Shown: positions 1 through 64,000 of the stretch, piece by piece | How the letters are laid out: each line of letters opens with the position of its first letter | Numbering within the stretch: position 1 is the first letter of the stretch | Assembly (NCBI GenBank): GCA_003550725.1 | Contig: PUKZ01000066.1 | Span: 1 to 64,000, forward strand | Direction: 5' to 3' | From: Bacteroidales bacterium | GTDB taxonomy: Bacteria; Bacteroidota; Bacteroidia; Bacteroidales; UBA7960 | DNA length: 64,000 nt | Notes under the pieces: generated by a model | What the model was told of the DNA's origin: nothing | The model's database searches: none | The model's input: only the letters and a program-made list of their open reading frames with translations | Position numbers and translations under genes: made by a program

Positions 1-1
1 G

Positions 2-112
2 ATTGTTGAAACCCTTTTAAATAACAGACCAAGAAAGCGATTAGATTATTTAACACCTAAAGAAAAATTAGAAAATTTATTGTTTAACAAGAAAGTTGCA
101 TTTGCAGCTTAA
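2..112 (+). pseudogene. C-terminal end of an IS30-family transposase, cut by the window edge
   Basis: The first 36 readable codons end in TAA at 110-112. They contain the stretch LLNNRPRKRLDYLTPKE, which matches the conserved C-terminus of IS30-family transposases (the integrase-type DDE enzyme of IS4351-like elements in Bacteroidota). The reading frame is open at the left edge, so the upstream part is missing from the window and I cannot tell whether the gene is intact. No clear terminal inverted repeat is visible downstream within 113-392. The family assignment rests on this short motif only. Confidence 0.7.
2..112 (+). mobile_element. Right end of an IS30-type insertion sequence (partial)
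   Basis: This is inferred from the transposase tail. The outer boundary should lie shortly after the stop codon at 112, but I could not identify the terminal inverted repeat or a target duplication without the left end. Confidence 0.45.
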
Positions 113-242
113 ATCTACGACAAATTAATAATAACTATTAAGACTTTAACCCTGTCAGATACATGTTTTCCTTACCAATCCGGTTAACAAACAATTTATG
201 CAACAAAAAACAAAGCAGAAAACACTTTAAAAATTATTGTAA

Positions 243-270
243 TTTGTTATACACGTTTTTTTTATTTTTG
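243..270 (+). promoter_or_regulatory. Bacteroidota-type promoter for the M23/T9SS gene
   Basis: TTTG at 243-246 is followed after 16 bases by TATTTTTG at 263-270, which fits the Bacteroidota -33/-7 consensus TTTG...TAnnTTTG. Transcription would start near 277 and leave a leader of about 115 bases before the ATG at 393. The call is motif-based in AT-rich DNA, so a chance match is possible. Confidence 0.5.
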
Positions 271-392
271 CACAGTTATCAAAATAATTTTATTACAAAC
301 AATTGGTTATATATATTTAAAATACACATTAACAATTAATAAAATATACTTTTCTATAATTATTATAAATATTAATATTAAATCCAGGTAAA

Positions 393-3002
393 ATGCAAAA
401 TTCATTACCAATAAAAATCAGGAAAAACATACTTATAATACTTGCATATTTGTTCTCTGTATCTGCTGTTTTAGGGCAAAATATATCATTGAACCACGCA
501 GGTCATATCATTATTGAAGAAGAAGCAATTGAAGAGGCTTCTTATTTCGAAAAAGAGGATAAAAAATTTATCCGTCTGGGTAAAAAAGTTTTTCAGGGCA
601 ATGGAATCTACAAAATAAAAAATGGTTATCTCACTCTTGAAGTTCAAGAAATTGCTACTCCTGCTGTTCTGAGATTATATGATGAATCCGGGGGAAAACA
701 ACACAAGATGCATTTCAACAGGGTATATAATCCTGTATTTTCGCCCTGTAAAAAACATATGTTATTTTTTGATGCACAAAACCTTGTTGCATTCAACACA
801 ATTGATTATTCAGTAAAAAAATTTCCGGGTTCTTCTGTTTTCTCTATAGATAGCCGGGGTAACCCTATTTTTTATGATGAAAAGAATAAACACATCAGGT
901 TAGGTGAATCAAAAGTTCCATTTGAAAACCAGCCACATGAGATTCTTGTTCAGCAGGATACTACTTATATATTTTCACGCCATAGTATATTTTCTATATA
1001 TCAAAAAGATCCTTATAAGATCCATGATATGGAGGGTACTTTCTTTCAGGCACGTATCCATAATGATGAGGTATATTTTGTAACCAAGCAAACTGAAAAA
1101 GAGCGGTTTGTGTTTACATTGTACCACCTATACGATCATGGATCAGTGTCTGTAGTTGACACAACTGTATATGAAAGAGAGATACGATCACTGAAGAATG
1201 GAGGCATTCCTTCACCACTAAAGTACGGGGAGAACTATAAACATCCCATAGGAAACAGTTATGGCGCTATTCAACAATACGGTGGATATCCATACCTGCA
1301 TGCCGGTGTTGATTTTTTAGGTGATGACTATGAAGATGTTTTTGCTGTTAAGGATGGCGTAGTAAAAGCCATTTTAACTACAAGCGGGGATCTGCATTGG
1401 CGCCTTGCAACTGCTAATGAAGATACACCGGAGAAAACAGAAGGATATCTTTATGCACACCTTATAGAAGAAACCATTCCGTTTACAACCGGTGATTCTG
1501 TTTATGCCGGCGAAGTGGTTGGCGAATTAGTACCATGGCCGGGATGGGATTTCACCCATATACATTTTGCCAGAATTAAAGACGAAGGAAATATATGGGA
1601 TGGAGCCTGGTGGACAACCAACAACCCACATGTTGATGTCTTAGAACTTATTGATACTACTCCACCAATATTTCGAAATGCCATAGACAACGACTTGCTC
1701 GCATTCAGAGATGAACACAACAACTACCTTGACCCTGAAGAGCTAGAAGGAAAAATAAGGATCATTTCAAAGATACATGACCTGGCAAATACCCACTGGA
1801 AAATAGATGTCTACAAAATTGGTTTTGAAGTGTATGATATTGAAGATCCCGATAGCCCCATTATAGAAAAAACATCTTTTGCATACGACTTTAAGCTAGA
1901 TACCTATATCACCGGTGAGTACGATAACATGATAAGGGAAACAATATACTCAAGAGATGAAACATGCTTTTCGATAGCAAACTACGACCAAAGGGAATAT
2001 TATCAAATTATCTCCAATACATCCGGTACAAAAGAGGTCAAAGAAGGTGATAAAGATATATTATTTGATACCAAAAAGTTTCCCAATGGCAAATATATTA
2101 TCCGGGTTTGGGCAATAGATGCATCTATGAATGAAGAATATGCCGATATGACAATCGAAATATATAACGAAGGACATATTCCAAAATATGATGTAATTTT
2201 CAAGGTGAAAGACAAAAACAATGAACCTGTTAAAGATGCCACCATTACTCTTAACGAACATACCAATGAGCCGGGAAACTATCATTTTTCAGATATCGAA
2301 CCCGGAACCTACTCTTATATTGTCGAAAAAGATGACTATGAAACTGTAGAAGAAGAGGTAGAAGTTGTTAATAAGGATGTTATAGAAGAGGTATATATGG
2401 ATATAATTACTCACGAAGTAACTTTTAAAGTTGATCTCACACGTGCTATCCACCATGGATTACTTGAAGGTTTTGACTGCGATGTTCATAGTATCAAAAT
2501 AACCGGAAGCATGCTTGATTGGGCCAAGCCGGGCAGCGACCCCGATAACCAGGTAATGGAAAAATCAAACAATGATCCTTTGGTTTATGGTATAGTACAC
2601 CACCTCGAAACAGGAAGCTATGACTACAAATACTACTCTGATTTGCTGGGAGATGGCTTTGATGGTGCCGAATGGAAAGACGGCGACAACAGGATGATAG
2701 AAGTTTATGAAGATATGCTCGTTGAAGATATGTTTGGACCTGATGACCTGCAAGTTATAAAATCTGATGATATAAACATATCGGTATATCCAAACCCCGC
2801 AAACAACAATCTATTTGTAAAATCGAAAAAAAATATTAAAAACATAAAAATACTCGGCATGCATGGCCAAACAATAATTACAGAGCCTGTAAACAATATG
2901 CAATACGAACTAGATGTATCAGGCCTCCATAATGGGTTATACTTTATCAGGATACATACAAGCAGCGGTATAAGTACCAAAAAAATACAAATAGCTAAAT
3001 AA
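393..3002 (+). CDS. Secreted M23-family metallopeptidase-like protein with T9SS sorting domain
   Basis: The 869-residue protein starts with a signal peptide (hydrophobic run at about residues 12-28). Residues of roughly 285-400 form an M23/LytM-like domain: HAGVD places a zinc-type His303 and Asp307, and HIH places His389 and His391, so the HxxxD and HxH zinc signature is present. Around 600-680 lies a carboxypeptidase-regulatory-like beta domain (VKDATITLNE, then DIEPGTYSYIVEK). Around 685-800 lies an extra beta-sandwich-like segment of uncertain family. The last 75 residues (YPNPANNNLFV, then GLYFIRI) are a type A T9SS sorting domain, so the protein should be exported by Sec, moved across the outer membrane by T9SS and anchored or released there. 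Peptidoglycan or peptide cleavage is inferred from the M23 fold; the true substrate is unknown. It stands alone, with the T9SS gene porT about 21 kb downstream. Confidence 0.85.
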   Translation: MQNSLPIKIRKNILIILAYLFSVSAVLGQNISLNHAGHIIIEEEAIEEASYFEKEDKKFIRLGKKVFQGNGIYKIKNGYLTLEVQEIATPAVLRLYDESGGKQHKMHFNRVYNPVFSPCKKHMLFFDAQNLVAFNTIDYSVKKFPGSSVFSIDSRGNPIFYDEKNKHIRLGESKVPFENQPHEILVQQDTTYIFSRHSIFSIYQKDPYKIHDMEGTFFQARIHNDEVYFVTKQTEKERFVFTLYHLYDHGSVSVVDTTVYEREIRSLKNGGIPSPLKYGENYKHPIGNSYGAIQQYGGYPYLHAGVDFLGDDYEDVFAVKDGVVKAILTTSGDLHWRLATANEDTPEKTEGYLYAHLIEETIPFTTGDSVYAGEVVGELVPWPGWDFTHIHFARIKDEGNIWDGAWWTTNNPHVDVLELIDTTPPIFRNAIDNDLLAFRDEHNNYLDPEELEGKIRIISKIHDLANTHWKIDVYKIGFEVYDIEDPDSPIIEKTSFAYDFKLDTYITGEYDNMIRETIYSRDETCFSIANYDQREYYQIISNTSGTKEVKEGDKDILFDTKKFPNGKYIIRVWAIDASMNEEYADMTIEIYNEGHIPKYDVIFKVKDKNNEPVKDATITLNEHTNEPGNYHFSDIEPGTYSYIVEKDDYETVEEEVEVVNKDVIEEVYMDIITHEVTFKVDLTRAIHHGLLEGFDCDVHSIKITGSMLDWAKPGSDPDNQVMEKSNNDPLVYGIVHHLETGSYDYKYYSDLLGDGFDGAEWKDGDNRMIEVYEDMLVEDMFGPDDLQVIKSDDINISVYPNPANNNLFVKSKKNIKNIKILGMHGQTIITEPVNNMQYELDVSGLHNGLYFIRIHTSSGISTKKIQIAK

Positions 3003-3075
3003 TTTTGATATAATTGCCCTAGTTGAAGTTTTATAATTACCCTGCTCAATCCCGGTAGAAAACTGCAAAAAAGTA

Positions 3076-3095
3076 GATAATTATTGATAATTATC
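3076..3095. repeat. AT-rich perfect inverted repeat behind the M23/T9SS gene
   Basis: GATAATTAT (3076-3084) and ATAATTATC (3087-3095) are perfectly complementary with a 2-base centre, about 75 bases after the stop codon. There is no following T-run, so it is a weak terminator candidate or an incidental palindrome. Confidence 0.4.
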
Positions 3096-3258
3096 CTAAC
3101 CGTCAATAGTATACTTAATTACTGAACATACGGTTTATATAAAAAATTCAAAAACAAACCCAACCTGAAATTTAAAAAAAAACAATTCAAAAAAGCCAAC
3201 AAAAATTTGTTTAACAATAATTATCTTTGATTAACATTTTCTTGTTTTAAAACATGAT

Positions 3259-3304
3259 AGTGACGGGTAACGAGTGACGGGTGACGAGTGACGGGTGACG
3301 GGTC
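3259..3304. repeat. Three tandem 14-bp units, AGTGACGGGTRACG
   Basis: Units lie at 3259-3272, 3273-3286 and 3287-3300, followed by GGTC. Unit 1 has A and units 2 and 3 have G at position 11. Each unit is itself made of two related 7-mers (GTGACGG/GTGACGA type). The tract is markedly GC-richer than its surroundings and lies about 100 bases before the NAD(P)HX repair gene. The rest of 3003-3399 holds the AT palindrome and otherwise featureless AT-rich DNA. Confidence 0.85.
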
Positions 3305-3399
3305 AATAAAGCGTTAACCGCCACTAAAAATTTAGATAATAAAACATTAAGGTGTAAATCATTGTAAGTAAAAACAGATTAATAACCTATGTTATTCAA

Positions 3400-4920
3400 A
3401 TGAAAATATTAAATTCTGATCAAATTCGTGAAGCTGATTCCTATACAATTAAAAATGAACCTATTGAATCGATAGATTTAATGGAACGTGCATCTTACGC
3501 TTGTTATAAATGGATCAAACGCAATTTAAAGAAAAAAAAGAAGATACAAGTTTTTTGCGGTATGGGTAATAATGGCGGAGATGGCTTAGCAATAGCCAGA
3601 ATGCTTGGGGGAACGGGATATGAAGTTTCTGTATTCATAATAAACCATACCCAAAAAGGCTCTAAAGACTTTCAAATTAATGAAGAAAGGTTAAAAAAAG
3701 TACGGGGAATAAAAATCCATTATATAAACCAGGAATCTTCCCTGCCCAAAATTGAAAAAGAAGCAATTGTTATTGACGCTATATTCGGCTCAGGTTTGAA
3801 AAGACCGCTTGAAGGTTTCATTGCCTCTATAGTACATCATATAAATAGTTCGGCAACTATTATAGTATCTATAGATTTTCCAAGCGGATTGTTTTGTGAT
3901 AATAACAGTGAAAATATTGAAAAAAACATTATCAGAGCCAGTTACACTTTAACATTTCAAGTGCCCAAACTATCATTCATGTTTCCTGAAAACAATAAAT
4001 ATGTTGGCAAGTGGTATATTTTGGATATAGGTTTACACCGGGACTTTTTAAATGACATTGATTCAAATAAACACCTTGTTTTAAAAGAAGATATTGAATA
4101 TATACACAAAAGCCGCGACAAGTTTTCTCACAAAGGCAATTATGGACATGGATTATTAATAAGCGGCAGCTATGGTAAAATGGGCGCAGCTATACTGGCA
4201 TCCAGGGGTGCCTTACGATCCGGCATAGGTCTGCTTACAACACATATTCCAAGATGTGGATATCAGATTATTCAATCAAGCGTTCCCGAAGCAATGTGTA
4301 GTATTGATGACAATGAAACCATCTTTACCGGGGTTAAAGACATTGGGGTCTATAGTGCAATAGGTATAGGTCCTGGCTTAGGAACTGATGAAAATACTGA
4401 GGCGGGGTTAAAGTTATTAATACAAAATTATTCGGCACCAATGGTATTAGATGCAGATGCTTTGAACATATTAGCCAACAACCCTACATGGTTATCTTTT
4501 TTACCAAAGGGCTCTGTAATTACTCCACATATAAAAGAGTTTGAAAGAATTACTGGCAAATCCAGCAACAGTTACGAGCAAATGCAAAAAGCTCTTGAAC
4601 TCGCTTTCCGTTACCAAATTTTTATAATTTTAAAAGGTGCGCATACATTAACTGCTTTCCCTGACGGCAGATCATATTTTAATTCGTCAGGAAATCCCGG
4701 TATGGCTACCGGGGGAACCGGCGATGTATTAACAGGGATCATATTAGGATTACTTACCCAGGGTTATCTACCTTCTGAAGCAACAGTAGCCGGAGTTTAC
4801 CTGCACGGATTAGCAGCCGATATTGCAGCCCGACGTAAAGGATATGAAGCTCTTTTGCCAGGAGACATTGTAGAAAGTTATTACAAAGCAGTTAAAAAAA
4901 CATTTTCTTATGTGAACTGA
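3400..4920 (+). CDS. nnr: Bifunctional NAD(P)H-hydrate epimerase / ADP-dependent (S)-NAD(P)H-hydrate dehydratase
   Basis: This 506-residue fusion repairs hydrated NADH and NADPH. The N-terminal YjeF_N epimerase half (about 1-215) interconverts R and S forms. The C-terminal ribokinase-like half (about 225-505) dehydrates the S form using ADP. Visible signatures are MKILNSDQIREAD at the start, the glycine-rich loop GMGNNGGDG (residues 54-62), and GGTGDVLTG with Asp442 at the nucleotide site of the dehydratase. Length and domain order match the usual bacterial fusion. The start ATG at 3400 is the first in frame and gives the normal family N-terminus. It appears to be a single-gene unit. Confidence 0.95.
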   Translation: MKILNSDQIREADSYTIKNEPIESIDLMERASYACYKWIKRNLKKKKKIQVFCGMGNNGGDGLAIARMLGGTGYEVSVFIINHTQKGSKDFQINEERLKKVRGIKIHYINQESSLPKIEKEAIVIDAIFGSGLKRPLEGFIASIVHHINSSATIIVSIDFPSGLFCDNNSENIEKNIIRASYTLTFQVPKLSFMFPENNKYVGKWYILDIGLHRDFLNDIDSNKHLVLKEDIEYIHKSRDKFSHKGNYGHGLLISGSYGKMGAAILASRGALRSGIGLLTTHIPRCGYQIIQSSVPEAMCSIDDNETIFTGVKDIGVYSAIGIGPGLGTDENTEAGLKLLIQNYSAPMVLDADALNILANNPTWLSFLPKGSVITPHIKEFERITGKSSNSYEQMQKALELAFRYQIFIILKGAHTLTAFPDGRSYFNSSGNPGMATGGTGDVLTGIILGLLTQGYLPSEATVAGVYLHGLAADIAARRKGYEALLPGDIVESYYKAVKKTFSYVN

Positions 4921-4958
4921 TTTTTTTTTAGTTAATTGCTTAATTATCATTTAAATCA

Positions 4959-4989
4959 TTGTATTTTTAATTATCATTTATTATTTTTG
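4959..4989 (+). promoter_or_regulatory. Candidate promoter for the SlyD-like FKBP gene
   Basis: TTG at 4959-4961 and TATTTTTG at 4982-4989 are separated by 20 bases, as expected for a Bacteroidota promoter. A start near 4996 would place the hairpin at 5013-5040 inside the leader of the FKBP gene rather than only at the 3' end of the upstream gene. Confidence 0.5.
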
Positions 4990-5012
4990 CCAATAATATC
5001 AAATAATCAATC

Positions 5013-5040
5013 CGGGACTTGCTTATTAGAAAAAGTCCCG
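5013..5040 (+). terminator. Hairpin with following T-rich tract between nnr and the FKBP gene
   Basis: CGGGACT (5013-5019) pairs perfectly with AGTCCCG (5034-5040) over a 14-base loop and is followed by TTATTTTTAAC. It looks like a rho-independent terminator for the upstream gene. Because a good promoter motif lies at 4959-4989, it could instead act as an attenuator or stabilising hairpin in the leader of the FKBP gene, whose ATG is 26 bases further on. Confidence 0.65.
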
Positions 5041-5065
5041 TTATTTTTAACAAAAAAACATAATC

Positions 5066-5596
5066 ATGACCCAAACACCTTTCAAAGTAGTACAAGTTGT
5101 TTACGAATTACGTGCAGGAGATTCCGGAGGTGATGTAATAGAAAAAGTCACTCAAGAAAAGCCGGCTGAATTTTTACTGGGAGCTGGAAAACTTATTGAT
5201 GAATTTGAAAAGCAAGTTAGTGACCTGAAAGAAGGTGAAAATTTTGAATTTCAAATTGATAGTGATAATGCTTATGGACAAGTAAAAGAAGAAGCCAAGG
5301 TTGATTTACCTATTACAGCTTTTCAAATTGACGGAAAAATACCCGAAGATTTGCTGCAACCTGGTAAAATCCTACCCATGAAAGATCAGCAAGGAAATCC
5401 GCTTTACGGCAGAGTTGTTGAAGTGCAAGATGAAAAGGTAAAAATGGACTTCAACCATCCATTAGCAGGTATAGATCTCTATTTTAAGGGAGAGGTTATT
5501 TCTACTCGTAAGCCAACTAAAAATGAAATTGAAAATAAGAAGATAGAAGGAGAAGACGAAGAAAAAGGCGAGAATAAAGAAGAAAGCTCGCAATAA
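5066..5596 (+). CDS. SlyD-like FKBP-type peptidyl-prolyl cis-trans isomerase
   Basis: The 176-residue protein has the SlyD arrangement: a split FKBP domain with an inserted IF chaperone domain. Typical pieces are FLLGAGKLIDEFEKQVSDLKEG (FKBP core, residues about 33-54), the DNAYGQ segment near 70, an insert of about 55 residues including GKILPMKDQQGNPLYGRVVEV, and the closing FNHPLAGIDLYFKGEV (about 131-147). It should accelerate proline isomerisation and hold unfolded chains in the cytoplasm, as no signal peptide is present. The tail from about 155 is very rich in Glu and Lys and lacks the histidine-rich metal-binding tail of E. coli SlyD, so a nickel role is not supported. Confidence 0.88.
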   Translation: MTQTPFKVVQVVYELRAGDSGGDVIEKVTQEKPAEFLLGAGKLIDEFEKQVSDLKEGENFEFQIDSDNAYGQVKEEAKVDLPITAFQIDGKIPEDLLQPGKILPMKDQQGNPLYGRVVEVQDEKVKMDFNHPLAGIDLYFKGEVISTRKPTKNEIENKKIEGEDEEKGENKEESSQ

Positions 5597-5701
5597 ACTA
5601 TACAGGAGGTACCGTCAGATAACATACTAAAATCTTGTCAATACATAATTGAGAATATTTTTACTTATAGTTAACAACCCGGTATTTTTTTAACTTCCTT
5701 A

Positions 5702-6196
5702 TTAGTTTTTCAGGTTTTTTATTTTATGCATTTTACATGACGTTTTAATGGATAATATATGTAATGTAACGCTTGTGGCAATAACCATTAATATAATTCT
5801 TATCCATAACGCCGTAACAACAAAAAAGGCACTAAAGCATATAGTTGACCACAGCAAAACAAGGGTATAGATCTTAATTTTAAGAGGTATACCCTTTTTT
5901 TCGCGATAATCATGCAAATACTCACCAAAAAATCTGTTTGTTATTAACCAGATGTAAAATTTTCTGGAGCTTTTAGCATAAAAATATGCAGCCAATAATA
6001 AAAATGGTGTTGTGGGTAATAATGGTACGACAATTCCCAATAACCCCAAACCCACAGCAATGCTACCTAACGAAACATATAACCATCTTTGAAAGGGCTT
6101 TAAATCAGTTCCGAACGAATAGTTTTGTCTCTGACAATCAATATTATAATCAATAAATTCTTTCCCTGATTTATCTCTATTATTGTTTTTGACCAT
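5702..6196 (-). CDS. DUF454 (YbaN-type) inner membrane protein
   Basis: The 164-residue protein has three or four hydrophobic segments (about 35-62, 65-75, 112-132 and 134-150). It contains the family core GIVVPLLPTTPFLLLAAYFYAKSS and a following TNRFFGEYLHDYRE. This is the DUF454/YbaN family, small inner-membrane proteins of unknown biochemical function. It begins 4 bases after the end of purL on the same strand, so the two are probably co-transcribed. Nothing in the sequence links it functionally to purine synthesis. Confidence 0.85.
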   Translation of the reverse strand: MVKNNNRDKSGKEFIDYNIDCQRQNYSFGTDLKPFQRWLYVSLGSIAVGLGLLGIVVPLLPTTPFLLLAAYFYAKSSRKFYIWLITNRFFGEYLHDYREKKGIPLKIKIYTLVLLWSTICFSAFFVVTALWIRIILMVIATSVTLHILSIKTSCKMHKIKNLKN

Positions 6197-6200
6197 TTAA

Positions 6201-8438
6201 CTACTGCTTTGGTTCCATCATATCATGTATCACATTATCATATAGGGCGGCCAGATCCGCGATAGAGCCATAACTTTCTCCATCAATTATAAGCTCACTT
6301 CCCTCCACTTCACCAAGCAATGAAAATTCTACATCAGAATTAGCTACCATATTAATAAACGATTCTTCTTTACCGGGATTAACGGAAACCACCACACGGC
6401 TTTGTGACTCACCAAACAGAAAAGCATCTTTACGAACAGACTCGTCTGTTTCTATATTAAATCCAAGAGTATTATCCTTTGCTGATTCTAATAGTGTAAC
6501 AAAAAGGCCGCCATCGGCAACATCATGAGCTGATTCAATAAAACCTTCCCTGATCAGGTTTTTTATAAGCGTTTGTAAATCATATTCTTCGTCAATATCA
6601 AAGTATGGTGCGGGTGAATTCCTGATTTTATGCCATTGGCAAAGATACTCCGAGCAATTGATATCTTCACGTGATTTACCAAGTAAAAATATCAAGTCTC
6701 CACTTCTTTTGAAACTTAAACCCGTAAGATGTTTTTTATTTTCGAGTATTCCGATCATTCCAATTACAGGTGTTGGAAATACTGGCACTTCCTTGTTATT
6801 CAAGGTACTCTGGTTGTAAAAACTGACATTTCCTCCTGTTACCGGGGTACTGAATTTTTCACAAGCTTTTGACATTCCTTTTATCGAATTAACAAATTGC
6901 CAGTATACTTCAGGATTATAAGGATTTCCAAAATTCAAGCAATTAGTAACAGCCAGGGGTTGCCCACCTGAGCAAACTATATTCCTGGCAGCTTCAGATA
7001 CAGCAATTGCAGCTCCCTGAAAGGGATCGGAGTTTACATACCTGGAATTACAATCAACTGTCATCAAAAGAGCTTTATCTGTTCCTTTTAGATTTACCGA
7101 AGCAGAATCACAGTTGATATTGGTTGTCATATTTTTAGTCCCTACCATTGTATCATACTGTTCGGCAACCCATTGCTTAGAAGCATTATTATGGTTTTTC
7201 AACATAAACCTGGCTACTTCTTTAAAATCAGAGGGTATATTAACAGAATCAATTGTAAACTTTTTATTTTCAGCAAAATATGCAGGCTCCTTGTACTCTC
7301 TGTTATAAACAGGAGCTCCGCCGCCAAGCACAAGAGAATTGGCCGAAACTTCGGCCACCAGCTTATCATTCATATAATAACGTAAAACATCACCCTCTAT
7401 AACATGCCCTATTTGCACGCAATTCAACTCCCACTTCTCGAAAACATTCAACACCTCATGCTCCCGGCCTTTTTTCACAACCAACAACATTCGCTCCTGC
7501 GATTCCGACAATAATATTTCAAAGGGCTCCATATTCTTCTGGCGTAAAGGTACTTTATCAAGATATATTTCCATGCCATGTTCCCCTTTTGCCGACATCT
7601 CAGAAGTAGAACAGGTTATACCGGCAGCCCCCATATCTTGCATACCCACAACAGCACCTGTTTTAATTACTTCAAGAGTAGCCTCCAACAAAAGCTTTTC
7701 CTGGAAAGGATCGCCCACCTGAACGGCCGGTATCTTATCTGCCGATGCCTCCGTAATATCCTCTGATGCAAATGTGGCACCATGAATTCCGTCTTTCCCG
7801 GTAGAAGAACCAACAATAAACACCGGATTCCCGGCTCCTTTTGAAATAGCAGATATAGTATTGCCTTTTTTTACAATTCCAACCGACATTGCATTAACCA
7901 AAGGATTGGCATTGTAACACTCATCGAAAAATACCTCTCCACCAACAACAGGTACACCAAAAGCATTACCATAATCACCAATCCCTTTTACCACATACTT
8001 AAACAACCATTTGGTTTTGTCAATCTCAGGATCTCCAAATCGCAATGAATTTAGTTGTGCTATAGGTCTGGCTCCCATGGTAAAAATATCCCTGTTGATC
8101 CCTCCTACCCCGGTTGCAGCACCCTGGTATGGCTCTAATGCTGATGGATGATTGTGAGATTCTATCTTAAAAGCACAAGCTAAACCTTCACCCAAATCAA
8201 CTAAACCGGCATTCTCATCCCCGGCCTCTGCAAGTAAATGAGAACCTTTGCGTGGTAATGTCTTAATCCACTTTATCGAGTTTTTGTATGAGCAATGTTC
8301 TGACCACATTACCGAATAAATACTTAACTCGGTAAAATTAGGCTCACGACCAAGAATTTCTTTAATACGATAATACTCCTCGGGTAAAAGCCCTAAATTT
8401 TTTGCTGTTTCCAAATTTTTAGATGACGTTATTTCCAT
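6201..8438 (-). CDS. purL: Phosphoribosylformylglycinamidine synthase, PurL subunit (small form)
   Basis: PurL converts FGAR, ATP and ammonia (delivered by PurQ, with PurS in the complex) to FGAM in purine synthesis. From the chosen start the protein is 745 residues, the normal size of the small PurL. The synthase signature WSEHCSYKNS with the catalytic histidine lies near residue 50, and KIESHNHPSALEPYQGAATG lies near 90. Two AIRS-like halves repeat the ATP-grasp-free fold. The frame is open to an ATG at 8474, but a TATTTTTG promoter element at 8464-8471 overlaps those first codons and the family N-terminus matches MEITSSKNLETAKNLG, so I place the start at 8438. No purS or purQ gene is in the window. 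Confidence 0.93.
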   Translation of the reverse strand: MEITSSKNLETAKNLGLLPEEYYRIKEILGREPNFTELSIYSVMWSEHCSYKNSIKWIKTLPRKGSHLLAEAGDENAGLVDLGEGLACAFKIESHNHPSALEPYQGAATGVGGINRDIFTMGARPIAQLNSLRFGDPEIDKTKWLFKYVVKGIGDYGNAFGVPVVGGEVFFDECYNANPLVNAMSVGIVKKGNTISAISKGAGNPVFIVGSSTGKDGIHGATFASEDITEASADKIPAVQVGDPFQEKLLLEATLEVIKTGAVVGMQDMGAAGITCSTSEMSAKGEHGMEIYLDKVPLRQKNMEPFEILLSESQERMLLVVKKGREHEVLNVFEKWELNCVQIGHVIEGDVLRYYMNDKLVAEVSANSLVLGGGAPVYNREYKEPAYFAENKKFTIDSVNIPSDFKEVARFMLKNHNNASKQWVAEQYDTMVGTKNMTTNINCDSASVNLKGTDKALLMTVDCNSRYVNSDPFQGAAIAVSEAARNIVCSGGQPLAVTNCLNFGNPYNPEVYWQFVNSIKGMSKACEKFSTPVTGGNVSFYNQSTLNNKEVPVFPTPVIGMIGILENKKHLTGLSFKRSGDLIFLLGKSREDINCSEYLCQWHKIRNSPAPYFDIDEEYDLQTLIKNLIREGFIESAHDVADGGLFVTLLESAKDNTLGFNIETDESVRKDAFLFGESQSRVVVSVNPGKEESFINMVANSDVEFSLLGEVEGSELIIDGESYGSIADLAALYDNVIHDMMEPKQ

Positions 8439-8463
8439 TAGGTTTTCAATTTTAAAATCAGAA

Positions 8464-8471
8464 CAAAAATA
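8464..8471 (-). promoter_or_regulatory. Candidate -7 element for purL
   Basis: Reading the minus strand, TATTTTTG occurs here, 25 bases before the ATG at 8438. It lies inside the longer possible reading frame and therefore argues for the shorter start. No convincing -33 element is seen at ideal spacing, although a TTG lies further upstream. Confidence 0.4.
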
Positions 8472-8611
8472 CATAAGTTATACAAATTTGCTCGAAAATT
8501 TTCGAATCATTTCAACTTAAAATAGAATTAACTAATATTGTTAAATATTTCTATTAAGAAAATCACTGATTGTTTATAGAATGTTTTTTCGCCTTTTTAA
8601 TTATCTATTTT

Positions 8612-9997
8612 ATGCTATTTTTGATTTTTAATAATATCATCTCTAATATTATGACCGGATATGTTTTATTTTTTATTTACCTGTTATTTTTCGTGTTTGT
8701 TTTAAAAAAAATAAACTTTTTTAAAAACATTCCGGGGCTTTCTTATCAATATATTGTTTTTTTCTTCTTATTGAAAGTTGCTTTCGGTATTACACTTAGT
8801 TTATTATACAGATATTATTATGATCCAGACACAGCAGACATTTATAAATACTTTAATGATGGTTTATACTTATATGGTGTTTTATGGGAAAACCCGGCTG
8901 ATTATCTGCGTATTCTAACAGGTATTGGTATCCATAGTGAACATGTTGACCTATATTTGTCTGATATGCCTTACTGGTTTAGGCCCTGGGAATCTCCATT
9001 ATATAATGATAACCGTGTTATTATACGTTTTAACGCCTTAGTAGCCCTGTTTTCATTTGGCCACATTCATGTACATACGGTTTTTGTAAATTTTTTATCC
9101 TTTACGGGTTTAGTAGCTTTATACAAATTTTTTCTAAATTATATTCCAGGATATAAAATACCTCTGCTTAAATGGGGTATATTTCTCTTTCCCTCTTTAC
9201 TGTTTTGGGGATCAGGCTTATTAAAAGAAGGTCTACTTATTGGTTGTTTTGGAATGGCATTATATTTAACAGATTACATTGTGGCAAACAAAAACAATTT
9301 TAAAAGAATTTATTGGCCCAATGTAATAATACTTATGGCTTGCTTATGGATATTATTGTTATTAAAACCATATATACTTGTATTGTTTTTGCCATGCTTA
9401 ATTGGTTTTTATATTTCACAAAACAAAAATTTTTTACAAACACAGTTATCGTATGTTCTCCTATTTACAGGCTTATTAATTCCGGTTATCTTACTTCATT
9501 TATTATTACCGGAATTTGACCCCATCAGATTAATTGCAAACAAACAAAATAATCTTATCAACCTTTCGCATGCAGTTAACGCTAACAGCTTACTGCACAG
9601 CAATTACCTGCAACCCGAATTTTGGGATATTTTAATAAATGCTCCCGGTGGATTTCTAACAACATTACTGAGGCCACACATTATGGAAGTTGATTCGGTT
9701 TTATCTTTTTTTGCGGCAATTGAAAACCTGATTATGTTATTAATTATAATTACTTCTGTAATTTATTCATCAGGAATTAAACAACTACCCATAACATGGC
9801 TTTCATTTTGGTTCAGCCTGGCAGGCTTTGCATTTATCGGCTTAACATCTCCTGTAGCTGGTGCAATAGTAAGATATAAAATAATGATGCTTCCATTTCT
9901 GTGGGTTTTTGTTTTAAGTATTATCAATAAAAAAGCAATACAATCATTATTAATAAAAACCTCTAAAAATGAATATGCAAAAAACAATACAAGATAA
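8612..9997 (+). CDS. Polytopic membrane protein of unknown function (EpsG/glycosyltransferase-like look)
   Basis: The protein has about 460 residues and is almost entirely hydrophobic, with ten or more membrane segments. A motif FPSLLFWGSGLLKEG near the middle, preceded by a polar loop with DPDTADIYKYFNDG, resembles polytopic proteins of Bacteroidota polysaccharide assembly (EpsG-like polymerases or integral-membrane glycosyltransferases). That is a resemblance only, and no catalytic signature can be confirmed. The frame is open from a TTG at 8570; the first ATG is at 8612 and another lies at 8651 (MTGYVLFFIY), so the start is uncertain. It stands alone between purL and a response regulator. 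Confidence 0.7.
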   Translation: MLFLIFNNIISNIMTGYVLFFIYLLFFVFVLKKINFFKNIPGLSYQYIVFFFLLKVAFGITLSLLYRYYYDPDTADIYKYFNDGLYLYGVLWENPADYLRILTGIGIHSEHVDLYLSDMPYWFRPWESPLYNDNRVIIRFNALVALFSFGHIHVHTVFVNFLSFTGLVALYKFFLNYIPGYKIPLLKWGIFLFPSLLFWGSGLLKEGLLIGCFGMALYLTDYIVANKNNFKRIYWPNVIILMACLWILLLLKPYILVLFLPCLIGFYISQNKNFLQTQLSYVLLFTGLLIPVILLHLLLPEFDPIRLIANKQNNLINLSHAVNANSLLHSNYLQPEFWDILINAPGGFLTTLLRPHIMEVDSVLSFFAAIENLIMLLIIITSVIYSSGIKQLPITWLSFWFSLAGFAFIGLTSPVAGAIVRYKIMMLPFLWVFVLSIINKKAIQSLLIKTSKNEYAKNNTR

Positions 9998-10202
9998 ATT
10001 AATTTAGATTATAGAAAAATATTAAAAAAATATAACAAAATAGTTTTATTCGTAGATTAAATAAGTCTTTTAGAATAATTAAATTCGAAAAAAATTATCT
10101 TAATTTTATAAAATAAGCAATAATATTTTTATTTTTTTTATATTTAATCAATATTTTTTACAATTTTTATTGTTTTAATAAACATTTTAAATTAAAAAAT
10201 TA

Positions 10203-10210
10203 TATATTTG
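10203..10210 (+). promoter_or_regulatory. Candidate -7 element for the LuxR-type regulator
   Basis: TATATTTG lies 29 bases before the ATG at 10239. The closest TTG upstream is about 30 bases away, which is longer than ideal, so only the -7 element is supported. Confidence 0.4.
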
Positions 10211-10238
10211 AATACCCAATTTTATAACCAATATAATC

Positions 10239-10886
10239 ATGAACAAGATAAAAGTTGTTATAGTAGATGATCATAAGCTTGTTACAGACTGTATAAGCCT
10301 GTTTCTGAAAGGGGCAGATAATGTAAAAGTAACAGGTATTACTCATAGTGGGCCTGATGCAATTAAACTATTAGAAAAAGATGTACCGCATGTGATGCTT
10401 TTGGACATAAGCATGCCCGGCATGACTGGTATTGAAGTAACCGAGATAATAAAAAAGAAATACCCCGATATCAAGGTACTTATTTTGTCAATGCATTCTG
10501 ATTATGATAATATTTCTGATGCAATTGATGCAGGTGCCGATGGTTATATACCAAAAGATATTACATCAGACGAACTGGTTGATGCGATAGAAACAGTTAA
10601 TAATGATAAGAATTATTTTCATACCACAATAAGTGATGAAATAATTAAAAATTATGCAACTAAACAAAAAAAGACATCAAACTTGCTTCCGCAATTAACA
10701 AAACGCGAGTTGGAAGTGTTAAAGTTGTTTGCAGAAGGTTATAACAACAATGAAATTGCCGAAAAACTGTTTTTAAGTGTCAGAACAATAGAATCACACA
10801 AAAACCATATACTTCAAAAAACAAGCATGAAAAATAGCGTGGAGCTTATAAAATTTGCAATCAAAAACAAAATTGTTGAATTATAA
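10239..10886 (+). CDS. NarL/LuxR-family response regulator
   Basis: The 215-residue protein is a two-domain transcription regulator. The receiver domain (about 4-122) has the acidic pair in VVIVDDH, the phospho-acceptor Asp56 in LLDISMPGM and a conserved Lys in YIPKDI. The LuxR-type helix-turn-helix (about 148-212) reads LTKRELEVLKLFAEG, then NNEIAEKLFLSVRTIESHKN, with near-consensus spacing. It should bind DNA as a phosphorylation-controlled dimer. No histidine kinase is adjacent, so it is an orphan regulator. It is convergent with a single-domain receiver gene ending at 11024. Confidence 0.93.
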   Translation: MNKIKVVIVDDHKLVTDCISLFLKGADNVKVTGITHSGPDAIKLLEKDVPHVMLLDISMPGMTGIEVTEIIKKKYPDIKVLILSMHSDYDNISDAIDAGADGYIPKDITSDELVDAIETVNNDKNYFHTTISDEIIKNYATKQKKTSNLLPQLTKRELEVLKLFAEGYNNNEIAEKLFLSVRTIESHKNHILQKTSMKNSVELIKFAIKNKIVEL

Positions 10887-11023
10887 AATTCATAAAAGTT
10901 TTTATTCCCCTATTTCAACAAGTTTTTTACACACCTTAATCAATCAAAAACCTAGCCAATGCTTTATATCTATTCAACAACCATACCAGTATCAATCAAT
11001 TTTACAAAATAATAACAATATTT

Positions 11024-11425
11024 TTATTTTTCCTGCACCCAATAATAAATCTTTTCAAAAATATTCTGCGAGCTAAAAGGTTTTGAAACAACATCAACAA
11101 TGCCATTTTCTATTATTTCAGACTCTTCAATGATATCATAATATGCAGTAACAGCAACTATTGGAGGTGGGTTAGCATTTTCATTAATAATTTTTGATGC
11201 AGTCAAACCATCCATAACAGGCATGCGGATGTCCATAAAAATAATATCGTAATGTTTATTTTTGGCCATATCAACACCTTCCTGACCATTATTGGCTAAA
11301 TCAACCTTACAGCCTGCTTCTTCAAGTATCAAAGCAAACACTTTCTGATTGATTGGTTTATCCTCAACATACAAAACATTTAATTCCAAACTATTAGAGT
11401 CTTGTTTGTTATTATCCATCAGCAA
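11024..11425 (-). CDS. Single-domain response regulator (CheY-like receiver)
   Basis: The 133-residue protein is a receiver domain with a short N-terminal extension. VLYVEDKPINQ carries the acidic pocket, IIFMDIRMPVMDG the phospho-acceptor Asp65, AVTAYY the switch Thr and VSKPFSS the conserved Lys. It has no output domain. The sequence is of the type found as C-terminal receivers in hybrid kinases (compare the receiver of the hybrid kinase at 52085-55987), so it may act as a phosphorelay intermediate. No kinase or Hpt gene is next to it. Confidence 0.9.
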   Translation of the reverse strand: MLMDNNKQDSNSLELNVLYVEDKPINQKVFALILEEAGCKVDLANNGQEGVDMAKNKHYDIIFMDIRMPVMDGLTASKIINENANPPPIVAVTAYYDIIEESEIIENGIVDVVSKPFSSQNIFEKIYYWVQEK

Positions 11426-12021
11426 AAATTTTATTAGTTAGATTCAGAATTAAAAATATACATTTTTGATTAAACTGCTTAAACCATACAAGCGTAACCT
11501 GCATTTATATTATTATGCTAGTAATGTTATTTTAAAACAACAAAAATTAAAAAAACCGCAGTAATTATATTTAGAGTTAATTATAATGATGTAAAAACAA
11601 ATTTTTAATTACATACATTTAAATAAAGTATTAGTATAAAAAACACAATATTTAACAACAAATATATGCTTTTTTTTATGTATAAAAAATTTTTTTAAGC
11701 TGTTTTATTAATACTGAAAATATAAAACATACTGCGCTATATACAATAATATTTGTAAAAAATGATGTTATCGCTTTTACTTCCCAAATAATTATAAACT
11801 CACAAGCTTAATGAATCATGTATCAAAAACACTTGAACTAGAATTATCTCCATATATTAAGGAAATACTACCTTTATGCTACTATTAGTAAATTAAATTA
11901 TAAAATGAATAATGACAATAATTGATTAGTGTTATTTATTAAATTTCAATTTATAAAATAATATTACTATTGTTATACTCTTAAAATTATTGTTAATATA
12001 CTGAAGCATTTTTTTTACTTA
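11426..12021. other. Gene-free AT-rich stretch
   Basis: About 600 bases of very AT-rich DNA with homopolymer runs separate two minus-strand genes. The only frame with any protein-like look is a 25-codon one at 11811-11888 (plus strand). I found no known domain in it and do not call it a gene. No RNA gene or convincing terminator is visible. Confidence 0.6.
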
Positions 12022-13104
12022 TCAATAAAGAACCTTTTTTGGAATAGTTTTTTTCATTACTTCTAAAAATTTTTCTTGTTCTTCATAAAAAGGTCGGTGT
12101 GCTGAATCCTCAAACCATATTATTTTTTTTCCGCCAGGAGCATTTAGTTTGTTAAAATATTGTTCGGCTATCTCACTTGACACTATAATATCATGCCTTC
12201 CCAGCAGGAAAAATACGGGTACATCAATAACAGGTACCTCTTCAAACAAATTAAAATCTTTTAAATCCTCCCACAACATATTTATAGAATAATAAGGGTT
12301 TGTAAGTAAATGTACCCTGTCTCGTAAAGTATATTTATGAGTTGAAATAACGGCCATTAAATCAGAGATATCAATATAATATTGAGTCTTGTCTGATTCT
12401 TTAATTATTCCGCCATACCTTTTAACCCATTTTCTTAAAAGCAGAGCATCTTCCAGCGAATAAAGTTCAGGATCTTCACTGATTGTTTGCAATTCACGCA
12501 AAGCTTTTCTGTTATTAGTAGCTTTAGCTTTTTGATAAACATGTTCATAGGCAAGCATTTCATTCTTCAATGGCTTAACACTTTGGCCGGTTGAAATATA
12601 AGCATGTATATATTCAGGATATTGTGATGCCAAAACGGCTCCAAAATTTGACCCCCATGAATGAGCCCAAACAAAAACTTTTTCTTTTCCTGTTACTGAC
12701 AATGCATGATCTATTATTTGCTTTGCATCTTCAACAAACTGATCAATTCCCATACTTTTATCAGGTATTGATCTGCTGAACGATTTTCCTGTACCACGCT
12801 GCTCCCAGTATACCATAGTATATTTTTCTTCAAGTTCAAGCATAACTTCATTCTGATTTAAATATGGGAAAAAGGGAAATCCCGGGCCTCCATGCAAATA
12901 AAACAATACCGGGTTAGTTATATCATTACCGCGTATCATAACAGCCTGGTCTACACCTCCTAGTTCAATCATACCAAATTCATAAACTCCTTCTTTTGGT
13001 GGTTTATGAGGAATATAATATGTATGGCATGATACGAAAAAAAATAATGCAGAAATTATAAACGAAAACAAAATGCTTTTCCGGTTTGTTTTATAAATAT
13101 TCAT
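12022..13104 (-). CDS. Lipoprotein alpha/beta hydrolase (proline iminopeptidase-like)
   Basis: The 360-residue protein has a lipoprotein signal peptide ending in FFFVSC with the lipidated Cys26. The alpha/beta-hydrolase fold follows: HGGPG (oxyanion loop, about 71-75), WEQRGTGKS, nucleophile Ser149 in AHSWGS, Asp305 in LGRHD and His336 in SAHRP. HGGPG plus WEQRGTGKS is the pattern of S33 family peptidases (proline iminopeptidases) and related esterases. It probably sits on the periplasmic face of a membrane and hydrolyses small peptides or esters, but the substrate cannot be read from the sequence. The gene is monocistronic and is divergent from the LptF/G-type permease. Confidence 0.88.
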   Translation of the reverse strand: MNIYKTNRKSILFSFIISALFFFVSCHTYYIPHKPPKEGVYEFGMIELGGVDQAVMIRGNDITNPVLFYLHGGPGFPFFPYLNQNEVMLELEEKYTMVYWEQRGTGKSFSRSIPDKSMGIDQFVEDAKQIIDHALSVTGKEKVFVWAHSWGSNFGAVLASQYPEYIHAYISTGQSVKPLKNEMLAYEHVYQKAKATNNRKALRELQTISEDPELYSLEDALLLRKWVKRYGGIIKESDKTQYYIDISDLMAVISTHKYTLRDRVHLLTNPYYSINMLWEDLKDFNLFEEVPVIDVPVFFLLGRHDIIVSSEIAEQYFNKLNAPGGKKIIWFEDSAHRPFYEEQEKFLEVMKKTIPKKVLY

Positions 13105-13248
13105 AGCGGTTATTATTTGGCTATTTGTTCAATTTGCTTTGTAATAACTAAAAAACGTTTACGTTTAAGCTAATAAACAAATACTTGACAAGCTTGAAAT
13201 TATTAATGTTTACTTAAAAACTAAGCAAACTGCTTCAATAGTATTTGT

Positions 13249-13256
13249 TATATTTG
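13249..13256 (+). promoter_or_regulatory. Candidate -7 element for the LptF/G-type permease gene
   Basis: TATATTTG at 13249-13256 lies about 60 bases before the GTG start. No TTG is found at the expected upstream spacing. Confidence 0.4.
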
Positions 13257-13318
13257 CAAAAATACTCAATACTATTTTTTTGATTACATAAACTTAATTT
13301 TATACAGGTTTTAAGTAC

Positions 13319-14764
13319 GTGAAAACTTACTATAAGCTCATATTACGTTCATATATAGGACCATTCATTGCCACCTTTCTCATAGCCATATTTATTATGC
13401 TAATGCAATTTTTATGGAAATATGTCGATGACCTGGTTGGCAAGGGTTTGGAATGGTATATAGTTGTTGAGCTGCTTTTATATGCTTCGGCTACTTTTGT
13501 ACCCTTAGCTTTACCCCTGGCCATTTTATTATCTTCAATTATGACCATGGGTAGTTTGGGAGAAAATTATGAGTTGGTAGCTTTGAAATCGGCCGGAATT
13601 TCTCTTACAAAAATAATGTTACCTCTTTTTGTAATATCTATGTTTTTAGCAATTACAGGGTTTTATTTTGCTAATAATGTATTACCTGCAGCTAATTTGA
13701 GGATGGGATCTTTGCTTTATGACATACGCCAGCAAAGGCCGGCATTTAATATTATGGATGGCGTTTATTATAAAGGCATAGATAACTTTGTTATACGTGT
13801 TGAAGAAAGGGATAGTGACGGACAAACCATGAAAAACATAAAAATTTATGACCACACACAACAAAAGGGTAACATAAATTTAACCACGGCCAAACGCGGT
13901 ACAATGAAAACAACTCCCGATGAAAGATACCTGGTATTTACACTCTACGACGGCTATAATTATGAAGAAATAATACAAGATGACCGGCATTCAAAAGAAA
14001 AACCATTTCGCCGAACGGAATTCAGCAAACAAATACGAAAATTCGATTTGAGCGCATTTAATCTTACTCGAACTGACAAGGATCTTTTCAGGAGTAATCA
14101 TCAAATGCTTGATCTATCCCAACTTAACTTTTTTATCGATTCATTGCAAAACAAAATCAATGAAAGACAAAGTAATTTTTTTGATAGCTATGAAAGACGT
14201 TTTAGGTATTATTCAAATCTTGATACTGCCAAATATTATAATTTGGATTTTACCCAAAAAGATGATTTAAACCCCGGGTTTATTTTTAAGGCTGAAAACA
14301 TCGATATGATTATTAGTAACGCTGCTGATTTAGCCCGCACCAATAACGAATTTTTAAATAACAATCATAAGGAATTTCATGAAAGAAAACGATCTTTGGC
14401 AAGATATGAGATTGAATATCAACGAAAGTTTACACTATCAGTTGCATGCATAATACTTTTCCTTATAGGTGCGCCTATGGGAGCAATTATTCGTAAAGGC
14501 GGATTTGGATTACCACTTGTAATAGCTGTATTATTTTTCGTTGTTTTTCATGTTACATCCGTTACAGGCGAAAAGTTTGTTCGCGAAGCAGTAATACCTG
14601 CATGGCAAGGTATGTGGATAGCACCAGTGTTGCTATTGCCTGTAGGAATACTTCTTTCGGTTAAAGCCACTACCGATTCATCAATGCTGAATATCGAAAA
14701 CTACACTAAGAAATTCGAAAGCCTGGTGAGAATTATTAAGAAATTAAATAAAAAAATAAATTAG
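13319..14764 (+). CDS. LptF/LptG family lipopolysaccharide export permease (YjgP/YjgQ)
   Basis: The 481-residue protein has three membrane helices at the N-terminus (about 12-32, 55-78 and 98-118), a large periplasmic beta-jellyroll domain and three helices at the C-terminus (about 373-392, 397-418 and 430-448). This is the LptF/LptG topology. Typical elements are YKLILRSYIGPFIATFLIA and GAPMGAIIRKGGFGLPL. With LptB it should extract LPS from the inner membrane. The translation start is GTG at 13319, as no earlier in-frame start gives a better N-terminus. A long central insertion (about 250-340) is usual in Bacteroidota. ribBA follows after 53 bases. Confidence 0.92.
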   Translation: MKTYYKLILRSYIGPFIATFLIAIFIMLMQFLWKYVDDLVGKGLEWYIVVELLLYASATFVPLALPLAILLSSIMTMGSLGENYELVALKSAGISLTKIMLPLFVISMFLAITGFYFANNVLPAANLRMGSLLYDIRQQRPAFNIMDGVYYKGIDNFVIRVEERDSDGQTMKNIKIYDHTQQKGNINLTTAKRGTMKTTPDERYLVFTLYDGYNYEEIIQDDRHSKEKPFRRTEFSKQIRKFDLSAFNLTRTDKDLFRSNHQMLDLSQLNFFIDSLQNKINERQSNFFDSYERRFRYYSNLDTAKYYNLDFTQKDDLNPGFIFKAENIDMIISNAADLARTNNEFLNNNHKEFHERKRSLARYEIEYQRKFTLSVACIILFLIGAPMGAIIRKGGFGLPLVIAVLFFVVFHVTSVTGEKFVREAVIPAWQGMWIAPVLLLPVGILLSVKATTDSSMLNIENYTKKFESLVRIIKKLNKKIN

Positions 14765-14817
14765 ATAACAAATAGTTATCAATTATATTGTTTATAAAAA
14801 TTTAAAATAAAAAACAA

Positions 14818-16053
14818 ATGACCATAAATTTTTCAAAACAAACGAATGAAGAAGAAAAAAAACTTGATAGTATTGAAGCCGCTATTGAAGATATTAAAAA
14901 TGGTAAAGTAGTAATTGTTGTTGATGATGAGGATCGCGAAAACGAAGGCGATTTTATTGCTGCTGCAGAAGTTATTACTCCTGATATTGTTAACTTTATG
15001 GCCATGCATGGTCGTGGACTGATTTGTGCTCCAATAAGTATAAGCCGTTGCGAGGAGTTAGATTTAGACTTGATGGTAAACAAAAACACCTCTCTGCATC
15101 AAACTCCCTTCACTGTTTCAGTTGATTTGATTGGCAAGGGATGTACAACAGGTATTTCGGCATCAGACAGGGCTAAAACTATACAGGCTTTGGCTGATCC
15201 AAAAACCGATAAAAAAGAACTTGCACGACCAGGTCATATATTTCCGCTTATGGCACGCGAAGGAGGTGTGCTTCAAAGAGCAGGACATACCGAAGCTGCT
15301 TTAGACCTGGCCAGGCTTGCAGGTTTTCAACCCTGCGGAACACTAGTGGAAATAATGAATCCGGATGGCTCAATGGCCAGGTTGCCCGAGCTAAAAGAAG
15401 TTGCAAAAAAATTTAACCTCAAAATAATATCAATTGAACAATTAATTGCTTATCGTATAAAAAACGAAAGCCTTATAAAAAAAGAAATACTTGTTGACAT
15501 GCCTACCGATTGGGGGCATTTTTCGCTGGCCGCCTACAAGCAAACAACAAACGACAAGCTACACCTGGCACTAATTAAGGGCGAATGGAAACCTAATGAA
15601 GAAATTTTGGTAAGAGTTCACTCTTCATGCCTAACCGGCGATATTTTCGGTTCATGTAAATGCGATTGTGGAAAACAACTTCACAAAGCCATGGAAATGG
15701 TTGAAAATAATGGTAAAGGTGTAGTATTATATATGAACCAGGAAGGCAGAGGTATTGGATTATATAACAAACTTAAAGCCTATCATCTCCAGGAACAAGG
15801 ACTTGATACAGTTGATGCGAATATTGAACTTGGATTTAAAGCTGATGAAAGAGATTATGGAATTGGTGCACAAATACTACGCGATCTGGGGGCTCAAAAA
15901 ATAAAACTTATTAGCAATAACCCTCATAAAAAAACAGGACTAAGCGGATATGGAATAGAGATTACAGAAAATATACCTTTGATTGTACCCGGCTCAAAAC
16001 ATTGCCATAATTATATTGAAACAAAAAAGAAAAAAATGGGGCATATCTTATAA
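14818..16053 (+). CDS. ribBA: Bifunctional 3,4-dihydroxy-2-butanone-4-phosphate synthase / GTP cyclohydrolase II
   Basis: The 411-residue protein performs both entry reactions of riboflavin synthesis. The N-terminal RibB half (about 15-215) has [11 protein letters not shown], the acidic metal site, and [13 protein letters not shown]. The C-terminal RibA half (about 217-405) has the zinc cysteines in [17 protein letters not shown], the catalytic NQEGRGIGL, and [12 protein letters not shown] followed by [10 protein letters not shown]. All signature elements of both domains are present, so both activities are expected. It is probably co-transcribed with the upstream permease gene. Confidence 0.96.
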
Positions 16054-16230
16054 TATCGCCCAACTTAAAAGGGATTCACTAAATCACCGCCAACAGTTGC
16101 TATTTTTTAAATTTCAACTTAGAAATTTAGTTGTAATGTAAAATCCTATTAAAATTTGTTATTTATAAATTTTTAACGTCTTTGCATTGTAATCATAATA
16201 TTAAATTCGCCTTAATTAGCTTAAATTTTC

Positions 16231-16238
16231 TAAATTTG
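16231..16238 (+). promoter_or_regulatory. Candidate -7 element for aspS
   Basis: TAAATTTG lies 27 bases before the ATG at 16266. It falls within a longer open frame that starts at 16182, which supports the shorter start for aspS. Confidence 0.45.
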
Positions 16239-16265
16239 CCTACATTTAAAACCAATTATAATATT

Positions 16266-18017
16266 ATGTTAAGATCACACAACTGCGGAGAGTTAAGAAA
16301 AAAAGATTGCGGCAAAGAAGTTATTTTGTATGGATGGGTACAACGAACACGCGACCTTGGTGGTATGACTTTTATTGATATACGCGATCGTTATGGAATA
16401 ACACAACTTACATTTAGTGCAGAATTAAATGTTGAGCTTTATAAGAAAGCAAAATCACTTGGGCGTGAATATGTTATAAAAGCTTCCGGCACAGTAGTTG
16501 AGCGCAGCAATAAAAACTTTCAAATACCTACCGGTGAAGTCGAAATTATTGTTCATTCGCTAGAACTGCTTAATAACTCAGATAATATACCTTTTACCAT
16601 AGAGGATGATACTGACGGTGGCGAAGAGCTCAGGATGAAATACCGTTACCTTGATCTACGACGTAACGTAGTAAAACAGAATCTTTTAATTCGTCATCTA
16701 TTAGCTTTTGAAACCAGAAATTTCCTTAATCAGTTTGATTTTATAGAAATTGATACTCCCATTCTAATTAAATCAACGCCGGAAGGAGCTCGCGATTTCC
16801 TTGTTCCGTCACGAATGAACCCTGGACAATTTTATGCTTTACCCCAATCACCCCAAACATTCAAACAATTACTTATGATAGGCGGCCTTGACAGATACTT
16901 CCAAATAGCAAAATGCTTCAGAGATGAAGATTTTAGAGCCGACCGCCAACCCGAATTCACACAAATAGACTGCGAAATGTCTTTTGTAAACAAAGAAGAT
17001 ATATATGAACTGTTTGAAAGTCTTATAGGCCATCTATTTGCTAAAATCAAAAACATTGAACTTGATGATTTTTCAGTTATGACTTATAATGATGCTATGA
17101 AATATTATGGCACTGATAAGCCAGATACACGTTTTGGAATGAAGTTGGTTGAATTAAACGAATTTGCCAAAGAAAAAGGCTTTAAAGTTTTTGATGATGC
17201 TGAATTTGTTGCGGGTATAAAAGTGCCTCAATGTGCCTATTATTCAAGAAAACAAATAGATGAGCTTACAGAATGGGTGAAAAGGCCACAAATAGGTGGT
17301 AAAGGTTTGGTTTACGTAAAAGTAAATGATGACGGAACAATTAAATCATCCGTTGATAAGTTTTTTAACGAAGACGACCTGAAGAATTGGGCTAATCATT
17401 TTAATGCAGAAAAAGGCGACCTTCTTCTTATCATGGCAGGAGATAAAAATCCAACACGCAGGGCTCTCGGTGAACTAAGATTGGAAATGGCAAACAGGCT
17501 CAAATTAAAAGATCCGGCTAAATATGAATGTGTATGGGTAGAAGAATTCCCATTACTCGAATGGGATGATGTAACCGGCAGATACTACGCTATGCATCAT
17601 CCTTTTACATCACCTGTTGAAGAAGACTTGTCAAAACTTGACACCGAACCCAACAACGTACGTGCCAACGCATATGACCTGGTAATTAACGGTGTAGAAA
17701 TAGGCGGCGGCTCAATAAGAATAAACAACCGTGATCTGCAGCTAAAGATGTTTAATATTCTTGGCCTCTCAAATGAAGAGATAGAAAACCAGTTTGGATT
17801 TCTAATGAATGCATTCTGCTACGGGGCACCACCACATGGAGGAATTGCTTTAGGATTTGACCGCTTATGCGCCCTTTTTGCCGGCACTGATTCTATAAGG
17901 GATGTTATAGCTTTCCCGAAAAACAATGCCGGTCGTGATGTTATGATTGATTCACCGGCACCTATAGATGAAAAACAGCTTAAAGAATTACACCTTAAAT
18001 TGGATAATTTGCAATAA
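16266..18017 (+). CDS. aspS: Aspartate--tRNA ligase
   Basis: This class II synthetase has 583 residues from the chosen start, the normal bacterial length. The OB-fold anticodon-binding domain is at the N-terminus ([14 protein letters not shown], then [20 protein letters not shown]). Motif 2 is [18 protein letters not shown], the bacterial GAD insertion lies at about 290-420, and motif 3 is [10 protein letters not shown] near the C-terminus. The frame is open to 16182, but the additional 28 codons are low-complexity and include a promoter-like TAAATTTG, so I start at 16266. The ABC-F gene follows 12 bases after the stop. Confidence 0.96.
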
Positions 18018-18029
18018 TATTTCCATAAA

Positions 18030-19982
18030 ATGATCATTATAAGTGGCATATCTGTGCACTTTACAGGGAACTACCTTTTTGAAGACATCTCTTTTATTGT
18101 AAATAACAAGGATAAAATAGGCCTTGTAGGAAAAAATGGCACAGGAAAAACCACACTAATGCGAATACTTAATGGTGAATTACAGCCTGAAAAAGGCAAC
18201 ATATCTGTTTCTAATGATGTAAAAATAGGATATCTTCCCCAGGAAATAAAGCTCAGAAGTAACAAAACCGTAATTGATGAAACACTTACAACCTTCAAAG
18301 AAGAGTTAGCTCTGCAAAAATCCATTGAAAAACTAAACCAAGAGATATCAGCCAGAAATGACTTTCAGTCAGACAGTTACCATGAACTTGTTCAAAAACT
18401 TGCCGAAACAACAGAGCGTTATGAATTACTGGATGGTTCAAGGATTGAAGTAAAAGCTAAAAAAATTTTACGCGGACTGGGATTCCTGAAAGACGATATG
18501 GATAAACCAATGTCGGCCTTTAGCGGCGGTTGGCAAATGCGTGTTGAACTAGCCAAAATACTGCTAAAAAAACCTCATTTTATTATGCTCGATGAGCCCA
18601 CAAATCATCTTGATATCCAATCAATAGAGTGGTTGGAAAACTACTTAATTGAATATCCGGGGGCAATAATGATTGTATCGCACGACAGGGCATTTTTAGA
18701 TAATATTACAACCCGGACCATTGAAATATCAAAAGGCAAAATATACGACTACAAAGCTTCATACACTCAATATGAAAAAATGCGCCTTCAAAGAGAAGAA
18801 ATAGAAACAGCTGCTCTGAACAATCAACAAAAACAAGTTGCTCAAATTGAAAGATTCATAGAACGATTTCGTTACAAAGCATCCAAAGCCAAGCAGGTTC
18901 AGTCTAAAATTAAAATGCTTGAAAAAATGGATAAAGCCGAAGTTGATAAAATTGATCAGTCTTCAATATATTTTCGTTTTCCACAAGCCACACCATCCGG
19001 TAAGCTGGTACTTGAAGCATCAGATATCACAAAATCATATGGTACAAAAAAAGTGCTCGATAATATATCATTTGCAATCAACCGGGGAGAACGGATTGCA
19101 TTTGTTGGTAAAAATGGGGAAGGTAAAACAACATTATCAAGAATTATCGTAGGCAATCTCAGTCATGAAGGCAAATTAAAACAAGGTCACAACGTATCAA
19201 TAGGATACTTTGCACAAAATCAAGATGAGCTGCTCGATAATAATAAAACAGTCTTTCAAACACTTGATGACATAGCAATTGGAGATGTAAGAAAAAATAT
19301 TCGTGGTATCCTCGGTGGTTTTTTGTTTAGCGGCGAAGATGTTGAAAAAAAAGTAAAAGTGCTCTCAGGTGGCGAAAAATCCAGACTGGCAATAGCAAAA
19401 ATGTTGCTCTTACCGGTCAATTTCCTTGTGCTTGACGAGCCAACAAACCACCTGGATATGAGATCAAAAGATATCTTAAAAAATGCATTGCTGCAATTCA
19501 ACGGAACCATAATTATTGTTTCTCACGATCGTGACTTTATGAATGGATTAACCAATAAAGTTTATGAATTTAAAAATAAAAAAATCATTGAATACCCGGG
19601 CGATATCTACGATTACCTAAAAAGCAGGCAATTGGATAAACTAGATGACCTGGAAACAGAAAAACAAAATGAAATAAAAGAAGCCAAATCTTTGTCAACA
19701 AGTTGCTCATCAAACAAAAAAGAATGGCAGTACAGAAAAAAAACAGAAAGCGAATTAAGAAAATTACGAAACAAAATATCAGAATCAGAAACAAAAATAG
19801 AAGAACTGGAAAATAAACTCGAAAAACTGGAAAGTAAATTATCTAATCCCGAAAATGATTCTGAGTATATAAGTAATGGCAAAGTATTTGAAGAATACAA
19901 TGTGCTTAAAAAATCTCTGAATTTGGAAATAGAAAAATGGGAAAAACTAAATATTGAACTGGAAAATAAAAATATAACTTAG
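18030..19982 (+). CDS. ABC-F family ATPase (ribosome-associated type, Uup/YheS-like)
   Basis: The 650-residue soluble protein has two ABC domains and no membrane part. Walker A motifs are GKNGTGKTTL (about 36-45) and GKNGEGKTTL (about 357-366). Signature motifs are SGGWQMRVELAK and SGGEKSRLAIAK, and both Walker B/ABC-F boxes read LDEPTNHLD. A charged linker (about 240-320) joins the domains, and a C-terminal coiled coil rich in Glu and Lys occupies about 550-650, as in Uup and YheS. ABC-F proteins act on the ribosome, resolving stalled or unusual elongation states. I cannot distinguish a housekeeping from an antibiotic-protection role. It is probably co-transcribed with aspS, a translational context. 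Confidence 0.93.
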   Translation: MIIISGISVHFTGNYLFEDISFIVNNKDKIGLVGKNGTGKTTLMRILNGELQPEKGNISVSNDVKIGYLPQEIKLRSNKTVIDETLTTFKEELALQKSIEKLNQEISARNDFQSDSYHELVQKLAETTERYELLDGSRIEVKAKKILRGLGFLKDDMDKPMSAFSGGWQMRVELAKILLKKPHFIMLDEPTNHLDIQSIEWLENYLIEYPGAIMIVSHDRAFLDNITTRTIEISKGKIYDYKASYTQYEKMRLQREEIETAALNNQQKQVAQIERFIERFRYKASKAKQVQSKIKMLEKMDKAEVDKIDQSSIYFRFPQATPSGKLVLEASDITKSYGTKKVLDNISFAINRGERIAFVGKNGEGKTTLSRIIVGNLSHEGKLKQGHNVSIGYFAQNQDELLDNNKTVFQTLDDIAIGDVRKNIRGILGGFLFSGEDVEKKVKVLSGGEKSRLAIAKMLLLPVNFLVLDEPTNHLDMRSKDILKNALLQFNGTIIIVSHDRDFMNGLTNKVYEFKNKKIIEYPGDIYDYLKSRQLDKLDDLETEKQNEIKEAKSLSTSCSSNKKEWQYRKKTESELRKLRNKISESETKIEELENKLEKLESKLSNPENDSEYISNGKVFEEYNVLKKSLNLEIEKWEKLNIELENKNIT

Positions 19983-20080
19983 CCTTCGAAAAAGCTTCAT
20001 TCTTATGAAATACTTTATCAAAAAATAAATTATTGTTTTTAAATTATAATAACAGAAAGTATTTTAATTTTCTATTTTAT

Positions 20081-20287
20081 TTACCCACCCGCCAAAAGAT
20101 GAATAACAGCTACATCATCACCGTCATAAATAACAGTTTTATCATAATCTTCCTTCTTAATAACTATACCATTTACTTTAACAATCAATGATTTAAATGT
20201 GAATTTTTTTATATCCAATAACTCCTGTATAGTAATTCTATCATATCCTTTTATTTCTTCAGTTTGGTTGTTAAGTGTGATCTTCAT
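20081..20287 (-). CDS. thiS: ThiS-like sulfur carrier protein
   Basis: The 68-residue protein has the beta-grasp ubiquitin-like pattern and ends in the diglycine HLLAGG, the end that is adenylated and thiocarboxylated. VNGIVIKKEDYDKTVIYDGD and VAVIHLLAGG are typical of ThiS, which supplies sulfur for the thiazole of thiamine. No other thiamine gene (thiG, thiH, thiF, thiE) is in the window, so the partner enzymes must lie elsewhere, and a different sulfur-transfer role is possible. It lies 44 bases after the end of the upstream membrane-protein gene on the same strand. Confidence 0.85.
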   Translation of the reverse strand: MKITLNNQTEEIKGYDRITIQELLDIKKFTFKSLIVKVNGIVIKKEDYDKTVIYDGDDVAVIHLLAGG

Positions 20288-20331
20288 AGCTTATTTCAGT
20301 TTCATTATTTAAAAGCTGTTGTTAAATAAAA

Positions 20332-20850
20332 TTACAGGAAAGATTTTCTTGCCTCAGCTTTAAGAAACTCCAATGCTTTCCTGTTGGCCGGCTTTTCGGC
20401 TCCTTTTTCGAGAATTTTTTTGCTTAAATCAGTAGATGAAGCATTTTCATCTAATTGTCCTGCACAAGTATTAATTTGTTGAACAATTTCCTCTTTAGCA
20501 TTTTTAACCATTTCCCATCCTTTTGATGAAACGTAAAGTTGTTGTGAAAGATTATGATCAAATTCGTCTCTTATTGCTCTTATTAACGTTCCATGAAATT
20601 GTGAAGCAGTCATTTTTTGATCATGCACCCGCATAATAAGGTTTCGTGGAGATATTCGTTCAAGCAACAGAATAATACGCTCATATGCCTGCATACGTAA
20701 TGGTAAAGAAACTTTATGTTTTTCTTCCATCATACTCACATGTCGTTTTTTCATCTCCTGGGCAAAATATTCTTTTAAAAGAGTATAGGCAGTTATAAAA
20801 ACAATAATTGCCGGAATTGTGTACCTTAAAGCTTCAAGAAAACCTATCAT
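20332..20850 (-). CDS. Small membrane-anchored protein conserved in Bacteroidota (DUF7935-like)
   Basis: The 172-residue protein has one N-terminal membrane helix (about 8-26) followed by a charged, mostly helical cytoplasmic region. The sequence SLPLRMQAYERIILLLERIS near residue 50 and EFDHNLSQQLYVSSKGWEMV near 95 match a family I know from Bacteroidota as uncharacterised (DUF7935). I recall the family rather than having verified it. The function is unknown. thiS follows on the same strand. Confidence 0.75.
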   Translation of the reverse strand: MIGFLEALRYTIPAIIVFITAYTLLKEYFAQEMKKRHVSMMEEKHKVSLPLRMQAYERIILLLERISPRNLIMRVHDQKMTASQFHGTLIRAIRDEFDHNLSQQLYVSSKGWEMVKNAKEEIVQQINTCAGQLDENASSTDLSKKILEKGAEKPANRKALEFLKAEARKSFL

Positions 20851-21162
20851 TATTTATGTTTTTAATGTTGATAATTAAGTATGCTAATTTACAAAAGCTG
20901 ATCAAATTGATTATCATTTTATGATTATTTTTATCATAAAATATATAAGTGCAATTTATGTATTAACTTAACTTTTCATTTTTTAAACCCGATTTTAATG
21001 TTAATTAAACGGCAGTAGCGCTTATTTATAAAAAATACTTACAGTAAATATAAGTTGAGATCTATTAATAATTTTTAATTTCTTAAATTTGTTGCTCTTT
21101 TACAATAACAATCCATATTATTTAATTTTTTATATGTTTTAAAATATTAAAATCATTTTATT
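20851..21162. other. Divergent intergenic region
   Basis: The region separates the minus-strand membrane protein from the plus-strand aminotransferase. Apart from the -7-like TAAATTTG at 21084-21091 it holds only AT-rich DNA, with a short palindromic ATTATCATTTTATGATTATTTTTATCAT-like area near 20910-20940 that I cannot assign. Confidence 0.5.
21084..21091 (+). promoter_or_regulatory. Candidate -7 element for the aminotransferase operon
   Basis: TAAATTTG lies about 70 bases before the ATG at 21163. A TTG at 21055-21057 is 26 bases upstream, longer than the usual 17-21 spacing. Confidence 0.4.
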
Positions 21163-22356
21163 ATGACTGTTTTATCAAAAAGAATAACAAGGTTATCTGA
21201 ATCGGAGACTTTAGCAATGGCGCAAAAGAGCCGCGAACTGAAAGCTAAAGGATATGATGTAATTAATTTGAGCTTGGGGGAGCCTGACTTTTTCACACCT
21301 GATAATATTAAAGAAGCTGCTAAGAAGGGTATTGACGACAATTATAGTTTTTACACTCCCGTAAATGGTTATTTGGATTTACGTGAAGCAATATGCAAAA
21401 AACTACAAAGAGACAATTCGCTTGATTATTCAGCTGATCAGATTGTTGTTACAACTGGTGCAAAGCAGGCTATAGCCAATTCGGTGCTTTGCCTTGTTGA
21501 TCCCGGGCAGGAGGTTATTATTCCTACACCATACTGGGTAAGCTATAAAGATATTGTTGAAATGGCTGAAGCAAAAGGTGTTTATATAACAGCCAATATA
21601 GAAAACGACTTCAAAATAACCCCTGATCAACTGGAAAAAGCTATTACACCCCAAACTAAACTTTTTATTTTTTCCAGTCCTTGTAACCCCACCGGATCGG
21701 TTTATACAAGGAATGAGCTTAAGGCACTTGCCGAAGTTTTTGATCGATACCCACAAGTATATATAATTGCAGATGAAATATATGAGCATATAAATTTTTC
21801 AGGTAACCATGAAAGTATTGCACAGTTTGAAAATATACGTTCAAGAGTAATTATAGTAAACGGCGTTTCCAAAGGATTTTCCATGACCGGTTGGAGACTG
21901 GGTTATATGGCAGCAGATAATAAAATTGCCAAAGCCTGTACAAAACTTCAAGGCCAATTTACTTCCGGGGCATCAAGCATTTCGCAAAGAGCTGCCCTTG
22001 AAGCTGTACTTTCAAATCCCGGAAATACAAAACACATGCTTGCAAAATTTAAAGAAAGACGAGATATGGTATTAGAAATGTTGGAAGATATACCACAAAT
22101 AAAAACAAATATTCCACAGGGTGCATTTTACATTTTCCCTGATATAAGCTCTTATCTGGGGAAATCATATGATAATAACACTATATCTACAGCCAAAGAC
22201 CTATGTATGTACATTCTGGATAAAGCAAATGTTGCAGTTGTGCCGGGCGATGCCTTCGGCGACCCAAATTGCATAAGAATATCCTATGCTACATCGGAAG
22301 ACTTACTAAAAGAAGCAATAAACAGAATAAAGAAAGCTTTGGATCAATTAAAGTAA
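21163..22356 (+). CDS. Class I/II pyridoxal-phosphate aminotransferase (aspartate aminotransferase-like)
   Basis: The 397-residue fold-type I aminotransferase has the PLP lysine at Lys237 in NGVSKGFSMTGWRLGY and the pocket motif SSPCNPTGSVY. ADEIYEH supplies the cofactor-binding Asp/Tyr, and CIRISYATSE near the end supplies the substrate-carboxylate Arg. The N-terminus LSESETLAMAQKSRELKAKG is typical of the AspB/Ib subgroup. It should move amino groups between aspartate (or a related amino acid) and 2-oxoglutarate; exact specificity is not readable. It is followed 10 bases later by rfaE1 and then ubiE. Confidence 0.92.
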   Translation: MTVLSKRITRLSESETLAMAQKSRELKAKGYDVINLSLGEPDFFTPDNIKEAAKKGIDDNYSFYTPVNGYLDLREAICKKLQRDNSLDYSADQIVVTTGAKQAIANSVLCLVDPGQEVIIPTPYWVSYKDIVEMAEAKGVYITANIENDFKITPDQLEKAITPQTKLFIFSSPCNPTGSVYTRNELKALAEVFDRYPQVYIIADEIYEHINFSGNHESIAQFENIRSRVIIVNGVSKGFSMTGWRLGYMAADNKIAKACTKLQGQFTSGASSISQRAALEAVLSNPGNTKHMLAKFKERRDMVLEMLEDIPQIKTNIPQGAFYIFPDISSYLGKSYDNNTISTAKDLCMYILDKANVAVVPGDAFGDPNCIRISYATSEDLLKEAINRIKKALDQLK

Positions 22357-22366
22357 GAACTTAAAT

Positions 22367-23383
22367 ATGGTAAGTAAAAAAAATATAGAAAAAACTATTG
22401 AAAGCTTTAAAGGCCTCAAGGTTTTGGTAATTGGAGATGTAATGATAGATTCTTATTTATGGGGGAAAGTGAATAGAATATCACCTGAAGCACCTGTTCC
22501 AATAGTTGCTCTTGAAAAACGTGAAAGTCGACTGGGCGGCGCTGCAAACGTTGCCCTCAACATCCAAAGCCTTGGAGCACAACCAATACTTTGCTCAATT
22601 ATTGGCCAAGATGATAAAAGTGAGACTTTTATTGAACTTATGGAAAAAGCAGGCCTTAATACAAAAGGCATTATGAAAAGTCCTCATCGATTGACTACCA
22701 CAAAATTTCGGGTAATAGGCAATAACAATCAGATGTTACGTGTAGATGAAGAATCGCTTATCAGCTTGCAAAACAACGAAATGACTTCATTGCTTAAAAT
22801 CATAAAATATATTTTAAAAAACAACACTATTGATGCTATAGTTTTTGAAGATTATGATAAAGGCGTAATATCTCATGAATTAATAATCAAATTAATAGAT
22901 CATGCCAACAAAAAAAACATACCGGTTGTAGTCGACCCTAAGAAAAACAACTTTTTGTTTTACAGAAATGTAGATCTTTTTAAGCCTAATTTGAAAGAAC
23001 TGCAAGATGGGTTAAAAATTGATATCGATGTTAACGACCAAGGCCAATTAGAAGAAGCGGTACATAGCCTATTGAAAAAAATACAAGCAAAAGTTGTCTT
23101 GCTTACTTTATCTGACAAGGGGATGTTTGTATGCAGTAAAACCGAAATACCCGGTCAATATTCATGTCATAGAATCCCGGCTCACATAAGAAATACATCT
23201 GATGTATCAGGAGCAGGTGATACAGTTATATCTGTTGCTGCTCTTTGTACCGCAGTGGGCATGGAACCTAAAATGCTCGCCATAATGTCAAATCTGGCCG
23301 GAGGTATAGTATGTGAAGAGGTAGGTGTTGTGCCGATTAGTTTAGATAAGATGATGAAAGAAGCCGTTAAGATGTTCAGTTGA
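22367..23383 (+). CDS. rfaE1: D-glycero-beta-D-manno-heptose-7-phosphate kinase (RfaE domain I)
   Basis: The 338-residue PfkB-family kinase makes ADP-heptose precursor for LPS by phosphorylating heptose 7-phosphate at C1. GDVMIDSYLWGKVNRISPEA and LGGAANVALNIQSLGA are the diagnostic heptose-kinase segments, and the catalytic Asp285 sits in DVSGAGDT. The cytidylyltransferase domain of the E. coli HldE fusion is absent, so the nucleotidyl-transfer step must be encoded elsewhere. It ends 4 bases before ubiE. Confidence 0.9.
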   Translation: MVSKKNIEKTIESFKGLKVLVIGDVMIDSYLWGKVNRISPEAPVPIVALEKRESRLGGAANVALNIQSLGAQPILCSIIGQDDKSETFIELMEKAGLNTKGIMKSPHRLTTTKFRVIGNNNQMLRVDEESLISLQNNEMTSLLKIIKYILKNNTIDAIVFEDYDKGVISHELIIKLIDHANKKNIPVVVDPKKNNFLFYRNVDLFKPNLKELQDGLKIDIDVNDQGQLEEAVHSLLKKIQAKVVLLTLSDKGMFVCSKTEIPGQYSCHRIPAHIRNTSDVSGAGDTVISVAALCTAVGMEPKMLAIMSNLAGGIVCEEVGVVPISLDKMMKEAVKMFS

Positions 23384-23387
23384 TATT

Positions 23388-24131
23388 ATGAAAAAAAATA
23401 ATCAACAGGATAATACAGTGCATGATTATGAACAAGAAGTTCAGATCTGTGATATGTTTGATAATGTATCAGAAAAATATGATCTTCTTAATAAAATTTT
23501 ATCATTTGGCATAAATTGTATATGGCGTAAGGAACTTGTAAAACAACTTCAACAATATAAACCCGCCCATGTTTTAGATATTGCCACCGGCACAGGAAAC
23601 CAGGCAATAAGAATTGCAAAACTAAAGCCTGAGTCAATAACTGCTCTTGACATTTCAATGCAAATGCTCCATATAGGGCAAAAAAAAATTAAAAAACGTA
23701 AACTTGATAAGCTCATTGATTTTAAGCATGGGAGTTGTAGCCAACTCCCCTTTGAAGATGAATCATTTGATACTGTTACCATTTCATTTGGTGTAAGAAA
23801 TTTCAATGACCCATTAAAAGCATTGAAAGAAGCATACAGAGTTACAAAAAAAAATGGAGTAATAATGATACTGGAATTTGGAATACCAAAAAATCCGCTT
23901 ATTAAATTAGCTTTTCTTTTCCATTTCACTAAATTACTCCCTTTGTTTGGAGGCTTATTGACAGGTAACAAAGCAGCTTTCTCATATTTAACCAACTCTG
24001 TAAAAAAGTTCCCGTATGGTTATGATTTTTTGACATTACTCGATAAAGCAGGCTTTACTGATCTGGAATATAAAAAACGTCATTTTGGTATAACATATAT
24101 ATATAGTGCAAGAAAAAAATCATTTGTTTAA
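23388..24131 (+). CDS. ubiE: Demethylmenaquinone methyltransferase (UbiE/MenG)
   Basis: The 247-residue SAM-dependent methyltransferase performs the last step of menaquinone synthesis. Diagnostic segments are MFDNVSEKYDLLNKILSFGI and WRKELVKQL, the SAM loop DIATGTGNQA (about 64-73), and TISFGVRNFNDPLKALKEAYRV. Bacteroidota make menaquinone rather than ubiquinone, so the MenG role is the likely one. It lies 4 bases behind rfaE1, with porT following after 116 bases, an arrangement I recognise from other Bacteroidota. Confidence 0.93.
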   Translation: MKKNNQQDNTVHDYEQEVQICDMFDNVSEKYDLLNKILSFGINCIWRKELVKQLQQYKPAHVLDIATGTGNQAIRIAKLKPESITALDISMQMLHIGQKKIKKRKLDKLIDFKHGSCSQLPFEDESFDTVTISFGVRNFNDPLKALKEAYRVTKKNGVIMILEFGIPKNPLIKLAFLFHFTKLLPLFGGLLTGNKAAFSYLTNSVKKFPYGYDFLTLLDKAGFTDLEYKKRHFGITYIYSARKKSFV

Positions 24132-24146
24132 TTTTGCCAGGCAAAA
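24132..24146. repeat. 15-bp perfect odd palindrome at the end of ubiE
   Basis: TTTTGCC and GGCAAAA flank a single central A directly after the ubiE stop codon. The loop is too small for a classical terminator; it could be a weak hairpin or a protein-binding dyad. Confidence 0.5.
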
Positions 24147-24192
24147 AACTTTTATTTAAAATAAAATATAAAAATTTAATACGATAATAACA

Positions 24193-24225
24193 TTTGATAA
24201 TAAGCGTTTAATACATATAGTTTTG
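24193..24225 (+). promoter_or_regulatory. Candidate promoter for porT
   Basis: TTTG at 24193-24196 and TAGTTTTG at 24218-24225 are 21 bases apart. The start of porT is 22 bases downstream, so porT can be transcribed independently of ubiE. Confidence 0.55.
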
Positions 24226-24247
24226 ACCTCCATAAAAAATTTAAAAA

Positions 24248-25009
24248 ATGATTAAATTTAGCAAACCTATTGCCGGCCTGTTTTTGTGCATATTTTTTAT
24301 GATAAGTTTTACTTCAGAGGCTTTATCGCAAAGAGATTTGCAAATGAAAAACATTCCACATTATGATTACCGGCCTTATCATTTTGGATTCCTGTTGGGT
24401 TTGAACCAAATGGATTTTGCATTGCGGCCAGTAGAAAATCTACACAAACTTGATTTAGAAGAAATTGGAGGTCACAATTTTGATAGCCTTCACTCAGTAT
24501 TACCACATAGCGAATATGGATTTAATATAGGTATTGTATCAAATTTAAAACTGGGAGAGCAATTTGATTTAAGATTCATCCCAACACTTACTTTTGGCGA
24601 CAGAATTATCACCTACGAAGGTGTGAGAGAAGACGGCAGATCCAAAATACGCAACCAAACCATTGAGTCAACTTTTCTGGACTTCCCCTTGCATGTCAAA
24701 TATAAGTCTGTAAGGATGACAAATACACGTGTTTATTTACTTGGCGGTTTAAAATACAGCCACGACCTCGCTTCTGTTGAAGATAAAGACGATCCGGATT
24801 CAGACCTGCTTGTCAGCACATTAAGAAATGATCTTTATTATGAACTGGGCATAGGTTTTGACCATTATTTTTATTATTTCAAATTCTCCACAGAGATTAA
24901 AGCATCATTCGGATTAAGAGATATCTTACAAGAAAATAATACCATATATTCAAAAAGCATTGATGGTCTTAAATCACAAATTTTCCAAATTTCTTTCCTG
25001 TTTGAGTAA
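24248..25009 (+). CDS. porT: Type IX secretion system outer-membrane protein PorT (SprT)
   Basis: The 253-residue protein has a signal peptide (hydrophobic about 8-24, ending near ALSQ) and then an eight-strand-type outer-membrane beta-barrel pattern. PYHFGFLLGLNQMDF, YGFNIGIVSNLKLGEQFDLRF, IESTFLDFPLHVKYKS and YLLGGLKYSHDLAS match PorT, a barrel protein needed for T9SS-dependent secretion in Porphyromonas and Flavobacterium. The position behind ubiE agrees. It gives direct context for the T9SS-sorted M23 protein at 393-3002. The assignment is by motif recognition and order, so a related general PorT-family barrel is the alternative. Confidence 0.85.
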   Translation: MIKFSKPIAGLFLCIFFMISFTSEALSQRDLQMKNIPHYDYRPYHFGFLLGLNQMDFALRPVENLHKLDLEEIGGHNFDSLHSVLPHSEYGFNIGIVSNLKLGEQFDLRFIPTLTFGDRIITYEGVREDGRSKIRNQTIESTFLDFPLHVKYKSVRMTNTRVYLLGGLKYSHDLASVEDKDDPDSDLLVSTLRNDLYYELGIGFDHYFYYFKFSTEIKASFGLRDILQENNTIYSKSIDGLKSQIFQISFLFE

Positions 25010-25359
25010 TTATAATCCCCAACAATATTATCTCCAAAAAAGTAGTTTTTAAAATAAAATATTATATTTTTATATAAAAGGCACAAAATTTGATAGATAT
25101 ATTAATATCAAAATTTGTTTACATTAAAAAATTTTTATAGCCTGAAATACATCCAATTAATAATTTTGATATTTTTATTATAAAAATAAAAACTGTAATA
25201 ATTTTATTAAAAGGCATTTTAACACAAGCTGTGTAATATTAGGGAGGTTAGCAAAGTTTTAAAATATTTAATCCTGTAATCATCTGATTTATAAAAACCT
25301 GTCATCCTTAACCCGTTACTAAATAATAAAATAAGAACTTTTAAATATATATTATAGAA
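25010..25359. other. Gene-free stretch with an inverted repeat
   Basis: The 350 bases between porT and the caspase-like gene are AT-rich. The one structured element is the inverted repeat at 25083-25118. No good promoter is seen close to the caspase-like gene; a TAATTTTG at 25161-25168 is nearly 200 bases from it. Confidence 0.5.
25083..25118. repeat. 13-bp inverted repeat behind porT
   Basis: ACAAAATTTGATA (25083-25095) and TATCAAAATTTGT (25106-25118) match in 12 of 13 positions around a 10-base spacer. It begins 74 bases after the porT stop and has no T-run, so it is either a weak terminator or a binding site. Confidence 0.55.
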
Positions 25360-26142
25360 ATGAAAACAATTAAATTAATATTTATTATTTTATTGGCAAA
25401 TTGCATCTCTATTTCTGCCAGCGAAAGCCAAAGTCCTATGGGTAAAACATGGGTTGTATTCATCGAAAACTCCCAATACCAACTTTATGAAAACCTTTAT
25501 AAAACAAGCAATGATATAAAACTAATGAAAGATGCGCTTGAAAATTATAAAATAGATAGTATCATTCACAAAACAAACCTTACGAAAAGCCAAATGGAAA
25601 ATTTCTTTTTTTCAGAACTGCACGAAAGTGTTTTAGATAATGAAGTAAAATCACTGATGGTTTGGTATGCAGGGCATGGTAAAAATATTGGTGATACAGG
25701 CTACTGGATTCCTGTTGATGCCATGTTAAATGATAAATCAACTTTTTATAATATCAATTACCTTAGAGAAGCTTTAACTTCATATACTGAATATCTTAAG
25801 CACACATTGGTTGTAACCGATGCCTGTGAATCGGGGCCGTCTTTTTACCAAGCTATGCGCTCTATTCCTCAAAACAGAAATTGTGATGATATTACTATCA
25901 CCAGATATCCATCATCACAAACAATTGCATCTTCAGGCTATGAACTTATACCTGAACCATCAATATTTACAAGAACATTTGCCACATTACTAACTCATAA
26001 CATTAATCCCTGTATACCAATTGAAAACATAGTAAACCAACTCATCATTGCCGCATCACGAAATAACCAACCTATACCACGATTTGGAAAGATAACAGGA
26101 ATGCAAGATGAAGGTGGCACATTTTTTTTCATTAAGAAATAA
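25360..26142 (+). CDS. Secreted caspase-like (C14/metacaspase-type) cysteine peptidase domain protein
   Basis: The 260-residue protein has a signal peptide (about 1-21, ending near SASES) and then one caspase-fold domain filling the rest. The catalytic pair is visible: His106 in WYAGHGK and Cys156 in VVTDACESG, the classical HG and DxCxSG caspase motifs. Cleavage after Lys or Arg is usual for bacterial metacaspase-like enzymes, but specificity cannot be read here. Unlike gingipains (also caspase-fold) there is no T9SS sorting domain at the C-terminus, so it should stay periplasmic or follow another route. Its neighbours are porT upstream and a small unknown secreted protein downstream. Confidence 0.85.
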   Translation: MKTIKLIFIILLANCISISASESQSPMGKTWVVFIENSQYQLYENLYKTSNDIKLMKDALENYKIDSIIHKTNLTKSQMENFFFSELHESVLDNEVKSLMVWYAGHGKNIGDTGYWIPVDAMLNDKSTFYNINYLREALTSYTEYLKHTLVVTDACESGPSFYQAMRSIPQNRNCDDITITRYPSSQTIASSGYELIPEPSIFTRTFATLLTHNINPCIPIENIVNQLIIAASRNNQPIPRFGKITGMQDEGGTFFFIKK

Positions 26143-26288
26143 TAATTAGAAAATAAATATAAAAACTACTTTATAATAATAACTTTAATTTATATATTAG
26201 CAATTTGTTTTTTAAGATATATTTTATATTTTTACCGTTTTTATGTTTTCAAATTCATTCTATCAATTATTAACCCAAATTTAAAAGT

Positions 26289-26822
26289 ATGAAAAAGTAT
26301 ACACTAATTCTTATTTTATTGATTTGTATTACCAAAATATTACCATTTACAGGGTTCGGAATGTATTATTTAAAGTCTCAAAATGAGCCTTATGCTCCTG
26401 TTTTCAAAATCCATGATAATATGGACAATCCGGAAATGTATCTTCCCCAGAAAGAAAGAGTTAAAAGCATGATACCATTGAAAGCAGAAGTTAACGTACC
26501 TCCATATCCTGATGCTGTTGTATTTCTTGTACATACCACTGATGAGTTGAAGCAAGCTACAGGTACGGATGGCCTGGCAGAAATCAAGCTGATCACAACC
26601 CATTCTAAAAAAGAAATTGTTCAATTTTATAAAGAAAAGCTTCCAGGCATATATTACCATGAATCTTTTTCAGTTCTTTACCATGGTGAAGATGAAGTGA
26701 GTATATCAGAGTTGATGGGTGGTATGCCACATATTTCTTTAATGGAGGCATCACCATCGATCAAGGAACTGGTACCCGATGCTACCTATTTAATAGGGGT
26801 TGTATACGAAACAAAAAAATAA
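26289..26822 (+). CDS. Small secreted protein of unknown function
   Basis: I do not recognise this 177-residue protein. It has an N-terminal hydrophobic segment (about 4-24), a probable signal peptide or anchor. A compact region at about 70-130 reads VPPYPDAVVFLVHTTDELKQ, then TTHSKKEIVQFYKEKLPGIYY. The alternation of a short strand, a helix and KKEIVQFYKEKL resembles small periplasmic alpha/beta domains in which parameters of a residue pair are matched, but no named family is claimed. It follows the caspase-like gene by 146 bases on the same strand and may share transcription with it. Confidence 0.7.
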   Translation: MKKYTLILILLICITKILPFTGFGMYYLKSQNEPYAPVFKIHDNMDNPEMYLPQKERVKSMIPLKAEVNVPPYPDAVVFLVHTTDELKQATGTDGLAEIKLITTHSKKEIVQFYKEKLPGIYYHESFSVLYHGEDEVSISELMGGMPHISLMEASPSIKELVPDATYLIGVVYETKK

Positions 26823-26910
26823 TTAGTAAGTAGATTATAATACTTTTATTTTTTTTGCATTAACTTAATCTACTTGTTATTTTTATTATTGCCGGAACCA
26901 ATTCTGCAGG

Positions 26911-29094
26911 TTACGATGTCTCCAAAACGAATTCGGTCATTAGCCTGTAGAGGTGTATACGAGCATTACCTCCTCTTATGCCATGGTTATGGTCAGGATA
27001 AATCATCAATTCAAAGTCTACATCAGCTTCAATAAGCGCATCGGCCATTTCAATGGTATTCTGATAGTGTACGTTATCATCGGCAGTACCATGAACTAGC
27101 AGGTAGTTACCTTTTATTGAATCCACATGGTTTATGGGGGAATTATCATCATAACCATCAGGATTTTCTTGAGGTGTACGCATATATCTTTCGGTATATA
27201 TAGTATCGTAAAACCTCCAATTAGTAACCGGCGCAATGGCTATAGCCATTGAAAATATGTCATTTCCCTTAGCAAGACACAAAGTAGATAAATAACCACC
27301 ATAGCTCCAGCCAAAAATCCCTATGTTATCTTTGTCAACATAATCAAGTGATGCAAGGTATCTGGCAGCTTCTATTTGATCAATAGTCTCATATTTGCCA
27401 AGCTGCAAATAAGTCATCTTTTTAAACTCCTCTCCCCTGCCACCGGTTCCCCGGTTATCAACCGAAACTACAATATAACCCATCTGGGTTAACATCTGGA
27501 ACCAGGCCCCATTATATGCATTCCACCTATCGATTACAGTTTGAGATCCCGGCCCCCCATATACATACATAAACACAGGATACTCCTTTTCAGGGTCAAA
27601 ATCTTCAGGCTTAATTTTCCAACCATTAAGATCTACATTTTCACTGGTAGTAAAAGTAAAAAATTCAACAGGTACATATCCATATTCGCTTGTAAGCGAG
27701 TCAAGTTCATCATTATCCTGCCTTACCCTTATATTTTCACCTGATGACTTGTGTATGGTATAAGTTGGAGGTGTATTTATGGTTGAATGATTGTTTATAA
27801 AAAATTTATGACCATCGCTAAAAGATGGAGTATTAAACCCTTCTTTTTCGGTAAGTCGTTGTTTATTATTGCCGTTAAGATCAATAGCATACAAATGATT
27901 GGTAAAAGGTGATTCTTCGCAAGAAGTATAATAAACAATATCGTTTGCCTCGTCTATACCGTGAAAGCCGGTAACATCCCAATCTCCCTGGGTTATTTGT
28001 CTTGATTTGTTCCCATCCATATCATAAAGATAAATATGATTAAAACCGTCCTTTTCACTGGTAATAACAAAATGTTCATCGTCATCTAAAAATGTCAGGT
28101 CATCGGTAATGCTTATATAGTAAGAATTGTTTTCTTCATACAATATATTTGTTTTACCCGTATTAGCATCAGCCAGCAATATTTCCAAATGATTCTGGTG
28201 CCTGTTCATTCTCTGAACAGAAAGCTTTTCAGGGTTTCGAGTCCATTTAATACGTGGTATATACTGATCTTTTTCATCGCCTGTATCTACCTGAATAGTT
28301 TCACCGGTGCTAAAATCATAAATATGAATAGTTACAATTGCATTCTCTTCTCCTGCCTTGGGATATTTATACCTGTACTCTTCGGGATAAAGTGTGCCAT
28401 ACTTCATCATAACAAACTCCTTCACATGACTTTCGTTAAATTTGTAAAAAGAAATTTTTTCGCTGTCAGGTGACCAGAAAAACCCCTGTGTAAAAGCAAA
28501 CTCTTCCTCATATACCCAATCAGTGGTGCCGTTGATGATCTCATTATAAACACCATCATCAGTGATTATGCTTTCTTCACCGGATTCTAAGTCTTTAACA
28601 TAAATATTATTATTGCGCACAAATGCAACCATTGTACCACAAGGTGAGAAAGTTGCCAAACGCTGTTTATCTCCCTCAGCCAAAAGACTAAGACTCTCTT
28701 TTTCAATATCCCAAATATAATAAACCGATTCACGTGAACGTCTGTAAATGGATTCGGTTTCAGTGGCAATCAGCAACATAGTCTCATCATCACTGAAATG
28801 ATAATCATCAATACTTACAGGCTCACCATCGTCATCTTGCAAAAGATCTTCCGTTGCAAAAACTGTTTCAAGAAATTCATCAGTCTCATATTCGTAGATG
28901 TTAATTTCCGTTCCATCTTCTATAAGCGAATAACGAATTCCATCTTTCATAGACTTAGCACGCTCAATAGTTTCAGGACGAAAAATATTATCATCCCAGA
29001 TCTTCTCAATGGTGATCCGTCCAGAACTATTATCCTGGGAAAAACATGTTGCAGAAACCAAGATAAAAAAAATAAAAAATGCTTTTTTATACAT
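26911..29094 (-). CDS. Dipeptidyl-peptidase IV (prolyl oligopeptidase family S9B)
   Basis: The 727-residue secreted enzyme has a signal peptide (about 1-19), an eight-bladed beta-propeller (about 40-490) and a C-terminal alpha/beta-hydrolase domain. The catalytic triad is Ser597 in GWSYGGYLS, Asp672 in HGTADDNVH and His704 in PDHNHGI. The DPP-IV-specific double glutamate is visible in WVYEEEFAFTQGFFWSPDS. It should remove Xaa-Pro dipeptides from peptides in the periplasm, part of peptide feeding typical of Bacteroidota. Two possible -7 elements lie upstream on the minus strand (29139-29146 and 29159-29166). It converges with the small secreted protein gene. Confidence 0.93.
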   Translation of the reverse strand: MYKKAFFIFFILVSATCFSQDNSSGRITIEKIWDDNIFRPETIERAKSMKDGIRYSLIEDGTEINIYEYETDEFLETVFATEDLLQDDDGEPVSIDDYHFSDDETMLLIATETESIYRRSRESVYYIWDIEKESLSLLAEGDKQRLATFSPCGTMVAFVRNNNIYVKDLESGEESIITDDGVYNEIINGTTDWVYEEEFAFTQGFFWSPDSEKISFYKFNESHVKEFVMMKYGTLYPEEYRYKYPKAGEENAIVTIHIYDFSTGETIQVDTGDEKDQYIPRIKWTRNPEKLSVQRMNRHQNHLEILLADANTGKTNILYEENNSYYISITDDLTFLDDDEHFVITSEKDGFNHIYLYDMDGNKSRQITQGDWDVTGFHGIDEANDIVYYTSCEESPFTNHLYAIDLNGNNKQRLTEKEGFNTPSFSDGHKFFINNHSTINTPPTYTIHKSSGENIRVRQDNDELDSLTSEYGYVPVEFFTFTTSENVDLNGWKIKPEDFDPEKEYPVFMYVYGGPGSQTVIDRWNAYNGAWFQMLTQMGYIVVSVDNRGTGGRGEEFKKMTYLQLGKYETIDQIEAARYLASLDYVDKDNIGIFGWSYGGYLSTLCLAKGNDIFSMAIAIAPVTNWRFYDTIYTERYMRTPQENPDGYDDNSPINHVDSIKGNYLLVHGTADDNVHYQNTIEMADALIEADVDFELMIYPDHNHGIRGGNARIHLYRLMTEFVLETS

Positions 29095-29328
29095 AATTGG
29101 CAGCTTTTACAAATTAATAATTAATAAACATAAACTTTCAAAACTACTATGAATATGCCAAATATATGACTTTTTTCGTAAAAGCTAATCTATGTATAGA
29201 TATAATTTATAAGGCAATAAAATAATGACGGCTGCCTGTCAATAAATAACTTTTAGTTGGTATAAAACCATTAAAAACCTTATAATTAATAGTTGACCAA
29301 AATTCCGGTTTACCAAATAATAAGTTAC

Positions 29329-30489
29329 TTATTCATATCTTAATATAACATCAAAAAGATCCTGACTCTCATTCCTATGGCGCCTGTCAGAAATCTTCAA
29401 ATAATATTGATCAATCTCTTCAATCTCAAATTCGGCAGGTAGTCTTGACTTGGATTTTAGCTCTTTTAGTTTATTGGGATCGTCAGGATCAAGCGAATAA
29501 AATGCAACGGTCGGATCTATATCGCCATGATTTCTTGACATAATCCTGAGTTTTCCTGTATTTTCAGGATTAATTTTGAAAAAATCTTTGTCTCCTTTCG
29601 GGAATATAGCAATCTGTATTGTATCATTTAGTCCTATCTCTTTTGCATCTGTAAAATGATCATTGGGTTCATACTTATCCATTTCAGGAATAAAGTTGAC
29701 TTTCCAGTTAAAAAGATCTTTTGATTCATTTCTTCCCCGCCTGTCATTAAGCACTACGTAGTAATCACCGGGTTCAGTCACAGCCACAGCTGTTGGCAGT
29801 CTTTCTATACCTCTAATAACATCAACTTTTTCTTCTCCATACTCATCATAAATAGCATAATAAGCTCTCAATTCTAAGTTATCAGGCACATTCCTTGCTT
29901 TTGTCTGCAAATAACCTTGTTCTTCAACTCTAAACTTAAACCAGTCTTCATCATACCTGGGATAAATTGCTGATTTGTACTCTTCGCCAAACTCCAATTC
30001 TACAGCTTCCTCCACACTATTATTAGGCTCATGAGGGTCAAATTCTTCAACAAAGTTAAATTTAACATAAAATTCATCTTCTGAATATTGCCTTGGTGAT
30101 CTTGCGTTTATTCTGACAAAATAATTGCCTTCTTCCAAAACATGCATAGCACAAGGCGTTCGTAAAAAATCTGTTAGATAATTTTCTTGTTGCTCTCCCC
30201 ATTCATCGAAAGTAGCTAAGCGAGCCCTGGGAGTCCCTATTCCGTCAGGCACATCTCTTACAAGAACTTGCAAATAACCTTGACCGGGCACTTCCACTTC
30301 ATACCAGTCAACATCACCTTCGGGATAAATAGCCATTGAAAACTCAGTTCCAAGGCTGATTGTATTGGCCTGATAAATTTCGTCATTAGGCTCAATTGAA
30401 GCATTATCTTTTGATGGTCCGCATGACACGACCAAAAACACAAAAACCATTGTAATAATTGCAAAAGTATTTATTTTCATGACTAACAC
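29329..30489 (-). CDS. Lipoprotein with three PPC-like beta-sandwich repeats
   Basis: The 386-residue protein starts with a lipoprotein signal (VFVFLVVSC, lipidated Cys23) and then has three repeats of about 115-120 residues. They begin at EPNDEIYQANTISLG (about 33), EPNNSVEEAVELEFG (about 154) and EPNDHFTDAKEIGLN (about 271). Each continues with a D-W/F segment (GDVDWYEVEVPGQGYL, DEDWFKFRVEEQGYL, DKDFFKINPENTGKL). This is the pattern of bacterial pre-peptidase C-terminal (PPC-like) domains, which act as binding or stabilising modules. There is no catalytic domain, so the protein is a stand-alone surface or periplasmic binding array. A second ATG at 30480 is an alternative start. Confidence 0.8.
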   Translation of the reverse strand: MLVMKINTFAIITMVFVFLVVSCGPSKDNASIEPNDEIYQANTISLGTEFSMAIYPEGDVDWYEVEVPGQGYLQVLVRDVPDGIGTPRARLATFDEWGEQQENYLTDFLRTPCAMHVLEEGNYFVRINARSPRQYSEDEFYVKFNFVEEFDPHEPNNSVEEAVELEFGEEYKSAIYPRYDEDWFKFRVEEQGYLQTKARNVPDNLELRAYYAIYDEYGEEKVDVIRGIERLPTAVAVTEPGDYYVVLNDRRGRNESKDLFNWKVNFIPEMDKYEPNDHFTDAKEIGLNDTIQIAIFPKGDKDFFKINPENTGKLRIMSRNHGDIDPTVAFYSLDPDDPNKLKELKSKSRLPAEFEIEEIDQYYLKISDRRHRNESQDLFDVILRYE

Positions 30490-30719
30490 AATTTTTGTTA
30501 TGAAATAAGATTTTACCGTAAAACTACAGATAATTTTATTATAAAATTAAAAAAAAATAGAAAAAATGATTTAAATTAACCGAATAGCAGTGGTTTTAAA
30601 AATTAAGAGGTTAGCTATTACATTAACATTAAAATTAAGTTAATTGAACTTCACTGGTTTAACAACCATTACGAAACTCAATTTTATTATTTTGATCGTT
30701 AATAAAATTTTCAGACAGC

Positions 30720-31811
30720 TTACTCCGATAATGATATGTTAATTAATTCATAGCTTCTTTTTCCCATTCCAATTTTTTCGGCATGTTCTAATTGTATGGT
30801 AGAATCAATATTGTGTTGTTTCATAAATTTATCAACTCCCGAATCAAAATCATGTCCTTTTGCTTGTTTTACAAGATCATAAGCTGCCTGATCAATTGCA
30901 ACAGGATCTTTTGAGGCAATTATACCGATATCGGGAATCAGTGGATGATTTCTCCATGGCAAACAATCACAACCGGGAGTTACATCGAAAATAAAATTGA
31001 AATACAATGATTTCTTTTCTTTACCTTTCACGGCACCCCATGCAAATTCGGAAGTTTTTTCCTGCAGTTTCGCGGTTTCGGAAGAATCTTTGACTTTTAT
31101 TGCATTTTCGGGGCATACAATTTTGCATTCTCCACACCCTATACATTTTTCAAGATTGATATTGGCATATTTTTCGACCTTTATTGCGTCAACAGGGCAC
31201 CACTCAACACACTTTCCACATGCTATACACTTGTTTATCTTCACAAAAGGTTTTACATCATAATGCATCATAAGTTTTCCGGCTCTGGAGGCACAGCCCA
31301 TGCCAAGATTTTTTAGGGTGCCACCAAAGCCTGTCATATCATGCCCCTTAAAATGAGAAACTCCAACTATTGCATCTGCCTGGTAAAAAGCGGCACCAAT
31401 TTTAACTTCTTTAAAGTGTTTTCCATCAATACTTACATTATAAAACTCGTTGCCGTGCAGCCCATCTGCTATAACAACCGGGGCATCAATTACAGGCCGA
31501 AGCCATCCGTTATCCTGTGCAGTGCGGTGATGATCAACTGCATTAGCTCTACTGCCTACATAAAGCGTATTGGTATCAGCTAAAAATGGTTTACCCCCTG
31601 CCTCTATAATAGCCTCGGCAATGGGCGAAACCTGCACAGGACGTATAAAGGTGTCAATACCTTTTTCACCAAAATGAACCTTGAGGGCAATTAAATCATC
31701 TTTATTATAAGTAATACCTTCACCTGCCATTTTAAAAAGTTTCCTGATACGATTAAGCAGATTATCATCTTTAGATTTAGATGATAAATCAGAAAAGTAA
31801 ACTTTTGTCAT
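30720..31811 (-). CDS. DUF362 protein with two 4Fe-4S ferredoxin clusters
   Basis: The 363-residue cytoplasmic protein combines a DUF362 domain (about 1-185 and 235-360; HFGEKGIDTFIRPV and SHFKGHDMTGFGGTLKNLGM) with an inserted ferredoxin domain. CIACGKCVEWCPVDAI begins near residue 194 and CIGCGECKIVCPENAI near 223, which supplies two complete 4Fe-4S ligand sets. The family is widespread in anaerobes, is of unknown exact function and is presumably a redox protein. It forms no clear operon with its neighbours. Confidence 0.9.
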   Translation of the reverse strand: MTKVYFSDLSSKSKDDNLLNRIRKLFKMAGEGITYNKDDLIALKVHFGEKGIDTFIRPVQVSPIAEAIIEAGGKPFLADTNTLYVGSRANAVDHHRTAQDNGWLRPVIDAPVVIADGLHGNEFYNVSIDGKHFKEVKIGAAFYQADAIVGVSHFKGHDMTGFGGTLKNLGMGCASRAGKLMMHYDVKPFVKINKCIACGKCVEWCPVDAIKVEKYANINLEKCIGCGECKIVCPENAIKVKDSSETAKLQEKTSEFAWGAVKGKEKKSLYFNFIFDVTPGCDCLPWRNHPLIPDIGIIASKDPVAIDQAAYDLVKQAKGHDFDSGVDKFMKQHNIDSTIQLEHAEKIGMGKRSYELINISLSE

Positions 31812-31980
31812 ATTATAATCTCTCTTTTAATATTAACACGTATGAAATTATATTTAATCACCTGATATTAGATAATATAAATAACAAACGCTATTCCCGA
31901 AACAATTTCCACAGACAGGTACAAGCCCTTTCAACTATGAAATTTTCTACTCAAAAATAATATCATTGCTTATAAGAGCT

Positions 31981-33504
31981 CTATCTATAAACAAAATTTT
32001 CCCATTCTTCAAATAGTTTTCTATCCATGACCTTAGGAACTTTGGTTTGTCCGCCTTTTTTATTTTTTGCTTCAACCCAATCATGAAAAAGTTTTACCGG
32101 TATCAATTTTACCTGGGGATTATCAAGCGCTTTACTACGAGCAACTTTATAGTTTTTATTTTTTATCTGCAATATTTTGTCAAGCTGTTTTGCCATAGTG
32201 GTTTCATCAATATTAAAATCACATTCTTTACAACCAAAATACCACCGGTGAATATAACTTCCTTCACATTTAACAGCATTAACCGTAAACTCCTGGATAT
32301 TAATATTGTATTCTATCTCCAACTCTTTAACAGCATTCACCATCTGATACTCCGAAAGTTGTGACCCAACCACATTTAAAAAAGATTTTGTTCTTCCGGT
32401 TAATTTAATTTCAACTTTTTCTTTATCGGTAAATTTAACCGTATCACCTATCATATAACGCCATGCACCTGCAACTGTACTTATAATGAGAATATAGTCA
32501 ACTCCTTCTTCCACTTCAGCTATTGTCAGTGCTTTGGCATTTTCAGCAACCCTACCGTCATCATTTAAGTTTTCGGAAGTTAAAGGAACAAACTCAAAGA
32601 AAACACCATTATTTGTTAGCAAAGTCATTGAATCAGTATCTGTTTTAAGTTGTGATGCCAGGTAGCCCTCGGATGCAAGGTATGTGTCAAGTATAATAAT
32701 AGGCCGGCCTAAAATCTTCTCGAAGCTTTTTCTATATGGTTCAAAATTCACGCCACCCGATGTAAACACTTCCAGGTTGGGCCATATCTCATGGATGTTT
32801 TTTAGTCCGTTATATTCAATTATCCTTTTTAACATAAGTTCTATCCATGAGGGCATTCCTGATAATCCTCCTATGTTCCAATCAGGTGCATTTATGGCTA
32901 TTTGCTTAACCCTTTCATCCCAATTATTAATGGAAGAAATTTTACTGCCTGGTTTATAAAATCTTCTAAACCAAAAAGGTATATTATATGCACTTATTCC
33001 ACTTATTTCACCTTCAAGATGGCCTTTTACTTCCTTAAGATCTGTAGAGCTGCCAAGCATCAAAATTTCTGTCTCAAAAAATGATGATGGTAAGTCAAAT
33101 TTGGCTATACTCAATAACTGCTTTATTCCTGCATTTCTAATACTGATAAGCATATCATCAGTAACCGGAATGTATTTTGTGTTGCTTGTCGTCCCACTAC
33201 TCAAAGCAAAAAAATCAGGCCTTCCAGGCCATGTCACATCAGAAACACCTGAATAAACATCTTTCCACCATTCGCTGTATATTTTATCATAATCGTAATA
33301 AGGAATACGAGATGAGAAAGCTTGATAAGAATCCTTTTCATTTAATATCTCTTCAAATTTATAAAACTTACCAAAGGATGTGTTTTTAGCCTTTTCTAAA
33401 ATATCATTAAACAGTTGTTGCTGGGCAGGCACAGGATCAGGCGTATCAATAATATTATTTGATATTTCAATTGCCTTTTTTATTATTTCGCCAATTATTG
33501 CCAT
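31981..33504 (-). CDS. GH3-family (auxin-responsive promoter-like) acyl-adenylating protein
   Basis: The 507-residue protein belongs to the GH3 family of the ANL adenylating superfamily. The ATP-binding signature is FFALSSGTTSNTKYIPVT (about 97-114). Further family pieces are LEVFTSGGVNFEPYRK, TYLASEGYLASQ, and TGRTKSFLNVVGSQLSE at the hinge to the C-terminal domain. In plants GH3 enzymes conjugate amino acids to auxin or jasmonate; bacterial members are common in Bacteroidota but their acid and amine substrates are not established. No pathway genes sit next to it, so no substrate is inferred. Confidence 0.9.
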   Translation of the reverse strand: MAIIGEIIKKAIEISNNIIDTPDPVPAQQQLFNDILEKAKNTSFGKFYKFEEILNEKDSYQAFSSRIPYYDYDKIYSEWWKDVYSGVSDVTWPGRPDFFALSSGTTSNTKYIPVTDDMLISIRNAGIKQLLSIAKFDLPSSFFETEILMLGSSTDLKEVKGHLEGEISGISAYNIPFWFRRFYKPGSKISSINNWDERVKQIAINAPDWNIGGLSGMPSWIELMLKRIIEYNGLKNIHEIWPNLEVFTSGGVNFEPYRKSFEKILGRPIIILDTYLASEGYLASQLKTDTDSMTLLTNNGVFFEFVPLTSENLNDDGRVAENAKALTIAEVEEGVDYILIISTVAGAWRYMIGDTVKFTDKEKVEIKLTGRTKSFLNVVGSQLSEYQMVNAVKELEIEYNINIQEFTVNAVKCEGSYIHRWYFGCKECDFNIDETTMAKQLDKILQIKNKNYKVARSKALDNPQVKLIPVKLFHDWVEAKNKKGGQTKVPKVMDRKLFEEWENFVYR

Positions 33505-34149
33505 AAAAATTAAATAAGTTTTTAATTTCTAAATTGAAATTTATAAATAATAACCGAACGTGCCGATCAACAAAAGATCGTGACCGAAAAAAGTAAGATT
33601 GTGAGCTCGTGAGCGCCTTAAAATTATTTTTTGTGAACAAAAAACAATAATCGAAACTCAATGAAACTTACATATTTATTATTTAACCGGTATTTCCCGA
33701 ATAATCGGCATCCCGTTTTCGCCCGGCAGTAATTTCTTATTTCTTATTTGTTTTTTAATTCATTTTATAATTTCGGGTATCTTATAAACTTCAGCCCCTC
33801 AAAATTAGAAAATATAAATTATTTGTCAGGCATGCTTTAGTTACAAAAAACCTTTTTAGATTAAATTATTTTAATTAATACATTGATGTTTTAAATTAAA
33901 ACTCAAAATTGATAAAAATGTCATACATTATGCGAATTTTTACTTCAAATAAAAAAAATATAAAACACGGCCCGTTTGTACTAATTTTTTTAACATTTTA
34001 GCAACCGATATATTAATTTAGTGAAACCAACAAATTAATAAAGAAGAAGGGAAGAAATAAGCTTAGTATTTCTTCCCTTAATTTTTTTTTAAATTTTGCT
34101 ATAACTGTAATTGGTCTAAGCAAACAATTATTGGTAGTCAGCCACAATA
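33505..34149. other. 645-bp gene-free stretch between GH3 and secDF
   Basis: No protein-like frame longer than about 30 codons is visible. The 33550-33620 part has a less AT-rich piece with repeated GATCGTGA/GTGAGCTCGTGAGCG-like words. The only strong structure is the 12-bp-stem hairpin at 34047-34079. Confidence 0.55.
34047..34079 (-). terminator. Strong 12-bp-stem hairpin behind secDF
   Basis: AAGGGAAGAAAT (34047-34058) pairs perfectly with ATTTCTTCCCTT (34068-34079) around a 9-base loop. The hairpin lies about 70 bases beyond the secDF stop. On the plus strand it is followed by AATTTTTTTTT, a better poly-T tail than on the minus strand (CTTCTTTATTAATTT), yet there is no plus-strand gene upstream. 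It most simply terminates secDF, with the A-tract on the approaching side; termination of an unseen plus-strand transcript is the alternative. Confidence 0.65.
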
Positions 34150-37100
34150 TTAATTCTTAATTTTGGCCTTAGCTTTTTTATTATTAATTTTTCGGATCAT
34201 CAGGTCATATGCAACCGGCGTGGCATTGAACAGGGATGAATAAGTACCCACTGCTACACCAATCATCAATGCAAACGCAAATCCTCTAATCACTTCACCG
34301 CCAAACAAGAATATTATCAGAAGAACTAACAAAGTGGTTCCTGATGTATTTAATGTTCTTGATAGTACGCTGTTTAATGCCCCGTTGATATTTGTTTTAA
34401 GATCACGTTTAGGATAAAGTTTTGTATACTCACGTATTCTGTCGAAAATAATAACAGTATCGTTAATTGAATAGCCAATAATTGTAAGAATAGCGGCAAT
34501 GAAAGCCTGATCTATTTCAAGGCTAAACGGTACGACATTGTATAACAGTGAGTATATTGAAAGTACAATAATTGAATCGTGAAATAATGTTACCATACCT
34601 CCGGCTCCAAACTGCCATTTTTTAAATCTAACAGCAATATAGAAGAAAATGATGACCAGTGCTATGGCAATGGCTATAACGGCTGCTTCTCTGATATCTC
34701 TTGCAACAGAGGGACCTACCAATTGCGAACTCAAACGCCCGATTATTTTATCCTCATCATCTGATCTAAACTCTTCAAAACTAATTGGGTCTACAAAAAA
34801 GTCTTTCACACCTTCATACACAGTTCTTTCTACAATAGAGTCAACTTCCGGAGCTGTTTCTTCAATAAGGTATCCGGTAGTAATCTCAACCTGGCTTGAT
34901 GGACCAAATGTCTTAACCTCCGGAGCTTCCTCAAACTGTTCCATGAGTGAATTCCTTATTTCAACAGTGTTCACATCCTGATCAAAACGTACAATATATG
35001 AACGCCCACCTGAAAAATCAACTCCGTAGCTTAATCCGCGAGATGCAAGAGATCCTACACCAACTATTATTACTATTGCAGAAATAATATAAAAACGCTT
35101 TCTAACTCCTATAAAATCAAAATTAACTTTTGTAAGTACATTTTTGGTTATCCTGTTATCGAAATTAATCTTAACATTTTTATCCAGCCAATAAGTAAAT
35201 ACCAGGCGCGACAAAAATATTGCCGTAAATAATGAGCATATAATACCTATTATCAAAGTAGTGGCAAATCCCTGAACCGGGCCGGTACCAAACATATACA
35301 ATACGATTCCTGTCAAAAGTGTGGTAACATTACCGTCGACTATGGCAGAATAAGCATTCTTATATCCATCACTAATGGCAAGTCTTTGACCTTTACCGGC
35401 ACGTAATTCTTCCAGTATCCGTTCGTAAATAATTACATTGGCATCAACAGCCATACCTAAGGTTAGTACAATACCGGCAATTCCGGGTAATGTTAAGGCA
35501 GCACCAAGAGAAGCCAGTACTCCTAAAATGAAGAACATGTTGGTTAAAAGCGCCATATCTGCTACAAGCCCGGCCCTGTTATAATAGAAAGCCATATAAA
35601 TAAGCACTATAATGAAGGCTATTACAAAAGATGATAAACCGCTTTGTATTGCTTCACGGCCAAGTGAAGGACCAACAACGGCCTCTTCAACTATCCGGGC
35701 AGGTGCAGGTAATGAACCGGCACGCAATATATTAGCAAGGTCTTGTGCTTCCTGCACAGTAAAATTTCCTGAAATGGAAGATCGCCCTCCAGTAATTTCA
35801 GCCTGAACTGTAGGATATGAGTAAGCATAACCATCAAGTACAATTGCTATTGAGCTGCCAATATTATCGGCAGTCAACCGGCGCCAGGTCCGGGCACCTT
35901 CTCTATTCATCGACATGGAAATTTCAGGATTTCCATATTGGTCATAATCCTGGCGTGCATCAGTAATAACTTCACCATCAAGTGGGGCTGAGCCGTCGCG
36001 AGTAGTTTCTCTAATTGCTATAAGAGCCCTCACATTTTCATCACCATGCATGGGATTAATATCCCAATAAAGTCTCATATCTCGTGGCAAGATCTGCCTA
36101 ACATCATCCTTTCTTAACAAATGATTAACTTTGGCCGTATCCTGAATATTAGCATAACCAACTACCGGGCCACGGCCGGGATACATATTACCGCTTTCGT
36201 CAGGAATAAAAGCAGGATTAAGAAATGCAAACAAAGGATTATCTTTGGCAAAATCAGCAAATCGATCTTCATCCTCGGGAGTCACTTCTCCTGAAAGAAG
36301 ATCAAGCAGATCTGCTTCTTCAGCCTCAAGATCCTCTTCATCAACTTCTGCCAGCAATTCATCTAAATCATCGTCAGGCTCTTCAGCTAAGTCTTCTCTA
36401 ACCGGTTCATCATCAACACCTGCACCAACTGGCATTACATCAGGATCAGCTTCCTCAACTTCTTCAGCTAATTCATGCACATCTATACCCCGCAATTGTT
36501 CATTTGCCTGAACAAAATAATTATATACATCACTAAAATTATATGTTTCCCAAAATTCTAATTTTGCAGTACCTTGCAGCAAGCTTCTTATTCTGTCAGG
36601 TTCTTTTATACCCGGCATTTCAATAAGTATCCTGCCTGAGCGTTGCAAACGTTGGATATTAGGTTGTGCAACACCAAAACGGTCAATACGGGTACGTAAA
36701 ATGTTAAATGATCTGTCAACTGCATCATCAACTTCATTTTGTAATACAGAAAGAACCTCATCATTGCTTGAGTCATGACTTATATGGTCACGTAATTGAT
36801 CGGTAGTAAAAATAGCTGCCAGGCGGGCATTAGGATCAATCTCTTCAAAAGCTTCACCAAAAAGCTTGACATAATCCTCCCTTCTTTCACGCTCCATTTT
36901 ATTTGCACGTTCAATGGCTTCCAAAAAAGCAGGATCCTGGCTATTGCCCGATAAAGCTCTAATGATGGCCGGCACTGAAACTTCAAGGGTAACATTCATA
37001 CCCCCTCTTAAATCAAGACCAAGATTTAACTCACGCTCTTTGCATTCACGAAAAGTATATTGCCTGATTCCAATATTATAAACAACTTCATTCATCATCG

Positions 37101-37329
37101 AATCAAGATAATACCTTTCTTCTACCCTTGCCAATGAGTCAAAAATTATATTGCTCAAAGCTTCATCACCTTCAGCTAATTGCTTTGCCCTCTCCATAAC
37201 CCTTTCGCTGCGGGCGTAATCGCGAGCATTCCTCTCAACTTTATTAGCAAAATATGTGAATGATAATTGATAAATACATACCAAAGCCAATGCTATGGCA
37301 AAAAATCTAATTAAACCCTTGCTTTGCAT
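34150..37329 (-). CDS. secDF: Protein translocase fusion SecDF
   Basis: The 1059-residue protein is the SecD-SecF fusion usual in Bacteroidota, which uses the proton-motive force to pull exported proteins through SecYEG. SecD shows GLDLRGGMNVTLEV near residue 106 and TLGMAVDANVIIYERILEEL. SecF begins after about 740 and shows YGVDFSGGR, then GYSINDTVIIFDRIRE. Both six-helix sets are present. Between the periplasmic P1 halves (about 284-361) is an unusually acidic low-complexity insertion rich in Asp, Glu, Ala and Leu (VREDLAEEPDDDLDELLAEV). The SecD conserved Asp and Arg of the proton path are inside the DANVIIYERI helix. A good promoter lies at 37369-37398. Confidence 0.95.
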   Translation of the reverse strand: MQSKGLIRFFAIALALVCIYQLSFTYFANKVERNARDYARSERVMERAKQLAEGDEALSNIIFDSLARVEERYYLDSMMNEVVYNIGIRQYTFRECKERELNLGLDLRGGMNVTLEVSVPAIIRALSGNSQDPAFLEAIERANKMERERREDYVKLFGEAFEEIDPNARLAAIFTTDQLRDHISHDSSNDEVLSVLQNEVDDAVDRSFNILRTRIDRFGVAQPNIQRLQRSGRILIEMPGIKEPDRIRSLLQGTAKLEFWETYNFSDVYNYFVQANEQLRGIDVHELAEEVEEADPDVMPVGAGVDDEPVREDLAEEPDDDLDELLAEVDEEDLEAEEADLLDLLSGEVTPEDEDRFADFAKDNPLFAFLNPAFIPDESGNMYPGRGPVVGYANIQDTAKVNHLLRKDDVRQILPRDMRLYWDINPMHGDENVRALIAIRETTRDGSAPLDGEVITDARQDYDQYGNPEISMSMNREGARTWRRLTADNIGSSIAIVLDGYAYSYPTVQAEITGGRSSISGNFTVQEAQDLANILRAGSLPAPARIVEEAVVGPSLGREAIQSGLSSFVIAFIIVLIYMAFYYNRAGLVADMALLTNMFFILGVLASLGAALTLPGIAGIVLTLGMAVDANVIIYERILEELRAGKGQRLAISDGYKNAYSAIVDGNVTTLLTGIVLYMFGTGPVQGFATTLIIGIICSLFTAIFLSRLVFTYWLDKNVKINFDNRITKNVLTKVNFDFIGVRKRFYIISAIVIIVGVGSLASRGLSYGVDFSGGRSYIVRFDQDVNTVEIRNSLMEQFEEAPEVKTFGPSSQVEITTGYLIEETAPEVDSIVERTVYEGVKDFFVDPISFEEFRSDDEDKIIGRLSSQLVGPSVARDIREAAVIAIAIALVIIFFYIAVRFKKWQFGAGGMVTLFHDSIIVLSIYSLLYNVVPFSLEIDQAFIAAILTIIGYSINDTVIIFDRIREYTKLYPKRDLKTNINGALNSVLSRTLNTSGTTLLVLLIIFLFGGEVIRGFAFALMIGVAVGTYSSLFNATPVAYDLMIRKINNKKAKAKIKN

Positions 37330-37368
37330 CTTTTTTTAATATTTTTTATATCGTTTTAAATTAATTTG

Positions 37369-37398
37369 CAAATATACAACAACCTTATTAAATAACAA
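37369..37398 (-). promoter_or_regulatory. Promoter for secDF
   Basis: On the minus strand TTG (37396-37398) and TATATTTG (37369-37376) are separated by 19 bases, the Bacteroidota ideal. The start of secDF is 40 bases further. Confidence 0.6.
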
Positions 37399-37499
37399 TC
37401 CATATAAAGATTTTATTTTATTTTACAACAATAATTATCTAAAAAAAACGTAAATACGAGCCCGGTATTATTATCTGCAATTATGAGGCTGAAATTAAG

Positions 37500-37535
37500 G
37501 TTGAAGTTGAGGTTAAGGTTGAAGTTGAGGTTGAG
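37500..37535. repeat. Six tandem hexamers of the form GTTRAR
   Basis: The units read GTTGAA, GTTGAG, GTTAAG, GTTGAA, GTTGAG and GTTGAG without gaps, with decayed copies (GAGGCT, GAAATT) just upstream. About 15 bases downstream the words TTAACTTAACCTCAG give a partial reverse complement, so a hairpin is possible. It lies between korC and secDF. The rest of 37330-37673 is AT-rich without genes. Confidence 0.85.
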
Positions 37536-37673
37536 TATTGCATATTCCTGACATTAACTTAACCTCAGCCCAAACCATAACCTATAAGCAGATATCCAAA
37601 TATGGTCAATTACATTAACTCTACCTAAACTTTAATTTATAAAGCTATGTTCTTCAAAATTTATCAATTAAGC

Positions 37674-38219
37674 TTATTTCTCACATTCAATAATATCCAT
37701 ACCTCGATGAATAGCTTCCTTGTTAAGAGGTATAAGATGGTGGTATCTTTCGGGCAAAACTTTTTCCAGGCCTTTAACAACATTTTCAACATCAAGAATA
37801 GGTTTTACCTTCAAAAACCCTCCGATTACAATCATATTAAATATTTTGGTATTTTTCATTTTAATAGATTCGTCGTATGCGGCAATTGAATATATTTTAA
37901 TGTCATCACGTTTTGGTTTACGAATAATTCCATTAATTTCATATATCAACATTCCGCCGGGTTTTATTGCATCTTCAAACTTATCCATTGACGGCTGATT
38001 CAATACTATTGCTGTATCAAAAGTATTTAATACCGGGGAGCTTATTTTTTCATCACTGATGATTGCGGTACAGTTGGCAGTACCTCCACGCATTTCCGGT
38101 CCATATGAAGGCATCCAGCTAACTTCTTTATTTTGCATAACACCTCCATAGCAGAGTATCTGCCCCATTGAAAGTACTCCCTGGCCCCCAAATCCTGCTA
38201 TAATAATTTCTTCATTCAT
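37674..38219 (-). CDS. korC: 2-oxoacid:ferredoxin oxidoreductase, gamma subunit
   Basis: The 181-residue protein is the gamma (catalytic-dimer) subunit of a 2-oxoacid:ferredoxin oxidoreductase. Its N-terminal motif IIIAGFGGQGVLSMGQIL and the segment SYGPEMRGGTANCTAIIS are diagnostic for this subunit. It is the last gene of a four-gene minus-strand unit (delta, alpha, beta, gamma) and lies 12 bases behind the beta gene. The complex oxidises a 2-oxoacid with CoA to an acyl-CoA and reduces ferredoxin. Confidence 0.92.
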   Translation of the reverse strand: MNEEIIIAGFGGQGVLSMGQILCYGGVMQNKEVSWMPSYGPEMRGGTANCTAIISDEKISSPVLNTFDTAIVLNQPSMDKFEDAIKPGGMLIYEINGIIRKPKRDDIKIYSIAAYDESIKMKNTKIFNMIVIGGFLKVKPILDVENVVKGLEKVLPERYHHLIPLNKEAIHRGMDIIECEK

Positions 38220-38231
38220 AATTTTCTGGTT

Positions 38232-38993
38232 TTATTGTGGAACTTTAATATCTCCTAAAGGATAATAAGGAAACATGTTTTCTTCCATCCATTTGTTAGA
38301 TTCAACAGGAGTCATTTTCCAATTTGACGGGCAATTGGAAACAACTTCTATTAAACAGGTTCCTTTGTTATCTTTTTGGTATTGAAAAGCTTTTTTAAAA
38401 GCTCTTTTTGTTTTGCGTACATTTGCCGGTGTATGAACACTATGCCTGGCAACATAATAAGTGCCGGGTAATTCAGCAACCAGTTCAGAGATCTTCAAAG
38501 GAGAACCCATAGTTTTTATATCTCGTCCTCTTGGGGAAGTTGTACTTTTCATGTTCTCTAATGTTGTGGGCGCCATTTGTCCGCCAGTCATACCATAAAT
38601 GCCGTTATTTATAAAAACTATAAGAAAGTTTTCCCCCCTGTTACAAGCATGAATGGTTTCAGCTGTACCAATTGCTGCCAGATCACCATCACCCTGGTAG
38701 GTGAAAACATATTTTTCAGGCATAACTCTTTTAATGCCGGTAGCCACAGCAGGCGCTCTGCCATGAGCAGCTTCAGTCATATCTACATCAAAATAGTAAT
38801 AAGCCAGTACAGAGCAACCAACCGGAGCAATACCAATAGTTTCTCCCTGAATTTCGAGCTCTTCAATAGCTTCAGCAAGCATTCTGTGCGCTGTTCCATG
38901 TCCACATCCCGGACAATAATGCAACACACGGTCAGTCATTGCATTGGTTTTTTCGTAAACCAAGTTTTCTGGTTTTATTAAATTTTCAGCCAT
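38232..38993 (-). CDS. korB: 2-oxoacid:ferredoxin oxidoreductase, beta subunit (thiamine diphosphate-binding)
   Basis: The 253-residue protein carries the thiamine-diphosphate site. YCPGCGHGTAHRMLAEAI is the conserved N-terminal segment, and YQGDGDLAAIG followed by INNGIYGMTGGQMAPTT supplies the GDG...N cofactor motif. Its start codon overlaps the alpha stop codon by one base (TAATG), so the two are translationally coupled. Whether 2-oxoglutarate or branched-chain 2-oxoacids are preferred cannot be read; sequences of this shape are annotated as either Kor or Vor. Confidence 0.93.
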   Translation of the reverse strand: MAENLIKPENLVYEKTNAMTDRVLHYCPGCGHGTAHRMLAEAIEELEIQGETIGIAPVGCSVLAYYYFDVDMTEAAHGRAPAVATGIKRVMPEKYVFTYQGDGDLAAIGTAETIHACNRGENFLIVFINNGIYGMTGGQMAPTTLENMKSTTSPRGRDIKTMGSPLKISELVAELPGTYYVARHSVHTPANVRKTKRAFKKAFQYQKDNKGTCLIEVVSNCPSNWKMTPVESNKWMEENMFPYYPLGDIKVPQ

Positions 38994-40063
38994 TATTTAC
39001 CTCCAATAAATTTTTGTTCAAATGCATTAAGAATCTCATCAGGTGAAGGAATCATTCCTCCATATCTTCCAAAATATTCAACTGGTGTTTTCCCGTCTAC
39101 AGCCAACCTCACATCCTCCACCATTTGACCGGCATTCATTTCAACTGTAAGTATTCCTTTAACCTGATCAGAAAGCTTGTTTATAACTTCAACAGGAAAA
39201 GGGTATAATGTTTTTGGTCTGATTTGTCCTACTTTGTAACCTTTTTTTCGAGCCATCTCCATAGCTTTTTGGGTTATACGGCCACATGAACCAAAAGCAA
39301 CAAAAAGGTAATCAGCATCCTCTGTATTATATGATTCATATAACACTTCATTTTTTTCAACTTCGCGATACTTAGCCTGCAAACGTAAATTAACTTTCTC
39401 TTGCTCTTCAGGTTTTAATTGCAAAGACGTAATTATTGTATGATCTTTACCGGGTTTCTTACCCTGAGTTGCCCAATCATATTCCTCATCAGAGCGAGGT
39501 ATTTGTTCGAATAATTCAACCTTTTCCATCATTTGCCCTATAATACCGTCTGAAAGTATCATAACCGGATTTCGGTATTTAAATGCAAGGTCGAATGCAA
39601 GCTTAACAAAATCAACTGTTTCCTGAACAGTAGCCGGTGCAAGAACTATCAGTTTATAGTCTCCATGACCGCCACCCTTCACAGCCTGAAAATAATCGGA
39701 TTGTGATGGTTGAATAGTACCAAGCCCAGGACCACCACGTACTACATTTAATACTACACAAGGCAATTCAGCACCGGCAATATAAGACAAACCTTCCTGC
39801 TTTAAACTTATGCCGGGGCTTGATGAAGAGGTCATGGCTTTTTTACCACAACCTGCAGCTCCATAAATCATATTTATTGCAGCAATCTCACTTTCAGCCT
39901 GTAACACAGCCATACCTGTCCTTTCCTCAGGATTTTGAGCCATAAGATATTCTATAACCTCAGACTGAGGTGTTATAGGATACCCAAAATATGCATCAGT
40001 GCCGGCACGTATAGCAGCTTCTGCAAAAGCCTCATTGCCTTTCATTAATCTTAGTTCTTTCAT
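38993..40063 (-). CDS. korA: 2-oxoacid:ferredoxin oxidoreductase, alpha subunit (KorA/VorB type)
   Basis: The 356-residue alpha subunit starts with LMKGNEAFAEAAIRAG and has the family segments DAYFGYPITPQSEVIEYL and TSSSSPGISLKQEGLSYIAG. RGGPGLGTIQPSQSDYFQAV closes the pyrimidine-binding half. It pairs with KorB to form the active site. In Bacteroidota the order ferredoxin, alpha, beta, gamma is standard and the enzyme feeds acyl-CoA to the reductive or oxidative branches of the TCA or amino-acid pathways. It sits 36 bases behind the ferredoxin gene. Confidence 0.92.
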   Translation of the reverse strand: MKELRLMKGNEAFAEAAIRAGTDAYFGYPITPQSEVIEYLMAQNPEERTGMAVLQAESEIAAINMIYGAAGCGKKAMTSSSSPGISLKQEGLSYIAGAELPCVVLNVVRGGPGLGTIQPSQSDYFQAVKGGGHGDYKLIVLAPATVQETVDFVKLAFDLAFKYRNPVMILSDGIIGQMMEKVELFEQIPRSDEEYDWATQGKKPGKDHTIITSLQLKPEEQEKVNLRLQAKYREVEKNEVLYESYNTEDADYLFVAFGSCGRITQKAMEMARKKGYKVGQIRPKTLYPFPVEVINKLSDQVKGILTVEMNAGQMVEDVRLAVDGKTPVEYFGRYGGMIPSPDEILNAFEQKFIGGK

Positions 40064-40099
40064 CTTAAAAAACTGTTTTTAATCTTTGGATTTATTAAA

Positions 40100-40315
40100 T
40101 TATTTTTCCCTGTAAACAGTTATAGCCGCATCGGGGCATATAACAGCACAATTAGCACAACCAGTGCATGCCGAATTAACCTTTACGGCATATTTGAAGC
40201 CTTTAGAGTTTACTTTATCACTCATTCCTAAAACGCTTTGTGGACATGATGCTAAACATATCTCACAACCTTTACATTTTTCTATTTGAATGACAACATC
40301 ACCTTTTTTTGCCAT
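40100..40315 (-). CDS. korD: 4Fe-4S ferredoxin, delta subunit of the 2-oxoacid oxidoreductase
   Basis: The 71-residue ferredoxin has two 4Fe-4S ligand sets: CKGCEICLASCPQSV and CTGCANCAVICPDAAI. It is the first gene of the korDABC unit and should carry electrons from the catalytic subunits. A TAGTTTTG promoter element on the minus strand (40380-40387) lies 65 bases before the start. Confidence 0.92.
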   Translation of the reverse strand: MAKKGDVVIQIEKCKGCEICLASCPQSVLGMSDKVNSKGFKYAVKVNSACTGCANCAVICPDAAITVYREK

Positions 40316-40787
40316 TTGATACTGGATTATTTAATTATTAAAACTTAAAATTCATTACTTCTCATGTTATATTTCTCGACAAAACTATAATTATTTATTT
40401 GAAATAAGATGCTAAATTAAAAATATTTTTTATCATAACTATACTAAAAAATTGATTAACGGGTTGAAGCATTATATATTGATAATTGAAAATATTAAAA
40501 ATGTAATATGTGTATATAAATGAATCTATAAGAAAATAAATAAAACAATAATAATCCTAAAAACACTACAGAAATATCATCAATTAGCAAAATTAAATAC
40601 TTCAGACACTTAAATTTTAAAATTAATTAGATAAATAATAATTATTATTTTTTAAATTTGTATAAAATATAATATTTTTGATTTGGAATAAATGCATTTT
40701 AATCTATTAATTATCCGGATTAGGGAAATCATTAAAAGTATTGAATTGTATTTACAATAAATTAACAACTTAATAGAGAATATCAAA
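40316..40787. other. Divergent AT-rich region between korD and the SanA-like gene
   Basis: The region carries the minus-strand -7 element at 40380-40387 and a plus-strand TATTTTTG at 40673-40680, the latter about 108 bases before the SanA-like ATG. I see no RNA gene or repeat in the remainder. Confidence 0.5.
40380..40387 (-). promoter_or_regulatory. Candidate -7 element for korDABC
   Basis: Reading the minus strand, TAGTTTTG occurs 65 bases before the korD start. No TTG is found at the expected upstream distance. Confidence 0.4.
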
Positions 40788-41441
40788 ATGAGCTTCAGAA
40801 TAAAAAACCTGTTAAGATTATTTTTAATAGCTATAATTATTGTTATTTCTGTTGTAATATTTCTTAATCAACTAATCAGCTGGAGTTCAAATAAATATAT
40901 TTATGATGATATTAATGAGCTACCCGATAATAATGTTGCTTTGGTTTTAGGAACCAGTAAATTTAGAAAAGATGGTGCGGCCAACAAATATTTTTATAAC
41001 CGGATTAATGCCGCAGTTAAGCTTTATGAAAACAATAAGATAAATTATATAATAGCTAGCGGAGATAACCGCACAATATATTATAATGAACCCGGTGTTA
41101 TGCGGCAGGAACTACTAAAACAAGGAGTGCCGGATAGTATAATTTACCTGGATTATGCGGGTTTTAGAACTTTTGATTCAGTAATAAGATGTCATAAGGT
41201 TTTTGGGCAAAACAATTTCACCATTGTATCACAAAGGTTTCACAATCAGAGAGCTGTTTACATTGCACGATCAAAAAATATTGAAGCTATTGCATTCAAT
41301 GCAAAAAACATGAATGAAAGAGATGGTCTTAAAATGCGGATACGTGAAATATTTGCAAGAGTTAAGGTGTTTATAGATTTAATTATAGGCACACAACCAA
41401 AATTTCTTGGACACCCGGTCAACATACAAATAAATGAATGA
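40788..41441 (+). CDS. SanA/YdcF-like (DUF218) membrane-anchored protein
   Basis: The 217-residue protein has one N-terminal membrane helix (about 10-30) and an extracytoplasmic DUF218 domain. Matching segments are NVALVLGTSKFRKDG, NRINAAVKLYENNKINYIIASGDN, and SQRFHNQRAVYIARSKNIEAIAFNA. This is the SanA branch, which affects envelope barrier function and vancomycin sensitivity in E. coli at high temperature. The biochemical activity of the fold is unknown. It stands alone but is followed after 85 bases by a 59-residue winged-helix gene. Confidence 0.9.
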   Translation: MSFRIKNLLRLFLIAIIIVISVVIFLNQLISWSSNKYIYDDINELPDNNVALVLGTSKFRKDGAANKYFYNRINAAVKLYENNKINYIIASGDNRTIYYNEPGVMRQELLKQGVPDSIIYLDYAGFRTFDSVIRCHKVFGQNNFTIVSQRFHNQRAVYIARSKNIEAIAFNAKNMNERDGLKMRIREIFARVKVFIDLIIGTQPKFLGHPVNIQINE

Positions 41442-41526
41442 TTGATAGATATTAAACTTTTTTATAATTAAAGTGTTACCAATAAATGTAAAATCAATGT
41501 TAAATTTTTAAAACATTATAATACTT

Positions 41527-41706
41527 ATGGATATAAAAGAAAAAATCATTAAGGCATTCAAAGATTCGGAAAAACCATTACGCACAAGTGAAGTTGTTGA
41601 AAAAACCGGATTGGAAAAGAAAGACGTTGAAAAAACCATAAAAAAACTTAAAGACGAAGGCATCATCCATTCACCCAAACGCTGCTATTTAGATCTAAAA
41701 CATTAA
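41527..41706 (+). CDS. 59-residue winged-helix DNA-binding protein
   Basis: ATG at 41527 opens a frame of 59 codons that ends at TAA 41704-41706, just before a strong terminator. The protein reads as a compact winged helix: helix 1 in KEKIIKAFKDSEKPL, then RTSEVVEKTGLEKKDVEKTI as a helix-turn-helix, then KKLKDEGIIHSPKRCYLDL as recognition-helix end and wing. It has a balanced, charged composition unlike random AT-rich frames. It could be a transcription regulator or an accessory DNA-binding protein with no ligand domain. The family (MarR-like or other) is inferred from pattern only. Confidence 0.75.
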   Translation: MDIKEKIIKAFKDSEKPLRTSEVVEKTGLEKKDVEKTIKKLKDEGIIHSPKRCYLDLKH

Positions 41707-41733
41707 GACAATTCTTACTAACAGTTTTATTAT

Positions 41734-41770
41734 AACCCTTAAGGTAATTGATAACCTCAAGGGTTTTTTT
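41734..41770 (+). terminator. Rho-independent terminator after the winged-helix gene
   Basis: AACCCTTAAGGT (41734-41745) pairs with ACCTCAAGGGTT (41754-41765) with one mismatch and an 8-base loop. A run of seven T follows. It ends the transcript of the SanA-like and winged-helix genes. Confidence 0.85.
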
Positions 41771-42234
41771 ATTATTAAAAGTAAGTTGTATGTAATAGTT
41801 AAACATTCAAAATGATAAAACAAAAACAAGTTTTTTTAATTAAAACATTTTTTTTAACTTTGTTGCCTGTTTTTCGTAATAAGAACTATACTGCTTTTAA
41901 AAAAAACTACATTTACAATAAATAGTTCTTATAAAGAACGCATTACCAGTTTTTTAATATAATACTTAACTATAATTATACTTACTATTTAATCTTTAGT
42001 CTTGTCTTGGTGAAGTTGGGGTATAAATATGTATTTGTTTTAAATTCTTATCGCAGTTTGTGCAAAATATTATAATCAATACCCACACTCAAACATTTTA
42101 ATATTACGGTCAGTTATGCGGTTCTGAAATTTATAAAAACAAACTAGATCAATACTTTCGTTAAATTTTGAAAGGTTTTAAAATATTTATAATAAATAAA
42201 CTTGGTGTAAAACCCTGTTAACTTAAATAGAATT
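41771..42234. other. Gene-free stretch before the DUF4290 gene
   Basis: About 460 bases, AT-rich, without a protein-like frame, a tRNA cloverleaf or a clear promoter. The part at about 42000-42060 is slightly GC-richer but unstructured to my eye. Confidence 0.5.
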
Positions 42235-42861
42235 ATGGAATATAATACTTCCCGTTCGAAGATGAACATTTCTGAATATGGTCGTAATATTCAGAAAATG
42301 ATTGAGTACACAATAACTGTTGATGACAGAGAAAAGCGAAACAAGTTGGCAAAAGCCACAATTAATGTAATGGGTCAATTAAACCCTCATCTTAGAGATG
42401 TAAGTGATTTCAAACATAAACTCTGGGATCACCTTTTTATAATGTCAGATTTCAAACTTGATGTTGATTCGCCATATCCTAAACCATCGCCTGAAGTTCT
42501 GACCAGGAAGCCCGAAAAACTAAAATATTCAAACAATAACATAACCTTCAAACACTACGGAAGGAACATAGAAAGGATGATCAAAAAAGCCATTGAGTTT
42601 CCCGAGGGCGAAGAAAAAGATGCATTAATTAAATTAATTGCCAATCACATGAAAAAATCTTACCTGACATGGAACAGGGAAACTGTTACTAATCAAGAAA
42701 TTGCAGAACATATTGATTTACTTTCAGATGGCAAACTTAAACTAAGTGACAATATTCGATTGAATCATACAAGTGAAATATTGTCAAAAAACAAAAAGCG
42801 AAAATTTCAACAAAAACACTCTTCTTCAAGACATCAGCATCATAAAGGGAAAAAAAGCTAA
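42235..42861 (+). CDS. DUF4290 family protein
   Basis: The 208-residue protein matches DUF4290, a Bacteroidota family. MEYNTSRSKMNISEYGRNIQKMIEY, then GQLNPHLRDVSDFKHKLWDHLFIMSDF, then LDVDSPYPKPSPE are the conserved segments. A second, weaker copy of the YGRNIERMIKKAIEF motif appears near residue 107, so the domain looks like an internal repeat. The tail is rich in Lys and His. The function is unknown. It stands immediately before murA, an arrangement common in Bacteroidota, which points to an envelope or cell-cycle link. Confidence 0.9.
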   Translation: MEYNTSRSKMNISEYGRNIQKMIEYTITVDDREKRNKLAKATINVMGQLNPHLRDVSDFKHKLWDHLFIMSDFKLDVDSPYPKPSPEVLTRKPEKLKYSNNNITFKHYGRNIERMIKKAIEFPEGEEKDALIKLIANHMKKSYLTWNRETVTNQEIAEHIDLLSDGKLKLSDNIRLNHTSEILSKNKKRKFQQKHSSSRHQHHKGKKS

Positions 42862-42916
42862 ACTTTTAAACCTTGATATTTGTTGAAACACATGTCAAAA
42901 AAGCCGCTTAATTAAT

Positions 42917-42938
42917 CTATAGATATTATAGGTTTTTT
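42917..42938 (+). terminator. Weak hairpin with T-run after DUF4290
   Basis: CTATA (42917-42921) and TATAG (42927-42931) surround a 5-base loop and are followed by GTTTTTT. The stem is short and AT-rich, so this is a low-strength candidate. Confidence 0.35.
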
Positions 42939-43117
42939 ACTTATGTTTATTTTGATCAAAATCACATTAACAACTGGTTAGTTACTGAACAAATTCCATA
43001 AGTAAAAATTAAATAAATTAATTAAAAAATATAATCTTTGCCAACGATAAATTTTAGCCAAACAATATTCCATTGAAATATTTGATTAATTAAATTAATA
43101 ATAAAATTGTATAGTTT

Positions 43118-44428
43118 ATGAATACTTTTGAGGTGCAGGGAAATCAAAAGCTCAAGGGTGAGCTTATACCCCAGGGGGCAAAAAATGAGGCCTTACAGGT
43201 TATTTGTGCTGCTTTACTTACAAAAGATAAGGTTACAATAAAAAACATTCCATTAATCAGGGATGTGATTAAATTAATTGATTTGCTAAAATCATTAGGT
43301 GTTGAAGTTGAGAATTGCGAAAATAATACTTACACTTTTAAGGCCGACAATATTGACATTGATTATTTAAAAACGCATAAATATATAGAGCAGGCAAAAA
43401 GTCTTCGCGGCTCAGTGATGATTGTAGGCCCTCTTTTGGCAAGGTTTGGCAAGGCAAATGTTCCTAAACCCGGTGGTGATAATATAGGAAGACGTAGGCT
43501 GGACACTCATTTCACGGGTTTTGAAAAATTGGGAGCCACTTTTTCATATGACCATAAGACATCTTTTTATCAAATTGAGAGCAAAAAGTTAAAAGGCACT
43601 TATATGCTTCTTGATGAGGCATCTGTTACAGGCACGGCAAATATAATCATGGCCTCGGTAATTGCCCGCGGTAAAACCACAATTTATAACGCAGCTTGCG
43701 AACCCTATATTCAGCAACTTTGCAAAATGTTAAACACAATGGGTGCCAAAATATCAGGTGTGGGGTCAAATCTTCTTATCATTGAAGGAGTTGAAAAATT
43801 AGGCGGCTGCGAACATACCATTCTGCCTGATATGATAGAGATTGGAAGCTTTATAGGACTTGCTGCCATGACTCAATCAGAAATAACAATAAAAAATGCA
43901 AGATGCGACCAACTGGGTATTATACCTGGCGTATTCAAAAAATTAGGAATACAGATAGAACAACAAAAAGACAATCTTTTCATACCCTCGCAAAAATCAT
44001 ATGAGGTTACGCCATTCATTGACGGCAGCTTCCTGACTATTGCTGATGCTCCATGGCCGGGATTCTCCCCTGACCTGCTAAGCATAGCACTGGTTACTGC
44101 CATCCAGGCAAAAGGCAATGTACTTATACATCAAAAAATGTTTGAAAGCAGGCTTTTCTTTGTAGATAAGCTTATCGATATGGGCGCACAAATTATCCTT
44201 TGTGATCCACACAGAGCATCGGTAATAGGAAACAACAGGCAATACCTGCTAAAACCTTTGGAAATGACATCTCCTGATATAAGAGCGGGAGTTGCCCTAC
44301 TCATAGCTGCATTAAGTGCCGACGGAAAAAGCTATATTCATAATATCGAACAAATTGACAGAGGTTATCAAAATATAGATGAAAGATTAAATAAACTTGG
44401 AGCAAAAATCAAAAGAATTCAAATATAA
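43118..44428 (+). CDS. murA: UDP-N-acetylglucosamine 1-carboxyvinyltransferase (Asp-type active site)
   Basis: The 436-residue enzyme transfers enolpyruvate from PEP to UDP-GlcNAc in the first committed step of peptidoglycan synthesis. GAKNEALQVICAALL near the start, SLRGSVMIVGPLLARFG, and DIRAGVALLIAALSADGKSYI confirm EPSP-synthase-fold MurA. The loop that normally holds the catalytic cysteine (GGCAIG) reads PKPGGDNIGRRRLDTH, with Asp121 in the cysteine position. The same change in Mycobacterium and Chlamydia MurA leaves the enzyme active and insensitive to fosfomycin, so that is the expectation here. It lies downstream of DUF4290. Confidence 0.95.
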   Translation: MNTFEVQGNQKLKGELIPQGAKNEALQVICAALLTKDKVTIKNIPLIRDVIKLIDLLKSLGVEVENCENNTYTFKADNIDIDYLKTHKYIEQAKSLRGSVMIVGPLLARFGKANVPKPGGDNIGRRRLDTHFTGFEKLGATFSYDHKTSFYQIESKKLKGTYMLLDEASVTGTANIIMASVIARGKTTIYNAACEPYIQQLCKMLNTMGAKISGVGSNLLIIEGVEKLGGCEHTILPDMIEIGSFIGLAAMTQSEITIKNARCDQLGIIPGVFKKLGIQIEQQKDNLFIPSQKSYEVTPFIDGSFLTIADAPWPGFSPDLLSIALVTAIQAKGNVLIHQKMFESRLFFVDKLIDMGAQIILCDPHRASVIGNNRQYLLKPLEMTSPDIRAGVALLIAALSADGKSYIHNIEQIDRGYQNIDERLNKLGAKIKRIQI

Positions 44429-44510
44429 GCCTGCCAATTTGTCGTTTTATTAATACTGGCAAAAGATTTGATAAATCAACTTTTTGCAAATTGATAAATG
44501 TTGAACAATT

Positions 44511-45248
44511 ATGAAAGAAAAAAATAATAAGGAAAAACAAAATAACTCAGTTCAATCGAACGATTTAAATAAAAATCAATATGATGAAAAATCAGGTATG
44601 AAAAAAGAAACAAATAATAACCTGACTGACAATAATAGCGAAAAAGGTGAAAGAGATCAAAACGAAGAAAAAATATCGGATGATGGTGCTGATACAAATA
44701 ATGACAGTTCTGTAAAGTGTGAAGAAACGACAAAAGAAGAAGGAGAAGAAAAAAAGGAAGCAAAAATTGAGCAAGAGATAACAGAAGATATACGTGATGA
44801 TAAATTTATGGAATTACAAGCCCGGTTTGATGAGCTTAACGACCGTTATTTAAGGTTATTTTCAGAGTTTGATAATTTCAGAAAGCGCATGACTAAAGAA
44901 AAATTAGAGCTTACAAAATCAGCCTCAGAGGATATTATTAAAAGCCTTTTACCCGTTCTTGATGATATGGAAAGAGCCGTAGATGTAAATAAGGATGATG
45001 AAGATAAAAGCTCAGACAAGCAAGGATTGGAGCTTATACTTAATAAGTTCAAATCAATTTTACGCCAAAAAGGTGTTGAAGAAATTAAGGCTTTAGGAGA
45101 AGATTTTAACACAGATTATCATGAGGCAGTTACAAACGTATCAGCAGAAAAAAGCAAAGATAAAGGAAAAATTGTTGAAGTAATTCAAAAAGGTTATTTA
45201 CTGAATAACAAAGTGCTTAGATACGCAAAAGTTGTTGTAGCCAATTAA
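44511..45248 (+). CDS. grpE: Nucleotide exchange factor GrpE
   Basis: The 245-residue protein is GrpE, the nucleotide exchange factor of DnaK. The conserved part begins near residue 95: ELNDRYLRLFSEFDNFRKRM, then DIIKSLLPVLDDMERAV, and ends with VIQKGYLLNNKVLRYAKVVVA. The first 95 residues are a very long, acidic low-complexity extension (Asn, Asp, Glu, Lys) that exceeds the usual 30-40 residues; an internal ATG at residue 26 is an alternative start. dnaJ follows 14 bases later; dnaK is not in the window. Confidence 0.93.
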   Translation: MKEKNNKEKQNNSVQSNDLNKNQYDEKSGMKKETNNNLTDNNSEKGERDQNEEKISDDGADTNNDSSVKCEETTKEEGEEKKEAKIEQEITEDIRDDKFMELQARFDELNDRYLRLFSEFDNFRKRMTKEKLELTKSASEDIIKSLLPVLDDMERAVDVNKDDEDKSSDKQGLELILNKFKSILRQKGVEEIKALGEDFNTDYHEAVTNVSAEKSKDKGKIVEVIQKGYLLNNKVLRYAKVVVAN

Positions 45249-45262
45249 ACAAAACTAACTAA

Positions 45263-46423
45263 ATGACAAAAAAAGATTATTACGAAATATTAGGAATATC
45301 AAAAGACGCATCACCGCAAGAGATTAAGAAAGCATACAGGCAAAAGGCTTTAAAATATCATCCTGATAAGAACCCTGATGATAAAGATGCTGAGAAAAAG
45401 TTTAAAGAAGCATCAGAAGCTTACGAAGTGTTGAGTGACTCCGATAAAAAAGCCAGGTATGATCAGTTTGGTCATTCAGGCTTAGGCGGTCAGCATGGAC
45501 CGTCAGACTTTGGTGGTATGAGCATGGATGATATTTTCAGCCAATTCAGTGATATTTTTGGAGGTGCATTCGGTGGTGATTTTGGAAGCAGTTTTGGAGG
45601 AGGTTTTAGGCAGCAACGCTCACGAAAAACTAATAAAGGAAGTAACATAAGAATTAAAGTCAGCCTAACTCTTGAAGAGATATTACACGGAGTTGAAAAA
45701 AAATTAAAAATCAATAAATACATACCTTGCAGTTCATGTAATGGAACAGGTGCTAAAAAAGGCAGTTCCTATAACAATTGCAACAGCTGTCGTGGGATGG
45801 GTAGAGTAACACGTGTAACTAATACATTTTTGGGACAAATGCAAACCACCTCAACCTGCCCCGACTGTGGCGGTGAAGGCAAAACAATAAGTGAAAAATG
45901 CACCAGCTGCTTTGGTAATGGCATAATTAAGTCTGATGAAGTTATACCTGTAAAAATCCCTGCCGGTGTTGGTGAAGGCATGCAAATATCTGTAAATGGC
46001 AAAGGAAATGCAGCAGCCAGAGGCGGAATACCCGGAGACCTTATAATTCTGATAGAAGAAGAAAAGCACGATAAATTATTCCGCGATGGCTCAAACTTGC
46101 TTTATGACCATTACATTAGTATCCCCGATGCAGCCCTTGGCTGTACAACAGAAGTCCCAACACTGGAAGGAAAAGCACAGATAAAAATTCAACCGGGCAC
46201 ACAGCCGGGTAAAGTGCTCAGGCTTAGAAGTAAAGGCCTGCCTTCTGTTAATTCTCATGGCAGGGGAGATTTATTGGTTAACATTAATGTATGGATTCCG
46301 AAGAAACTAACAGGCGAAGAACGTCAAATACTTGAAAAACTCGCTTCATCTGAAAATTTCAAACCACAACCCAAAAAAGGCAACAGAAGCTTTTTTGAAA
46401 AAATGAAAGAGTATTTTAATTAA
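45263..46423 (+). CDS. dnaJ: Chaperone protein DnaJ
   Basis: The 386-residue type I DnaJ has the J domain (1-70) with HPD at 33-35, a Gly/Phe-rich linker (about 75-125) and four CxxCxGxG zinc repeats: [24 protein letters not shown] and CTSCFGNG. The C-terminal peptide-binding domain ends with [17 protein letters not shown]. All DnaK-stimulating and zinc elements are intact. It is the second gene of the grpE-dnaJ-ABC exporter run. Confidence 0.96.
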
Positions 46424-46429
46424 TAATCC

Positions 46430-47350
46430 ATGAATAACTTGATAGAAGTTAACTCAGTGACCAAAGATTTTTCCAACCACCGGGCTCTTGATAATGTATC
46501 AATAAAGGTGCCCAGGCAATCTATTTTTGGTATGCTTGGCCCAAATGGTGCAGGAAAAACTACACTTATCAGGATAATTAATCAGATTATTGGTCCGGAT
46601 AAAGGTGAAATTTTTTTTAAAGGAGATAAATTACGCCCCCATCATGTTGACAAAATTGGCTACCTGCCCGAAGAAAGAGGTTTATATAAGAAAATGAAGG
46701 TGGGCGAGCAAGCTTTGTACCTGGCTCAACTCAAAGGATTGGATTATAATTATGCAAAAAAAAGCCTTAAAGAATGGTTCGACAAATTTGATCTTTTACC
46801 TTGGTGGCACAAAAAAGTAGAAGCCCTCTCAAAAGGAATGCAGCAAAAAGTTCAGTTTATAATTACAATCCTGCATAAACCTGAATTACTAATATTTGAC
46901 GAACCTTTCAGCGGATTTGACCCAATAAACATTAACCTTCTGAAAGACGAAATATTTAAACTCAAAGAAAACGGAGCCACTATAATCTTTAGCACACATG
47001 ACATGAGCTCAGTTGAAGAATTATGCGATGAAATTGCACTTATCAATAAATCAAAAAAAGTACTGGAAGGCAATGTATACAAAATAAAAAAACAATATGC
47101 CAAAAAAATGTTCAGAATCGAAATTTCCGATATTTCATCGCCACTGGAAAATATAAACAACGATTATTTCGAGCTATTAGACCAGGCAAACAAAAATGGA
47201 TTGACTGAAGCTGTTATAAAAATTAAAAATGATATTACAACAAATCAACTTTTGAATGAAGTAGTCAAATTTGGAAATATAATATCATTTAACGAAGTAA
47301 TACCGAGCATGAATGAAATATTTATTAAAACCGTTTCAGAACAACAATAA
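46430..47350 (+). CDS. ABC-2 type exporter, ATP-binding subunit (NatA-like)
   Basis: The 306-residue ATPase has Walker A GPNGAGKTTL (about 37-46), the signature LSKGMQQKVQF near 125, Walker B LLIFDEPFSGFDP, and the switch STHDMSS. The signature reads LSKGM rather than LSGGQ, as is common in NatA-type subunits. The C-terminal 90 residues are a typical NatA extension. It works with the permease encoded 43 bases downstream. The cargo is not readable; sodium export or lipid-drug efflux have been reported for relatives. Confidence 0.9.
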   Translation: MNNLIEVNSVTKDFSNHRALDNVSIKVPRQSIFGMLGPNGAGKTTLIRIINQIIGPDKGEIFFKGDKLRPHHVDKIGYLPEERGLYKKMKVGEQALYLAQLKGLDYNYAKKSLKEWFDKFDLLPWWHKKVEALSKGMQQKVQFIITILHKPELLIFDEPFSGFDPININLLKDEIFKLKENGATIIFSTHDMSSVEELCDEIALINKSKKVLEGNVYKIKKQYAKKMFRIEISDISSPLENINNDYFELLDQANKNGLTEAVIKIKNDITTNQLLNEVVKFGNIISFNEVIPSMNEIFIKTVSEQQ

Positions 47351-47393
47351 CAGAAAATAAATTAATCAGGAAAAGCATTATTTTTCGTAAAAG

Positions 47394-48734
47394 ATGTTCA
47401 AAAAAATTTTTATCATCATAAAGCGAGAGTATATCTCAAGGGTTAAAAAGAAGTCATTTGTAGTTATGACAATACTGGGCCCAATATTATTTGCAGCCCT
47501 TATTACTTTACCCGTAATTATTGCCCAGATGTCTGACAGCGATTACGAAGTTGGCATTGTTGATGATACCGATTTTTTTTATGACCAACTTAGTGATGGT
47601 AATAACGTAATATTTACTCATATACCAACAAATATTGATAATGCTTTAGAGCTTTTGCGAAAAGAAAAGTTTGATGCTGTTTTACATATACCCGAAGTTG
47701 CGTTTGAATCACCTTCTACCCTACAAATATTTACTAAAGATGCAGTTAACCTAAACGCCAAAATTCATATTGAAAATGTATTGAAACAAGAATTTGAAAG
47801 TTTGAAATTAGGTGCAAAAGGAATTGATGAAGATATCTTGAGGTCTATAGAAACCAATATAAGTATTCAATCTATAAGAATTCAAGAAGATGGAATGGAA
47901 GAAACCGATTATCCTGAGATTAGCATGGCACTGGGGATAATCAGTGGAATCCTGATATATATATTTATATTCATGTTTGGTTCGCAGGTACTCAGGGGCG
48001 TTCTTGAAGAAAAAACAAGCCGGATCGTTGAAGTTATTGTTTCATCGGTTAAGCCTTTTCAACTTATGATGGGCAAAATAGTAGGCGTAGGCATGGTAGG
48101 TCTGACACAGTTTTTAATATGGGTGTTTCTTACATTAGTAATTGTTTTATCAGTAAGCACAGCCATGCCTGATATGTTTCAATTTACCCCCGATGAGCAA
48201 GTACATGTTACATCTTCCCAGATGATGAATTCAGAAAAACTACAAGAACAGATGGATACTGTTCAGCAACACGATACCACTGCAGGGCAGGTATTAGAAG
48301 CATTATCTGCCATTAAGTGGCATGTTATGATATTTAGTTTTATTTTCTTTTTCATTGGAGGATACCTGCTTTATGGAGCTCTTTTTGCTGCTATAGGCTC
48401 AGCTGTAGATAATGAGGCTGATACACAACAGTTTATGTTGCCTGTAACTATTCCCCTGATATTTGCTATTATTTTCGGGCAAATGGTAATGCAAAATCCC
48501 TCAGGACCTGTTGCCTTCTGGCTATCAATAATACCACTTACATCACCGGTAATTATGATGATAAGAATCCCTTTCGGTATACCTTTATTTGATCTGTATC
48601 TTTCAGCTTTCTTATTAATTGCCGGGTTTATTTTTACAACATGGATGGCTGCAAAAATATACAGAACAGGCATTTTACTTTATGGAAAAAAAGTTGGTTA
48701 TAAAGATATATGGAAATGGATAAAATATAAATAA
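47394..48734 (+). CDS. ABC-2 type exporter, permease subunit (NatB-like)
   Basis: The 446-residue membrane protein has one helix near the N-terminus (about 22-42), a large extracytoplasmic domain (about 45-180) and five C-terminal helices from about 182. REYISRVKKKSFVVMTILGP and VLRGVLEEKTSRIVEVIVSSVKPFQLMMGKIVGVG are the NatB-family hallmarks. It pairs with the adjacent NatA-like ATPase, and both sit behind dnaJ. Confidence 0.9.
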   Translation: MFKKIFIIIKREYISRVKKKSFVVMTILGPILFAALITLPVIIAQMSDSDYEVGIVDDTDFFYDQLSDGNNVIFTHIPTNIDNALELLRKEKFDAVLHIPEVAFESPSTLQIFTKDAVNLNAKIHIENVLKQEFESLKLGAKGIDEDILRSIETNISIQSIRIQEDGMEETDYPEISMALGIISGILIYIFIFMFGSQVLRGVLEEKTSRIVEVIVSSVKPFQLMMGKIVGVGMVGLTQFLIWVFLTLVIVLSVSTAMPDMFQFTPDEQVHVTSSQMMNSEKLQEQMDTVQQHDTTAGQVLEALSAIKWHVMIFSFIFFFIGGYLLYGALFAAIGSAVDNEADTQQFMLPVTIPLIFAIIFGQMVMQNPSGPVAFWLSIIPLTSPVIMMIRIPFGIPLFDLYLSAFLLIAGFIFTTWMAAKIYRTGILLYGKKVGYKDIWKWIKYK

Positions 48735-48818
48735 AGCTTTTTACCGATTACCGAAATTTAAAATTTAACGCTGGTTTATTAAAAAAATAAAGTATCAATA
48801 GTAAGTTTGTTTTACAAT

Positions 48819-49493
48819 TTATTTAACCTTTTTTTTTGCCCTGAGTACTTCCCTTTTGCCGGGAGGGCCGGGCAAACGTTCCACAAAAAAACCGGCACTC
48901 TGCAAGTCTCTCCTAACCTGCCCTTTGGCACAATAAGTAACTAAGATACCGCCCCGCTTTAATGAGTAAAATATTTTCTTAAAATTATAAAGTTTCCACA
49001 TCTCAGGCTGCGCATTAGGCCCAAATGCATCATAATAAACCAAATCATAATTTTCAGCCTGTAGTTCTGCTTCTTCAATTTTCATAACTCTTTTCCGTAT
49101 AGAAAATCTATCAGTCAAATTTATCCATCTGCAAGTATCGCATCGATGAATTTTTTCCATCCATTTTTCAGAATCCCTAAAACTTATTATTGAAGAGTAA
49201 TTAAGTTTTGATACCAAGTCCCATTGCAGAGGAAACGGCTCCAGGGCATCATAAAAAATTTTATTTTTTTTCTCTCTTGCTTCAATAAAAGTAAGCAAGC
49301 AATTTAATCCTGTGCCAAAACCAACTTCAAGAATATTGATAATAGCACTATTAGCAACACTATAAAATCCTAAATTGATGAATACATGCATTGATTCACT
49401 AAATGCCCCCTTAGCAGAATGATAAAACTCATTAAGAGCAGGCACAAAAAGTGTATGAGAACCATCACCGGTTATATGAATATTTGCTTTCAT
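48819..49493 (-). CDS. mnmD: tRNA (5-methylaminomethyl-2-thiouridine)(34)-methyltransferase MnmD
   Basis: The 225-residue SAM methyltransferase belongs to the MnmC N-terminal (MnmD) family. It contains DGSHTLFVPALNEFYHSAKGAFSES at the start, ILEVGFGTGLNCLLTFIEA as SAM loop, and YDAFGPNAQPEMWKLYNF. It completes mnm5s2U at the wobble position of certain tRNAs; the FAD oxidase half of E. coli MnmC is absent. The frame is open to 49565, but the additional 24 codons lack family similarity and a promoter-like TATTTTTG (49545-49552) lies in them, so I choose the ATG at 49493. Confidence 0.88.
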   Translation of the reverse strand: MKANIHITGDGSHTLFVPALNEFYHSAKGAFSESMHVFINLGFYSVANSAIINILEVGFGTGLNCLLTFIEAREKKNKIFYDALEPFPLQWDLVSKLNYSSIISFRDSEKWMEKIHRCDTCRWINLTDRFSIRKRVMKIEEAELQAENYDLVYYDAFGPNAQPEMWKLYNFKKIFYSLKRGGILVTYCAKGQVRRDLQSAGFFVERLPGPPGKREVLRAKKKVK

Positions 49494-49544
49494 AATATGA
49501 ACCAAAATCTGATTTTTCAACTGTGTCAGTAAAATGTATAATCG

Positions 49545-49552
49545 CAAAAATA
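49545..49552 (-). promoter_or_regulatory. Candidate -7 element for mnmD
   Basis: On the minus strand TATTTTTG lies about 52 bases before the preferred start at 49493 and inside the longer open frame. Confidence 0.35.
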
Positions 49553-49580
49553 CAGGATTAAACAATAATTATAAGCCATA

Positions 49581-50312
49581 TTATTTAACCTCTTTACTAT
49601 TCTGAGTCTTAATAGTAAGCCTCATAATAAAACCACCGCCGGCTGAATCATAGAATATTTGTGGATTAAGCCCGGTTTTTTCTGCAATATCAATCATATT
49701 ATCCCTGTCAACAAAAAGCCACCTAAAACTATTGCCATAAGTTTTGCCATATTGAAGTTTATAAACAACTTCACCGTAATATTCTGCCCCTAGATTTATA
49801 AAGTAAGAACCATCTTCATCTTCAAACATGTAAATTATATCAGTTGACTCTATAAAAATAGAACCATTATTATTAAGAAGATTCTTTGCATGATAAAACA
49901 ATTCATACAATCCGTCAATAGTACGGGCAATACCTGCCCCATTCATTAAAAAAAGAATATTATCAAACTTTGCCCCTTCAAAATCAAAAAAATCAATACA
50001 TTGAACTTTATTTACCCCTCTTTTGCGCATAACCTCTGTTGCACCCTCTGACAAATCAATAGCCATTACATCACACCCTGCTTCTTGCAAATACAGAGCA
50101 TGGCTGCCGGCACCTGAACCTACATCAAGAACAGATCCTTTACACGCTTTCATTACTTTTTGTTCGCCTTCAGGCATCATTCGAAAATTGCGAAAAAAAT
50201 ATACTACAGGAATATATGTAGTCTCACCTAAATTATTGTACACAACAATTGACTCGAATTTATTACCCGCCAAATAATCCATGAAAGCCATCCCAAATAT
50301 GTCATTACCCAT
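49581..50312 (-). CDS. Class I SAM-dependent methyltransferase of unknown substrate
   Basis: The 243-residue protein has the methyltransferase motif I GSVLDVGSGAGSHALYLQ (about 75-90), motif II MAIDLSEGA, and a later FDNILFLMNGAGIARTIDG. The fold is clear, but no substrate domain is recognised. It sits just upstream of mnmD on the same strand, with a short gap of about 90 bases to the preferred mnmD start. The neighbour alone does not show an RNA-modification role. Confidence 0.85.
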   Translation of the reverse strand: MGNDIFGMAFMDYLAGNKFESIVVYNNLGETTYIPVVYFFRNFRMMPEGEQKVMKACKGSVLDVGSGAGSHALYLQEAGCDVMAIDLSEGATEVMRKRGVNKVQCIDFFDFEGAKFDNILFLMNGAGIARTIDGLYELFYHAKNLLNNNGSIFIESTDIIYMFEDEDGSYFINLGAEYYGEVVYKLQYGKTYGNSFRWLFVDRDNMIDIAEKTGLNPQIFYDSAGGGFIMRLTIKTQNSKEVK

Positions 50313-50460
50313 TTTACTTTAAATTATTTTATGCAGTTTTTCAACTCACATTTATTAAAATAATTTTATTAGACCTAAAAGGCACAATTTATTGATGCCT
50401 AAAATAATAAATGAACTAAAAATAAGGATTATTACCATTCTAAAACTATTATAATTTAAT

Positions 50461-50468
50461 TATATTTG
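50461..50468 (+). promoter_or_regulatory. Candidate -7 element for the exonuclease gene
   Basis: TATATTTG lies 49 bases before the ATG at 50517. No -33 element is apparent. Confidence 0.35.
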
Positions 50469-50516
50469 TATTTTACAATATCAAAATTACAACAAATTAT
50501 AATTTAAGTATTTTAA

Positions 50517-51347
50517 ATGCTGAACCTTAATCGACCATTAGCCTTTCTGGATCTTGAAACCACAGGTACTAACATTGTAAAAGACCGTATTGTTGAAATT
50601 TTTATCTTAAAAGTAAATCCGGAAGGAAATAATGAAGAGTATCACAAAATTGTTAATCCCGGAATAAATATCCCTCCCGAAGTTACTGCCATACATGGTA
50701 TCAGCGAAGAAGATGTTAAAGACAAACCGGGGTTTGCTGCCATTGCAGGTAGTTTGGAAAAATTTCTCAGAAATTGCGATCTCGCAGGATATAACTCTAA
50801 TAAGTTTGATATACCAATGCTTATTGAAGAATTTTTGAGATGTAATATAGATTTTGATATTGCCAAAAGAAAACTCATCGATGTGCAGAATATTTTTCAT
50901 AAAATGGAGCCACGTACACTCAAAGCAGCTTATCGATTTTATTGTGGCAAAGAACTGAAAGAAGCACACAGTGCAAAATATGACACCTGCGCTACTTATG
51001 AAGTCTTAATCTCTCAAATTAACAAATACAAGGATACCGAATATGTTGACAACAACGGTAATGTATCAAAACCGGTAAAAAATGATATTAAGGCACTATA
51101 TGAATTCTCATACAATCAGAAAAACGTTGACTTAGTTGGACACATTGGCCTGAATAATAAAGGAGTAGAAGTTTTCAATTTCGGAAAACACAAAGGAAAA
51201 AGCGTTAAGGAAGTGTTTAAAAAAGAACCCCAGTATTACGACTGGATGATGAAAGCCGACTTTCCCCTTTCAACCAAAAATATTATCAAAAAAATAAAAC
51301 TACGATCAGCTGCTGATGATAGTGGATTCGTTTTTAAAGAAGAATAA
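50517..51347 (+). CDS. DnaQ-like 3'-5' exonuclease
   Basis: The 276-residue protein has a DEDD exonuclease domain (about 5-170). ExoI is FLDLETTGT with the first Asp and Glu, ExoII is GYNSNKFDIPML, and ExoIII is HSAKYDT, the His-x4-Asp of DEDDh enzymes. The C-terminal region from about 218 reads FNFGKHKGKSVKEVFKKEPQYYDWMM, a short conserved extension often attached to such exonucleases. It may proofread or process DNA or RNA ends; it is not embedded in a replication operon. Confidence 0.92.
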   Translation: MLNLNRPLAFLDLETTGTNIVKDRIVEIFILKVNPEGNNEEYHKIVNPGINIPPEVTAIHGISEEDVKDKPGFAAIAGSLEKFLRNCDLAGYNSNKFDIPMLIEEFLRCNIDFDIAKRKLIDVQNIFHKMEPRTLKAAYRFYCGKELKEAHSAKYDTCATYEVLISQINKYKDTEYVDNNGNVSKPVKNDIKALYEFSYNQKNVDLVGHIGLNNKGVEVFNFGKHKGKSVKEVFKKEPQYYDWMMKADFPLSTKNIIKKIKLRSAADDSGFVFKEE

Positions 51348-52084
51348 AAATACAGGCCATTTCATTAACCATTATTCATTGCTAGTTGACAATACCTTTT
51401 CTGTCGATTCTCCGCCACCAACCAGTTTAAGCATCCGGGCAACATAATTTCTAAATTTTCATCTGCTTTTAAAACCATTTGATAAATAAATATCAATGAC
51501 AACATTCACATAATATTAATTACTAACCAGTTAAACATAATAAAACAAAATATCGATAAAAACATGCCTTTGATTTGCTTTATAAACATTTATTTCGAAA
51601 TTTGTTAGTATATTTGTATGGATTTATATCTATTAGATTAATATATTATAGGAATTTATCAATTAAACAACCATTTTTAAATGGTATTCTAATTTCCCGT
51701 GATTAACCAGAACCTATACCAATAATGCTTTATCAACCATAATATTTGATGGTTTAGTTAAAATATTAATCAAAAAATAACCTTACAAGCAAAAAAGCAA
51801 CACTAAAATATCATGAATATAAAAATTAATGAAATCCTCATCAACCATAGGTTCAAAAAAGAATACATGTAAACGTGAGGGGTATATCGATACAGAAGCA
51901 GATAGGTTGAATATATAAAACGTAAATAAATACAAAACAGATTAATAGCTATAAATTGAGATTAAAATTATATGGTTTTAGTACTTGAAAATTAATATAA
52001 ACAATCCTGATTTTCAGGGCTGTTTATTTGGTTGTCTTAATTTGGCTTACTCTTTGGCAGTTAAATATAAAAAATTAAGGGGCA
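51348..52084. other. 737-bp gene-free stretch before the hybrid kinase
   Basis: I see no frame with protein-like composition and no tRNA. The one structured element is the interrupted stem at 51999-52025, about 60 bases before the kinase start. The rest is AT-rich. Confidence 0.55.
51999..52025 (+). other. Interrupted hairpin in the leader of the hybrid kinase gene
   Basis: AAACA-AT-CCTGA (51999-52010) pairs with TCAGG-GC-TGTTT (52014-52025) around TTT, two 5-bp stems with a 2x2 internal loop. The following ATTTGGTTG is only mildly T-rich. It could be a leader hairpin or a weak terminator. Confidence 0.4.
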
Positions 52085-55000
52085 ATGGAAAATCCTGACT
52101 ACAAAGACATATTGGAAAAAGCGCTAATTGGATATGCCTATAATAAGGTTATTTTTGATGAAAACGGAGACCCTGCAGATTATGTTTTTCTTGAAGTAAA
52201 CAAAGCTTTTGAAAAAATTACAGGGCTTAAAGCTTCTGATATTCTTAACAAAAAAGCTTCCTCTGTATTACCTGATAGTGTTAACAAAGAATTTGAGCAG
52301 AAATCATCATATAAAAAAATAGTTTTAAAAGGTGGTAGTAATGAATTCGAAAACTACTCTAAACCTTTGAATCAATGGTTTAAAGCACAAATATATTCTG
52401 ATAAAAAAAATTACTTTACTACTATATTCTCTGATATAACACCAGAGAAACAAAAGGATTTGGATTATAAAGCTTTGCTTCATTCAATTCCTAATTTAAT
52501 GTTTATAATCGATAAAAACGGTCATTTTATAGATTATAAAGCCGAAAGCCATAAATCATTGTTTGTTTCACCTGAAAAGTTTTTAAACAAGCATTTTTCA
52601 AAGGTGTTGCCCGGAGAAATCGCTGATTTAATAGACTATTATTTAAACAGGACCTTAAAAACCGGCGAAACACAACAATACGAGTACAAGATTGAAATAT
52701 GCGGAAAAACCGGGTATTATGATTGCAAAATGTCATTATTTAGTGAAGACAAAGTTATAGCTATAGTTCGTGATATCACTTATAATAAAAAGGTCGAGGA
52801 GAATTTGCTAAAAAGCAATGAAAATTTATTCATAACACTAAATTCTATTGGAGATGGAGTTATATCAACAGATAATAAAGGTTTTATAGTTTTGATGAAC
52901 CCTGTTGCAGAAAAACTTTGCGGATGTACATTGGAAGAAGCCCGGGGAAAACCGTTAACAGATGTGTTCAAGATAATTAATTCAGAAACCCGGAAAACTA
53001 TAAGGAATCCTGTTGACAAGGTATTAGAAAATGGTGAAACAGTCGGCTTGGCAAACCATACAAGCCTAATATCAAGTAATAACAAAGAATATCAAATTGC
53101 CGACAGCGCAGCCCCAATGAAAAACGCCGATGGTGACATAACAGGTGTAGTATTGGTATTTGCCGACATTAGTAAAGAATATGCTCTGCAACAAAAAATA
53201 AGAGAAAGAGAACATAGATATAGCAGCCTTTTTAACTCAACCATAGATGGCTTATCACTTAATGAAATTGTTTATAAAGATGGAAAGCCGGCAGACTATA
53301 TTATTATTGACGTAAACCCTGAATTTGAAAAGCAAAACAACATTACTAAAGATAATATCGTAGGTAATTTTGCCTCATCCATATATGATAAAGACCCGCC
53401 CATGTTTATTGATATTTTTGCTGAAATTGCTGAAACAGGGTCTTCAAAATCTTTTGAAACCTATCTGCCAAAATCAAAAAAGCATTATTTCGTCTCAGTA
53501 TTTTCACCGGAGAAAGGCAAATTTGCTACAATATTTAAGGATATTACCAAAAGAAAAAATGCTGAATCTGCTCTCGAAAATGAAAGAAACCAGCTTCTTT
53601 CAATACTCCAAAGCATTGAAGAACCTATCTATGTTTCAGATATAAAAACCTACGAAATATTGTTTGTTAATCCGTCTTTGGAAAAAATTTTAAATAAAGA
53701 CCCCGTCGGTGGATTATGCTACAAGGAATTTCAAGGTTTGGATGAACCATGTTGGTTTTGCACAAACGAAATCATTTTAAAACAAAGACCATACAAACAT
53801 CACTGGGAACATTATAACCCTTTACTGAAAAAAACTTTCAAACTGCATGACAGTATAATACGCTGGCCTGACGGTCGTGATGTTAGACTTGAGTTGGCTG
53901 TTGACATTACTGAGCAAAAACAAACAGAAAAAGTATTGCGGGAGAGTGAAAAACGTGCACGCTTGCAAAGAAGTGAAATAGTTAAGCTTATTTTCGACAA
54001 GGCAATTGTTAATGGAAAGCTGGATGATGCTCTTAAAAAAATAACCAAAACCCTTTCATATGCAATCGGGGCTGTAAGAACAAGTATATGGACAATTTCA
54101 GATGATGGCAAGGTATTGGAATGCTTATCACTTTTTGATGCTAAAGAGAAAAAGCATGGAAAAAAGAATACATTGAAAGTAAATGAAATCCCCAGCTATT
54201 TCGAAGCAATTTTAAAGGAAAGTCTAATTAGTGCAGAAAATGCACAAACTGATCCACGTACATGTGAGTTGGCTGACAGCTACCTTATACCATATGGGAT
54301 AACATCAATGCTTGATGCAGGAATTTTAATAGATGGATCTCTTATCGGTGTTGTCTGTATAGAACACACAGGAAATCCCCGTAAATGGCACCCTGATGAA
54401 GAAGCTTTTGCCAATACAGCAGCTTCGATAGTTGCACAACTATTTGCAAATATAAAACGAAAGGAAGCGGAAACTGCTCTGAGTAAAAGTGAAGAAAAAT
54501 ACCGACTGATATTTGAAAATGCACCACTGGGAGTTTTACACTTTAATGAAAAAGGAATTGTTACAGAATGTAATGACCAATTAGTTTCAATTATCGGATC
54601 TTCCAGGGAAGCTTTAATAGGCCTGGATATGACCAGGCTTCCAGATAAAAGGGTTGTAAATAGCGTGAAAAAAGTTCTTAATGGAAAACCGGCCTCATTT
54701 GAAGGAAACTACTCATCTGTTACTGCCGATAAAACAACCCCGGTAAGAGTTCTTTTCTCGCCGGTAATAAACAACTACGAAACAGCTGAAGGCGGAATTG
54801 TTATTATTGAAGAGCGAAGTTACTATATAGCCAAAGAAAAACTGGAAAAGCAAGTTGCTGTAGCTAAAGAATCTGCAAAATTCAAACAGAACTTTTTGGC
54901 TAATATGAGTCATGAAATACGCACTCCACTCACCGGAATAATGGGGCTAATAGAAATAATTCAAAAATCAGATATCAGCCCGGAACTACAGGAATATGTC

Positions 55001-55987
55001 AAAATATTAAAAAACTCAGGAGAAAATTTAACTGAAATAATTGACCAGGTGCTTGATTTTTCCAAAATTGAAGCCGGTAAGATTAAGTTAAATACAAGAG
55101 TGTTTAAATTTGACAGTTTGCTTAAAAATGCACAGGTTTTATTTGACAGTATGTGTTATAGCAAGGATTTAAAATTCCTGACAATTACAGATGAAAAACT
55201 ACCCGAATTTATTAAAGCTGATGATACACGTTTATCGCAGATAATAAATAACCTTTTATCAAATGCGGTAAAATTTACTCAACAAGGAAGTGTTACTCTA
55301 AAAGCCTCTTTAATAATGAAAGATAACCACACCGATGATGTAATTATCAAAATAGAGGTAATAGATACGGGTATTGGAATACCACCAGAAATGCAGGAAA
55401 AACTTTTTACACCTTTTGGTCAGATTGATAAACAAGATATAAGAACCTATGAAGGAACAGGGCTGGGACTTTCCATTTGCAAGGAATTAGCGGAACTACA
55501 TGGTGGAAAAATAGGGGTGAAAAGCAAACACAAAGAAGGAAGCACTTTTTGGTTCACTTTCATTGCTCAAAAAGTTGCAACAACAAATCAAAAAATTGAA
55601 AATCAGATATCAGATAAGCCATCCGGACTTAAAATTCTATTTGTCGAAGATAAGTCAGTGACCCGGAAGGTAGTAAAGATTATGCTCTCAAAAATGGGGC
55701 ATAAAGTTACACTTGCCGAAGATGGCAAACAAGCAATTGAAGCCTACCAACCAGGCAAATTTGATGTTATTCTTATGGATATTCAAATGCCTGTAATGGA
55801 TGGAATAACAGCAACCAAAATATTAAAAAATGAACACAAAGATCTTCCACCTATAATAGGCCTCAGTGCCAACGCATTTGAAGGAGACCGTGAAAAATAT
55901 CTGGCTAAAGGTTTTGACGAATATCTTACTAAACCCCTAAAAGAAAAAGACTTTAATACAGTATTAGAAAAATTTAATTTATTTTAA
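52085..55987 (+). CDS. Hybrid sensor histidine kinase with multiple PAS and a GAF domain
   Basis: The 1300-residue soluble kinase has about six PAS domains, a GAF domain, a transmitter and a receiver. PAS domains lie at roughly 10-120, 125-235, 240-365, 375-490, 495-615 and 800-920; GAF at about 625-790. The transmitter has the phosphorylated His943 in NMSHEIRTPLTGIMG, the N box near 1048 (IINNLLSNAVKFT), DTGIGIP and GTGLGLSI. The receiver (about 1182-1300) has phospho-acceptor Asp1232 in ILMDIQMPVMDG. No membrane helix is visible, so it is cytoplasmic. The fifth PAS contains Cys545, Cys556 and Cys559 (GGLCYKEF, EPCWFCTN), a possible metal or redox site. No regulator gene is adjacent. Confidence 0.95.
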   Translation: MENPDYKDILEKALIGYAYNKVIFDENGDPADYVFLEVNKAFEKITGLKASDILNKKASSVLPDSVNKEFEQKSSYKKIVLKGGSNEFENYSKPLNQWFKAQIYSDKKNYFTTIFSDITPEKQKDLDYKALLHSIPNLMFIIDKNGHFIDYKAESHKSLFVSPEKFLNKHFSKVLPGEIADLIDYYLNRTLKTGETQQYEYKIEICGKTGYYDCKMSLFSEDKVIAIVRDITYNKKVEENLLKSNENLFITLNSIGDGVISTDNKGFIVLMNPVAEKLCGCTLEEARGKPLTDVFKIINSETRKTIRNPVDKVLENGETVGLANHTSLISSNNKEYQIADSAAPMKNADGDITGVVLVFADISKEYALQQKIREREHRYSSLFNSTIDGLSLNEIVYKDGKPADYIIIDVNPEFEKQNNITKDNIVGNFASSIYDKDPPMFIDIFAEIAETGSSKSFETYLPKSKKHYFVSVFSPEKGKFATIFKDITKRKNAESALENERNQLLSILQSIEEPIYVSDIKTYEILFVNPSLEKILNKDPVGGLCYKEFQGLDEPCWFCTNEIILKQRPYKHHWEHYNPLLKKTFKLHDSIIRWPDGRDVRLELAVDITEQKQTEKVLRESEKRARLQRSEIVKLIFDKAIVNGKLDDALKKITKTLSYAIGAVRTSIWTISDDGKVLECLSLFDAKEKKHGKKNTLKVNEIPSYFEAILKESLISAENAQTDPRTCELADSYLIPYGITSMLDAGILIDGSLIGVVCIEHTGNPRKWHPDEEAFANTAASIVAQLFANIKRKEAETALSKSEEKYRLIFENAPLGVLHFNEKGIVTECNDQLVSIIGSSREALIGLDMTRLPDKRVVNSVKKVLNGKPASFEGNYSSVTADKTTPVRVLFSPVINNYETAEGGIVIIEERSYYIAKEKLEKQVAVAKESAKFKQNFLANMSHEIRTPLTGIMGLIEIIQKSDISPELQEYVKILKNSGENLTEIIDQVLDFSKIEAGKIKLNTRVFKFDSLLKNAQVLFDSMCYSKDLKFLTITDEKLPEFIKADDTRLSQIINNLLSNAVKFTQQGSVTLKASLIMKDNHTDDVIIKIEVIDTGIGIPPEMQEKLFTPFGQIDKQDIRTYEGTGLGLSICKELAELHGGKIGVKSKHKEGSTFWFTFIAQKVATTNQKIENQISDKPSGLKILFVEDKSVTRKVVKIMLSKMGHKVTLAEDGKQAIEAYQPGKFDVILMDIQMPVMDGITATKILKNEHKDLPPIIGLSANAFEGDREKYLAKGFDEYLTKPLKEKDFNTVLEKFNLF

Positions 55988-56110
55988 AGCTAATAAATTG
56001 AGTGTAAATCTATAAGTCTTATTATTTTTTAAACAACTTATTATCTGTTGAACTATAATAACAAAAGACCTAAGCTTTATTATTTCCTTTGTTTGACAGA
56101 AATATCAATA

Positions 56111-57340
56111 TCATACGTTTAACTCTTCACCTTCGCTTTTACCTATTACCACGGCGCAACAACTATCTCCCCACACATTGGTTGTTGTTCTGAACATATC
56201 TAAAATTCTGTCAACAGGAAGTATTAATGCCATCAATTCAAGGGGAAGACCAAGAACCTCAAGGATAATAGTAATAATAACCAAACTGGCCATAGGCACT
56301 CCTGCTGTACCTATGCTTGATAATAACGCGGTAATTAATATCAATACCTGCTCTTGTATACCCATAACAGCCCCCTGCGCCTGGGCAATAAACATAACAA
56401 CAGCCGATATGTAAATTGCCGTACCATCCATATTTATCGTAGTACCAATAGGTATGGTGAAATTAGTTATTTTATTTGAAACACCCGAATTTTCATGTGT
56501 TTCTTTCAGGTTAAGAGGCAATGCAGCTGCCGAAGAAGCAGTAGAAAAAGCAGTTACCAAAGTTGTCCTTACATTACTTAAATGCCAGAAAGGCTTTGCT
56601 TTACCAATAAACCGGGTAATTAAAGGTAATGTGATTAAAGAATGTATCAAGATACCTAATATAACTGTTAACATAAACATTCCCAAACCCGAAACCATGT
56701 TACCAAAATCCTCCTGCTCAGCAACAACTTCTACAATCAATCCAAATATTCCGAATGGAGCAAGTTTAATAACAAACATGGTTATTTTCATAAATAACTC
56801 AAAAATCGCATTGAAAAAATCTGAAATGAATAAATTGTTTTTTTTATCCATTTTATTAATGAATATACCGGCTAATATTGCAAAGAAAATAACTGATAAA
56901 AAATCATTATTTGCCAGGGCATGAAAAATGTTTTCAGGAACAATATCAATAAATACTTCCGATATACTCGGCCTTTCAATGCTTATAGATTCATCTATGG
57001 AAACAGATGTGATATCCATACCCACACCAGGCCTTATTAAATTAACCAGCAACAAACCTATGATTATTGCAAAAGTGCTTGTGGTTAAATAATATCCAAA
57101 TGTTTTTAATCCTAGTCTTCCCAAATTAGATACTCCGCCGATGTTTACCATCCCTGAAATTATAGAACTCAGTATTAACGGAATAACAATCATTCTAAGC
57201 AAACGTAAAAATATATCACCCATCCAGGAAACATATATAACATGCTCTCTCAGAAAGATACCAAACAATATTGCCAAAATAAAGGCTATCAATATCTGCC
57301 AATGCAACTTTATCTTTAAAATGGAATTCAATATTTTCAT
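56111..57340 (-). CDS. Dicarboxylate/amino acid:cation symporter (DAACS family)
   Basis: The 409-residue membrane protein has the GltP/GltPh fold: eight helices plus two re-entrant loops. The hairpin motif AFSTASSAAALPLNLKET is the first serine-rich re-entrant loop, and IPIGTTINMDGTAIY is the NMDGT sodium/substrate site of helix 7. It imports glutamate, aspartate or C4-dicarboxylates with Na+ or H+. It is convergent with the hybrid kinase gene and appears monocistronic. Confidence 0.94.
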   Translation of the reverse strand: MKILNSILKIKLHWQILIAFILAILFGIFLREHVIYVSWMGDIFLRLLRMIVIPLILSSIISGMVNIGGVSNLGRLGLKTFGYYLTTSTFAIIIGLLLVNLIRPGVGMDITSVSIDESISIERPSISEVFIDIVPENIFHALANNDFLSVIFFAILAGIFINKMDKKNNLFISDFFNAIFELFMKITMFVIKLAPFGIFGLIVEVVAEQEDFGNMVSGLGMFMLTVILGILIHSLITLPLITRFIGKAKPFWHLSNVRTTLVTAFSTASSAAALPLNLKETHENSGVSNKITNFTIPIGTTINMDGTAIYISAVVMFIAQAQGAVMGIQEQVLILITALLSSIGTAGVPMASLVIITIILEVLGLPLELMALILPVDRILDMFRTTTNVWGDSCCAVVIGKSEGEELNV

Positions 57341-57684
57341 AAAGCAATAAAATTAATTATTCTTTTGTAAGGCAATAATACAAAAGTTCAAAGAGAAAAT
57401 TATTATTTTTTTAATAAAAAATTACATTAAAATCATTCAAACCCCATTTTAGTTACCGATGACAATTTGACGCAACAAAACAATTTACAAAAGCCAAATT
57501 GTCTTGTTTTAACCTTAAATATAAAATGGTTTAAATTTTGATAAAAACTTTAACACCAATATGTTATATGTTAATAAAGCATTGTTCTCAAAAATAAAAG
57601 TGCAAATATAAATCATAACAAAATTGTATTTCAATTAAAAAATAAACTAAGATAATTTGTTTGAATATTAAAAAATGAAAAGAT
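57341..57684. other. Divergent region between the symporter gene and clpB
   Basis: AT-rich, with no confident promoter. I looked for a heat-shock-type operator (CIRCE inverted repeat) upstream of clpB and did not find one. Confidence 0.5.
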
Positions 57685-60306
57685 ATGAATTTTAATAATT
57701 TCACTATAAAATCACAGGAAGCTATACAAAAATCACAAGAAATAGCATCGGGTAATAATCATCAGTCGATAGAGACCGGGCATTTGCTTAAAGGTATTTT
57801 GGCTGTTGATGACAATGTGGTTCCATATTTACTAAAAAAGCAAAATATAAACATTGATAACATTAAAACTGTACTTGACAGTTTAATAGAAAGTTACCCA
57901 AAGGTTTCAGGTGGTGATATTTATCTTTCGCGTAATTCTACCAAAGTTCTGCAAAAATCAAATAATTTATTAAAAGACTTTGGAGATGAATTTGTAGCTA
58001 TTGAGCATATATTTCTGGCATTATTAAAGAACGGCGATGATGTTTCGCAAGTTCTTAAAGATGCGGGGGTAACCGAAAAAGACTTGATAGCTGCTATAAA
58101 AGATTTGCGAAAAGGTTCACAGGTAAAAAGCCAAACTGCGGAAGATACTTACAATGCATTAGACAAGTATGCTCATAATTTAAACGACCTTGCTTCAAAA
58201 AATAAGCTTGATCCTGTTATAGGACGTGATGATGAGATACGCAGAGTATTACAAATATTGTCAAGGCGTACCAAGAACACCCCCGTACTTATAGGTGAGG
58301 CGGGTGTTGGGAAAACCGCTATTGCCGAGGGCATTGCGCATAGAATTGTAATCGGTGATGTTCCGGAAAACCTGAAAACCAAAAAAATATTTTCGCTTGA
58401 TATGGGGGCACTAATTGCAGGTGCCAAATATAAAGGCGAATTTGAAGAACGTTTAAAGAGTGTTGTTAAAGAAGTAACTGAATCCGACGGAGAGTTTGTG
58501 CTTTTCATAGATGAGATACATACCCTGGTTGGAGCAGGTGCAACAGGTGAAGGCGCAATGGATGCAGCCAATATACTTAAACCGGCACTGTCAAGAGGTG
58601 AACTAAGGGCTATTGGTGCAACCACTCTAAAAGAATATCAACGATATTTTGAAAAAGATAAAGCACTGGAGAGAAGGTTTCAAATTGTAACAATTGATGA
58701 ACCTGAAAAAACAGATGCTATTTCAATATTAAGAGGCTTAAGAGAAAGATACGAAAGCCATCACAAGGTACGAATTAAAGACGATGCCATAATTTCTGCA
58801 GTGGAGCTTTCGATAAGATATATTACTGACCGGTTTTTGCCTGACAAAGCAATTGATTTAATTGACGAAGCAGCATCAAAATTACGCTTAGAAATTAACT
58901 CCGTGCCGGAAGAACTTGACGAAGCCGAACGTAAGATAAGGCAATTAGAAATCGAACGTGAAGCCATAAAACGTGAAAAAGACAAAACCAAGCTGGAAAA
59001 GCTAAACAATGACCTGGCACGTCTTAACGAACAGCGTGATCAGCTAAAAGCCAAATGGCAAAGTGAAAAAGAAATTGTAAACAGTATCCAGGAGTGCAAG
59101 AAAAAAATAGAAGAATATAAATTTGAAGCTGAACAAGCCGAAAGAAACGGAGATTATGGTAAGGTCGCAGAATTACGTTATGGAAAGATAAAAGAAACTG
59201 AAGAGAATCTTGAAAAATTGAAGAATAATTTAGATGAAATGCAAGCCGATAGTGCATTGATCAATGAAGAAGTTAATGCCGAAGATGTTGCTGATGTTGT
59301 ATCAAAATGGACTGGTATTCCGGTGAGTAAAATGCTGCAAAGCGAACGTGAAAAATTACTGAAACTTGAGGACGAACTGCATAAAAGAGTAGTTGGCCAG
59401 GATGAAGCTATAGTTGCATTATCGGATGCTATAAGACGTAGCAGGGCCGGATTACATGACCCGAAACGCCCTATGGGGTCTTTTATTTTTCTTGGTTCTA
59501 CAGGTGTCGGAAAAACAGAATTAGCAAAAACTCTTGCAGAATTTCTGTTTGACGATGAAAACAATATGATAAGGATAGACATGTCAGAATACCAGGAACG
59601 CCACACCGTATCAAGACTAATTGGAGCACCACCGGGATATGTCGGTTATGAAGAAAGCGGGCAGCTAACCGAATCAGTCAGGCGCAAGCCATACTCTGTT
59701 ATTCTGCTCGATGAGATTGAAAAAGCACACCACGACGTTTTTAACATTTTATTGCAAGTGCTTGATGATGGAAGATTAACCGATAATAAGGGAAGAACAG
59801 CTGATTTTCGCAATACTATTGTGATTATGACATCAAACATAGGATCTACGCTAATACAAGAAAAATTTGAAAAGTTGAATAATGAAAACCAGGAACAGGT
59901 AGTAGCCGATACACGTGAAGAAGTTTTTGCCTTGCTGAAAAAAGCAATAATGCCTGAATTTCTAAACAGGATTGATGAAGTAATAATGTTTAAGCCACTT
60001 TCTAAAAAAGAAATTTCTGATATTGTAAAATTGCAGCTAAATATAGTTAACCAACGTCTGCGTGAAAACGGGTATGAAATAGAGCCTACCAAAAATGCTG
60101 TAGATTGGATCGCACAGCTAGGTTACGATCCGCAATTTGGTGCAAGGCCGTTAAAAAGAGTTATTCAACGCAGTTTACTAAATAATCTGTCTAAAGACAT
60201 ACTTGCAGGCAATATCCAATCAAATTCAAAAATAGTAATTGATGTTAAAGATCATAAATTAACTTTTAAGTGCAAAGACCGGAACGTAGAAAAAACGGAA
60301 ACATAA
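57685..60306 (+). CDS. clpB: ATP-dependent disaggregase ClpB
   Basis: The 873-residue Hsp100 protein works with DnaK/DnaJ/GrpE to pull proteins out of aggregates. The N domain (1-145) is followed by AAA1 with Walker [10 protein letters not shown] (Lys210) and [12 protein letters not shown], the long coiled-coil middle domain (about 405-525) specific to ClpB, and AAA2 with GSTGVGKTE (Lys610) and [10 protein letters not shown]. It lacks the ClpP-binding IGL loop. The tail ends NVEKTET. The gene is single and convergent with the baeRF-like gene. Confidence 0.96.
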
Positions 60307-60336
60307 ATAAAAATTCAGCAATAAGTAAATAATAAA

Positions 60337-60367
60337 CCTACAGGTTAATAATTTATTAATCTGCAGG
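60337..60367. repeat. 15-bp inverted repeat behind clpB
   Basis: CCTACAGGTTAATAA (60337-60351) and TTATTAATCTGCAGG (60353-60367) match at 13 of 15 positions around one base; one mismatch would be a G-U pair in RNA. It lies 31 bases after the clpB stop. There is no T-run. Confidence 0.7.
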
Positions 60368-60386
60368 AATGAAGTAAACAAGTAGT

Positions 60387-60467
60387 TACCTTAAAGACTA
60401 AAAGATAGAGTGCATTTAACTTGCAGTAGTAAGTTTAAATAATCTCTGTTGTTTAGTCTTTAAGGTA
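60387..60467. terminator. Long structured inverted repeat between clpB and the baeRF-like gene
   Basis: TACCTTAAAGACTAAA (60387-60402) and TTTAGTCTTTAAGGTA (60452-60467) are perfect 16-bp reverse complements. The 49-base loop contains a second stem (ATTTAACTT with AAGTTTAAAT, one bulge). A TTTTTG tract follows on the plus strand. It is well placed as a bidirectional terminator of the convergent genes, though the large structured loop is unusual and an RNA element cannot be excluded. Confidence 0.7.
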
Positions 60468-60524
60468 TTTTTGTAATGATTACGGAAAAAAACCCGGGCT
60501 TACAAAGCAATTTTTCAAAATATT

Positions 60525-61589
60525 TTAGTATCGCAAAACTGCAGCTATTCTGTTATAATCTTTCAATAAACCATCATCAACAAATACAACCTTACCACCC
60601 TTGTCAATAACAATTTCGGCCGCTTCATCCACAGCATCATCAATCATTCCTTTCTCAGGTTTATCAATAGGTGTAATACTATTATCCTCATTATGCCTGC
60701 ATGACTGATGATAATTCTCCTCAACCAATAACAGGCTTACACGGCCTTCTTTGGCAAAACGCCACACATTGCTTATATTGGCAGTATAATTGCCTGTATT
60801 ATGGGCTTTCTCCAACTCATCAATAAATTTATTTCTCTCATCCGACATTTTTTCTTCCACCAAAGGCCAGATTTTCTTGCCGATATCATGAGCTGAGGTG
60901 TTTATATAACTACCCTCAATAAAGGCAATAATATGTTTGTCAAGATCAGTAACTTCTTTAAAAAATCCCAAATTTTTCTCAACACCCATAACAACTAAGC
61001 TTTGTTGCTCATTATTATAATACTCCTTCAACGCCCTTGATGCTCTTGCGAAAAATTCTTTAACCTTCTTTGCCCTCTCTTTTGACAAATCGCTTGGATT
61101 TAGATCATAAAAATCCAAATTAGAATAAATCGGAAATTCATTTTGTTCTATTTCAGAAGCTTCATCACGATTACATTGAATAAGCCTTATTTTTTCAATA
61201 CTTAAAACCAACACATAATATCTTATACCGCGATTAACATTCATAATTATATCACGTGTGGCAAAAGTTCTATCAATCACAACCCGATTATTTACAGGAA
61301 AAGGCAAATCAATTATTGTCGCAAAATTATTATTGACAAACAAAGCTAACCCATCCAGGGTACGGCTTTTGTCTACCTTTTCTGCAAGTCCTTTAAGCTT
61401 ATCAACATAAAACTGTGTTTCTCTCTTTGAGAATTCTTTTTCAAGCCTCTCTTCTGCATCACCTATCAGTTTTTTAAGTAAAATCTCATTTTGATGATAC
61501 TCCGGAGCTGTACGATAAGTAGACAATAACACAGATATACAAGGATAACCTTGTTCTTTCATCAATTTATTCAACACAATTTGATTCAT
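60525..61589 (-). CDS. Bacterial release-factor-like protein (baeRF family, Balon-like candidate ribosome hibernation factor)
   Basis: The protein has about 355 residues. The N-terminal part (LMKEQGYPCISVLLSTYRT, then KKLIGDAEERLEKEF) and the middle (TLDGLALFVNNNFATIIDLP, then RYYVLVLSIEKIRLIQCNRDE) match the bacterial homologues of archaeo-eukaryotic release factor eRF1 (baeRF). The C-terminal part (LVVEENYH-like, then VVFVDDGLLKDYNRIAAVLRY) resembles the eRF1 domain 3 / L7Ae-like fold. Psychrobacter Balon, which binds and preserves idle ribosomes, belongs to this superfamily. I see no GGQ release motif. ATG at 61616 is an alternative start nine codons earlier. It is convergent with clpB, which fits a stress role but does not prove one. 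Confidence 0.75.
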   Translation of the reverse strand: MNQIVLNKLMKEQGYPCISVLLSTYRTAPEYHQNEILLKKLIGDAEERLEKEFSKRETQFYVDKLKGLAEKVDKSRTLDGLALFVNNNFATIIDLPFPVNNRVVIDRTFATRDIIMNVNRGIRYYVLVLSIEKIRLIQCNRDEASEIEQNEFPIYSNLDFYDLNPSDLSKERAKKVKEFFARASRALKEYYNNEQQSLVVMGVEKNLGFFKEVTDLDKHIIAFIEGSYINTSAHDIGKKIWPLVEEKMSDERNKFIDELEKAHNTGNYTANISNVWRFAKEGRVSLLLVEENYHQSCRHNEDNSITPIDKPEKGMIDDAVDEAAEIVIDKGGKVVFVDDGLLKDYNRIAAVLRY

Positions 61590-61616
61590 TTTTCCAACAA
61601 TTTTTATGTTAAACAA

Positions 61617-62064
61617 TACAATTATAACATATCATCCTTAAAACTTTCCTGTTGTATTTTTATTAAATATCTAAAGCAACTAAAATCATAAAATTAAAAA
61701 CAAAATCAATGTAAAACAAATATTTGCAACTATTTATAATTCATAACTTTTACTTACAAAATATTTTATTAAAGCTAATTTATAAATAAATAAGTTTTTA
61801 AATGTACATTAAAAAAATACATTAACATCTTTAACAAAAATTAATGTTAAAAAAACCATTATAAATTAAGTTTAAATATTTAAAACATAAATATAAACGA
61901 TTGATATAATTTAAATTCTGATCTATAATATTCTTAAAATCAGCTAATATTGTATATTAGGAATTTTATATAATTTTATAACAACAACAATCTTATCAAA
62001 CAGTTATTAAATAAAACCATTTTGAAAAACGTTAAAATATTACATTTGTAAAAAAAATTAAATT
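61617..62064. other. Divergent AT-rich stretch before the LolC/E-type gene
   Basis: About 450 bases of very AT-rich DNA with many TTAA/ATAA words. It carries the promoter at 62021-62048. No small gene or RNA is visible. Confidence 0.55.
62021..62048 (+). promoter_or_regulatory. Promoter for the LolC/E-type permease gene
   Basis: TTTG at 62021-62024 and TACATTTG at 62041-62048 are 16 bases apart, with a predicted start near 62055 just before the TTG start codon at 62065, so the leader would be only about 10 bases. Confidence 0.55.
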
Positions 62065-63285
62065 TTGAATCTTCCATATTACATAGCATTACGTTTCGGA
62101 CACGGTGATAAAAGCAGCCGCTTCACCGGCATTGTAAAAAAAATATCTGTTATCAGCATAGCCCTTGGCCTGGCGGCAATGGTTATTTCTGTGGCTATTG
62201 TGACCGGTTTTCAACAAGAGATACGTGAAAAAGCTATTGGTTTTGGATCACATATTCAGATAACCCATTTTGATTATAATATATCTCATGAAACTCGCCC
62301 TATAAGTAAAAACCAGCATTTTTACCCTGATTTAAAAGAAGTTTCCGGAATCCGTCATATACAGATATTTGCTACCAAGGCCGGTATTATAAAAACCGAC
62401 GATGATATTCATGGTACTGTGCTAAAAGGCATAGGCGATGATTTTGACTGGTCATTTTTTGACAAAACTATTATTGAAGGCAAACCCATTAGTTTTGAAA
62501 AAGAAGGTGCAAGTAACGATATCATCATTTCAAAGTCTGTTGCAAACATGCTAAATCTAAACCTGGAAGACGATGTAATAATTTATTTTATTGAAGACCC
62601 CCCCAGGGTGCGCAGACTTAACATAAGCGGAATATATGAAACCGGGCTGACTGAGTTGGACGAATTGTTTATTCTTGGTGATATCAGGCACATTCAAAGA
62701 TTAAATAACTGGGATGAAGATGAAATAGCCGGTTTTGAAGTTTTAATTGATGACTATGACCAACTGGAACGTTTAGGAAATTATGTTTATGAAGAAATCG
62801 GATATGAGCTTATAAGCAAAACCATTGCACAATTATACCCTCAAATTTTTGACTGGCTTGAACTATTGGATATGAATGTTTATGTAATTATTTTTTTGAT
62901 GGTTATAGTAGCCGGAATAAACATGATAACTACCCTGCTGATTTCTGTTCTCGAAAAAACAAATCTTATTGGTATTATGAAAGCTCTTGGCGGCAACAAT
63001 AATTTAATAAGACGCATCTTTTTATATAATGCGGGATTTATGATCGCCAGGGGTTTACTAATAGGCAATGCCATAGCCCTGGCTTTATGTTTGATACAAT
63101 ATTATACAGGAATAATAACTTTACCACAGGAATCTTATTATGTATCGGAAGTTCCGATTAACATTAATCTTCTTCACATATTGTTGCTAAACGCGGGCAC
63201 TTTTCTGGTTTGTATATTTATGCTGATATTACCTTCTTACATAGTAACCAGGATTTCCCCGGTTAAGGCAATTACATTCAGGTAA
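62065..63285 (+). CDS. LolC/LolE-type lipoprotein-releasing ABC permease
   Basis: The 406-residue protein has the four-helix MacB/FtsX permease topology: one helix near the N-terminus (about 23-45), a periplasmic domain (about 50-260) and three C-terminal helices (about 265-290, 318-340 and 368-395). NLPYYIALRFGHGDKSSRFTG and KISVISIALGLAAMVISVAI match LolC/LolE, which with ATPase LolD release lipoproteins from the inner membrane. The start is TTG at 62065; the next in-frame ATG is far inside the domain and the family N-terminus fits. lolD is not in the window. Confidence 0.9.
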   Translation: MNLPYYIALRFGHGDKSSRFTGIVKKISVISIALGLAAMVISVAIVTGFQQEIREKAIGFGSHIQITHFDYNISHETRPISKNQHFYPDLKEVSGIRHIQIFATKAGIIKTDDDIHGTVLKGIGDDFDWSFFDKTIIEGKPISFEKEGASNDIIISKSVANMLNLNLEDDVIIYFIEDPPRVRRLNISGIYETGLTELDELFILGDIRHIQRLNNWDEDEIAGFEVLIDDYDQLERLGNYVYEEIGYELISKTIAQLYPQIFDWLELLDMNVYVIIFLMVIVAGINMITTLLISVLEKTNLIGIMKALGGNNNLIRRIFLYNAGFMIARGLLIGNAIALALCLIQYYTGIITLPQESYYVSEVPININLLHILLLNAGTFLVCIFMLILPSYIVTRISPVKAITFR

Positions 63286-63321
63286 AAAAACCCGGTTACC
63301 AATTCACCATTTATTATTATA

Positions 63322-63948
63322 CTATAAGAGTACACCTAAGCTTATGATAAATTGCCTGGGGCGTGAATCAAACTGTTGTTTTTCACCGCCAACAATGACA
63401 CGATCACGCAATTTGGTTAAGCCTCCCTCATATTTTACATCCAACACAAGATTTGAAATATTTATGCCTGCTCCAAGCTGATAGCCAAATGTCATTCTAT
63501 TTATATCCTCTTCAAATTCATCAACATCGATGTCATCATCTAAAACAGATGATTCACCGACTAAAATACTCCCAACCGGACCTAAACCAACACGAACAGG
63601 CCCTATGTATGTCCCGGCTAAAACCGGAAGATCTATTCGTCGTATCTTCCTTTCATAATAAACTTCCTCTTCTGTTAATTCACTTGTTCTTCGCATTTTA
63701 TTACCTATAGATGTATATAACAACTCGGGCTGGACAAAAATAAAAGGTAAGGAAATCTGCGACATAAAGCCGATATGAAACCCGGTATAATTATCATCAA
63801 GCGTTTCAATGGTATGATCATTAATAGTAATTTCATCACGATCAGGAATGGAGGATAAATTTAACCCACCACTTATTCCGAAATTTAACTGGCCTTGTGA
63901 AGCAACGCCAATAAAAATAAACACAGAAAGAATAATTAGTTTTTTCAT
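63322..63948 (-). CDS. Outer-membrane beta-barrel protein (PorT-family-like porin)
   Basis: The 208-residue protein has a signal peptide (KKLIILSVFIFIGVASQGQ) and then an alternating beta-barrel pattern: FGISGGLNLSSIP, YTGFHIGFMSQISLPFIFVQPELLY, IDLPVLAGTYIGPVRVGLGPVGSILVG and FGYQLGAGINISNLVLDVKYEGGLTKL. It is a general outer-membrane protein beta-barrel domain of the kind listed as porin/PorT family in Bacteroidota and is distinct from the PorT at 24248-25009. Specific cargo or role is unknown. The frame is open to 63975; the ATG at 63948 begins the signal peptide. Confidence 0.82.
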   Translation of the reverse strand: MKKLIILSVFIFIGVASQGQLNFGISGGLNLSSIPDRDEITINDHTIETLDDNYTGFHIGFMSQISLPFIFVQPELLYTSIGNKMRRTSELTEEEVYYERKIRRIDLPVLAGTYIGPVRVGLGPVGSILVGESSVLDDDIDVDEFEEDINRMTFGYQLGAGINISNLVLDVKYEGGLTKLRDRVIVGGEKQQFDSRPRQFIISLGVLL

Positions 63949-64000
63949 AAATTTTAAATTTTGATTAAATAACAAATTAATTAAACATCTTTAAGTATCT

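Follow-up and report, generated by a model that had tools for sequence, protein, structure and literature searches.

The closest described counterpart of the locus is Balon of Psychrobacter urativorans (AOC03_06830), solved in complex with the ribosome (8rd8, 8rdv, 8rdw). The lack of the GGQ and NIKS motifs in Balon and its mycobacterial homologues has already been published (PMC10901736). Two of these homologues, Msmeg1130 and Rv2629 (8v9j, 8v9l, 8v9k), are A-site binders as well. As for the genomic setting, a position beside RaiA is the most frequent neighbourhood reported for Balon (PMC10901736), and adjacency to RaiA/HPF has also been noted for several baeRF families (PMC6514570). Pelota/Dom34 and aeRF1 belong to the same superfamily and have the same order of domains.

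The window analysed here is a stretch of 64,000 nucleotides from an uncultured Bacteroidales lineage. One of its genes is an ordinary, clear member of the family described above and is already named by an existing NCBIfam model (Table 1). The protein that it encodes is very probably a Balon orthologue, acting in A-site ribosome hibernation under stress or starvation. The locus thus adds a clear Balon orthologue from this lineage, and the picture of ribosome hibernation is left unchanged by it. The gene is present in a single copy in the source genome, and its frame is intact, without internal stop. A TTG at 61616, 27 bases upstream of the ATG, could lengthen the frame. Nevertheless, in the two congeners that carry the gene, at 70% identity, the frame starts where this ATG lies, which argues that this start and the coordinates given in the preliminary description are right.

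Table 1. Features of the locus, with positions counted from the first letter of the window
Feature	Position	Strand	Remarks
clpB	57685..60306	+	Pfam AAA_2, ClpB_D2-small; convergent, separate transcript
Long hairpin between the convergent stops	60387..60467	.	33-nt arms, 15-nt gap
Putative Balon-family ribosome hibernation factor (baeRF family 3)	60525..61589	-	354 aa, ATG at 61589
Middle-domain loop region	61065..61151	-	Residues 147-175; from alignments and model; without GGQ
Loop corresponding to the HP motif of Balon	61488..61532	-	Residues 20-34, VLLSTYRTAPEYHQN region; from sequence alignments
FtsX/MacB-type permease gene	62065..63285		Divergent from the Balon-family gene

The preliminary description had placed the protein in the bacterial eRF1-like superfamily as a candidate hibernation factor without a visible GGQ, and had proposed profile searches against baeRF and Balon models together with a structure prediction. 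Both profile searches were significant. The protein scored 340 bits against the NCBIfam model NF052287, over all of its 361 profile positions (1-361). This model, the equivalog AOC03_06830_fam_RHF (AOC03_06830 family ribosome hibernation factor), takes its name from the Balon gene, and its cut-off of 330 bits was exceeded by a small margin. In the Pfam search, the baeRF_family3 model PF18845, which spans the central part of the protein only, gave 128 bits (5.9e-37; cut-off 31.5), with no difference of note from that family, and the sister baeRF families 6, 7 and 8 also exceeded their cut-offs. The superfamily assignment is borne out by these scores. A sequence search of solved structures returned one real match, namely Balon in the 70S complex of P. 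urativorans (8rd8_B and two sister entries), to which residues 6-354 could be aligned (E 6e-41). With a profile built from 40 relatives, the Balon match improved to 1.8e-89, and the mycobacterial Balon proteins Msmeg1130 (7.5e-13) and Rv2629 (2e-4) were found as well. On the basis of these sequence comparisons, chance is excluded as the source of the Balon matches. Identity to Psychrobacter Balon is about 28-29%. In contrast, Msmeg1130 and Rv2629 are only 14-17% identical, and the separate NCBIfam models for these two are not passed by the protein.

The structure was predicted with AlphaFold2 from an alignment of 40 proteins (mean pLDDT 89, pTM 0.80; residues 162-165 are the sole segment below 50). 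The model is a full-length, three-domain eRF1-like fold, and Balon is its closest match. In a Foldseek search of the PDB, the first three ranks were taken by the Balon-ribosome structures 8rdw, 8rdv and 8rd8 (E 1.6e-32 to 5.5e-32, TM about 0.75), the alignment to the Balon chains covering the whole length of the model. Msmeg1130 came next, followed by archaeal aRF1, human eRF1 and Pelota; Msmeg1130 and Rv2629 have the same fold, with TM values of 0.65-0.75. The profile matches and the Balon-like predicted fold together support the proposed role in hibernation, with ribosome binding as the part that would follow by homology. The two results that the preliminary description had named as refuting it, profile searches without a significant hit and a fold lacking the three eRF1-like domains, were both not obtained. 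Non-catalytic members of the superfamily have been proposed to serve in inhibition or disassembly (PMC6514570), and with the superfamily and the domain order in common, the protein could instead be a rescue factor of the Pelota/Dom34 type, which moves into the A site when a ribosome has stalled and favours its splitting. However, Balon is far nearer than Pelota in both fold and sequence (TM about 0.75 versus 0.20-0.46), Pelota/Dom34 and aeRF1 taken together giving TM values of about 0.2-0.5 at 10-17% identity, and the EF-Tu-binding surface of Balon is unlike that of Pelota (PMC10901736). Such a rescue function is hence improbable.

A motif scan of the protein found neither GGQ nor NIKS, in agreement with the preliminary description as far as GGQ is concerned. 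The missing GGQ is a trait of the whole family and not specific to this protein; in one relative, L100, a GGQ does occur but sits in a C-terminal strand (KMGGQVVIV), outside the middle domain. Membership of the aeRF1 superfamily could also suggest an alternative peptide release factor, that is, a peptidyl-tRNA hydrolase. With GGQ absent and a middle-domain loop that is variable and partly of low confidence, this activity is extremely improbable. The loop concerned is putatively equivalent to the GGQ loop of eRF1 and to the lasso of Balon. According to the alignment, it is about 10 residues shorter after residue 147 than in Psychrobacter Balon, and a shortened loop is common among the aligned Bacteroidota sequences. 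A bL27 protein with the N-terminal tail MAHKKG is encoded in the source genome.

The N-terminal loop contains a proline, as in Balon. Ala28-Pro29 stands where Psychrobacter Balon has H27-P28, and Arg26 is retained. H27-P28 was taken as the published HP motif, being the sole His-Pro dipeptide in the aligned Balon chain. Among the 40 relatives, Pro29 is found in 36 and Arg26 in 35, and histidine occupies position 28, giving HP, in 7. The conserved part of the loop therefore appears to be the proline with its neighbouring arginine and not the histidine, which does not seem to be a defining feature of the family in this sample. The HP dipeptide singled out in the first Balon structure is thus apparently not conserved across the family.

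A Balon-family gene is carried by two of the three congeners, and relatives in other genera of the same bacterial family are 46-52% identical. Scanning the genome contigs with the single protein as query gave no match, and an alignment of close relatives gave matches. In the phylum Bacteroidota, 115 of 392 sampled genomes (about 29%) match the family model, only 4 of them above the strict cut-off. The relatives that could be named include Bacteroidales MAGs, Anaerolineae (about 40% identity), Kaistella and Brumimicrobium. Kaistella antarctica and Brumimicrobium glaciale are examples of cultured Bacteroidota with a Balon-family gene. Many of the MAGs bear sediment-type isolate names (CSSed...), which we take to denote soda-lake sediment. 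The literature searched contained no study of, or experiment on, a Bacteroidota Balon, in keeping with the earlier remark that the members of this phylum are largely unstudied. The distribution is patchy, with the gene lacking in one of the three congeners and in about 71% of the sampled Bacteroidota genomes, and the Anaerolineae relatives are consistent with lateral spread, so that a decaying or recently acquired gene, functionless in its host, could be considered. Nevertheless, the frame is uninterrupted, 70% identity is kept with both gene-bearing congeners, and start, stop and gene order are mostly retained. A functionless gene is highly improbable.

Regarding the reported association with RaiA, the Balon-family gene of the window does not adjoin RaiA. 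Related genes in the same bacterial family do: in G008:C21, G023:C200 and G031:C42, a baeRF_family3 gene lies directly before a short RaiA/HPF gene. This RaiA-adjacent paralogue is more divergent, with about 390-408 residues, and no second paralogue of this kind was seen in the source genome. RaiA/HPF (PF02482) was not found in the source assembly, which is 89% complete. An HPF-free lineage with Balon as the sole hibernation factor was considered and rejected, since RaiA/HPF is present in all three congeners. Of 59 genomes examined for it, 50 carry it. With such a distribution, an assembly gap is the simpler and probable cause of the missing gene.

Hibernation is favoured by the score above the Balon equivalog cut-off, the full-length homology, the Balon-like fold, the missing GGQ and NIKS motifs and the bL27 tail, and also by the related baeRF_family3 genes beside RaiA/HPF in the same bacterial family. 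The points against it are AP in place of HP, the short loop, the small equivalog margin, and the lack of RaiA beside the gene and in the assembly. Judging from cryo-EM and biochemistry on homologues, the Balon orthologue would bind ribosomes, associate with EF-Tu-GDP, be induced by stress and have a protective effect. Under stress or starvation, it would occupy the ribosomal A site without requiring a codon. Its N-terminal domain would touch the decoding centre, the GGQ-less middle domain would run along the peptidyl-transferase centre and probably contact the tail of bL27, and the C-terminal domain would be directed towards EF-Tu-GDP. The expected outcome is a reversible block of translation. 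For a protein with AP and a short loop, the A-site contacts may differ in detail from those of Psychrobacter Balon. A separate Bacteroidota type of Balon which, with no histidine for the decoding centre and a short middle loop, blocks the A site via different contacts is rather unlikely; in that case the block could come about, e.g., without the full bL27 trap.

The immediate surroundings of the gene are clpB and an FtsX-type permease gene, in contrast to the RaiA neighbourhood of Balon. The preliminary description had the gene convergent with clpB, and this holds, the gap between the two being 218 bases. Of the 13 same-family relatives with enough contig, 11 have clpB in this convergent position, and the permease gene lies on the far side in every same-family relative whose contig extends that far. 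The arrangement of the three genes is an inherited gene order at the level of the bacterial family. Outside this family the neighbourhood is different, and a Clp ATPase gene was found 2-4 kb away in three genomes, from one other family only. A functional link to clpB was set aside, as the arrangement is confined to the bacterial family and the two genes converge. Since genes in this orientation do not share a transcript, the clpB neighbour is weak evidence of function. In one congener, L061 (G002:C96), a YjeF/Carb_kinase (NAD(P)H-hydrate dehydratase) gene at 1940-3448 takes the place of clpB, and the permease side is retained.

Upstream of the Balon-family gene, no Bacteroidota promoter pattern was found, and the frequency of the pattern in the window shows no excess above chance. 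The inverted repeat between the convergent stops reaches a z of -8.4 against shuffles and is probably a two-way terminator shared by both genes. A repeated element was ruled out, as the hairpin is present in a single copy in the genome. In line with a terminator serving both genes, most relatives have hairpins in the same intergenic gap, and their sequences are unrelated.
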